From Magnetococcales bacterium (lineage in GTDB: Bacteria; Pseudomonadota; Magnetococcia; Magnetococcales; JADFWU01): a stretch of DNA of 36,757 nucleotides. The notes under the pieces were generated by a model. It was not told the DNA's origin. It did not search any database and saw only the letters and a program-made list of their open reading frames with translations. The stretch is from assembly GCA_015234045.1 (NCBI GenBank), contig JADFWU010000034.1:1-36757 (forward strand), written 5' to 3'. Shown one piece after another: positions 1-36,757 of this stretch. How positions within the stretch are numbered: the first letter of the stretch is position 1; each line of letters starts with the position of its first letter. A program made the position numbers and the translations under genes.

Positions 1-1
1 T

Positions 2-505
2 GCATTGTTGGTCAGTATGGATGCTGAGCAGATTAAAAAAACATTAAATGACAATCTGGATAAATTTCCTGAGGCTGTCGGAATCAACAATCACATGGGT
101 TCGCGCTTCACTACCCATGAAATGGGTATGGATTCGGTGATGTCGGTCCTCAAAGCGCGTGAACTCTATTTTATTGATAGTCGTACCTCTGCCCAAACCG
201 TTGCCGAACTGAGTGCAGAGCGTTTTTCCATACCTACAGCCCGTCGCAATGTGTTTCTTGATAATCAGGCAGATGAAAAAGCCATCCTCAGCCAATTAAA
301 CAAGCTTGAGAAAAAAGCCCATAAGTATGGTGCAGCAATCGGTATCGGGCATCCTTATATATCGACACTAAATGCGCTTCGTACATGGTTGCCTACGTTG
401 GAGGATAAAGGGATTATCATTGTTCGAGCCTCTCAGTTGTTGCATCCTGAATCGTTCCGTCAACGCTACGCCAGACCACCGCCTTCCAAGGGTAACAGCT
501 CATGA
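2..505 (+). CDS. Divergent polysaccharide deacetylase (YibQ-like), 5' truncated by window
   Basis: The reading frame is already open at the left edge, so only the last 167 or so residues of the protein are present. The segment GINNHMGSRFT followed by a D-S-R-T-S stretch is the hallmark of the divergent polysaccharide deacetylase family (YibQ/DUF610), envelope proteins with a NodB-like barrel that usually carry an N-terminal signal or membrane anchor (off the window here). GIGHPY near residue 117 is the conserved C-terminal His motif. The stop overlaps the next start as ATGA, so the two genes are almost certainly translated together. In related genomes this family often sits near ctpA/envC-type cell-envelope genes; that context lies upstream and cannot be seen. 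The family call is firm; the substrate is unknown. Confidence 0.85.
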   Translation, partial: ALLVSMDAEQIKKTLNDNLDKFPEAVGINNHMGSRFTTHEMGMDSVMSVLKARELYFIDSRTSAQTVAELSAERFSIPTARRNVFLDNQADEKAILSQLNKLEKKAHKYGAAIGIGHPYISTLNALRTWLPTLEDKGIIIVRASQLLHPESFRQRYARPPPSKGNSS

Positions 506-1860
506 GTATGGCACTGGATGCACTGGATCGGATTTTGGTTTTGTTGGCTGATAATCCGGGTGATCCACCAGACCTCAATAAAGCACGCATTGAGGTTAAA
601 AATCTGATCATGCGTGATCCGTGTCGGGATGAGTCCACCCAAGGTGTACAACTGCTCACCGACACGCTCTCCTTGCTTTTGCCGACCGGCACCCTTGATC
701 GAGAATCCGAAGCACAGCTCTCCCGTTTTGTGCGTTCTCTGAAAAGAGATATTCCAAATAAAAATACATTGACCCAACAGTTGCGACCTGTTGGCGAAGC
801 GGTAAAAGCCAAACTGGCGGCTAGCGCCAAACCAGCACCAATAGCGCTGCCTGTGGAGCCGACAACAGGCGATCCGGCCCGTATTGATGAGCGGATCACG
901 GCACTGTTGCATATGATGGCTGAAGATGAGCCTTGGTTGCTGGATGCGCTTACGGCACTTGAACAGTATGAATCGGGCAGTGAAGCACATATGGAGGCAA
1001 TAAACCGCCTTTTGGGTGACGTGGTAATGCGTGGTGATGCTGGTCGGACAGTTTGGCGTCAGGAGAAGCAGGTATTAACCGAAACGCTGATCACTGTGGC
1101 ACGTCATTTTGGTGAAAGTCTTCAAGAGTTGGGGCAGGTGGATGGTAAGTTGGGTGAGCTGACTCAGCGCATTGAAAAGAGCGATACTGTTGATGACCTC
1201 GCTGTTCTCAAAGAGTTGCTGGTACGTGAAAGCGGTGCTTTCCGAGAGCAGGCTTCAACACTGCAAGGCAAATTACTGGAGAGTCAATCCCTGGTTTCCA
1301 GAGCAAAAAAGCGTCTCAATAGTTTAAATCAAGAGTTGCAAGAACAGCGTTCCGATGGGTTGACCGATCCATTGACCGGTTTGTCCAATGCGTTTGCGTT
1401 TACCGCCTATCTACGTCAAAAAATGGAGCGGTTAGCGCATTTGCAAGAGCCGTTTGTGCTGATGTTGCTGGAATCGGATAACTATAACGAATACAGTGCT
1501 ATTCTAGCCGAAAAACAGGCTGATCGCTTGGTGAAGGCGTATGTCCGTCAGATCCATCGTGAACTGCCTGAAGGCGCACGTATGTCGCGCTTGAGCGATG
1601 ATCGTTTCGGCATTCTGGTAGCCAATATCACCGAGAAGGATGCTGTTGGGCTATCGGTCAATATTTTGGATCGCTTGAATCAGAGTCGATTTAAATTGGG
1701 CGGTGAAGCCATTCTCATTCAAATGAGCATCGGTCTGATCTATTTAAATCAGCCTGGGCTGGATGAAGAGGCAGTGATGATGCACGCAGAATCCGCCATG
1801 TACCAAGCCAATACTGATGGCGGACATCAGGTGGTTGAGGTAGATTTGGAAGAGGACTAG
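502..1860 (+). CDS. Degenerate GGDEF-domain protein
   Basis: 452 residues with no membrane segment. The N-terminal 200 or so residues are helical and unrecognised. Residues about 190-285 look like a coiled-coil linker. The C-terminal third is a GGDEF domain: the entry motif DPLTGLSN is at 289-296. The signature that should read GGDEF is S-D-D-R-F at 365-369, and the first metal-binding Asp is Glu324, with only D326 kept. In active diguanylate cyclases the two glycines and the second acidic residue bind GTP and metal, so this protein is probably not a cyclase and may bind nucleotide or act as a scaffold. The ATG overlaps the upstream deacetylase stop by 4 bases, implying a two-gene operon with an envelope enzyme. 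The gene ends directly against a converging gene. Confidence 0.8.
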   Translation: MSMALDALDRILVLLADNPGDPPDLNKARIEVKNLIMRDPCRDESTQGVQLLTDTLSLLLPTGTLDRESEAQLSRFVRSLKRDIPNKNTLTQQLRPVGEAVKAKLAASAKPAPIALPVEPTTGDPARIDERITALLHMMAEDEPWLLDALTALEQYESGSEAHMEAINRLLGDVVMRGDAGRTVWRQEKQVLTETLITVARHFGESLQELGQVDGKLGELTQRIEKSDTVDDLAVLKELLVRESGAFREQASTLQGKLLESQSLVSRAKKRLNSLNQELQEQRSDGLTDPLTGLSNAFAFTAYLRQKMERLAHLQEPFVLMLLESDNYNEYSAILAEKQADRLVKAYVRQIHRELPEGARMSRLSDDRFGILVANITEKDAVGLSVNILDRLNQSRFKLGGEAILIQMSIGLIYLNQPGLDEEAVMMHAESAMYQANTDGGHQVVEVDLEED

Positions 1861-2424
1861 TCACAGAATAAGCTGGAAATGCAGGGAGAGTTGATGGTAA
1901 CCCGGATTGCGCCAAGTCATTTGATAAATGAGATCGTTCGCCAAGTTGGTTGAAAGGATGTCGGGATTAATTGCCTTAACGGCTATATCTTCTGCATAGT
2001 TGGGGTGACGCATTTGATATGCAATGGATAATCCAACTCGAACGGCAAAAATTGGGTTGATGAGTGAAATGTGGGTTGTCTCTGGGTCTTCTATAATTTG
2101 AATTGGGTGAAACCGATTAAGCCAGCAGGCAATTGCCGCAGCTTTTCTTTCTGGTGATGGGCCATCAACAAGGCGGTGAATACCATCATCCATATAAAGA
2201 TCAATATAGGCGTTTTCAAGAGCTGGTCGTAACAGGGAAAAGCTTAGGTCAAGTTTTTTTTGCCAGCATGGCTCGAGTTCGGTTACAAAATAGTTGTAAA
2301 AAAATTTGGAAGTGAACGCATTTGTCTGCATTACAAATTTCTGACATTTCTCTGACTTGATAATTTTAGATATCTGTTCTCCGCCAAACAAAAGCTTATA
2401 TTTTTCCTCGAGGAATGTTTTCAT
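1861..2424 (-). CDS. Hypothetical protein
   Basis: A protein of about 187 residues that I do not recognise. It has no signal peptide or clear membrane segment. The sequence is mixed alpha/beta in character, with several Trp and His residues in the C-terminal half and a motif-like R-H-P-N-Y near residue 147. I chose the ATG at 2424 (protein beginning MKTFLEEKYK); the frame stays open to a TTG at 2463 that would add 13 residues, but neither start has a strong ribosome binding site. The stop codon abuts the stop of the converging GGDEF gene with no gap. The next gene upstream on this strand begins about 70 bases away. Function unknown. Confidence 0.6.
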   Translation of the reverse strand: MKTFLEEKYKLLFGGEQISKIIKSEKCQKFVMQTNAFTSKFFYNYFVTELEPCWQKKLDLSFSLLRPALENAYIDLYMDDGIHRLVDGPSPERKAAAIACWLNRFHPIQIIEDPETTHISLINPIFAVRVGLSIAYQMRHPNYAEDIAVKAINPDILSTNLANDLIYQMTWRNPGYHQLSLHFQLIL

Positions 2425-2496
2425 ATTTTTTACATCATCATCGTTCTTAAGGTTTGAACGCAAAGAGGTTGACCAAGTTAACTATTCCGTATTCCT

Positions 2497-2715
2497 TTAC
2501 TGTTGATCGTCTGAACCACTACGGGAAAGAAGATCTGCAACGTGTTGCACAATTTTGGAATCAGGTTCTGTGGGAATGTCCCAGCCATGACCGTTGGACC
2601 CGTTACTCATAAAATGAGACGCGCAGCTGGTCTGTTCGTTATAAACAGCCGCAGCGGCAGCGCGTTTGTGTTCGGGCAAATATGCAAACATCTCTTCGGT
2701 ATAGTTCGGGATCAT
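2497..2715 (-). CDS. Small hypothetical protein (72 aa)
   Basis: 72 residues, hydrophilic, with an Ala run (residues 19-23) and a Ser/Asn/Gly-rich middle. It starts at an ATG preceded on the minus strand by AAGGCGAG at suitable spacing, which supports real translation. No family recognised and no signal peptide. Just upstream of its start lies a perfect tandem 10-bp repeat (CAAGCATTGG at 2732-2741 and 2742-2751). It may be transcribed together with the downstream 187-aa gene on the same strand. Could still be a spurious frame. Confidence 0.5.
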   Translation of the reverse strand: MIPNYTEEMFAYLPEHKRAAAAAVYNEQTSCASHFMSNGSNGHGWDIPTEPDSKIVQHVADLLSRSGSDDQQ

Positions 2716-3062
2716 TTTTCTCGCCTTTCATCAAGCATTGGCAAGCATTGGTACGTTAGACGATGTGAGTAGCTCAATATTATTGACTAATAAATACGCA
2801 TTAGGAATATACTCTTCCATTGCGTGAATTGTACAGACAGACACGGAGAACTGCAAGAATTCAAGTGTTCATCAGAAAATGAAATTAAAACTTTCTATAA
2901 CTTCGACAGTGTCCATGTGTAAAAAGTTTAAACACGCAAACATCACGCCAAGCAATATCATATTGATATGATTGGTTTTTGTTTTGTGTGTTTTTTATAG
3001 AGCCAGGCAAATTTTGACATGCTTGAGGAGCAAAAAAAACAGGGGAAAGAAGCCGTGTCTTG
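2716..3062. other. Intergenic region with tandem repeat and AT palindrome
   Basis: About 350 bases without a convincing gene. It contains a tandem 10-bp direct repeat (2732-2751) next to the start of the small minus-strand gene, and a perfect 7-bp AT-rich inverted repeat at 2957-2972 (ATCATAT / ATATGAT, 2-base loop) followed by a T-rich stretch. On the minus strand a T8 run follows the end of oxyR, but I see no good stem in front of it. No RNA gene seen. Confidence 0.4.
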
Positions 3063-3977
3063 TTATGGTTGTTTTCTTGAGGTTGTCATGACTGTCCGCA
3101 GAAACAAAAGCAGTGTCTCAATCTCGTCCTGACGTGGAAATGATTTGCGCCAGATTAAACCGATTTTTCGGTGAGGTCCTGGTTCGGCAAACGGGCGGAG
3201 AGTGATTTCGGTTTTCGGGATGGCGGTGGTGTTCAGGGCCATCTCCGGGATGAACGTGATGCCCTGTTTGCCCGCGACCATTTGAATCAGGGTGTAGAGG
3301 CTGGTGCCTTGGAATGTGCGGTCTTTTTGGAGTTGTTCGAGATGGCATACCGCTAAAACATGATCCCGCAAACAGTGTCCTTCCTCTAAAAGAAGCAGCT
3401 CTTCCGGTTCAAAATCTCCTGTTGAAATCACGTCATTTGCCGTCAGTGGGTGATCGGTTGGCATGCCAACCAGGAAGTTTTCTTCATATATGAGTGCCTG
3501 ATTGAGCCGGCCTACTTCATAAGGAAACGCCAAAATAGCCACATCCAGAGAACCGTCATCCACGGCTTTTACCAATGTTGCCGATTGATCTTCTCTTAAT
3601 AGCAGTTGCAGCGCTGGAAACTGTTTTCGTACTGCGGGCAAAATGGTTGGTAACAGGAATGGACCGATTGTCGGAATTGTGCCCAGTCGTAATGCGCTGG
3701 ATAAAGGCTGGGCCGCTATTTTAGACAGCACCATGATCTCCTGACTCATGGTTAAAATTTCTCTCGCACGTTTGGCTATCTCTTCACCAAGCAAAGTCGG
3801 TTTGACAGACCGTTTAGTACGCTCCAACAAAGGGGCACCAATGAGGTTCTCCAACTCCTGAATACCAGTACTCAAAGAAGATTGAGATGCATGACATCGC
3901 TTGGCGGCTTGACCGAAATGGCAGGTCTCTACCACGGTAACCAGATATTGAAACTGTCTTAAGGTAGGTAAAATCAT
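3063..3977 (-). CDS. oxyR: Hydrogen-peroxide-responsive LysR-type regulator OxyR
   Basis: 304 residues, the usual length for OxyR. An N-terminal LysR helix-turn-helix (residues about 5-62, core FGQAAKRCHASQSSLS) is followed by a substrate-binding-like domain. The redox signature EEGHCLRDHVLAVC places Cys202 and Cys211 nine residues apart, exactly as the peroxide-sensing pair Cys199/Cys208 of Escherichia coli OxyR, so a disulfide switch is expected. It is divergent from rubrerythrin, a peroxide-reducing enzyme, with about 120 bases between the starts. A T-N11-A palindrome typical of LysR sites lies right upstream of its ATG. Inference: it controls rubrerythrin/rubredoxin and itself. The family call is secure because both cysteines are kept. 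Confidence 0.94.
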   Translation of the reverse strand: MILPTLRQFQYLVTVVETCHFGQAAKRCHASQSSLSTGIQELENLIGAPLLERTKRSVKPTLLGEEIAKRAREILTMSQEIMVLSKIAAQPLSSALRLGTIPTIGPFLLPTILPAVRKQFPALQLLLREDQSATLVKAVDDGSLDVAILAFPYEVGRLNQALIYEENFLVGMPTDHPLTANDVISTGDFEPEELLLLEEGHCLRDHVLAVCHLEQLQKDRTFQGTSLYTLIQMVAGKQGITFIPEMALNTTAIPKTEITLRPFAEPGPHRKIGLIWRKSFPRQDEIETLLLFLRTVMTTSRKQP

Positions 3978-4096
3978 AATCGGAAATTCCGAATAGAGTT
4001 ATCGTTATTATTTGTTGGATAGAATAATAAAACACCGATACACTCTCTATCAAGTTTCATATTTTGATTCATTTTCGTTCGAAGGAGTGCGTTGTC
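3978..4096. promoter_or_regulatory. Shared oxyR / rubrerythrin control region
   Basis: The gap between divergent starts holds a near-perfect palindrome TCGGAAATTCCGA at 3980-3992, which fits the LysR-type T-N11-A box and lies just upstream of the oxyR ATG. A second inverted repeat, GATAG at 4018-4022 and CTATC at 4047-4051, resembles the outer half-sites of the OxyR motif, but its spacing (24 bases between the ATAG and CTAT tetrads) does not match the four-tetrad consensus. A ribosome binding site GAAGGAG (4081-4087) serves rubrerythrin. Confidence 0.45.
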
Positions 4097-4567
4097 ATGG
4101 CAGATAACAAGGAATTGGTCACAGTAAAGAATTTGGAAGCGGCCTTTGCCGGTGAATCAATGGCCAATCGGAAATATCTCTATTTTGCCAAGCGGTGCCG
4201 GGAGTTGGGTGCGGATGATGTGGCAGAGTTGTTCGAGAAAACGGCTGAACAGGAAACGGCACATGCTTTTGGTCATTTGAACCTGCTCTATCCACCAGAA
4301 CAGTTGACCGTGGATAAGATGCTGGAAATGGCCATCGATGGCGAAACTTATGAATACACAGAAATGTATCCAGAATTCCGACATATGGCGGTTAAAGAGA
4401 AAAATGATGCTGCGGTGGAAGAGATTGATGAGCAGATTGCTGAATCAAAAGAGCACGCTGATCAGTTTACGACCATGTTGGAAAAAGCGGCCAAACGGTT
4501 TTCAGCACTGACAAAAGTTGAAGAACGTCATGCAAACCGTTATCGCGACGCATTGAAAAAAGTGTGA
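4097..4567 (+). CDS. Rubrerythrin (ferritin-like domain only)
   Basis: 156 residues starting at the ATG that follows GAAGGAG; an upstream TTG at 4064 in frame is less likely. It is a four-helix ferritin-like di-iron protein: Glu20 in the first helix, E53-x-x-H56 (EQETAH) in the second, a YTEMYPEF segment, and a C-terminal EERHANRY with the second E-x-x-H. These are the di-iron ligands of rubrerythrin, a cytosolic peroxidase using reduced rubredoxin. The classic C-terminal rubredoxin domain is absent; a stand-alone rubredoxin gene follows 73 bases later and probably supplies the electrons. Divergent from oxyR, which suggests peroxide induction. Confidence 0.92.
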   Translation: MADNKELVTVKNLEAAFAGESMANRKYLYFAKRCRELGADDVAELFEKTAEQETAHAFGHLNLLYPPEQLTVDKMLEMAIDGETYEYTEMYPEFRHMAVKEKNDAAVEEIDEQIAESKEHADQFTTMLEKAAKRFSALTKVEERHANRYRDALKKV

Positions 4568-4640
4568 TTTTGGCGCTTGAAAAATAGAACTCTGGCTGAA
4601 TCTAAATGATATCCCCAACAGCTGTGTAGGAGAAATTTAA

Positions 4641-4805
4641 ATGAAACGTTTTCAGTGTGTTGTCTGTGGATTTGAATATGATGAATCCGAAGGTATGCCC
4701 GATGACGGTATTGCGCCGGGCACCAAATGGGCAGATGTTCCGGCGGATTGGGAGTGTCCCGCCTGTGGTGTGGGTAAAGAAGATTTTGAAATGGTAGAAG
4801 TATAG
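4641..4805 (+). CDS. Rubredoxin (54 aa)
   Basis: A complete 54-residue rubredoxin. Cys pairs at C6-x-x-C9 and C39-x-x-C42 form the single FeCys4 site, and the core [18 protein letters not shown] is canonical. It has a ribosome binding site AGGAGA upstream of the ATG. Rubredoxins are one-electron carriers of the cytoplasm. Lying 73 bases after rubrerythrin on the same strand, it is the likely electron donor for peroxide reduction. An Arg/Phe-rich N-terminus and acidic C-terminus match the family. Very secure. Confidence 0.96.
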
Positions 4806-4822
4806 AACACAGCGGTCAGGGG

Positions 4823-4884
4823 GACACGCTTGCTTGCATCCAGGTGTAGTGCTTGGGTGTGGGCAAGTGTGTCAGGTAGTTTTT
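4823..4884 (+). terminator. Stem-loop after rubredoxin
   Basis: GACACGCTTGC (4823-4833) pairs with GCAAGTGTGTC (4863-4873) with a single G-T wobble, and a T5 run follows at 4880-4884. The loop is long (29 bases), so this is a plausible but not classic terminator between the converging rubredoxin and znuB genes. Confidence 0.4.
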
Positions 4885-5698
4885 ACCGTTTGAATATGTG
4901 TGTTAAATGGGATAGTTGTCCACCTATCAAGGCAAGGGTAAACAGAAGTGCTGAGACAGTTACAATGGAAGGTCCAGAAGGTGTGTCATATTCCATTGAG
5001 ACCATCAGTCCAGCGCAGACAGAAACCACGCCGACTAGAACTGAAAAAAACGCCATGGATTCCGGCGAACGGGATAGACGTCGGGCCGTCGCTGCGGGAA
5101 TGATCAATAGGGCGGTGATCAGTAGAATCCCGACAATCTTCATGGCCACCGCGATCACCAAGGCAATCAGCAACATGAAAATCAGTCGAATGGGTAGTGC
5201 TTGAATGCCTTCCGCACAGGCTAAATCCTCATGAACGGTGATGGCCAACAAGGGTCGCCAGATTTTGATCAATACCGCAAGAACAAACAGTCCACCGCCG
5301 TATATCCAATAGATATCCTCAACCGTTACTGCCAGTATATCACCGAATAAAAGCCCCAAAAGATCAATACGTAACCAACTCATCAGGCTGATGACCACCA
5401 AGCCAATGGACAGCGATGCATGTGAAAGAATGCCCAACAGGGTATCGCTGGAGACCCAGCGTTGCATTTGCAATAAAACCAATAAAATGGAGATCGTAAC
5501 CGCCACCAAGGCGACACTGACTGTCAGGTTGATCTCCATCAGAAAGCCCAATGCCACACCCAGAAGAGCGGAATGGGACATGGTGTCACCAAAATAGGCC
5601 ATGCGGCGCCAGACAATGAAGCAGCCCAAAGGGCCAGCAATCAGTGCTACACCAATACCTGCGATACCGGCCCGCCAGAGAAAGTCATCCATGATCAT
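4883..5698 (-). CDS. znuB: Zinc ABC transporter permease ZnuB
   Basis: 271 residues of strongly hydrophobic sequence with about seven or eight membrane segments, of the ABC-3 permease family (ZnuB/MntB/TroC). The conserved GxFIVWRRMAYFGDTMSHSALLGVALG segment near the N-terminus is diagnostic, as is the late LLITALLIIPAATARRLS. It forms the inner-membrane channel for Zn(II), powered by ZnuC. The chosen ATG at 5698 overlaps the end of znuC by 14 bases, so the two are translationally coupled; an ATG at 5692 is an alternative. No periplasmic znuA is present nearby. Confidence 0.92.
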   Translation of the reverse strand: MIMDDFLWRAGIAGIGVALIAGPLGCFIVWRRMAYFGDTMSHSALLGVALGFLMEINLTVSVALVAVTISILLVLLQMQRWVSSDTLLGILSHASLSIGLVVISLMSWLRIDLLGLLFGDILAVTVEDIYWIYGGGLFVLAVLIKIWRPLLAITVHEDLACAEGIQALPIRLIFMLLIALVIAVAMKIVGILLITALLIIPAATARRLSRSPESMAFFSVLVGVVSVCAGLMVSMEYDTPSGPSIVTVSALLFTLALIGGQLSHLTHIFKR

Positions 5699-6512
5699 CG
5701 GGCAGTGCCTCTGACAGGTGATTGGGATTACGACATGCACCATCATCGTGGTGCTGGCATATGTCACCATCATGGTGGTGATGATGGTGTGTGCTGTGTT
5801 GATGCGTGTAAATAGCCAGATGTTGCGCGGCTTGAGGGCCAAATAGGCGGGTGTATTCAGGATGGTTGAGTACTTTGGCAGGCTTGCCTTTACAACAGAC
5901 TTTACGGTCCAAGCCGATCACGCGGTCAGTGGTGCCCATCACTACATGCAGATCATGTGAAATCATCAATACACCACATCCATAGCGGTCACGGATGGTG
6001 CCGATCAACGCATAGAGCGCAGCCTCACCTGAGATATCAACGCCTTGAGTCGGTTCATCCAGAACCATAAGATCCGGTTTACGCAGCAAGGCACGGGCAA
6101 TCATGACCCGTTGAAGTTCTCCGCCAGAGAGGGTGTGTACCGGGGCATCAATCAGCCCATCAACATTGGTCTCTTTCAGCGCTTGAATAATGTCTGGATG
6201 TTTGGCCTTCTGAGTCAGGGTCATCAACCGATGAACCGGCAAGGGCAGGGTTTCATCAAGGGTTAGCTTTTGTGGTACATAGCCAATGGAGAGTCCTGGC
6301 TGACGTTTGATAACGCCGCGATCTGGTTTAACTAATCCAAGCAGTACTTTGATCAAAGTAGACTTGCCGGCACCGTTTGGCCCAATTAGGGTAACGATCT
6401 CATTGGGGCGTACTTTGACATTGGTATTGATCAACACCGCTTTCTTGCCAAAAGAGAGATAAACGCCTTTGGCAGAGACAAGAGGTTTGGGCTTTTTGGT
6501 CTTGACTGGCAT
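5685..6512 (-). CDS. znuC: Zinc ABC transporter ATP-binding protein ZnuC, His-rich tail
   Basis: 275 residues. Walker A GPNGAGKST (residues 44-52), signature LSGGELQR, Walker B LMVLDEP and H-loop ISHD are all intact. The sequence follows ZnuC, the cytosolic ATPase of high-affinity zinc uptake. The C-terminus carries a histidine-rich tail (STHHHHHHDGD, then CQHHDDG), a plausible cytosolic zinc-binding or sensing extension, as seen in some ZnuC proteins. It overlaps znuB and is first in the pair. A Zur-type operator lies 30-50 bases upstream of its ATG. Confidence 0.94.
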   Translation of the reverse strand: MPVKTKKPKPLVSAKGVYLSFGKKAVLINTNVKVRPNEIVTLIGPNGAGKSTLIKVLLGLVKPDRGVIKRQPGLSIGYVPQKLTLDETLPLPVHRLMTLTQKAKHPDIIQALKETNVDGLIDAPVHTLSGGELQRVMIARALLRKPDLMVLDEPTQGVDISGEAALYALIGTIRDRYGCGVLMISHDLHVVMGTTDRVIGLDRKVCCKGKPAKVLNHPEYTRLFGPQAAQHLAIYTHQHSTHHHHHHDGDICQHHDDGACRNPNHLSEALPDDHG

Positions 6513-6542
6513 GCTGGTTCCCGTGCAGTGAACAGCAGAAAT

Positions 6543-6562
6543 AACGTTATAATATTACATAC
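6543..6562 (-). promoter_or_regulatory. Candidate Zur operator of znuCB
   Basis: GTTATAATATTACAT at 6546-6560 differs by one base from the core of the proteobacterial Zur consensus (GTTATAATATAACAT) and is a 13-bp inverted repeat with one mismatched pair. It also includes AT-rich -10-like sequence, so Zur binding would block transcription of znuCB when zinc is plentiful. It lies between the stop of the lipoprotein gene and the znuC start. Confidence 0.7.
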
Positions 6563-6577
6563 TACGCTGTGGCAAAT

Positions 6578-7183
6578 TCAACCGCTTTTAAAAACGGACT
6601 CGCCAAAATTCTGTAAGGGACCAAGTGGATTGACTTTGTTCTCTTCGCGGTTGATGCGTGGCAGGCCGTGCCATTGCTTGTAAACGACCAATCCATCTTT
6701 GAGTAGAATCATGGCATTAAACTGCCAGCCGCTTTTGATTTTATGGCGTTGGAAATTGAACAGGTCAAGCAGTACATTACCCGCGCGACGGTTTTTGATA
6801 TTGCTCACTTTCAGTGAGATACCTTTACAATGGTTGCCAGCCGAAAGACAGTAGCGGATTGCAGAATCATAGGCTTGGGCGCGGTCGGTTCTGAAGCTGA
6901 AATAGTCTTTCAACTCGAGAAAATTGAGTACACGGACATTTGAAGAAACCGAAGGATGAAAGCCAAGGCGCACCAGTTCGGCTTCCGTAGTGGCAGGCGG
7001 GCCATTCTTTTCGAAACCGGTGCCGATTTTGAAAAAATCCTTTTGAATGGATGAGAAGCTTTTCCAGCGACTTACCAGAACAGTACGCTCAGAAGGCAGC
7101 AGAGAAGTGCAGCCGCCAAGGACGAGGACAAGCGTAAGAAACAGCAATGGAACCCTGTGATAGTGTTTATCAAAGTGTTTCAT
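6578..7183 (-). CDS. Predicted lipoprotein, unknown function
   Basis: 201 residues. A lysine/histidine-containing n-region, a Leu/Val-rich core and the lipobox L-G-G-C with Cys25 predict a lipid-anchored envelope protein. The mature part has the phrase EAELVRLGFHPSVSSNVRVLN and a conserved-looking C-terminal VYKQWHGLPRINREE. I do not recognise a named family. The ATG overlaps the TGA of the upstream nucleotidase gene by 4 bases, so these two are an operon; the Zur-like operator downstream separates it from znuC. A role in zinc uptake is possible by proximity only. Confidence 0.75.
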   Translation of the reverse strand: MKHFDKHYHRVPLLFLTLVLVLGGCTSLLPSERTVLVSRWKSFSSIQKDFFKIGTGFEKNGPPATTEAELVRLGFHPSVSSNVRVLNFLELKDYFSFRTDRAQAYDSAIRYCLSAGNHCKGISLKVSNIKNRRAGNVLLDLFNFQRHKIKSGWQFNAMILLKDGLVVYKQWHGLPRINREENKVNPLGPLQNFGESVFKSG

Positions 7184-7863
7184 GACAGATCCGGTGATGG
7201 GAGCGCAGAAAAATCCAATACAGAGGGAAAGTGCTGGGAAAATTGCGGTTCCCGTTGAGAACTGGGTTTGGCAATATGCAGCAGATGCGCTGGGCCATAC
7301 TCTGACGCAACGGCAAGAATTTTTTCCGAATCTTCAACCAATAAGGTATGGTCAGGATCATATTCCAGCCGTTTTTGTAGCAGGGACCAGAATTTAGGAT
7401 CTTCTTTGGGGCATCCCATATCATGGCTGGTAATCAGATCGTTGAACCATGCGCCGATAGGTGTTTTCTCCAATTTCAGAGATAAGGATTTGCCATGTGC
7501 ATTGGTGACCAGATAGAGGGCGCGACCGCTTTTGTGGAGGGCTTTTAGAAAGGGCATCACCTGCGGGCGTACCTGAATGAGATGGGCCACCTGTTTTTTG
7601 AGTAGAGGGATGTCCAATTTAAGCGTTCGGCTCCAGTAGTCCACATCGTACCACGCCAGGGTACCTTCAACGGCTCTGTAGGCATCGAACACTATTTTTT
7701 CGGCCTGTTCAAAGGTAAGTTCATTGGCTGTAGCATAGCTTTGCGGAACCACAATACGGAAAAAATGGTCATCAAAATGAAGGTCTAACAATGTGCCGTC
7801 CATATCCAAGAGAACAGTATGGATATCCTGCCAAGGCAGAATGACGGAGGTAGAGGTGGTCAT
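7180..7863 (-). CDS. yrfG: HAD-family GMP/IMP nucleotidase (YrfG-like)
   Basis: 227 residues. It is a HAD hydrolase: catalytic DMDGT in motif I (LPWQDIHTVLLDMDGTLLDL), motif II in LVTNAH, motif III Lys in GCPKED, and motif IV in VEDSEKIL. The whole layout, including the PWQD lead-in and the WYDVDYWS cap segment, closely follows E. coli YrfG, which dephosphorylates GMP and IMP in the cytosol. I start at the ATG at 7863 because family members begin shortly before WQD; an upstream GTG at 7911 would add 16 residues. It overlaps the lipoprotein start. Confidence 0.9.
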   Translation of the reverse strand: MTTSTSVILPWQDIHTVLLDMDGTLLDLHFDDHFFRIVVPQSYATANELTFEQAEKIVFDAYRAVEGTLAWYDVDYWSRTLKLDIPLLKKQVAHLIQVRPQVMPFLKALHKSGRALYLVTNAHGKSLSLKLEKTPIGAWFNDLITSHDMGCPKEDPKFWSLLQKRLEYDPDHTLLVEDSEKILAVASEYGPAHLLHIAKPSSQREPQFSQHFPSVLDFSALPSPDLS

Positions 7864-7974
7864 GGCAGTAGAGATCCAGACTAATACGGACGCTTTAAGA
7901 AGAAAGACCACAGTGCAACGAATAGAAAATATTAGCGTTTTTATGATGGTTTCAGCAAGTTAAGATTGCAATAT

Positions 7975-8616
7975 ATGGATAATAAAGTCGAAAAGATCAC
8001 CACGATTGACCTGATTCGCCATGGTGAGCCACAAGGGGGCGAGATGATTCGCGGCTCAGTGGATCATGCATTAAGTACAGAGGGATGGTGTCAGATGAAA
8101 GCCTCAGTAGGTGACCATCATCCTTGGCAGTGGGTGGTGTCATCGCCAATGGCGCGATGTTATCATTTTGCCCGTTGGGTGGCGGAGCGTTGGGCGTTGC
8201 CTCTTACCATTGAGCCAGATCTGCGTGAAATGGGTTTTGGTGAGTGGGAGGGTCTGCGCAAAACAGAAATGACCGTTCAACAACGACAGGATTTTCGGAA
8301 TTTTTGGCTTAATCCGCTGGAAAATGCGCCGCCCAAAGGGACGACAATGACAGCGTTGAAGAATCGGGTTATACCGGTTGTTGAACGGCTGATGAAAGAG
8401 CGGGCCAGTAGTCACGGACTGATAGTAGCGCATGGGGCGGTGAATCGGGTTATTATTGGTCATATGCTGGACATGCCGCTTTCGCATTTGTTTCGATTGG
8501 AAATTCCCTATGCTGCCATGAGTCGTTTATCGCGGGATGACGCGCGAAAAGAGCCGCGCTGGTCGCTTCATTTTCACAATGGCGTACTGTGTTGCAACCC
8601 ATTTGGACCACCATGA
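7975..8616 (+). CDS. Histidine phosphatase family protein
   Basis: 213 residues. The phosphate-accepting RHGE motif (R15-H16-G17) follows DLI, the second Arg lies in SSPMARCYHFA, the REMGFGEWEG loop is typical of the cobalamin phosphatase/phosphoglycerate mutase branch, and the second catalytic His is in VAHGAVNR. This is a cytosolic phosphomonoesterase; alpha-ribazole phosphatase (CobC) is one possibility, but no cobalamin genes are nearby and substrate cannot be decided. The ribosome binding site is weak. Its TGA overlaps the formate dehydrogenase ATG, so the two are coupled. Confidence 0.85.
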   Translation: MDNKVEKITTIDLIRHGEPQGGEMIRGSVDHALSTEGWCQMKASVGDHHPWQWVVSSPMARCYHFARWVAERWALPLTIEPDLREMGFGEWEGLRKTEMTVQQRQDFRNFWLNPLENAPPKGTTMTALKNRVIPVVERLMKERASSHGLIVAHGAVNRVIIGHMLDMPLSHLFRLEIPYAAMSRLSRDDARKEPRWSLHFHNGVLCCNPFGPP

Positions 8617-11318
8617 AAACCACACCACAAATCACAGCCACCATTGATGGCGCTCAGGTTGAATTCCCGGTAGGAACGACTTTGCTCAACATCCTGCGCG
8701 ATATGGGTAAGGATGTGCCAACGCTGTGTCATTCAAACCGTCTGAAACCGGTGGGGCAGTGCCGTATTTGTTTGGTGGAAGAGGAGGGCGCTGGATTTGT
8801 GCCTGCTTGTGCCACCCAGGTTAAGGCGGGTGCACGCTATTTCACCGATTCAGAGTCGGTTCAAAAAACACGATACCATGTGATGGAGATGATTCTCCGC
8901 ACGCATCCATTGCGGTGTCGGGGATGTGTGGTTGAAGGGCGCTGTCAACTTGAATCTGTGGCCGTAAAAATGGGGTTTACGCCCTTGGAGAATCAACAGG
9001 GCACGGTTGAGATTGATACGCGGCATCCGTTTATCCATATTCAAAATGATCTCTGTGTTCAGTGTGGCCTGTGTGTTCGGGCCTGTACTGAGATTCAGGG
9101 ACAAAACGTGCTGGGCATGGTCGGACGTGGTGAGGGGCTGCGGGTTGTGGCGGGTCTGGATCAATCCATGCAGGCGGCGGGATGTGTTTCCTGTGGTCAA
9201 TGTCTGTTTGAGTGTCCGACCGGTGCGTTGCAGAGTGCGGATGTGGGGCGCTATGACAAGGTGGTTTCCACCATTTGTGGGTATTGCGCGGTAGGGTGTC
9301 GTTTACGGGCTTTGGTCAAGGATAATCGGGTTGTTGGAATGGAGCCTGATCCGGCAGGGGCGGCCAATCGTGGACATGCTTGTGTAAAGGGTCGGTTTGG
9401 GTTTCATTTTACCCATTCTGAACAGCGGTTGACCATGCCGTTGATTCGTCAGCCGGATGGTGGGTTTAAAGAAACAGGATGGGATGCGGCGTTGGATCTG
9501 GTTGCCAAACGGTTTGCTCAAATAGGTGCTGATCATGGCGCGGATGCTTTGGGCGTAGTAAGTTCGGCCCGATGCAGCAATGAAGAGAACTTTACCCTGC
9601 AAAAGTTTGCCCGTGTTGTGTTGGGCACTAATAATATCGACAACTGTGCCCGTGTTTGTCACTCGCCTTCGGCATTTGCGTTGGGTGAGGCGTTGGGCAC
9701 GGGAGCGGGCACCAACAGTTTTGAAGATATCGAACGTTCGGATGTGTTGATGTTGGTGGGAGCCAATCCCACTGAAGCGCATCCGGTGTTGGGTGCGCGG
9801 ATTCGACAGGCGGTGATCAAAGGGTGTCGCTTGATCGTGATTGATCCACGTAATACCGAATTGGCCCGAATGGCGGATGTGCATATTCCTTTGAGACCAG
9901 GTGCCAATATTCCGCTTATCAATGCGCTGCAATCGGTGTTGATTGAAGAAAAACTGTACGATGCGGACTTTATCCAATCTCATGCAGAGGGGTTTGAGGC
10001 GCTCAAGCAGGCATTGACACCCTATACAGCAGAGTGGGCGGCCCAACAGGCGGGTGTTTCTGTCCAGATCATTCGAGATGTTGCGCGTCTGTATGCGGAA
10101 GGTAAAGCGGCACAGATATTGTGGGGGTTGGGTATTACCGAATCCTGCCAGGGCACGATAGCGGCATTTGGTTTGATCAATATGGCCATCATGACCGGAA
10201 ATCTGGGACGACCAGGCACCGGATCAAGCCCGATTCGTGGTCAAAACAATGTTCAAGGTGCGTGCGATATGGGCGCATTGCCCAATGTGTTCAGTGACTA
10301 TCAATCCATCGCTGATCCAGAAGTCCAACGCCGTCATAGCGCCCGTTGGGGCAAAGGACTATCCACGAAAATTGGTCTGAAAATGCCGGAGATGCTCGCC
10401 GCTGCCCGACATGGGACGCTCAAAGGGCTCTATTTGGTGGCGCAAGATCCTGCTCAATCCGATCCCGATACCAATAATGTGGTTAACGCCTTTGAGAATT
10501 TGGATTTCCTGGTGGTGCAAGATCTGTTCATGACCGAATCTGCCAAGCTGGCGGACGTGATCTTACCGGGTGCCAGTTTTCTCGAAAAATCAGGTACATT
10601 TGTCAATAGTGATAGACGGATTCAACCGTTAACTCAAGCTGTCATGCCGCCTGGTCAGGCGTTGTCGGATGGTGATATCACCAATCAGTTGGCGCGGTGG
10701 ATGGGGTATGATTTTGGCTTTGATAATGGCGTGGGAACGGCCTTTGATCCTGAGCGAGTGATGGATGAGATTGCTGCACTGACACCCAATTGGGCTGGTG
10801 TGAACTATCAACGTTTGAACGCGCTTGGGTTTTTGCAGTGGCCTTGTCCTGATACTGATCATCCGGGCACCGATATTGTGCATAGAGACGGGCAATTCCT
10901 GCGCGGTCGGGCGCGTCTGACTCCAACGCAGTGGCGGGCGCGGATTGATCCTTGTGATGAAAAGTATCCCTTCATGCTCACCACGGGTCGGATACTATAT
11001 CACTACAATGTTGGTTCCATGACCCGCCGTACACCCATCACCCGATTGGATGGTGCCCAACAGGAGAGGCTGCGGATTCATCCCAGTGATGCCGAGCGGT
11101 TTCATCTCTCTTCGGGTGATCGCGTGGCGGTCAGTTCTGCTCAAGGGTGCGTGACGGTTCAGGCAGAAGTGAGTGACCAGACCAATCCCGGCGTATTGTT
11201 CATGGCGTTTCATTTTCCAGAAACGCGTACCAATCTATTGATTGGCAGTGCTGCGGATGATCACACCCTCTGTCCAGAGTATAAAGTGACACCGGTACGC
11301 ATTGAGAAGGTTGATTGA
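8613..11318 (+). CDS. fdhF: Formate dehydrogenase alpha subunit (Cys-type, molybdopterin)
   Basis: 901 residues. In order: a plant-type [2Fe-2S] domain (C39, C50, C53, C66); a NuoG-like cluster (H98, C102, C105, C111); two [4Fe-4S] clusters (C148/151/154/158 and C191/194/197/201); then the molybdopterin oxidoreductase with its own [4Fe-4S] (C222, C225, C229, C257). Catalytic Cys349-His350 sits in NCARVCHSP, so no selenocysteine is used. The molybdopterin dinucleotide-binding domain with YHYNVGSMTRR lies at the C-terminus. The order matches the large subunit of cytosolic NAD-linked formate dehydrogenases (FdsA/FdhA). No diaphorase (beta/gamma) subunits or fdhD are adjacent, so the electron partner is unknown. 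The ATG overlaps the phosphatase stop by 4 bases. Confidence 0.92.
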   Translation: MKTTPQITATIDGAQVEFPVGTTLLNILRDMGKDVPTLCHSNRLKPVGQCRICLVEEEGAGFVPACATQVKAGARYFTDSESVQKTRYHVMEMILRTHPLRCRGCVVEGRCQLESVAVKMGFTPLENQQGTVEIDTRHPFIHIQNDLCVQCGLCVRACTEIQGQNVLGMVGRGEGLRVVAGLDQSMQAAGCVSCGQCLFECPTGALQSADVGRYDKVVSTICGYCAVGCRLRALVKDNRVVGMEPDPAGAANRGHACVKGRFGFHFTHSEQRLTMPLIRQPDGGFKETGWDAALDLVAKRFAQIGADHGADALGVVSSARCSNEENFTLQKFARVVLGTNNIDNCARVCHSPSAFALGEALGTGAGTNSFEDIERSDVLMLVGANPTEAHPVLGARIRQAVIKGCRLIVIDPRNTELARMADVHIPLRPGANIPLINALQSVLIEEKLYDADFIQSHAEGFEALKQALTPYTAEWAAQQAGVSVQIIRDVARLYAEGKAAQILWGLGITESCQGTIAAFGLINMAIMTGNLGRPGTGSSPIRGQNNVQGACDMGALPNVFSDYQSIADPEVQRRHSARWGKGLSTKIGLKMPEMLAAARHGTLKGLYLVAQDPAQSDPDTNNVVNAFENLDFLVVQDLFMTESAKLADVILPGASFLEKSGTFVNSDRRIQPLTQAVMPPGQALSDGDITNQLARWMGYDFGFDNGVGTAFDPERVMDEIAALTPNWAGVNYQRLNALGFLQWPCPDTDHPGTDIVHRDGQFLRGRARLTPTQWRARIDPCDEKYPFMLTTGRILYHYNVGSMTRRTPITRLDGAQQERLRIHPSDAERFHLSSGDRVAVSSAQGCVTVQAEVSDQTNPGVLFMAFHFPETRTNLLIGSAADDHTLCPEYKVTPVRIEKVD

Positions 11319-11341
11319 GTTGAATACCGATTCATTGCTTT

Positions 11342-11502
11342 TATAGTGTTTTCGTCTAAAATTTGAACAGTCAGCCGTTCCAGCCCTGGTGATGTTTTTG
11401 CTCTGATGATCTGTTTCGCATATCAAAAGCGGCGCAAAAACATCACCAGAGCTTCCACTCAGGTTGTGATTCATTGTCTAATTTAGGATCGAAATTACTA
11501 TA
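11342..11502. mobile_element. MITE-like element, copy 1 of 3
   Basis: About 161 bases. The left end TATAGTGTTTTCGTCTAAAA and the right end (reverse complement TATAGTAATTTCGATCCTAA) are imperfect terminal inverted repeats. A strong inner inverted repeat is built from CTGGTGATGTTTTTGC and GCAAAAACATCACCAG, so nearly the whole element can fold. It has no coding capacity. It lies 24 bases after fdhF and could also act as its terminator. TA occurs at both edges, consistent with a TA target duplication. Confidence 0.75.
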
Positions 11503-11594
11503 TTGCCTATATTTCCAATGGGTTGTTTGGGAACTTTTATTACTGATACCATGTCCAGGTTAAAGAATTTAGTCTTCTTACATGATCAAAATCT

Positions 11595-11631
11595 ATCCCG
11601 TTTAGTCGGGATATAAGGATTATCACCTTAT
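11595..11631 (+). promoter_or_regulatory. Two hairpins before the haem-sensor gene; second covers the RBS and start
   Basis: ATCCCG (11595-11600) pairs with CGGGAT (11607-11612). Directly after it, ATAAGG (11613-11618) pairs with CCTTAT (11626-11631). The second stem contains most of the AAGGA ribosome binding site and the first two bases of the ATG, so it could limit translation unless melted. No known riboswitch recognised. Confidence 0.4.
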
Positions 11632-12391
11632 GAAACGTATAATTTATCCCTCATTGGCCATCCTGTTGGCCAGCTATGTGCTGATTTTCTTTTTAGTGAA
11701 ATTGGTAATAGAGCGGCAAGCCATGGACAATATTGTCCGTCAGGCGCGGGCGATTACCGTGCAAGCGGAGAGTGCGCGTGCATATGCCTCGGCAATGGTC
11801 GGAGATAAGATGTTTGATCCGGCACTGTTGGAAGAGGCGCAGAAGTATATTCGCCGCAGCAAGGCGGAAACTCATGAAGAGATCATCAAAGCGGCCCGTC
11901 AAACCCGTTTCTATCGTTCCATTCCCATTGTGGCTGGTTGGACCATCGGCCAGGGTATTGCACATGATGCGCTGTACAATTTTCGGGTGGTACGTATTGA
12001 TGCACGTAATCCGAAAAACGAAGCCACGCCGCTGGAAAAATCCATGCTGGAGAAGATGGATAATGAAAATCTGTACGAACATTGGATCATTGATGAGGAA
12101 GAGAACGTGCTGCGCTACATGCGGCCTGTGGTGATGAAAAAAGAGTGTCTCTACTGTCACGGCACCGAAAAGGATTATCCGGATGGTGGTGGTTACGATG
12201 TGCTGGGTATCAAAATGGAAGGCTGGGCGTTGGGCGAACAGCGCGGCGCTTTCGAGATTATCTCTGATCTTAAACCCGTTCAAGAGGCGGTGCGTGAAGT
12301 TCAGATGGATCTGATCACCATCGGTGCATTCATGACCGTTATTATGGCGTTTGTTACGGCGTTTTGGACGTTGATGGGCAGGAAAGAGTAG
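11630..12391 (+). CDS. Membrane-anchored Tll0287-like (DUF3365) c-type haem protein
   Basis: 253 residues. An N-terminal membrane helix (about 7-27) is followed by a periplasmic domain and a C-terminal membrane helix (about 228-248) with a very short cytosolic tail. The haem attachment motif C173-L-Y-C176-H177 lies in MKKECLYCHG. The spread of WTIGQGIAHDALYNFRVVRIDARNPKNEA with the later haem site matches the Tll0287-like/DUF3365 sensor domain, usually found at the front of histidine kinases or cyclases. Here no output domain follows, so it would need a partner. cheB/cheR converge on it and an adenylate cyclase is 3 kb on, but no link is proven. Needs the cytochrome c maturation system. Confidence 0.87.
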   Translation: MKRIIYPSLAILLASYVLIFFLVKLVIERQAMDNIVRQARAITVQAESARAYASAMVGDKMFDPALLEEAQKYIRRSKAETHEEIIKAARQTRFYRSIPIVAGWTIGQGIAHDALYNFRVVRIDARNPKNEATPLEKSMLEKMDNENLYEHWIIDEEENVLRYMRPVVMKKECLYCHGTEKDYPDGGGYDVLGIKMEGWALGEQRGAFEIISDLKPVQEAVREVQMDLITIGAFMTVIMAFVTAFWTLMGRKE

Positions 12392-12413
12392 AGCCGCGTT
12401 TTGACTGAAAATG

Positions 12414-12441
12414 AGGTGGCAGAGAACACATTCTGCCACCT
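12414..12441. terminator. Perfect 10-bp hairpin between converging genes
   Basis: AGGTGGCAGA (12414-12423) and TCTGCCACCT (12432-12441) pair perfectly around an 8-base loop, midway between the ends of the haem-sensor gene and cheR. There is no long T run on either side, so termination strength is uncertain. Confidence 0.55.
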
Positions 12442-12457
12442 ACATCACAGTTAGATA

Positions 12458-13300
12458 TCAGGATGTCTTTTGATAGATCGTTGGTGCGACTGGTTTGAAC
12501 GGGACTTTGAGGTTGTTCAACGTCTCTGAATGGCCGATAAACAGAAAGCCATTGGGTGCCAGATAGCGGGCGAATTTGTTGACGATCTGTTCTGTCGTGG
12601 GTCGGTCAAAATAGATGATGGCATTACGACAGAAAATCACATCCATCTTTTCACGCACACCATAATCATTATCCATGAAGTTCAGCTGCTGAAAGCGGAT
12701 CGTTTTTCGCAGTTCTGGACCCATTTTAGCGACTTTTTTGCTTGAATCCTTATGTTTCAGAAGATACTTTTTTTTCAGTGGCATAGGGATAGGAGCAACC
12801 TTATCCATGGCATATACGCCATTCTTTCCCGACTTCAATACCCGTGTAGAAAGATCTGTTGCCAGGATCTGAAATGAGAAACCCTGATTTTTGGCTTGAA
12901 ACTCATTCAAAACAATGGACATGGTGTACGGTTCTTCACCGGACGAGCAGGCAGCACTCCAAATCTTGAACGCTTTGGACGGGTTGTCCTGGGTGTAGGC
13001 TGGCAGAACTTGGGTGGAAAGATACTCAAAGTGCTGCGGTTCGCGGAAAAAGTCGGTCTTATTGGTGGTGACGATATCTATAAAATGGGTCAACTCGCCA
13101 CCCGCTTCACGGGGGTTGAGAATCCAGTCTACATAATCGGTAAAAGAGTCCAACCCAACCACGCGCAATCGTTTCTGGATGCGGGCGGTGAGCATGGCCC
13201 GTTTTGAGTCCGGCATCAAAATACCGGTCTGCTTGTAGATAAACTGGCTTAACTGCCTGAATTTATCTTCAGGGATGCTGGCTTCCCGAGCGCTATTCAT
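12458..13300 (-). CDS. cheR: Chemotaxis protein methyltransferase CheR
   Basis: 280 residues, the normal length. The N-terminal helical domain is followed by TTNKTDFFREPQHF, the SAM-binding segment WSAACSSGEEPYTMSI, ILATDLSTRVL, the CRNAIIYFD strand and the C-terminal GHSETL. CheR uses S-adenosylmethionine to methylate glutamates of chemoreceptors in the cytosol. It follows cheB by about 60 bases on the same strand. No cheA, cheW, cheY or receptor gene is in the window, so it serves a system encoded elsewhere. Confidence 0.95.
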   Translation of the reverse strand: MNSAREASIPEDKFRQLSQFIYKQTGILMPDSKRAMLTARIQKRLRVVGLDSFTDYVDWILNPREAGGELTHFIDIVTTNKTDFFREPQHFEYLSTQVLPAYTQDNPSKAFKIWSAACSSGEEPYTMSIVLNEFQAKNQGFSFQILATDLSTRVLKSGKNGVYAMDKVAPIPMPLKKKYLLKHKDSSKKVAKMGPELRKTIRFQQLNFMDNDYGVREKMDVIFCRNAIIYFDRPTTEQIVNKFARYLAPNGFLFIGHSETLNNLKVPFKPVAPTIYQKTS

Positions 13301-13359
13301 AATAGGGTTCCATTTGTGATTGGCAAATCAAGTGAGCGAAAACATTCTGTACGCATTTA

Positions 13360-14445
13360 TTAACGGTTCTTCATTTGACAGGCTCTGACAACTTCATCAG
13401 CAATGCGGTCCAAGGGTAGTATGCGATTGACAGCACCACGTGCCACGGCTTCTTTGGGCATGCCATAGACCACACATGTGGCCTCATCTTGAGCAATATT
13501 ATAGCTTCCTGCTTGACGCATTTCAGCCATGCAACGGGCACCATCATCGCCCATGCCGGTCAGAATGACACCAACTGCATTGGCTCCGGCTGAGATGGCA
13601 GCGGAACGAAAGAGGATATCCACAGAAGGTCGATGTCGTGTGATGGTCGGTCCCTTCTTTAGTGTAGTAAAATAGCGGTTTCCCTGTCTCTGGATCAATG
13701 TATGTTGGCCGCCGGGAGCCAAAAGCGCCAATCCAGGCCGAAGGGTATCGCCCTGTCGGGCTTCTCGAACGTCCAACGGGCTGATGGTGTTGAGTTGATT
13801 AGACAACAGTTTGGTGAAATCATCCGGCATGTGTTGAACAATCACCATACCCGGCAAAGTGATTGGTAGCCGCCTCAGAAAAATCTGTAATGCCTCTGTG
13901 CCACCAGTAGATGATCCTACCACAATTATAGGATCGGTTTTTGGTATTTTTTGCGGAGATTTAGGCCAGGGCAGCACTTCATCGGGTGAGCGTTTAGGTT
14001 GGGGCGTTCCAGCATCAGGGCGCAGGAGTGATCGACGTGGCGTTTTTCCCGCTGCACGACGGATTTTTTGAATGATTTCAGAGGCCGATCGTTGAAGAAA
14101 AGCGGATGGATCTTTTTTTGGCAGTGCAATGATATCCACAGCGCCGAGTGCCGAAGCTTTGGACTTGAGATCCGTACGATCTTCAAACACCGTTGAGCAG
14201 GCAATCACGGGAATAGGGTGTTGATCCATCAACTTGTTCAGAAATGTCAGACCGTGCATCCGAGGCATTTCCAGATCCAGGGTGATGACATCCGGTGTGG
14301 TCTGTTTGATGATTCTGGCCGCTTCAAATGGATCAGAGGCTTGTCCGATAACGGTCAAATCGGGTTGGGTTGATATCAAATTGTTGAGTGCCATGCGGAT
14401 GGCGGTGACATCATCGACAATGAGAACTTTGACAATTCCTGCCAT
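13360..14445 (-). CDS. cheB: Chemotaxis response regulator / protein-glutamate methylesterase CheB
   Basis: 361 residues. An N-terminal receiver domain has D11, D12 and the phospho-acceptor D57 (TLDLEMPRMHG). A Pro/Lys-rich linker (about 133-170) leads into the methylesterase domain with catalytic Ser179 (GSSTGGTEAL), His205 (QHMP) and Asp301 (TGMGDDGA). It removes methyl groups from receptors when phosphorylated by CheA, opposing CheR just downstream. The start is the ATG preceded by AGGAC. It begins 15 bases after the stop of a zinc-ribbon membrane protein gene, so the three form a likely operon. Confidence 0.95.
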   Translation of the reverse strand: MAGIVKVLIVDDVTAIRMALNNLISTQPDLTVIGQASDPFEAARIIKQTTPDVITLDLEMPRMHGLTFLNKLMDQHPIPVIACSTVFEDRTDLKSKASALGAVDIIALPKKDPSAFLQRSASEIIQKIRRAAGKTPRRSLLRPDAGTPQPKRSPDEVLPWPKSPQKIPKTDPIIVVGSSTGGTEALQIFLRRLPITLPGMVIVQHMPDDFTKLLSNQLNTISPLDVREARQGDTLRPGLALLAPGGQHTLIQRQGNRYFTTLKKGPTITRHRPSVDILFRSAAISAGANAVGVILTGMGDDGARCMAEMRQAGSYNIAQDEATCVVYGMPKEAVARGAVNRILPLDRIADEVVRACQMKNR

Positions 14446-14460
14446 CGTGTCTGGTCCTGA

Positions 14461-14895
14461 TCAGTCCTGTTGTCCTTGGTGGTTGCAGTAGACACATGTG
14501 TACTCTTTTTGACCATCTTGCAGGTAGATAGGCTTGTCACAGGCGGAACAGTTTTGCCGAATCCAGGCACCTTGGGAAGGGGGTGCCACTTCGCGTCCAC
14601 AGTTGATACACAACACCATGGACAGCGGCAGTTCGGTTTCACAGGCTGGGCAGAGCCGGGAATCGACCAAATGCGCTTTATTGCCCGGGCCTTTTTTTGG
14701 TTCTTCATCCATGGGATTGTGAAAAAAAGGAATGGGCGGACGTGCCACAGAGGGCAGGAAAAATACCACCAAAGCACCAACGATTGGCGAGAAAATCAGG
14801 GAGATAAAGAAATAGAGGATAATGGAGCGGCCACGATTCATGGCCCAAAAGCCCACTACCATGCTTAAAACAAACCAGAGCAGAACCCACAACAT
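14461..14895 (-). CDS. Membrane protein with two C-terminal zinc ribbons
   Basis: 144 residues. Two membrane helices (about 3-20 and 25-48) are followed by a Pro-rich linker and four CxxC knuckles: C82/C85, C96/C99, C116/C119 and C134/C137. They form two zinc ribbons of the type found in double-zinc-ribbon proteins. A ribosome binding site AGGGGG precedes the ATG. It is first in the apparent operon with cheB and cheR. Function unknown; a zinc-stabilised protein-interaction module at the membrane is a fair guess. Confidence 0.75.
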   Translation of the reverse strand: MLWVLLWFVLSMVVGFWAMNRGRSIILYFFISLIFSPIVGALVVFFLPSVARPPIPFFHNPMDEEPKKGPGNKAHLVDSRLCPACETELPLSMVLCINCGREVAPPSQGAWIRQNCSACDKPIYLQDGQKEYTCVYCNHQGQQD

Positions 14896-15133
14896 GGTCT
14901 CTGACCCCCTGAAAAATCATTGGAAAGAGTGTCAGCCGACACTATAGCTCAAACAGGGGCGAGAAGGCACCATGAATGAAGTGGTCGCAGAAGAAAAAGG
15001 CGCAGCACAGGGCGTAACGATCCAAAGGATCACACAACCGAACGCCCAAAGGGTCGATTCATGCAGCAAACAAGGATATGAGAATGAGTCCCGATGGAGG
15101 CGTAAATACTTTCAGAATAAAGTGGTTACAGAA

Positions 15134-15262
15134 CTAGAGTATCAGCATGATCAGGCCAATGAGTGCCAGACCAACAATAATAGGGCGCAGGGCCTCAATG
15201 AATATATGATCATTTAAAATATCATCAATGTGGCTATCGTGGGATTGAACAGATATGGTCAT
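15134..15262 (-). CDS. Small single-pass membrane protein (42 aa)
   Basis: A 42-codon frame with an excellent ribosome binding site (GGGAGG, 8 bases before ATG). The N-terminal half is polar (SHDSHIDDILND). Residues about 24-42 are a hydrophobic helix (RPIIVGLALIGLIMLIL) that runs to the last residue, so it looks like a tail-anchored micro-protein. It has no near neighbour on its strand. A longer hydrophilic frame on the opposite strand (14972-15217) overlaps it and looks like an artefact. No family recognised. Confidence 0.65.
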   Translation of the reverse strand: MTISVQSHDSHIDDILNDHIFIEALRPIIVGLALIGLIMLIL

Positions 15263-15386
15263 GGCGTTTTCCTCCCAAATTTATCATTATACAAAATCAA
15301 GCCATTGCGCCTACTTTGACACGCCAGAACAGTATATGGTTTCATGGGGTTGTTATATTTATTGATCTATGGAATATATCGACCGA

Positions 15387-15653
15387 TTAGCAGATTTTAA
15401 ATCGATTTGATACATTGTTGTTACGAGGGGCAGGGTTGGCAATCGTATTCTGACGTGGTATCCCAGAAGGTGACGTAATTGGGGATGGGAGGCGCTCATC
15501 GTTTTTTTTCTGATGAAAGTCATGTGGGACATAAGATTTCAGAGCAGGCTCTGGCACTGATCCTGGCGGATATTGACAGGCTTTGAAGTTGACTTGCTCA
15601 AAGGTTTGATCTGGTTGACCAGTCCATGAATCAATAGTTACGCTTTGCTTCAT
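15387..15653 (-). CDS. Doubtful hypothetical protein (88 aa)
   Basis: A Pro/Asn/Gln-rich frame of 88 residues divergent from the adenylate cyclase, with 15 bases between the two starts. Codon use is not unlike its neighbours, but there is no ribosome binding site, no recognisable domain and no signal peptide. If it is not a gene, the 400 bases upstream of the cyclase are plain intergenic sequence. I lean towards non-coding. Confidence 0.25.
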   Translation of the reverse strand: MKQSVTIDSWTGQPDQTFEQVNFKACQYPPGSVPEPALKSYVPHDFHQKKNDERLPSPITSPSGIPRQNTIANPAPRNNNVSNRFKIC

Positions 15654-15668
15654 CAAGGTTATGCTGTT

Positions 15669-16952
15669 ATGAGTACCGAATCTGATACACCGTTTCCCCT
15701 TAAAAAATTGTTTGTCCAACGTATTGTGCCGCTGTTAGGTCTGTTTGTTTTGGCGATGGTGATTACAACCGTTCTGGCGACCAAACAGGTGTTGGAAGAT
15801 ATCTACCTGCAAATGTCCCAAAACCGAGCGGCCGCCATGGCGCGAGGTGCGTCACGTTATGCGCCGCAGGTGTGGCAACAATTTCTCGATGGAGAAAAAT
15901 TGGATCAAAACGCCATTCGTAAATTGGCAGATGCGTTTTTGCATGAGGAGCAGGAGTTTCATCTTGAACAGCTGAAAGTCTACAATCTGGATCGGGTTAC
16001 GCTCTATTCCAGTGATCGCACTCAAATCGGCAAGTTGGAGCTGGGCGCAGCGCTTCAGGAAGTACTTGAAACCGCTATGCCGCTGATTGATACAAAAGTA
16101 GAGCCCAATGGTCGAACGCTTTATGAGCTTTATGTGCCCTATTACGATAATCAGGGCATGTTGAAAGCGGTTTTCGAGCTGTATGAGCCCATCACCTATC
16201 TGGATAAAATTCTGTTGCTGGCCAGTATTCCCGTGGTCACTGTTCCGGGCGTGTTGTTGATTATTTTGGTAACGGCTTTGGGGGTGTTAATTAATCGTGC
16301 CCAATTGGTGATTGATTACCGAACCAAGGCTATGATTGGGTTACGTAATCGTCTGGAGAGTTTGGTGTCTCGATCTGCGGTGGAGGCGATAAGCCAGGTT
16401 GGTGACAATCGGTTGTTGCAGCCAAAATCGGTGACATGTACGCTGTTCTTCTCCGATATACGTGATTTTACAGGGTTTTCAGAACAACATACACCGGTTG
16501 AGGTGATCTCTTTCCTCAATCAATTGATGCAGATTCAGGTCAGTATTATTCAATCTTTTGACGGTGATGTAGATAAAATGATTGGCGATGCGGTGTTCGC
16601 TCGCTTTCACGGTGAACATCGGGAGAAACGCGCCATTGCGGCTGCCATGGAGATTCAACAGGCGCTTGCACAGAAAACCTTTCCACGCGGTATTGGTATC
16701 GGTCTCTATTCAGGGACGGTTATCGCCGGTGGTATGGGTATGGCGGATCGATTGGATTACACGGTGATTGGCGATAGTGTCAATATTGCCGCGCGGTTAT
16801 GCGCTCAGGCAAAGGATGGTGAATTGGTCTGTGATGAAAAAACCCGACAAACTGCCGGTGCAGTGGGCTTTATGGAACCGGAAACCATTTCTGTCAAAGG
16901 TCGGACAGGTCAATTGAATATTCGGCGCTGGAAGTCCGTTAGCGCGACATGA
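15669..16952 (+). CDS. Membrane class III adenylate cyclase with periplasmic sensor domain
   Basis: 427 residues. A membrane helix (about 18-38), a periplasmic sensor of about 140 residues, a second helix (about 182-208), then a cytosolic class III cyclase domain. Metal-binding D263 (FFSDIRDFTGF) and D307 (KMIGDAVFARF) are present. Adenine-selecting Lys303 and Thr365 (DYTVIGDSVNIAARL) and transition-state Asn372/Arg376 fit an adenylate rather than guanylate cyclase of the class IIIb kind, which is often bicarbonate-responsive. No HAMP domain is obvious. The chosen ATG at 15669 follows AAGG; a TTG at 15645 is in frame. No cAMP receptor is in the window. Confidence 0.9.
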   Translation: MSTESDTPFPLKKLFVQRIVPLLGLFVLAMVITTVLATKQVLEDIYLQMSQNRAAAMARGASRYAPQVWQQFLDGEKLDQNAIRKLADAFLHEEQEFHLEQLKVYNLDRVTLYSSDRTQIGKLELGAALQEVLETAMPLIDTKVEPNGRTLYELYVPYYDNQGMLKAVFELYEPITYLDKILLLASIPVVTVPGVLLIILVTALGVLINRAQLVIDYRTKAMIGLRNRLESLVSRSAVEAISQVGDNRLLQPKSVTCTLFFSDIRDFTGFSEQHTPVEVISFLNQLMQIQVSIIQSFDGDVDKMIGDAVFARFHGEHREKRAIAAAMEIQQALAQKTFPRGIGIGLYSGTVIAGGMGMADRLDYTVIGDSVNIAARLCAQAKDGELVCDEKTRQTAGAVGFMEPETISVKGRTGQLNIRRWKSVSAT

Positions 16953-16987
16953 ACAGGCGCTATGGCCAACGTCAGATAGTGTGACGT

Positions 16988-17098
16988 ATGCTGGCGGGTC
17001 TATCGATGATCGGTGCCGTTGGCCTTCTGAGTGGGTGTTTGAGTAAGCGGGTGTTGTCGAGAGGTGTCCATAAGGCCGGCGGCTCGCTGGTTGATTAA
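16988..17098 (+). CDS. Possible very small lipoprotein (36 aa)
   Basis: The frame MLAGLSMIGAVGLLSGC followed by a short Lys/Arg-bearing tail has a plausible signal peptide and lipobox (L-S-G-C, Cys17), like entericidin-size lipoproteins. There is no ribosome binding site and the start lies 36 bases after the cyclase stop. May be chance. Confidence 0.3.
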   Translation: MLAGLSMIGAVGLLSGCLSKRVLSRGVHKAGGSLVD

Positions 17099-17237
17099 TG
17101 GTGTGCCGGGTGTCGAGGGGCAATCTGTGCCTGCGGATGCTGAGATAGAGACCGGTAAATGTTGCCTGAAGAACTGCGAATGGGAGCCACCCGAGCGGGT
17201 AACTCCCATACTTGATTTACGAATCAGCAGCGCCTGT

Positions 17238-17393
17238 TCATACGGGAAGGTGGTTCTTGCATTGCTCAGACAGGATAGCCCGCGCCTTTTTGACCACTTC
17301 CTCCCAGCTCTTTATTTGTTTCCCCACATAGCGATTCTCCTTGAAATCGAACAGGCGATACCCCCCTGATTCGAACAGAACAAACATGTTCAT
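17238..17393 (-). CDS. Small hypothetical protein (51 aa)
   Basis: 51 residues beginning MNMFVLFESGGYRLFDF, with a predicted short beta hairpin and a Lys/Glu/Ala-rich C-terminal helix (SWEEVVKKARAILSE). The composition is that of a folded cytosolic protein rather than of chance sequence. A GGTGG about 10 bases before the ATG could be a ribosome binding site. It is alone on its strand, about 120 bases from the second MITE copy. No family recognised. Confidence 0.5.
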   Translation of the reverse strand: MNMFVLFESGGYRLFDFKENRYVGKQIKSWEEVVKKARAILSEQCKNHLPV

Positions 17394-17514
17394 TTTTTGT
17401 CCACCACTTAGTTAGGGTTCATTAAAGGCTGTCTTGGTGGAAGCAGAACTTATGCCAGAAAATATACACGAGTCGTGATGTAGATATTTGATCGGCATGG
17501 TCACTATGCATCAA

Positions 17515-17675
17515 TAAAGTGGTTTCGCCTAAAATTTGAACAGTCAGCCGTTCCAGCCCTGGTGATATTTTTGCTCTGATGATCTGCTTCGCATATCAGA
17601 AGCGGCGCAAAAACATCACCAGGGCTTCCATTCAGGTTGTGATTCATGGTCAAATTTTGGATCGAAATGACTATA
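17515..17675. mobile_element. MITE-like element, copy 2 of 3
   Basis: The same roughly 161-base element as at 11342. The inner stem is best preserved here: GCCCTGGTGATATTTTTGC pairs with GCAAAAACATCACCAGGGC. The right end reads CGAAATGACTATA. It lies 17 bases downstream of the 87-aa minus-strand gene, so again just past a stop codon. Orientation is the same as copies 1 and 3. Confidence 0.75.
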
Positions 17676-17692
17676 CTATTGTGCTCCAAATC

Positions 17693-17956
17693 TCAGGCGT
17701 AAATGTCTACACCCACCGAAGGAACACCGCCGACAAACTGGCTGTTTTCTTGTGAAGGTGCGCTGTGTTGGGCCATCTTTTGGGCTGCTTGAATGGCGTT
17801 GACACGCTCGAAAGTTGAAGGCGGGTTAACCTGTTCGGGCTTGAGCGCAGACAGAGAAAGATCCTGGCTGTTGTGCTGGCTATTAAACTGGCGAGACATC
17901 TTTTGATACATGCTTGCCAGTGTGTTGATGCCTGATCCTAATCCGCTGACGGCCAT
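17693..17956 (-). CDS. Hypothetical protein (87 aa)
   Basis: 87 residues starting MAVSGLGSGINTLASMYQ after a near-perfect ribosome binding site AGGAGAAGG, which decides this start over an upstream one at 17989. The sequence is Ser/Gln/Asn-rich with short amphipathic helices and ends VGGVPSVGVDIYA. No signal peptide. Small secreted or motility-associated proteins can look like this, but I cannot assign a family. Confidence 0.65.
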   Translation of the reverse strand: MAVSGLGSGINTLASMYQKMSRQFNSQHNSQDLSLSALKPEQVNPPSTFERVNAIQAAQKMAQHSAPSQENSQFVGGVPSVGVDIYA

Positions 17957-18044
17957 GGCCTTCTCCTGTTTTCGGCTGTCTGATGTCAAAAATCCGTGTT
18001 ATAAATGTGTTGACATTAACAGCAAGCCAGAAGCGTGCCATGGT

Positions 18045-18758
18045 TTATACTGTATTGAATGGCCAAGGTTCTTTGAATTTTTTTAGTAGGGTTCGGTGTT
18101 TTTTGTAGTCTGGATCGTAACGGCTCACCAGTGACCAGAAAGCCGGAGAGTGGTTCATGTGTGTTCGGTGTGCCAACTCATGCACAATCACATACTGAAT
18201 GATCGAATTCGGTAGAAACATCAATTTCCAATTCAGGCTGATATTGCCTTTGGAAGAGCAACTGCCCCAGCGGGTTTTCTGTCCGCGTATGGTCACTTTG
18301 TTAATTTGAGTGTCCATCTGATCGGCAACAGTGTCGATGCTGGACCTGAGACGACCATGTGCTTGAAAGCGATACCAATGCTCTAAAGCGGCCACAAGGC
18401 GTTCATCTGGAAATTCAAAATCCATAGGAATTTGTAGAATATTTGGCTCAACGCGCCCCAATTCTCCGTCGGAGAAGCGAACGGTGAGCGTTTCATCCAG
18501 AAAGGGGAGTTGGATCAAGTCAGGACGTTGAATGGCTTCTTGATGGGATGAAGCGGCTTGCTGCTGGGTTTGGATAATCCATTGACCATGCTCTTTGATC
18601 ACCTGTTCAATCACCCGGTTAGGTGCTTGAGCGGGTGCTTTGACGCACAACTCGCCCTGGGTGTTGATTTCCAATTTAATACGCGTGCGGCGGCGATCTC
18701 TTTTGAGGTGGTAGGCAACGGTATGACCGCTAAAGTGTAACGCATGGCAAGTGCTCAT
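18045..18758 (-). CDS. YgjP-type (M48/DUF45) metallopeptidase
   Basis: 237 residues. The family signature is complete: RGQKTRWGSCSSKGNISLNWKL, then VIVHELAHRTHMNHSPAFW with the HExxH zinc site (H-E-L-A-H) and the third ligand in the following helix. This is the YgjP/WLM-like group of cytosolic zinc metallopeptidases (once DUF45), whose substrates are mostly unknown; in some bacteria they sit with type I restriction systems, not here. Length is typical. It stands alone on the minus strand. Confidence 0.9.
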   Translation of the reverse strand: MSTCHALHFSGHTVAYHLKRDRRRTRIKLEINTQGELCVKAPAQAPNRVIEQVIKEHGQWIIQTQQQAASSHQEAIQRPDLIQLPFLDETLTVRFSDGELGRVEPNILQIPMDFEFPDERLVAALEHWYRFQAHGRLRSSIDTVADQMDTQINKVTIRGQKTRWGSCSSKGNISLNWKLMFLPNSIIQYVIVHELAHRTHMNHSPAFWSLVSRYDPDYKKHRTLLKKFKEPWPFNTV

Positions 18759-18800
18759 AGCATACGACTTCTGGCAGGTTCGAGTTCCATGAAGCAGGCA

Positions 18801-18866
18801 AAAAAAAGCCCGATTTTCCAGTCAGTCTCAATGAAATGCAATATCGAGACCAGCTGGAAAATCGGG
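18801..18866 (-). terminator. Strong rho-independent terminator, minus strand
   Basis: CCCGATTTTCCAG (18809-18821) pairs perfectly with CTGGAAAATCGGG (18854-18866); a second stem GTCTC/GAGAC sits inside. On the minus strand it is followed by C then a run of seven T. It would end the transcript of the 47-aa gene starting at 19164, leaving about 150 bases of 3' RNA. Confidence 0.7.
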
Positions 18867-19020
18867 GTTTAAATGGTCAGGTTGAGAACACGATGTTTCA
18901 ATACCATGCAGGCATTTCACATCGATAAGCGAAGCTATAAAGAGCCTGCGAACAGGCCCTTGAAAGGCGAAGGAGCCAGCACTCGTTAACACCGCACTGG
19001 TTAATCGTTCCTGAGAGATC

Positions 19021-19164
19021 TTACTCTTCGATTTCGCCAGCAAACATCTCTTGAACTTCACAAGCGACATCCCATTCGGTGATGCCTTGGAGAATAGAGA
19101 TTTGCTCTTGATTGTCGATGATGTCATATCCGGCTTCGGAGATCTCAATCTGGAAACGATTCAT
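19021..19164 (-). CDS. Small acidic protein (47 aa)
   Basis: 47 residues with a good ribosome binding site (GGGAG, 8 bases before ATG). It is rich in Glu, Asp, Ile and Gln, with one Cys (CEVQEMFAGEIEE at the end) and no signal peptide. It has its own upstream AT-rich gap and a strong terminator 155 bases after its stop, so it looks like an independent single-gene unit. No family recognised; a peptide precursor is conceivable but there is no modifying enzyme nearby. Confidence 0.65.
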   Translation of the reverse strand: MNRFQIEISEAGYDIIDNQEQISILQGITEWDVACEVQEMFAGEIEE

Positions 19165-19422
19165 GTATAAACTCCCTATATTTCCCGCCTGTTTCAGATT
19201 TGTTTGTATGAGGTGTTTGTTCCTCGACTGTGTATAGAAGAATATCAGAACATTATAATATTCTCAATTAAAAATATGAATGCACTAAATGGTGAGTTTA
19301 TTAATAGATATCAAATAGTTATAAATACGTTTATGTCAGCAAAAAAAATTTAACTGATAAAATATGGTGCTGTACTGCTCAGGAATCAGGCTGAAAAAGG
19401 CCGTTTTTGTCCATTTTATGCA

Positions 19423-19458
19423 CAAAAAAAGAAGCCCGTCACAAATCATGACGGGCTT
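19423..19458 (-). terminator. Rho-independent terminator after the Pro/Gly-rich protein
   Basis: AAGCCCGTC (19432-19440) pairs with GACGGGCTT (19450-19458) around a 9-base loop; on the minus strand it is followed by C then a T7 run. It closes the nhaA / HD-protein / Pro-Gly-rich gene set. Confidence 0.8.
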
Positions 19459-19482
19459 GGCTTTAGGGCTCTGTCAGATCAA

Positions 19483-20139
19483 TTAAAAGATCAAAGAGTC
19501 CTTGAAACTGTCAGCCATCTGTTGTTGGCGTGGATCTAATACGGCGTGCAGCGCATGATATGCTTTTTGCACTGAGGGTGACTCCAGGTCCGCCATGGAT
19601 TTAACACCAGCCAGCGCCTGAACCAGTTGGTTCCATGCTTTCTCCTGATCAGGACGCACACCCAAAGCTTGTTTCATCTGCATCATATCCGAATGTGAAA
19701 ACGGACTGCCCATGCCGCCATCAGATGATCCACCATATGGTGCAGGGCCATGGCCCATCATAGGCATGGGATATGATGGCTGAGGTTGTCTTGCTGAAGG
19801 CCAATTTTGTGGAGCTGATCTACTATTTGGGTAGCCGCCATAGTATGGCGGAGGTGTCCTGTTTTGATAGCCACCATAGTATGGTGGCGGCTGGTTGGGG
19901 TAGCCGCCGGGATAGCCTGAATTGTTCCAAGAGTTTGGAGGTGGCGGAGAGGAGGGTTGCCAACCTGGCGGTGGACCACTGTTCCACGGTCCGGGTTGTT
20001 GCCATCCAGGACCGCCAGTCCATCCAGGACCGCTCCAGGGACCACTGTTTGCCTCAACGCTGGGAAATGGGCTGAAAATAAATCCAGCCAGTGCGATAAG
20101 GCCGATGATGCCAAGCGGTGTGTTGTGCTTGTTATTCAT
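19483..20139 (-). CDS. Secreted Pro/Gly/Tyr-rich protein with helical C-terminal domain
   Basis: 218 residues. A signal peptide (about 1-30, core GIIGLIALAGFIFSP) leads to about 100 residues of low-complexity Trp/Pro/Gly sequence with PPPYYGGY repeats, then a GGM-rich stretch and a C-terminal helical domain (LGVRPDQEKAWNQLVQAL...) resembling the Spy/CpxP LTxxQ class of periplasmic chaperone-like proteins. I take the ATG at 20139 over a TTG two codons earlier. It starts 27 bases after the HD-protein stop, in one transcript with it and nhaA. Envelope-stress or surface role is inference. Confidence 0.7.
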   Translation of the reverse strand: MNNKHNTPLGIIGLIALAGFIFSPFPSVEANSGPWSGPGWTGGPGWQQPGPWNSGPPPGWQPSSPPPPNSWNNSGYPGGYPNQPPPYYGGYQNRTPPPYYGGYPNSRSAPQNWPSARQPQPSYPMPMMGHGPAPYGGSSDGGMGSPFSHSDMMQMKQALGVRPDQEKAWNQLVQALAGVKSMADLESPSVQKAYHALHAVLDPRQQQMADSFKDSLIF

Positions 20140-20166
20140 GATCAAGTTCCGTTCAGTTGGCAGGGG

Positions 20167-22248
20167 TTACACATTGATATCTTCGATGGATTCAAGAACC
20201 TTTGGATAGGGCGGCCAGTGCTTGCCTGGTTTGATATGGCTCAAATCCGGCATGTCGAGCAGATGTGAAAAATCGATCTCAATAATACCGATTTTATCTC
20301 TGAGTAACAGTTGAAGGCTGTCCAGTTTTTTTGGTTTTCGATAGATGATTTCATCATAGTGATCACCTTCCCGAAGGAAAAAAACCTTTGCCTTGCCAAC
20401 GCCATCAACTTCTTCCACTACATGCATATCGTAGAAGATTTTGTACTCTCTTGATATCTCCAGTTTCTGCAAAATTTGATCAGTGAAATTCAACTGGCTA
20501 TCTTCCGGCAATCCCAGCTGTTTCAATGCGATTCTGGAAAGGGGAATATGGCGCGACACCAGTTCCTCGCTGGGAATGCCATATTTCTTGATGGCTAAAT
20601 CAGCCTTTTCCAAAATGGGTATCATGCCAAATCGCTCCAGCATTCCGGCATCAACGCGCTCTTCATAAGCAGGGAGGCGGATTGTGCGTTTCTTGATGGG
20701 CGATATGTCGTACTCTCGGAGCATATGCGGGCGGATATGGATACCACCGCGTCTTTTTATGCGATCAAGGCTGATGCCGTCTTCATCCCGTAAAGCGACC
20801 GGATCAAAGGCACGACCTTTAAGTCTATTGATCATATCAAGTCGAACCAGATCATTGTAGGAGAGCCACTCCACCTTGATGTCCAGTTCAATGAATTGAG
20901 GTTGGATGCTCACTTGCCATTTTAACGGTGATATGCCCAATCGGGTGAGGGCACCGTCAAGGCTGAAATCAATATGCTTCTGTTTGATCAGGGCGCGAAG
21001 AGTATCCGGGTGGATTCCGCCTTGACGGCGCATATCCTCAATCTGAAAAGGGTTAAACAGTGAACCAGGGATTTTCATCTGGGCCAGTTCTTTGGGCGTG
21101 AGTATGGAACGGGGTGTGGAAAAACGCTTGATTCGCGCTTTGCCGAAATATTTCCGTTCGATCTCACGTGGCAGACCAACACAGAGGCCTTTGGGTAGAA
21201 GATAGGGATTCTTGCGGCGATATGCTTTGTACCAAATGCGGATGTGTTTGGGATTAAAATGACCAGCCGCCGCATCTTGCATCATAATGACCAGTACTTT
21301 GAACGGACCAATGCGTTTTTTATAGGCGCGAATCTCTTCAAGCGCGGAAACCATGTCAGCAATAGCGCACTCTTGAGGGAGATCCCATGCTTCAGGGCCC
21401 AGATCTTCCATGGCTTTGGGAAGATCAATCTTCATATCATTGAGTAGATGATCCCGAAACAGCGTCAATCCACCGTAGCCTTTTCCTGGCACCGTTGCGT
21501 ACCATTCGTGGTGAAGAAGTGCTGTGATGGCGGCGATATCCAGCTTTTTGCTTTGATAGAGTAGTTTAAATCCCATTAAGGGATGAAACTGCATCTCTTC
21601 CCACTGGGAGGGGTTGAGCCTTCCAGGCCAGTTCAAGGTTTCCGGTTTGACTTTGGTCTTGCCCAGATCATGGGTTACGACCGCCATGACACGTTGAACC
21701 AACCGATCTTCATTTAATCCCATTTCATGACACAGCTCCATCTCGTTGAAGCCGGTAATGATGCTGTGATTGGCAGTGTTGGGGTGATGATTGTTTAGAT
21801 CCCGCAGATATGTGATGGCTGAGTCATTGAACAGGTGGTATACATCCCGGATTTGGTTTTCAACTGCTTTTTTAAGTTCTTTGAATTCGGGGTTGGTTTG
21901 CAACGCACAGCTGGCAGCGTCAATATCTTTGGGACCTGAATCAAGGATTTCGCCGATCACGTCGAAAACCTTCTCCATCTTTTGGGCTGCTTTCATCAAT
22001 TGGGCGCGCGCGCGAGGACGTGCCATGATGGACGTGATGAATTTTTTCGCGAACAACACTTCAAGCTGATGAATCAGGCTTTCTGTGATTGGTTCTCCAG
22101 GTAGAAGAGCATAGCCGCCAAAACCATTTGGAACAGGTTTTGATATTTCCAGATTGTTGAGCAGGGCTTTTTTGTCCTTTTCATTATCAAGGAAATATTC
22201 TCGACCATATTTTTCGGCGTTTTCATCCGGGTTTGGTGGAGTCGCCAT
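20167..22248 (-). CDS. HD-GYP-like phosphohydrolase with long unique C-terminus
   Basis: 693 residues. An N-terminal helical part leads to an HD domain: H161, H193-D194-x-G-K197, H222 (HPLMG), H246-H247-E, so the metal ligands are in place. The GYP loop reads GKGYGG (255-260), a Gly where HD-GYP c-di-GMP phosphodiesterases have Pro. Residues about 350-693 match nothing I know; they contain repeated short units such as LGISPLKW and LGLPEDSQ. It begins 3 bases past the nhaA stop region (a GTG overlapping that stop is an alternative start), so it is coupled to nhaA. Activity on c-di-GMP is plausible, unproven. Confidence 0.75.
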   Translation of the reverse strand: MATPPNPDENAEKYGREYFLDNEKDKKALLNNLEISKPVPNGFGGYALLPGEPITESLIHQLEVLFAKKFITSIMARPRARAQLMKAAQKMEKVFDVIGEILDSGPKDIDAASCALQTNPEFKELKKAVENQIRDVYHLFNDSAITYLRDLNNHHPNTANHSIITGFNEMELCHEMGLNEDRLVQRVMAVVTHDLGKTKVKPETLNWPGRLNPSQWEEMQFHPLMGFKLLYQSKKLDIAAITALLHHEWYATVPGKGYGGLTLFRDHLLNDMKIDLPKAMEDLGPEAWDLPQECAIADMVSALEEIRAYKKRIGPFKVLVIMMQDAAAGHFNPKHIRIWYKAYRRKNPYLLPKGLCVGLPREIERKYFGKARIKRFSTPRSILTPKELAQMKIPGSLFNPFQIEDMRRQGGIHPDTLRALIKQKHIDFSLDGALTRLGISPLKWQVSIQPQFIELDIKVEWLSYNDLVRLDMINRLKGRAFDPVALRDEDGISLDRIKRRGGIHIRPHMLREYDISPIKKRTIRLPAYEERVDAGMLERFGMIPILEKADLAIKKYGIPSEELVSRHIPLSRIALKQLGLPEDSQLNFTDQILQKLEISREYKIFYDMHVVEEVDGVGKAKVFFLREGDHYDEIIYRKPKKLDSLQLLLRDKIGIIEIDFSHLLDMPDLSHIKPGKHWPPYPKVLESIEDINV

Positions 22249-22250
22249 TG

Positions 22251-23495
22251 TCACCCTTTCGATAAAGCCTCATTCTGAGGTTTGGTGAATAGTCTCAACA
22301 GCATATAACCGACAATCGCCGCAACGGTAGAGCCTGCCAACACACCGAGGCGCACGGCAACGGCATATGTCGTGCCATCTGGACCATCATAGTTAAAGGC
22401 CAGAGATCCAATAAACAGGCTCATGGTAAAACCGATGCCGCAGAGGATAGATGATCCTAAAATCAGTGTCCAATTGGCACCTTCAGGCATGCTGGCCAGT
22501 TTTGTCTTGATGGTTAACCAAGATGTGGCAAACACGCCGACTGTTTTACCAAAGACCAATCCCAAAGCGATGCCCATTGGAATAGGTGTGCCTAGTGTTT
22601 GTAGTGAAATTCCTTCAAAAGAGATGCCCGCATTGGCAAATGCAAACAGAGGCAAGATCATGAATGCGACCCAAGGGTGTAGATCATGTTCCAGCCGCTT
22701 AAGTGGTGAAACATCACCTTCTCTGCGCGTTAAAATGTGGGATTCTTCGGGACGTGGTTTACGTTTTATGGGAATGGCAAAAGCCATGGTGACACCCGCC
22801 AGCGTCGCATGAACACCAGATTTCAATACGCAGACCCATAGAACCAAGCCAACCACAGTGTAGGCGGTTACCGACATGACATTAAGTCGATTTAATAAAA
22901 TGAGTGTAAAAAACGCTGAGCCTGCGAAGTAGAGTGCTTGGCCGGAAACATCATGGGAATAGAACAGTCCGATGATAACTATGGCACCCACATCATCCAA
23001 GATGGCCAACGTGGTTAAAAAGACCTTGATAGAGGTTGGAATGCGCGTGCCCAGTAGTGAAAGAACCCCCAAAGTAAAAGCAATATCAGTTGCCGAGGGG
23101 ATAGCCCAGCCATTGATACTTTCTGGATTGCCGTTATTGATAGTTATGTATATGGCTACAGGAACCAGCATGCCGCCTATGGCCGCAATGGCTGGCAATA
23201 TGATTTGTCGGGGATCGGCGAGATGCCCTTCCACCATCTCTCGTTTGATCTCCAGACCGACCAGAAGGAAGAAGAGTGTCATCAAGCCATCGTTGATCCA
23301 GAGTAGTAGAGGTTTTGCGATCTCCAGTGCGCCAACCTGAATCACCACTGGTACTTCCAAAAGTCCGTCATAGAGGAATTCCAATGGCGAGTTTTTCATC
23401 AATAAGGCCAAAATCGTGGCGCATATCAATAAGATTCCGCCTGCGGATTCCAATTGTAGAAACTCTTTAATGGAATTACGTGTTTTCTGAATCAT
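22251..23495 (-). CDS. nhaA: Na+/H+ antiporter NhaA
   Basis: 414 residues and about 12 membrane segments. The ion-binding Asp pair D167-D168 is in LAILDDVGAI, preceded by SATDIAFTLGVLSLLG with T136-D137 of the discontinuous helix. VGLEIKREMVEG near residue 79 is also canonical. NhaA swaps cytosolic Na+ for periplasmic protons and controls pH and salt tolerance in the inner membrane. It heads a three-gene set with the HD protein and the Pro/Gly-rich secreted protein, unusual company for this transporter. Confidence 0.96.
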   Translation of the reverse strand: MIQKTRNSIKEFLQLESAGGILLICATILALLMKNSPLEFLYDGLLEVPVVIQVGALEIAKPLLLWINDGLMTLFFLLVGLEIKREMVEGHLADPRQIILPAIAAIGGMLVPVAIYITINNGNPESINGWAIPSATDIAFTLGVLSLLGTRIPTSIKVFLTTLAILDDVGAIVIIGLFYSHDVSGQALYFAGSAFFTLILLNRLNVMSVTAYTVVGLVLWVCVLKSGVHATLAGVTMAFAIPIKRKPRPEESHILTRREGDVSPLKRLEHDLHPWVAFMILPLFAFANAGISFEGISLQTLGTPIPMGIALGLVFGKTVGVFATSWLTIKTKLASMPEGANWTLILGSSILCGIGFTMSLFIGSLAFNYDGPDGTTYAVAVRLGVLAGSTVAAIVGYMLLRLFTKPQNEALSKG

Positions 23496-23630
23496 GAATA
23501 GGCTCCAGAGAGATCCTGATTGATTAATGAAATTTTCAGGTTATTTAGTGTCTAAATATGTCCATCATCAACATATATGGTTAAATAAAATATCTCAATA
23601 ATGCACAGGCGCTTCGTATTTATGGTGCCT

Positions 23631-23686
23631 AAAAATAAAAACCGCCAAGGCCATAGACAACGTGGGCGTTGCTAAGCCATGGCGGT
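23631..23686 (-). terminator. Terminator after the cytidylate-kinase-like gene
   Basis: ACCGCCAAGGC at the left pairs with GCCATGGCGGT at the right (23641-23686, one mismatch), with an inner CAACG/CGTTG stem. On the minus strand it runs into TTTTATTTTT (23631-23640). Confidence 0.7.
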
Positions 23687-23713
23687 CGTTGAACACAGAA
23701 GCCAGTTGGAAAA

Positions 23714-24421
23714 TTAGCTGGTTGTTGAGAATCCAGCTGTTTTCATGGCAAGGATAATCAGATCAGCGGCTTGTTCTGGTGGGAACAAGTCAGTGTTGAG
23801 CTGAAAATCATAGAATGTTTTGTTGCCCAGATCATTGCTGTTGCTATTGAAGCGGGTAAACATTTTACGAACAAAGTCGGTACGCTCTTTATTGATTTGA
23901 GCAACCAATCTTTCAGCTGACTTGGGGTCAAGATTGTTACGTTCGGCAATATTGCGGGTGGTGACCGGAATAGAGCCTTCGAGACGGACTCGGAAAACTG
24001 GATGATTGGCCAAGATCAGATGAGCGCCGCGTCCGACAATGACACCACCGGTATGAGAAATGCTCAGAATGACCTTTACCATGGCCCGGTAAAAATAGTC
24101 CTTGGAAGCGTTTTTGTTCAGCATTACCGATGCGAGAATATCCTCGATCATGGTCGTGACACGCTCGTCCAGGCGGGCCATCAATTCCGCGTCAGTCTTC
24201 GCTGTGCGCGCGACTTCCTTGAGCAGTGTCTTGTTGTAGATCTGCACACCCAGTTTCTCAGCGACAATCGCGGCGATCTCGGTACCATTGCAGCCAAAAG
24301 AGCGAGAGATGGTGACCAAGGGTTTCTGACCATGATTTTTTTTGTTCGGGGTGTGAGTCTCGGAATAAAGTTCAGCGTTGACCAGGGTCTGGATGACTTC
24401 TTGTGAATTTGGTTGTTCCAT
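23714..24421 (-). CDS. Cytidylate-kinase-like family protein
   Basis: 235 residues. After a 35-residue polar leader, VTISRSFGCNGTEIAAIVAEKLGVQIYNKTLL is the start of the cytidylate kinase-like (CMP-kinase 2) fold, with a modified phosphate-binding loop. GGVIVGRGAHLIL and a later Arg-rich lid (VRLEGSIPVTTRN) follow. True CMP kinase is usually Cmk with a canonical loop; this class is often of unknown substrate. A ribosome binding site AGGGAAG precedes the ATG. Own terminator downstream. Confidence 0.8.
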   Translation of the reverse strand: MEQPNSQEVIQTLVNAELYSETHTPNKKNHGQKPLVTISRSFGCNGTEIAAIVAEKLGVQIYNKTLLKEVARTAKTDAELMARLDERVTTMIEDILASVMLNKNASKDYFYRAMVKVILSISHTGGVIVGRGAHLILANHPVFRVRLEGSIPVTTRNIAERNNLDPKSAERLVAQINKERTDFVRKMFTRFNSNSNDLGNKTFYDFQLNTDLFPPEQAADLIILAMKTAGFSTTS

Positions 24422-24762
24422 GGTCTTCCCTTTCTGAGGCGTGGCCAGTCGGCCCTAAAGCTATCCTTGAATTTCTGTTACTCATTTTACCATGAAAATC
24501 ATCACATGGGTATCATGGTTCCGAAGATGGTGGCGTGATCCTCACATTTTATACCTTAGACGATTGCCACTCGGTTTTGGTTCATGGATTTTGGCCATAA
24601 ATCAAAACACTTCTTTATACAGCGCTCAGTACATATAACCGGCCTTAGCGCTTTGTTTCATCAGTTTTGCATCGCAAACTATCAGAAGACAGGGTAAAAG
24701 AGGTGGGCGCTCCGGTCAATACTCCGATCCTTGGCGTTTATATAAATCCCACCTGTTACGTC
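24422..24762. other. Intergenic region, nothing firm
   Basis: About 340 bases between the start of the cytidylate-kinase-like gene and the end of the PilZ-CheX gene. It must hold the promoter of the former. A 48-codon Trp-rich frame on the plus strand near 24493 has no ribosome binding site and is not called. No hairpin with a T run was seen. Confidence 0.4.
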
Positions 24763-25650
24763 CTAGGAGAAAAAACACTCCACTAAAAATGGCCCTGACT
24801 CAGAGGTGAAATACTGCTTCACACTGGAGAGGTTGCTCTTATAGGCCATACCGTAATCTGAACCAAAAATAATTGTAGGCGGTGTCAGATTGATATCTTC
24901 AAAAGAGTCATTCAATCCTGTCTGCACGCCACCGGCGATCATATTAGCCAATTCGCCAAGGGCATCACAGGCCTCTTCATTCATCTCATGGAACTCTTCA
25001 TGGGCCAACGCACCAGCCAATCGCACTGCAACATGTAACGGGCTGGAGAGGTGAATGCCACCAGAGATTGCACCGTTGAAATTGACAATAGCGGTTGCCT
25101 CGGTGGAGGGTGGCTCATACGGTGTGAAATCCGGCTTGACCAGAGCAGGACCAGCGGACACCTTGGAAGAGAAAAAGGCCAGGAATATATCGTTGACCGC
25201 CTGTATGATGAAGTTGGACAGCTCTTCTTGCAGCAGTCGGACATCAACAGGATTGACCGAAAGATTCGGATCACGGCGCAACTGGTCCAATATTTGTTGA
25301 GGATTCTTAGCGCTGTTATGTACCAACTGTTCAAAGGCTTCATACCGTTCAAGGTCGATGCCGATAAACTTGATACCCAGTCCAGTATCATCTGTGCGAA
25401 TCAGCTGACACTGAAGCTCAATGATATGTGGTTCAGTGGACGGTCCTTCTTCCTGATCACTTTGAATGATCAGGCGTAAGACACAAAACTTGCCTGTCCA
25501 GCTGTCGTCCACAGGCGCGGCTTCCACCTTGGCACCGGCAAAGCTGATATTTTTTGTCTTAACGGGCACAAGGGAGCCGTCAGGAAGCTGAAGCTCACCT
25601 TTGATATGTAATAGGACCCGATGTTTGTGACGCTTTTCTGAGTTTGCCAT
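24763..25650 (-). CDS. PilZ-CheX fusion protein
   Basis: 295 residues. An N-terminal PilZ domain (about 5-115) has both c-di-GMP contacts: R7-x-x-x-R11 (KRHKHR) and N34-x-S-x-x-G39 (NISFAGAKV). A C-terminal CheX/CheC-type phosphatase domain (about 135-295) has the active-site signature D229-x3-E233-x2-N236 (DALGELANMIAGG), which in CheX dephosphorylates CheY-P. The start at 25650 follows AGGGG; an upstream start at 25701 would add 17 residues. It is a single gene, divergent from the short-chain dehydrogenase. Inference: c-di-GMP binding controls dephosphorylation of a response regulator. Confidence 0.8.
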   Translation of the reverse strand: MANSEKRHKHRVLLHIKGELQLPDGSLVPVKTKNISFAGAKVEAAPVDDSWTGKFCVLRLIIQSDQEEGPSTEPHIIELQCQLIRTDDTGLGIKFIGIDLERYEAFEQLVHNSAKNPQQILDQLRRDPNLSVNPVDVRLLQEELSNFIIQAVNDIFLAFFSSKVSAGPALVKPDFTPYEPPSTEATAIVNFNGAISGGIHLSSPLHVAVRLAGALAHEEFHEMNEEACDALGELANMIAGGVQTGLNDSFEDINLTPPTIIFGSDYGMAYKSNLSSVKQYFTSESGPFLVECFFS

Positions 25651-25744
25651 GACCCCTGGCCTTGATGGTGTTCTATGCGGGACAATCCCGGAACAATCCA
25701 TGATAGCACGGTAGTATAGAGATCACACTGAATCAAGAGCAACC

Positions 25745-26596
25745 ATGAAAAACAGAGATCCAATAAATATAAAGTCAATATTGATTACCGGCTGTTCCAG
25801 TGGCATTGGTCGTCACTGTGCGGAGGTATTACAACAGAGGGGTTGGCGTGTTTTCGCAACGGCGCGAAAGGAGGAGGATGTTGTTACTCTGAAAAGAGAA
25901 GGTTTTGATGATGCGATGGTGTTGGACCTATGCCAGGAGCAGACAATGCGGACAGCTTTGGATGTCCTGTTGAGTAAAACAGAAGGTCGTCTGGATGCTT
26001 TGTTCAATAATGGGGCCTATGGACAGCCTGGAGCAGTGGAGGATCTGACCGAACAGACATTGCGCGGTCAATTTGATAGTAATGTTTTTGGCACACACGC
26101 TTTGACGCGCATGGTGTTGCCGGTGATGAGGTGTCAAGGATATGGTCGGATAGTTCAGAATAGTTCTGTGCTTGGCTTTGTCGCCATGAAGTACCGAGGG
26201 GCCTATGTGGCATCCAAATATGCGTTGCGTGGTTTGACAGAGACTCTTCGCTTGGAGTTGCGTGGAACCGGGATTGAGGTGATCCTTATAGAGCCTGGCC
26301 CAATTGAGAGCCGATTTCGAGACAATGCCCGTGCGGCTTTTATGGCTCATATTGATCAGGACTCCAGTCCGTTTAAAATAGAGTATAAAGCGTGGGCTGA
26401 ACGGTTCGCGTCCGAGGGGGGATCGGGTACGTTTTCCCAAGGGCCGGACGCCGTGGCAAAACGGTTGATCCATGCATTGGAGAGTCGGAAGCCGAAGGTG
26501 CGTTACTCGGTGACCTTTCCGACCTATCTGTTTTGGGTGTTGCAACGCATTTTACCACGGCGGTGGCTGGAATCACTGTTGAGTCGGGTGGATTGA
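25745..26596 (+). CDS. Short-chain dehydrogenase/reductase (SDR)
   Basis: 283 residues. The Rossmann glycine motif TGCSSGIG (residues 15-22), the NNGAYG motif near 88, and the catalytic Ser with Y-x-x-x-K (YVASK) are all present, giving a classical SDR that uses NAD(P)H. The GPIESRFRDNA and Trp/Arg-rich C-terminal tail (VLQRILPRRWLESLLSR, possibly membrane-associating) resemble SDRs acting on lipids or retinol-like substrates, but substrate is open. ATG preceded by AAGAG. Monocistronic. Confidence 0.88.
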   Translation: MKNRDPINIKSILITGCSSGIGRHCAEVLQQRGWRVFATARKEEDVVTLKREGFDDAMVLDLCQEQTMRTALDVLLSKTEGRLDALFNNGAYGQPGAVEDLTEQTLRGQFDSNVFGTHALTRMVLPVMRCQGYGRIVQNSSVLGFVAMKYRGAYVASKYALRGLTETLRLELRGTGIEVILIEPGPIESRFRDNARAAFMAHIDQDSSPFKIEYKAWAERFASEGGSGTFSQGPDAVAKRLIHALESRKPKVRYSVTFPTYLFWVLQRILPRRWLESLLSRVD

Positions 26597-26620
26597 TTAT
26601 CAGTGCGCACGGTTCAAACC

Positions 26621-26682
26621 ACCGGCTTTAGCCGGTATCTGGATTTTCAGTCCGCAATCCGCGCCCACCCGTTCTAGCGGGT
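26621..26682. repeat. Two hairpins, possible IS200/IS605-type remnant
   Basis: ACCGGC-TTTA-GCCGGT (26621-26636) and ACCCG-TTCTAG-CGGGT (26667-26682) lie just upstream of the third MITE copy. The first resembles the sub-terminal hairpins recognised by TnpA Y1 transposases of IS200/IS605 elements and their short non-coding derivatives. No transposase is present. It could instead be the terminator of the SDR gene. Confidence 0.4.
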
Positions 26683-26700
26683 AGGTGTCCAGTTCTGTCG

Positions 26701-26859
26701 TAATGGTTTTGTCTAAAATTTGAACAGTCAGCCGTTCCAGCCCTGGTGATATTTTTGCTCTGATGATCTGCTTCGCATATCAAAAGCGGTGCAAAAACAT
26801 CACCAGGGCTTCCACTCAGGTCGTGATTCATTGTCAATTTTTGGATCGAAATCACTATA
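26701..26859. mobile_element. MITE-like element, copy 3 of 3
   Basis: About 159 bases, the same family as at 11342 and 17515. The left end is slightly decayed (TAATGGTTTTGTCTAAAA); the right end CGAAATCACTATA is intact. The inner stem is CCCTGGTGATATTTTTGC with GCAAAAACATCACCAGGG. It lies between the converging SDR and pst genes, directly before a bidirectional terminator. Confidence 0.75.
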
Positions 26860-26875
26860 ACCAACAGATTCTCAT

Positions 26876-26909
26876 AAAAAAAGGCCCTGTCAAAGCAGAG
26901 CCTTTTTTT
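26876..26909. terminator. Bidirectional rho-independent terminator
   Basis: A7 then GGC-CCTG (26876-26889) pairs with CAG-A-GCC and T7 (to 26909). A-run and T-run flank the stem, so it works in both directions, between the SDR gene and the pst operon. Confidence 0.75.
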
Positions 26910-26940
26910 ATGACGTTTTTCGTCCATCAGGGCGAAAAGT

Positions 26941-27028
26941 GGCCTGAGCGTCCTCAGGCCAAAATCCCAAATTCGGGCATCTCCGCGATCAGGGGAACAT
27001 GATCGCGGAATCAGTGAGGAATGATTCC
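26941..27028 (-). repeat. Cluster of three hairpins after pstB
   Basis: GGCCTGAG/CTCAGGCC (26941-26960), CCGCGATCA/TGATCGCGG (26983-27008) and GGAATCA/TGATTCC (27007-27028; shares two bases with the second). They begin right after the last pstB stop on the minus strand and could protect the operon mRNA 3' end or act in termination. Confidence 0.55.
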
Positions 27029-27029
27029 C

Positions 27030-27821
27030 TCAACCGTAACGTCCTGCGATATAGTCCGAGGTCTCTTGTTGTTCTGGTGTTTCAAAGACTTTCTCGGTTC
27101 TGTCATGCTCAATCATTTTTCCCATCAGCATGAAGACACACTCTTCACTGGCTCGGCGTGCCTGGGCCATGTTGTGGGTAACGATCAAGATGGTGTATTC
27201 ACCGCGCAGACGCCAGATTAACTCTTCAACAGCCTCAGTGCCCTTTGGATCCAAAGCCGAACACGGCTCGTCCATAAGCAGGATTTTCGGTTTAACCGGA
27301 AGCAGGCGAGCAATACAGAGTTTTTGCTGCTCTTCCAGAGAGAGGAAGGTGGCTTTGGAGTTGAGCTTGTCCTTCACTTTATCCCAAAGAACCACTTCGC
27401 GCAGAGATTTCTCAATCAAATCTTCCTGTTCAGAACGGGAGATGCGATTCTCTTTTTCGGTGTGGATGTTCCAAGCAAACAAAATGTTGTCACGTATGGA
27501 CAGCGGCAGCGGGTTGGGGCGTTGGAAAACCATGCCCACCTGCTGGCGTAGCTGAGAAATTTCCACATCGTCATCATAGATGTTCTTGCCGAACATTTTG
27601 ATGGAACCATCAATACGCACATAGCCCAACCGCTCGTTAATACGGTTATATGAGCGTAGCAGTGTGGTTTTGCCACAGCCGGAAGGGCCGATCAGAGACG
27701 TGATCATACCCTCTTTGACGTCCAGATTGATGTCGAATAAGGCCTGGAATGAACCGTACCAGAGATTCATGTTCCTGGTCTTGATAGCGATCTTGTTTTC
27801 GTTAGACCCGTTGCTGGTCAT
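27030..27821 (-). CDS. pstB: Phosphate ABC transporter ATPase PstB, degenerate signature motif
   Basis: 263 residues, clearly PstB: Walker A GPSGCGKTT (45-53), Q-loop Q100 (GMVFQRPNP), Walker B LLMDEPCSALDP (D184, E185), H-loop H216 (VTHN) and the C-terminal TSDYIAGRYG are intact. The ABC signature, normally LSGGQ, reads L160-S-L-E-E164. It could therefore not give a normal signature to its partner's ATP site. The second pstB upstream has the opposite defects, suggesting a heterodimer. The start at 27821 follows GGGGA. Last gene of the operon. Confidence 0.92.
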   Translation of the reverse strand: MTSNGSNENKIAIKTRNMNLWYGSFQALFDINLDVKEGMITSLIGPSGCGKTTLLRSYNRINERLGYVRIDGSIKMFGKNIYDDDVEISQLRQQVGMVFQRPNPLPLSIRDNILFAWNIHTEKENRISRSEQEDLIEKSLREVVLWDKVKDKLNSKATFLSLEEQQKLCIARLLPVKPKILLMDEPCSALDPKGTEAVEELIWRLRGEYTILIVTHNMAQARRASEECVFMLMGKMIEHDRTEKVFETPEQQETSDYIAGRYG

Positions 27822-27852
27822 TGGCAATATCCCCAATTTTGTACCGGACGGA

Positions 27853-28644
27853 TCAACCGAACCGGCCCTCGATGTAGTCCAAGGTTTCCTGGTGTTGTAC
27901 CTTACCGGCAAACAGATCCTCGGTTTTACCCATTTCAACCATCCGGCCATTGAGGAAGAATGCTGTCCGGTCAGCCAGGCGCTGTGCCTGCTGGACCAGA
28001 TTGGTGACCAGGATGATGGTCATCTCTTTCTTCAACTCTTTGAGCACATCTTCGATGCGCATGGTGGTTACGGGATCAACGGCGATGGAAAACTCATCCA
28101 GCATCAACAGGTCAGGTTCTTGTGAAAGTGCCCGAGCGATGGTCAAACGCTGTTGTTGACCACCGGAGAGCAGACTGCCCAAAGAGTCAAGGCGATCTTT
28201 CACCTCGTCCCAAAGGGCGGCACGACGCAGGCACCGCTCAACAATCTCATCCAAGTCGGCTTTTTTATTGATGCCCGATAGCTGAGGAGCCAAAGCCACG
28301 TTGTTATAGACCGTCAAAGGCAGACCGACAGGCAGAGGAAATACTACGCCGATCTGACGGCGCAGCGAATAGAGGTTACGCCAATTAGTCACATCAATGC
28401 CGTTGAACCAAACGCGACCCGTGGTAGACATGTTGGGCCGCATGTCATCCATGCGGTTGATGCAGTTCAGAAACGATGTCTTACCGCTGTTGGCTGGTCC
28501 GATGATTCCGTAGATCTCATTGGCCTCAATGTCCAGATTGACATCTGTCAATGCAACGGTATCACCATATTTGATCTCGAGGTTCTCAATCAGAACCTTC
28601 TTGTTTTTTGCCTGAGCCGGTGCATCTTGAGAAGGATTTACCAT
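27853..28644 (-). CDS. pstB: Second PstB paralogue, degenerate Q-loop and H-loop
   Basis: 263 residues. Walker A GPANSGKTS (49-57) and signature LSGGQ (159-163) are intact. The Q-loop Gln is Pro103 (GVVFPLPVG), Walker B reads LMLDEF (P to F at 185; the catalytic E184 is kept) and the H-loop His is Asn215 (LVTNLV). The residues lost are those that sense and hydrolyse ATP in cis. It overlaps the pstA stop by 7 bases (ribosome binding site AGGGGG) and is followed by the first paralogue, which has the opposite defect. Cytosolic, associated with PstC-PstA. Confidence 0.92.
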   Translation of the reverse strand: MVNPSQDAPAQAKNKKVLIENLEIKYGDTVALTDVNLDIEANEIYGIIGPANSGKTSFLNCINRMDDMRPNMSTTGRVWFNGIDVTNWRNLYSLRRQIGVVFPLPVGLPLTVYNNVALAPQLSGINKKADLDEIVERCLRRAALWDEVKDRLDSLGSLLSGGQQQRLTIARALSQEPDLLMLDEFSIAVDPVTTMRIEDVLKELKKEMTIILVTNLVQQAQRLADRTAFFLNGRMVEMGKTEDLFAGKVQHQETLDYIEGRFG

Positions 28645-29507
28645 TTTTTCTGCCCCCTCAGATACATGCGGAAGGTGATGGACATGGCGTTGAACAGCAG
28701 CACAATGGAGATGAGTACCAGGGCCACACCATAAGGCATGCTCGGTGGTACATTTGGAACCTGGGTTGCGACAACAAACAGATGCAGTGCCAGAGCCATG
28801 GTTTGATCAAAAACACTTTCAGGCAGGAACGGTAAATAGAACGCCGCGCCTGTGAACATGATCGGAGCCGTCTCGCCTGCGGTGCGTGATACTTCCAGAA
28901 TGATACCGGTCAAAATGCCGGAAATAGCGTTGGGAAGAACAACCCGACGAATGGTTTGCCAACGGGTTGCACCCATGTTCCAGCACGCTTCACGAAATGC
29001 CTGTGGCACCGCTTGAAGCGATTCACGTGTTGCCACGATCACAACCGGCAGGGTCATCACCGCAAGGGTGAGGCTGGCAGCCAGGATACTGGTGCCAAAA
29101 TCGAAGAAGATCACGAAGGCACCCACACCAAACAGTGCGTGGACAATAGAAGGTACACCAGCCAGATTGACGATGGCCAGATTGATGGCTCGGGTCAACC
29201 AATTGTCCGGGGCGTACTCACTCAAGTAGAGCGCAGCCGCGATACCCAAGGGTACGGAAGCCAGTAGAGCGACAACAACCAACCAGATAGTGCCCAGCAA
29301 TGCCGGAAACAGTCCACCTTCGGTCATGCCGTTTGTGGGGTTGGTGAAAAGGAATTCCAGCGAGATGGCTGGACCGCCCTTGACGATCAAGGTGCCCAGA
29401 ATCATCAACACCGGTGTGATCAACAGTAATACCATCATCAGGAACAGGATTCTGAAAAGGCGCTCTGTTTTCTTGTGCTTTATATTTTGTTGAGTTTCTT
29501 GAAACAT
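28638..29507 (-). CDS. pstA: Phosphate ABC transporter permease PstA
   Basis: 289 residues and about six membrane helices. The inner-membrane permease signature EAA loop is EACWNMGATRWQTIRRVVLPNAISGI. GxSxxIVHALFG precedes it, and TAGETAPIMFTG is the conserved Pst segment. It pairs with PstC to form the phosphate channel. The ATG at 29507 has an AGGGGG ribosome binding site; a frame extension of 13 codons upstream is not used. It begins 10 bases after the pstC stop. Confidence 0.94.
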   Translation of the reverse strand: MFQETQQNIKHKKTERLFRILFLMMVLLLITPVLMILGTLIVKGGPAISLEFLFTNPTNGMTEGGLFPALLGTIWLVVVALLASVPLGIAAALYLSEYAPDNWLTRAINLAIVNLAGVPSIVHALFGVGAFVIFFDFGTSILAASLTLAVMTLPVVIVATRESLQAVPQAFREACWNMGATRWQTIRRVVLPNAISGILTGIILEVSRTAGETAPIMFTGAAFYLPFLPESVFDQTMALALHLFVVATQVPNVPPSMPYGVALVLISIVLLFNAMSITFRMYLRGQKKW

Positions 29508-29517
29508 GGCAACCCCC

Positions 29518-30444
29518 TCAGCCTTTCTTGACGCCGCGAACCACAAGGTCAGCGGTCAGGTTGATCATGAATGTGATCAGGAACAAGAAGATGCCGATGG
29601 TAAACAGTGACTGATAATGGACAGAGCCAACGGCAGTTTCGCCCAATTCCGCTGCGATGGTGGCGGTTAAGGCACGCACGGAGTCAAAGATATTCTCAGG
29701 TAGATTAATGGCGTGTCCAGAGGCCATGAGAACTGCCATTGTTTCACCAAAGCCACGTCCTACACCGAGAAGTACAGCGCCTAAAAGACCGTTTTTAGCG
29801 GCGGGCAGAACCACTTTGTAGATCACTTGCCATTTTGTCGCACCCATGGCTTCAGCCGCTTCACGAAAACCATCCGGAACCGCCTTCAGAGCGTCTTCAG
29901 CAATTGACGTGATGATTGGAGCAGCCATCAGGCCGAGGATCAAACCTGCATTCAGAACGTTCAGACCGACAGGTACGTTGAAGATCTGAATGATCAGCGG
30001 ATTCATGATGGTTAGACCGATGAAGCCCCAAACCACGGAAGGAATGGCTGCAAGCAGTTCAACCAGTACCTTGAGGTACTCTTTGTACTTACCTGTGGCA
30101 AATTCGGAGATGAAAATCGCAGATCCCAATGAAAAGGGAATCGCAATCATCATTGCCAAACCAGTGATGCTGGCGGTGCCAACAATCAGAGCCAGAATGC
30201 CATAGGTGGCACGCCATTCTGAGGTGGGTCTCCAGCGGGGTGATGCAAAAAACTCTGCGAAATCCAGGTCGTTGAAAATGAAACTGATACCTTCGCGAGT
30301 GACAAAAATAAAAATACCGATGATGAGAACAATGGCTGAGATGCCACCGATAAACATCAGTACCTGCACAATACGATCTATATACCAGTCCAGGTCCGGG
30401 CTGTCATCCGTCTGGATAGTATTGTTAACGGCTCTGCCGGTCAT
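29518..30444 (-). CDS. pstC: Phosphate ABC transporter permease PstC
   Basis: 308 residues and about six membrane helices. After a cytosolic leader comes a membrane helix, a periplasmic loop (FFASPRWRPTSEWRATYGIL, the usual PstC pattern), EAAEAMGATKWQVIYKVVLPAAKNG as the ATPase-binding loop, and GVGRGFGETMAVLMASG. The ribosome binding site is AAGGGGG. It is separated from pstS by about 137 bases holding a strong hairpin. Confidence 0.94.
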   Translation of the reverse strand: MTGRAVNNTIQTDDSPDLDWYIDRIVQVLMFIGGISAIVLIIGIFIFVTREGISFIFNDLDFAEFFASPRWRPTSEWRATYGILALIVGTASITGLAMMIAIPFSLGSAIFISEFATGKYKEYLKVLVELLAAIPSVVWGFIGLTIMNPLIIQIFNVPVGLNVLNAGLILGLMAAPIITSIAEDALKAVPDGFREAAEAMGATKWQVIYKVVLPAAKNGLLGAVLLGVGRGFGETMAVLMASGHAINLPENIFDSVRALTATIAAELGETAVGSVHYQSLFTIGIFLFLITFMINLTADLVVRGVKKG

Positions 30445-30503
30445 CGCTCAATTCCCCCTTGAGCTGAGTGTGAACACCAATAGCAGTGTCAGATGTTCCC
30501 CAA

Positions 30504-30544
30504 CCGATTCAGATCATGCCCTGTACGAGCATGGTCTGAATCGG
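30504..30544 (-). terminator. Attenuator-like hairpin between pstS and pstC
   Basis: CCGATTCAGATCATGC (30504-30519) pairs with GCATGGTCTGAATCGG (30529-30544) over 16 positions with a single mismatch (a G-T pair in RNA) and a 9-base loop. No T run follows, so it more likely stabilises the pstS message or lowers read-through than fully terminates. This arrangement would give more PstS than channel proteins. Confidence 0.6.
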
Positions 30545-30581
30545 TCAGTCTGACAATACCTGTTGGTAACGTCTTCGGGTG

Positions 30582-31454
30582 TTATTTGCAGTCCACAGCA
30601 CGAACAGGAGCATAGCCTTTGGCTTTGATGATGCACTGTCCTACGTCACTCAGAATCCAGTCCAGATAGGCTTTGATCTCGCCTTTAGGTTGGCCGTTTG
30701 TGTACATGAATAAGGGGCGGGCGATGGGATAAGATCCGTCGCTGGCGGAAGCAACGCTCGGATTGACGCATTTCTCGCCTTCTTTTGAGGAGATGCAGGC
30801 CATTTTCAGGTGCTCGGTAGCATAAGCCAAACCGGAGTAGCCGATGGCGCAGGGGGTGTGCTCTACGAGATCCACAACGTCCTTGGATCCGTGCATGTCA
30901 CGGGTGCCAAGTTTATAGTCCCGTTTTTTGCCCAGAACAGCTTTGCGGAAGTAAGCATAGGTGCCGGAGTTGTTTTGGCGGCTGACCAGAATCATTTTGT
31001 TGCTCTGACATCCTGGGATTTCGATGCCCAGCTGATTCCAGCGATTGATCTCGCCATCTTCACCGTATACTTCTGCCAGTTTCTGAAGGGAGAAGCTTTT
31101 AACTGGATTGTTTTTATGGATAAAAACAGCCAGAGCATCGTATCCAACAATATGTTGAACTGGCTCAATGCCACGTTTTTGGGCCAGTTTGACTTCTTTA
31201 TCCTTGATTGAACGGCTGGCATTGGCCAAATCAACGGTGCCGTTGATCAAAGCGGCGATACCGGTTCCTGAGCCGCCACCGGTCACGGCAACAGCGACAT
31301 TGCTTTTGATGTTGATATACTCTTCCGCCCAGGCTTGCGCCACATTCACCAATGTGTCTGAGCCTTTGTTTTGAATCATGACGCGTGCTTCACCTGACAG
31401 GGGCAGGGACATGGCTCCAACAACTACGGCTAGGGCTGCCAAAAATTTCTTCAC
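30582..31454 (-). CDS. pstS: Periplasmic phosphate-binding protein PstS
   Basis: 290 residues with a cleavable signal peptide (about 1-23). Phosphate-binding motifs are present: NKGSDTL near the N-terminus, GGGSGTGIAAL, LANASR and SRQNNSGTY. Six Cys in the mature part could form disulfides. The start is GTG, with an AAGGAG ribosome binding site 7 bases before it. It captures phosphate for PstCA and heads the operon. A PhoB-type box lies about 90-130 bases upstream, so phosphate starvation control is expected. Confidence 0.94.
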   Translation of the reverse strand: MKKFLAALAVVVGAMSLPLSGEARVMIQNKGSDTLVNVAQAWAEEYINIKSNVAVAVTGGGSGTGIAALINGTVDLANASRSIKDKEVKLAQKRGIEPVQHIVGYDALAVFIHKNNPVKSFSLQKLAEVYGEDGEINRWNQLGIEIPGCQSNKMILVSRQNNSGTYAYFRKAVLGKKRDYKLGTRDMHGSKDVVDLVEHTPCAIGYSGLAYATEHLKMACISSKEGEKCVNPSVASASDGSYPIARPLFMYTNGQPKGEIKAYLDWILSDVGQCIIKAKGYAPVRAVDCK

Positions 31455-31545
31455 AATGACTCTCCTTCAAACCTTCATAATCGGGGTATGCGTGTAAACA
31501 GATTTCGTGTAAGACCGTCTTGTAGTTCATTCAGAACTTTAAGGC

Positions 31546-31585
31546 TTTATACAATAAATCAAAGTGTGTTACAAAAGCATGACAG
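31546..31585 (-). promoter_or_regulatory. Candidate Pho box and -10 of the pst operon
   Basis: On the minus strand CTGTCATGCTTTTGTAAC (31585-31568) is a PhoB box: CTGTCAT, 4 bases, TTGTAAC. A third weaker repeat (TTTGATT) keeps the 11-base period and is followed by TATAAA (31551-31546) as a -10. PhoB boxes replace the -35 in this way. Confidence 0.65.
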
Positions 31586-31853
31586 TACTGGTAATTCTTA
31601 ATGAATTCTTCTTTTTTTCTTCAATGATACTGCAAAAACCGTTCAACATGGCATGAGTGTGCAATAGAAAAATAATGTACAATTTACGACAAACTGAAAT
31701 ATACATTTCATGTTGATTGCGTTTAAACGTAAGGATGATAGTAGTGGGGGTATGGGGTTTAAGGGCGGTTGCGATTGGAATTAGCACCATAATTCTGATA
31801 TCATAAGGTAATATGGTTATTCCAATCTAATATCGAACAGGCTGTCCTATGCC

Positions 31854-31919
31854 CGTCATTCCCGCGAAAGCGGGAATCTAAAGGGGTTTAACTGGTTTCC
31901 TGTTTTCGCGATAATGACG
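31854..31919. repeat. dRS3-like inverted repeat pair
   Basis: CGTCATTCCCGCGAAAGCGG starts the left half; ATTCCCGC-GAAA-GCGGGAAT (31858-31877) is a perfect hairpin. A decayed mirror half ends TTTCGCGATAATGACG (31904-31919). Such ATTCCC-N-GGGAAT units are a widespread proteobacterial repeat class (the neisserial dRS3 is one example). Confidence 0.6.
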
Positions 31920-31986
31920 CGCCTGTGTTTATGTTTTATTTGGAACGACTGTAAATACACAAGTACATCAGAAATGAGGTTGTCGG

Positions 31987-32220
31987 ATGGCCACTTTGAA
32001 AGACAGTTTTGCAGAAGGGTTGGAAAATCAGATTGCAATCGTGCTTGCAACCTCTGAATATGATGGGCTGAGTGATCGGCAAAAGGCTGAAATCTTAGCG
32101 CTTTCCTGCAATCGTCTGATACGGACAAAGTGGGTAGACGAACATGTTATTGCAACAGATTTGATGTTGATACGTCATGAAAAACCCGAAATGTTCGTGG
32201 TGGCTGATGTAGAGAGGTAG
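31987..32220 (+). CDS. Small hypothetical protein (77 aa)
   Basis: 77 residues, MATLKDSFAEGLENQIAIV at the start, charged and helical, with one Cys and no signal peptide. A GAGG ribosome binding site lies 6 bases before the ATG. It sits alone between the divergent pst region and the converging sugar transferase gene. No family recognised. Confidence 0.6.
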   Translation: MATLKDSFAEGLENQIAIVLATSEYDGLSDRQKAEILALSCNRLIRTKWVDEHVIATDLMLIRHEKPEMFVVADVER

Positions 32221-32302
32221 TGCTTTGTTCACTATTGTTCAAACACCACTGAGAAACCGTTTTCCGAGAATATGGAGCAGTTCGCGATCATGGATAGATT
32301 TG

Positions 32303-33742
32303 TTAATAAACATCTTTGTTAGAGAACATGCCAAACGCTGTTGAAAAGATGATCCGCAAATCAAACCAGAATGACCAATTCTCGATATAGTATAGGTCGT
32401 AATTTATTCTTTGTTCCATCTTATCCATGGTTTCTGTTTCACCGCGAAACCCATTGACCTGAGCCCATCCGGTGATGCCTGGCTTTACAAAATGGCGCCA
32501 CATGTACCGATCAATATGTTCTTTGTAGTAATGGTTGTGTTCAATGGCATGAGGGCGTGGGCCAACAATGGACATTCTTCCCTGTAACACGTTTATAAAC
32601 TGTGGGAATTCATCAAAACTCAAACGTCTTAGTATGCCGCCAATACGAGTGATTCTCGGATCACCTCGCGTGGCTTGTGCTACCTCACCCTGTTGTTCCT
32701 GATGCATGTACATGGTTCTAAATTTCCACACTTCAATGGTCTCACCATAAAAGCCATGGCGTTTCTGTTTAAATAGTATTGGTCCTTTCGATGTGGTCTT
32801 AACTAATATCGAAATCAGCAGCATGATTGGACTCAACAGTATTAAAAATACCAATGCAAAAAACATATCCTCTATTTTTTTAAGGAGTCGGTTCATTCCT
32901 TCAATGGGTTTGACTGTCAAATTGATCGTGGGAATGCCAGCGATTTCAGATATTGTGTGGTTTAACATCTTAAATCCGAAAATGTCAGGCACATAGAGTA
33001 TTTCAACAAACTGATGGTCCAGTTTGCTAATCAATTGCTGTACGCGCTTCTCATTATTTAAAGGCAGAACCAACCATACCTGATCAATCTCATTGTTTCG
33101 TAAATATGCCGGTACTTCATCAATAGCGCCAAGTATGCGTAATTTGTTTATTTCCTCGGATATCTCCTTGTCAGGATTGTCGTCAAAAAAGCCAACAACC
33201 TCAAGTCCGGTCCAGATGGAGGAGGAGATGGTTGTCGCTATTTGCTGGCCAAGTTGGCCTGCTCCGACAATAATGATCTTTCGATAGTTGTACCCTTTTC
33301 GGCGAAGCCATCTCAGCGTTTGTCGAATGAGTGTGCGGTTAATGCTGAGTAGAATAAAGGCAATGCCAAACCATTCCAGGTAAAAGAGGCGGGGGGGCAG
33401 TGTGCCGAGAATTTCATAGGAAAAAAATGCGGTAACGACGACAACCAAAAATAGATTCTTGAATACCGTTCCCACTTCAACCCAGATACTGGTACCACGC
33501 CACGCACGGTAGATACCGGTGTTGGCTTCTGTTCTTGCGCCTGGAGTAGCATCAGGGTGTCGGGTGATGGCTGTAACGATGGTCCAGATAGCGAGAGCAA
33601 TCAAGGCAAATTGAAGGTGATCATCGGATAGTGCGAAGTGCTTGGTATTTGAGTACCATGATAGAAGTGCGGCGAGAAGCAGGCTCGCCATGTCTATCAC
33701 ACGCATCAGTAAACCGAATGTTTTGGCATTCTTTTTTAGCAC
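32303..33742 (-). CDS. Undecaprenyl-phosphate glucose phosphotransferase (WcaJ-like)
   Basis: 479 residues. Four or so N-terminal membrane helices (1-135), a Rossmann-like cytosolic domain (KIIIVGAGQLGQQIA, about 155-270), a further membrane helix (about 290-312) and the C-terminal bacterial sugar-transferase domain with WKFRTM, RRLSFDEFPQF, GPRPHAIEHN and KPGITGWAQVNGFRGET. This is the polyprenyl glycosylphosphotransferase family that loads hexose-1-P onto undecaprenyl phosphate, starting exopolysaccharide synthesis at the inner membrane. The start is GTG with AAGGA upstream; an ATG 12 codons in is an alternative. No other polysaccharide genes follow, so it may be an orphan. Confidence 0.93.
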   Translation of the reverse strand: MLKKNAKTFGLLMRVIDMASLLLAALLSWYSNTKHFALSDDHLQFALIALAIWTIVTAITRHPDATPGARTEANTGIYRAWRGTSIWVEVGTVFKNLFLVVVVTAFFSYEILGTLPPRLFYLEWFGIAFILLSINRTLIRQTLRWLRRKGYNYRKIIIVGAGQLGQQIATTISSSIWTGLEVVGFFDDNPDKEISEEINKLRILGAIDEVPAYLRNNEIDQVWLVLPLNNEKRVQQLISKLDHQFVEILYVPDIFGFKMLNHTISEIAGIPTINLTVKPIEGMNRLLKKIEDMFFALVFLILLSPIMLLISILVKTTSKGPILFKQKRHGFYGETIEVWKFRTMYMHQEQQGEVAQATRGDPRITRIGGILRRLSFDEFPQFINVLQGRMSIVGPRPHAIEHNHYYKEHIDRYMWRHFVKPGITGWAQVNGFRGETETMDKMEQRINYDLYYIENWSFWFDLRIIFSTAFGMFSNKDVY

Positions 33743-34232
33743 TGTGTACGCATCCTTACGGTCTATGAACTGCTATTGTCACAAGGGGTATGGGAAAAAA
33801 TAATCATACCATCGCTGGTCGATTGGCCAGTCCGCTGCATTCCAGAGAGGGTTATACGCAATAAAGCATGCACTCTTCTCCGCGCCTGGCGGACGAACCG
33901 ATATCCTGCGCGAATGGAACGATTAATTCTTTCCGAGACCCTAATCAGGACTAGTCTCAATATATTGATAATCTTTATGTAAATAGAGAATTTGTACTGT
34001 CAAATGACAGGGGATTGGATAAATATGTTTGTATCCGCTGTGTAAATCGGTAAACTCGATGCTTAAATGGTGTGTAGTCTTAAATAAAGAAACATAATAG
34101 CAAGTGCCGTATTTGTACCGTGTATGATTATATTAAATTTATTGATATGTTTTTTTGTTATGTGTTGTTATAACTGACCTGTTGTCCTTATTTTATCGTT
34201 CCAGACTTTGATCTAACCAACTGAAAATCTCT
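33743..34232. other. Intergenic region between divergent genes
   Basis: About 490 bases, AT-rich towards the right, holding the promoters of the sugar transferase (minus) and the TPR lipoprotein (plus). I see no strong hairpin, repeat or RNA gene. A 65-codon Arg-rich frame on the minus strand (33763-33960) has no ribosome binding site and is not called. Confidence 0.4.
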
Positions 34233-36623
34233 ATGACAAGTATCTCGAAACTTTTACTGACCATTGTAGTATTGATGGTGTTCGCCGGTTGTGCAAGCCG
34301 CGATATGGGTAGTACGTCCAGCTACACTTCCTCTCATTACACACTCCAGGAGAGGCGTGTCCAATGGAAAAAAACTACCGATCGCTCCAATAGTGTCTGG
34401 AAAACCGGTAATGCAGACGACGCCATTGAGCTAGCCAAAGAAGCACTTGTGATTGCACAACAGGATGAACGGGTTTCAAAGCCACTGTTGGTGGTTTCGC
34501 TCAATCATCTGGCAGCATTCTACATAAACAGCGGTCAAGACGATAAAGCAAAGCTTCTTCTGGATCAGGTTATTTCACATATACAACAGCATCATCACGG
34601 CAAACACAATATCTTGCCGCAAATCTATCATAATCTTGGCTTGATTGCCATAAATCAGAAGCATTATGTGGAAGCGCAGCGGCAGTTTCGTAAGGGGATG
34701 TTGTATCACAAGAACTATATAAAGAAAATAGACTCTACATATATAAATTTAATAATAAAAAAAGCGGATCTATACCGCAAAATGGGCGAATTTGATCAGG
34801 CCGAAAAAACCTACCTTGTGTTGTATGCTGCCATAGCCAAGGGTGGCAATATCAAAAAACCGACTTTCGTTCCGATTCTCGTCCCAATCCTAAAAGGGCT
34901 CTCTTCAATCTACAAGGACAAAGGGGACTGGGAAAAAGCGGAAAAGACGATGAATAGAGTCTGCGCTCTTACCTTCCAAACGCAAAAAGATAGTAGTCCT
35001 GGCAAGTGGTACTGTTTCAGTGAGCTGGCGCACGTGATTGCCCATCAATATCGATTTGATGAAGCAAATAGTTTGATGGATGATGCGTTGCTGCACAGTC
35101 AAGTCAATCTTGGTGAGTTGCATCCGGTGACGTTGCTTATTCAGATTGAGCAGATTCATCTGTTATTGATTAACGACTCGTTGGCAGAAGCGCAGCAGCA
35201 AATAAGGTTAGCGCGGCAAGCTATGGAACAGAGTGGAATGTCTGTTGATTCATCGCTGAATATCCAGCTTGAGATTTACCATGCTGATTTATTAAACGAG
35301 TTGAATCAATTGTCTGAGTCTCAGTCTGTACTCGATTCACTTTATTCGCAGATAAACGCTGACAATTCAATGTATGACTCAATGGCAAGAGTTCAGGCCC
35401 TTTTGTTTCTGAAAAGAAGTGAATTTGATCGCGCTTTGGAACTTTTGGACGCTATTAAGCAAAGAAAGGATGAAAAAAGATCATTAGACGCATCTGTCGA
35501 AGGCGAAAAGCAGGATATGGTAAAAGCATTATTGCTTCACAATATGGGGCAGAGTGATGCCGCCATGGAGATGTTGAAGCCAGGCTATTTGCTTGCACAA
35601 AATCAAGGAGATTTGAATTTCTTTGATCAGTGGGTAATGTCACATCTTATGGCCATAGTAACCAGCCATATTGGTGATGTTGAAAAAATGTGGACAGTGA
35701 TGAATACGGGTATGAGGCCCTATAGAGCGCTTCTGAAGCCTTCGCATAGATTGATCAGGCATGGTGATATTTTGTTGGCGAATCAGTTCCGCAAGCTGGG
35801 ACATGTTGACACTGCTAGAAAGGTGCTTGAGCAGGTTATGCGTGGTCACTCTACAAGTATGGATAAACGGCGCTATCCATACATGTCTTTGCTCAGTGCG
35901 ATGGGCAGTCTTGAATATCAAGCAGGAGATTTGGCGTTAGCGGATACCTATTTCAAGGAGGGGCTTCAACTTTCAGAATCCATTTTCAGCAGATCGCATA
36001 TTGTCACGCTCAATTTTCTTATGTTGCATGCCAACATATTGATGCAACAAGGTGATTGGCGTAGTGGATTAGAGCGCGTTGAAGAGGCGTATCAAAAATT
36101 GAAAGAGATGCTGTCGGCGGGTCATCCTGAAGTGATGAGGGCCGAGAATCTGTTGATCCATGCGCTGCTGTCTCTGAAAAAAAATGATCAGGCTCAATCA
36201 CTGATCAACACAGCACAAGATTCAATGCAGAGGCAGTTGGAAGGAGAGCATCCAGAACGGCTTTTTTATCAACGCAACCGGTTGCATCTCGCCCGCAATC
36301 TCGGACAGGAAACGGCGTATGCCTCTCAGCTAAAAAGTTTGGACTCTGTATTGAGAAAGGTGGCAAAGGGTTTGTTTGATCCTTTGAAGCCAAGCCTGTT
36401 CCCGCGTGAAAAACATGAACTGCTTAAGGATTATCGTCACTTTCTCACCGCGTCCAGTCAAAAAGAGCAACCTGCTGAGATACGCAGTAGCGCCACTGTA
36501 TTATTGAAACAATGGCAAAACAAATGGCCAGATCCCACGATGGTCTATCTACCTGACTTGGAAAAAGAGTATGAAGAATCCCTTCCAATCAGTCGTACAA
36601 TTCCAGAAATTCAAAGCCTCTGA
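34233..36623 (+). CDS. Large TPR-repeat lipoprotein
   Basis: 796 residues. A signal peptide with the lipobox F-A-G-C (Cys20) predicts a lipid-anchored envelope protein. The rest is almost wholly helical, made of TPR-like units: early ones near SLNHLAAFYINSGQDDKAKLLL, YHNLGLIAINQKHYVEAQRQF and GEFDQAEKTYLVLY, and later near EYQAGDLALADTYFKEGL. Such proteins hold complexes together in the envelope, for instance secretion or exopolysaccharide export systems. It is divergent from the sugar transferase, so a part in polysaccharide export is possible but only by position. No catalytic motif seen. Confidence 0.85.
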   Translation: MTSISKLLLTIVVLMVFAGCASRDMGSTSSYTSSHYTLQERRVQWKKTTDRSNSVWKTGNADDAIELAKEALVIAQQDERVSKPLLVVSLNHLAAFYINSGQDDKAKLLLDQVISHIQQHHHGKHNILPQIYHNLGLIAINQKHYVEAQRQFRKGMLYHKNYIKKIDSTYINLIIKKADLYRKMGEFDQAEKTYLVLYAAIAKGGNIKKPTFVPILVPILKGLSSIYKDKGDWEKAEKTMNRVCALTFQTQKDSSPGKWYCFSELAHVIAHQYRFDEANSLMDDALLHSQVNLGELHPVTLLIQIEQIHLLLINDSLAEAQQQIRLARQAMEQSGMSVDSSLNIQLEIYHADLLNELNQLSESQSVLDSLYSQINADNSMYDSMARVQALLFLKRSEFDRALELLDAIKQRKDEKRSLDASVEGEKQDMVKALLLHNMGQSDAAMEMLKPGYLLAQNQGDLNFFDQWVMSHLMAIVTSHIGDVEKMWTVMNTGMRPYRALLKPSHRLIRHGDILLANQFRKLGHVDTARKVLEQVMRGHSTSMDKRRYPYMSLLSAMGSLEYQAGDLALADTYFKEGLQLSESIFSRSHIVTLNFLMLHANILMQQGDWRSGLERVEEAYQKLKEMLSAGHPEVMRAENLLIHALLSLKKNDQAQSLINTAQDSMQRQLEGEHPERLFYQRNRLHLARNLGQETAYASQLKSLDSVLRKVAKGLFDPLKPSLFPREKHELLKDYRHFLTASSQKEQPAEIRSSATVLLKQWQNKWPDPTMVYLPDLEKEYEESLPISRTIPEIQSL

Positions 36624-36757
36624 ATGCGCTCTTGGTAACGATATTCTCTCTTGCATTATCGTCTTTGGATGCTTATCTGATGTCTAGGCCCTGTTGACAT
36701 TCACCATCTTTCGGCCCCTGGCGGCGTTAAATCCGCCTCAAAATGCTCACGTACTAC
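36624..36757. other. Right-edge sequence, possible repeat-element boundary
   Basis: After the TPR gene the last 70 bases (from TAGGCCCTGTTGACATTCACC) look unlike the surrounding sequence, and GGCG-GCGTTAAATC-CGCC is a short hairpin. GGCCCTGTTGA-type ends occur on some IS5-family elements. The window stops before it can be judged. Confidence 0.25.

Follow-up and report, generated by a model that had tools for sequence, protein, structure and literature searches.

In ABC dimers, each ATP site takes its Walker, Q-loop and H-loop residues from one chain and its signature and D-loop from the other. Asymmetric ATP sites have been much discussed for exporters (TAP, CFTR, TmrAB); the number of sites that importers need is less clear. 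The E. coli phosphate importer PstSCAB, in its 2026 cryo-EM entries (9k3s/9k3x), has two PstB chains that share one sequence. The tandems of Bacillota have two pstB genes per pst system (pstB1/pstB2 in E. faecalis and Listeria, pstBA/pstBB in B. subtilis); all ATPase motifs are intact in both E. faecalis copies (PMC12096839), and for B. subtilis there is a model of a mixed PstBA–PstBB complex (PMC11466899). Here we describe a locus from a Magnetococcales bacterium which has PstS, PstC, PstA and PstB-fold ATPases in common with the E. coli system and, like the Bacillota tandems, carries two pstB genes, but in which these are paralogues with complementary motif losses. From their motifs we think it likely that the locus encodes a Pst importer with an obligate PstB heterodimer, in which one ATP site is competent and the other degenerate.

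The operon and its two ATPases

The window, by which we mean the whole stretch of 36,757 nt that was analysed, contains the gene order pstS–pstC–pstA–pstB(proximal)–pstB(distal) on the minus strand. The PstS-type phosphate-binding protein (30582–31454, –; TIGR02136), the PstC permease (29518–30444, –; TIGR02138) and the PstA permease (28638–29546, –; TIGR00974) all score above their NCBIfam cut-offs, which are equivalog cut-offs for the two permeases and a subfamily cut-off for PstS, and among solved structures PstS is closest to phosphate-binding proteins (4pqj/4omb, ‘Phosphate binding protein’, E 4e-44). The longest pstA ORF opens with a TTG at 29546, but translation more probably starts from an ATG at about 29507. 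The first 7 nt of the proximal pstB are shared with the end of pstA, an overlap found in many relatives. The best match of both ATPases is the PstB equivalog TIGR00972, below its cut-off (288 and 320 versus 343 bits), and permeases of this asymmetric class are 31–44% identical to canonical PstC and PstA. The PstS, PstC and PstA families indicate that the operon probably encodes a Pst-type importer, presumably of phosphate.

The two ATPases, each of 263 aa, lie on the minus strand at 27853–28644 (proximal) and 27030–27821 (distal), exactly where the original prediction had placed them. The proximal protein retains Walker A (GPANSGKTS), LSGGQ (159–163) and D183/E184, and has Pro103 in its Q-loop (GVVFP103LPVG) and Asn215 in its H-loop (VTN215); the distal protein retains Walker A (GPSGCGKTT), the Q-loop (GMVFQ100RPNP), D184/E185 and the H-loop (VTH216), and has LSLEE (160–164) as its signature. 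Each motif residue named in that prediction proved correct, and the proximal protein carries further changes beyond its list: DEP has become DEF185, the D-loop SALD has become IAVD, and the Q-loop has been rewritten (FPLPVGLP). Single-chain AlphaFold models (pLDDT 88.9 for proximal, 89.6 for distal) have E. coli PstB (9k3s/9k3x) as their nearest solved structure, at ~40% identity for the proximal and 45% for the distal protein, and both are confidently predicted ABC ATPases.

The same genome, which is 93% complete and gave no match above the PstB cut-off, has a second operon of this kind on contig C35, with a pair 77% and 82% identical to the first and identical motif changes. Downstream of this second operon are two similar PhoB-like regulators in tandem (L041:2715–3497 and 4064–4858, –). 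Elsewhere in the window, a 695-aa frame without a Pfam match (20167–22254, –) adjoins an NhaA-type Na+/H+ antiporter gene (22251–23495), and the C-terminal half of a protein encoded at 24763–25701 (–) is CheX-like (NCBIfam E 9e-13, below the model cut-off).

Distribution and conservation of the pair

Among 48 genomes of the order, a search that was unbiased as to motifs recovered tandem pairs in nine family-level groups and a single canonical PstB in four, with one genome holding both. Of the 23 Magnetococcales genomes that carry the pair, 22 have no canonical PstB, while 15 other genomes have canonical PstB only; the Fisher p for pair versus canonical is 4e-5 when kinship is ignored and 0.09 when counted by family. 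A proximal profile run against 398 genomes of the phylum scored orthologues at 487–519 bits and all else at 279 bits or less. A contig scan with the proximal alignment yielded 80 loci, titled as Planctomycetota, Gemmatimonadota, Acidobacteria, Gamma- and Betaproteobacteria, Binatia, Rhodothermales, Bacteroidetes, Nitrospirales, Poribacteria, Eisenbacteria, Verrucomicrobia and deltaproteobacterial groups; most of these loci are metagenome-assembled, and individual taxon labels may be wrong. Every readable locus showed the paired pattern. The pair occurs in about a dozen phyla as well as across the order Magnetococcales. Outside Magnetococcales, 20 of the 26 sampled genomes with the pair have no PstB above the cut-off; with canonical PstB usually missing, the pair is usually the sole candidate Pst engine.

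Of 106 loci, 104 have the distal gene next to the proximal one, downstream of it and on the same strand; of the remaining two, one is a contig end and the other a genome (G025) with the genes on separate contigs. The separated genes of that genome (L064 and L065; G025:C599 and C200) both retain the diagnostic changes. No natural proximal–distal fusion was seen among the locus reading frames listed, and a plasmid collection gave no close distal relative, only matches of less than 60% identity that were labelled as ordinary PstB or carried no annotation.

We aligned 107 proximal and 100 distal sequences with 33 canonical PstBs, the Listeria tandem copies among the last. The Q-loop residue is Pro in 107/107 proximal copies and Gln in 100/100 distal and 33/33 canonical ones; the H-loop residue, with the same complete counts, is Asn in the proximal class and His in the distal and canonical classes, and the signature pair is Leu-Glu in all 100 distal copies and Gly-Gly in all 107 proximal and 33 canonical sequences. 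LSGGQ is found in every proximal copy (107/107), and Q, D, E and H are retained in all 100 distal copies; the catalytic Glu is present in every sequence of the alignment (E184 in 107/107 proximal copies). Because GGQQQRLT was one of the two scan patterns, LSGGQ was partly selected in the proximal copies that came from the contig scan, while Pro, Asn and the distal Leu-Glu were in neither pattern. Twelve of the 62 positions near-invariant in canonical PstB are altered in the proximal class and six in the distal class; by our own assignment of positions to motifs, ten of the twelve lie in Walker A, Q-loop, Walker B/D-loop or H-loop segments, and three of the six in or just after the signature. 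All Magnetococcales proximal copies read GVVFPLPVG / LSGGQ / LDEFSIAVDP / VTN, and the distal copies, where of sufficient length, all give GMVFQRPNP / LSLEE (once LSLEA) / DEPCSALDP / VTH; a deeper clade has LQLEQ as its distal signature.

By these counts, the paired degeneracy that the original prediction had proposed to look for in other tandem pstB operons recurs with no exception within the clade. Tandems with every motif intact in both copies, which it had named as evidence against itself, are absent from the clade and were seen only in Bacillota (Listeria, E. faecalis). Unlike the asymmetric pair, the Listeria copies have all motifs intact in the alignment and group with canonical PstBs in the tree, which makes theirs a different tandem arrangement. 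These two controls rule out the motif pattern as a generic trait of tandem pstB genes, and chance or sequencing error is ruled out by the invariance of the same residues in about 100 pairs and in the second operon.

In a maximum-likelihood tree, built by a quick method and rooted on a very long outgroup, the proximal class forms one clade (support 100) and the distal class another (support 98). Both clades span the same phyla and divide deeply along the same line, with a Poribacteria/Verrucomicrobia/Desulfobacteraceae-type group on one side and all other members on the other, which suggests that proximal and distal are two ancient PstB paralogues. Both genes are under strong purifying selection: dN is about 0.14–0.27 for both with dS near saturation, and between the two pairs of the window’s genome it is 0.14–0.19 with dS at or near saturation, values like those of pstA and pstC. 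The evolutionary distances of proximal and distal correlate at 0.73, no higher than with the permeases (0.69–0.75), and so show only joint inheritance; since the operon genes all correlate at 0.69–0.75 save PstC–PstA (0.92), the mirror-tree approach was rejected as uninformative about interaction.

Other PstB-like genes were encountered in the same analysis. The distal clade also contains, on a long branch, a broken lone gene from a Magnetococcales genome (L068:4064–4906; G027:C75 68072–68821), in which the Walker A Lys is retained and the Q-loop, signature, Walker B Glu (to Asp) and H-loop are altered. In Poribacteria loci the distal gene is followed, ~1 kb further on, by a third PstB-like ATPase (L144:8528–9292, with counterparts in L146, L149, L150, L152 and L157), its motifs being mostly GMVFRKPIP, LSIGQQQ and FATNKR; in L144 an extra permease gene stands between the two. 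Another degenerate PstB-like ATPase is encoded at L153:7462–8313.

A putative heterodimeric engine and its alternatives

We propose that the ATPase is an obligate heterodimer of the two paralogues that powers a PstSCA phosphate importer. A homodimer of either chain should be crippled, as had been predicted, since both of its sites would be short of a key element (the Q-loop Gln and H-loop His in the proximal chain, the signature Gly-Gly in the distal), whereas a heterodimer would restore one site. This site would combine the distal Walker A, Q-loop, Walker B and H-loop with the proximal LSGGQ and D-loop and could hydrolyse ATP. The second would combine the proximal Walker A and B, with neither Q-loop Gln nor H-loop His, with the distal LSLEE helix; it would at most bind ATP and help to keep the dimer closed, and each PstA–PstC transport stroke would be driven by hydrolysis at one site. 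We infer the formation of the heterodimer, the identity of the hydrolysing site and the ATP stoichiometry from the motif complement.

This interpretation, as a whole, is supported by the recurrence of the pair, its fixed gene order and the usual lack of canonical PstB, and some of its parts call for qualification. The site described as fully consensus is complete in Walker A, Q-loop, Walker B, catalytic Glu, H-loop and LSGGQ, but its D-loop would be the proximal IAVD and not SALD, a point that counts against the heterodimer. The claimed likeness to TM287/288 and CFTR extends to the pattern of one consensus and one degenerate site, and stops at the degenerate site itself, which retains Walker A, the Walker B Asp and the catalytic Glu; with this Glu in place, some hydrolysis there is possible. 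We also count against the heterodimer the co-occurrence of canonical PstB in six of the 26 sampled genomes and in one Magnetococcales genome, and the lack, in both operons of the window’s genome, of the phoU-type gene that most relatives carry between pstS and pstC.

The coupling helices of both permeases are clade-specific: PstA has FREACWNMGATRWQT and PstC has KAVPDxYREAAEA, with F for Y in the window’s PstC. At the equivalent position PstA has W189 (104 of 105) and PstC has E198 (92 of 100 non-gap), where the canonical proteins, sampled here by only 9–10 sequences, have mostly Leu, Arg or Tyr. These residues are compatible with each permease docking its own ATPase, which is suggestive only; with both helices clade-specific and a canonical n of 9–10, assignment of a particular ATPase to a particular permease was dropped.

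More than 50 relatives carry a gene for a protein of ~360 aa between pstS and pstC (e.g. L055:2067–3152, L081:3022–4125, L079:3088–4146). All five of the products tested have PhoU domains, and in three of the five the C-terminal segment matches a low-molecular-weight phosphatase just above the Pfam threshold; the CX5R catalytic loop was found in none of the 55 such proteins examined. This fusion gene is missing from both operons of the window’s genome, in which no orthologue was found. PhoB-like response regulator genes follow several of the asymmetric operons.

Such neighbours, in or near many asymmetric operons, are what one might expect if the proximal protein were a regulatory pseudo-ATPase, for example a link to PhoU/PhoR signalling, and a distal homodimer drove transport, and the proximal lack of Q-loop Gln and H-loop His would fit that role. 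We nonetheless consider it unlikely: with the signature Gly-Gly gone from 100/100 distal copies a distal homodimer would have no normal ATP site, and the signature that the distal protein is missing is exactly the one that the proximal protein retains. It is likewise improbable that the transporter works as proposed on an oxyanion other than phosphate. The sub-cut-off PstB scores of both ATPases and the low identity of the permeases to canonical PstC and PstA would allow another substrate, whereas the family cut-offs passed by PstC, PstA and PstS, the solved relatives of PstS, the position of the pair as usually the genome’s only Pst ATPase, and the PhoU-domain and PhoB-like genes adjoining many of these operons all point to phosphate. 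We give very little credence to separate homodimers, or to one chain being an accessory, dose-dependent copy as in E. faecalis, where the tandem pstB1 and pstB2 genes have non-equivalent roles (PMC12096839); the E. faecalis and Listeria copies retain all motifs and here neither chain does, and invariant complementarity would have no obvious reason if the chains never shared a dimer. That both genes are decaying duplicates, as the motifs each lacks for a homodimer and the lone Magnetococcales gene with nearly all motifs broken might suggest, is barely conceivable and is ruled out by dN/dS and conservation, with invariant substitutions in about a dozen phyla and a fixed operon position; the shared paired losses look like a real design.

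The heterodimer reading can be widened, although we hold the wider form only tentatively and would not favour it. The operons would then represent a second class of Pst importer that spans phyla, its homodimeric PstB having been swapped early for an obligate heterodimer using one ATP per cycle, with each ATPase docked on a specific permease half, the silenced ATP site regulatory and, in many lineages, PhoU fused to a phosphatase-like segment without its catalytic loop.

Comparison with known asymmetric transporters

Heterodimers with one consensus and one degenerate site occur in TM287/288, TmrAB and BmrCD, which are exporters, and in CFTR, which is a channel, whereas Pst is an importer and its heterodimer is predicted. 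In asymmetric exporters, a missing catalytic Glu is a hallmark of the degenerate site (PMC7544095); in the asymmetric pstB pair the Glu is retained, and the losses are instead the Q-loop Gln, the H-loop His and the signature Gly-Gly.

Importers with two different ATPase domains are likewise on record. DppBCDF, which resembles OppBCDF in this respect, has been found with one nucleotide analogue bound, in DppF (PMC12136057), and RbsA and NupO have one degenerate site each (PMC11466899). Dpp and Opp are peptide systems, RbsA and NupO are sugar/nucleoside systems with the ATPase domains fused in one chain, and none of them is a Pst system. Our searches of the open-access literature turned up no account of an asymmetric Pst ATPase. 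Thus the principle of an asymmetric importer is already known, and its occurrence in Pst looks new.

Accumulibacter-type and Thiodiazotropha genomes are among the many environmental lineages in which automatic annotation as ‘PstB’ conceals this distinct class. A natural importer whose asymmetry appears to be ancient and fixed would permit a direct comparison with the symmetric, structurally solved PstSCAB of E. coli, and asymmetric versus symmetric Pst would provide a clean test of one-site against two-site ATP use with the same substrate.
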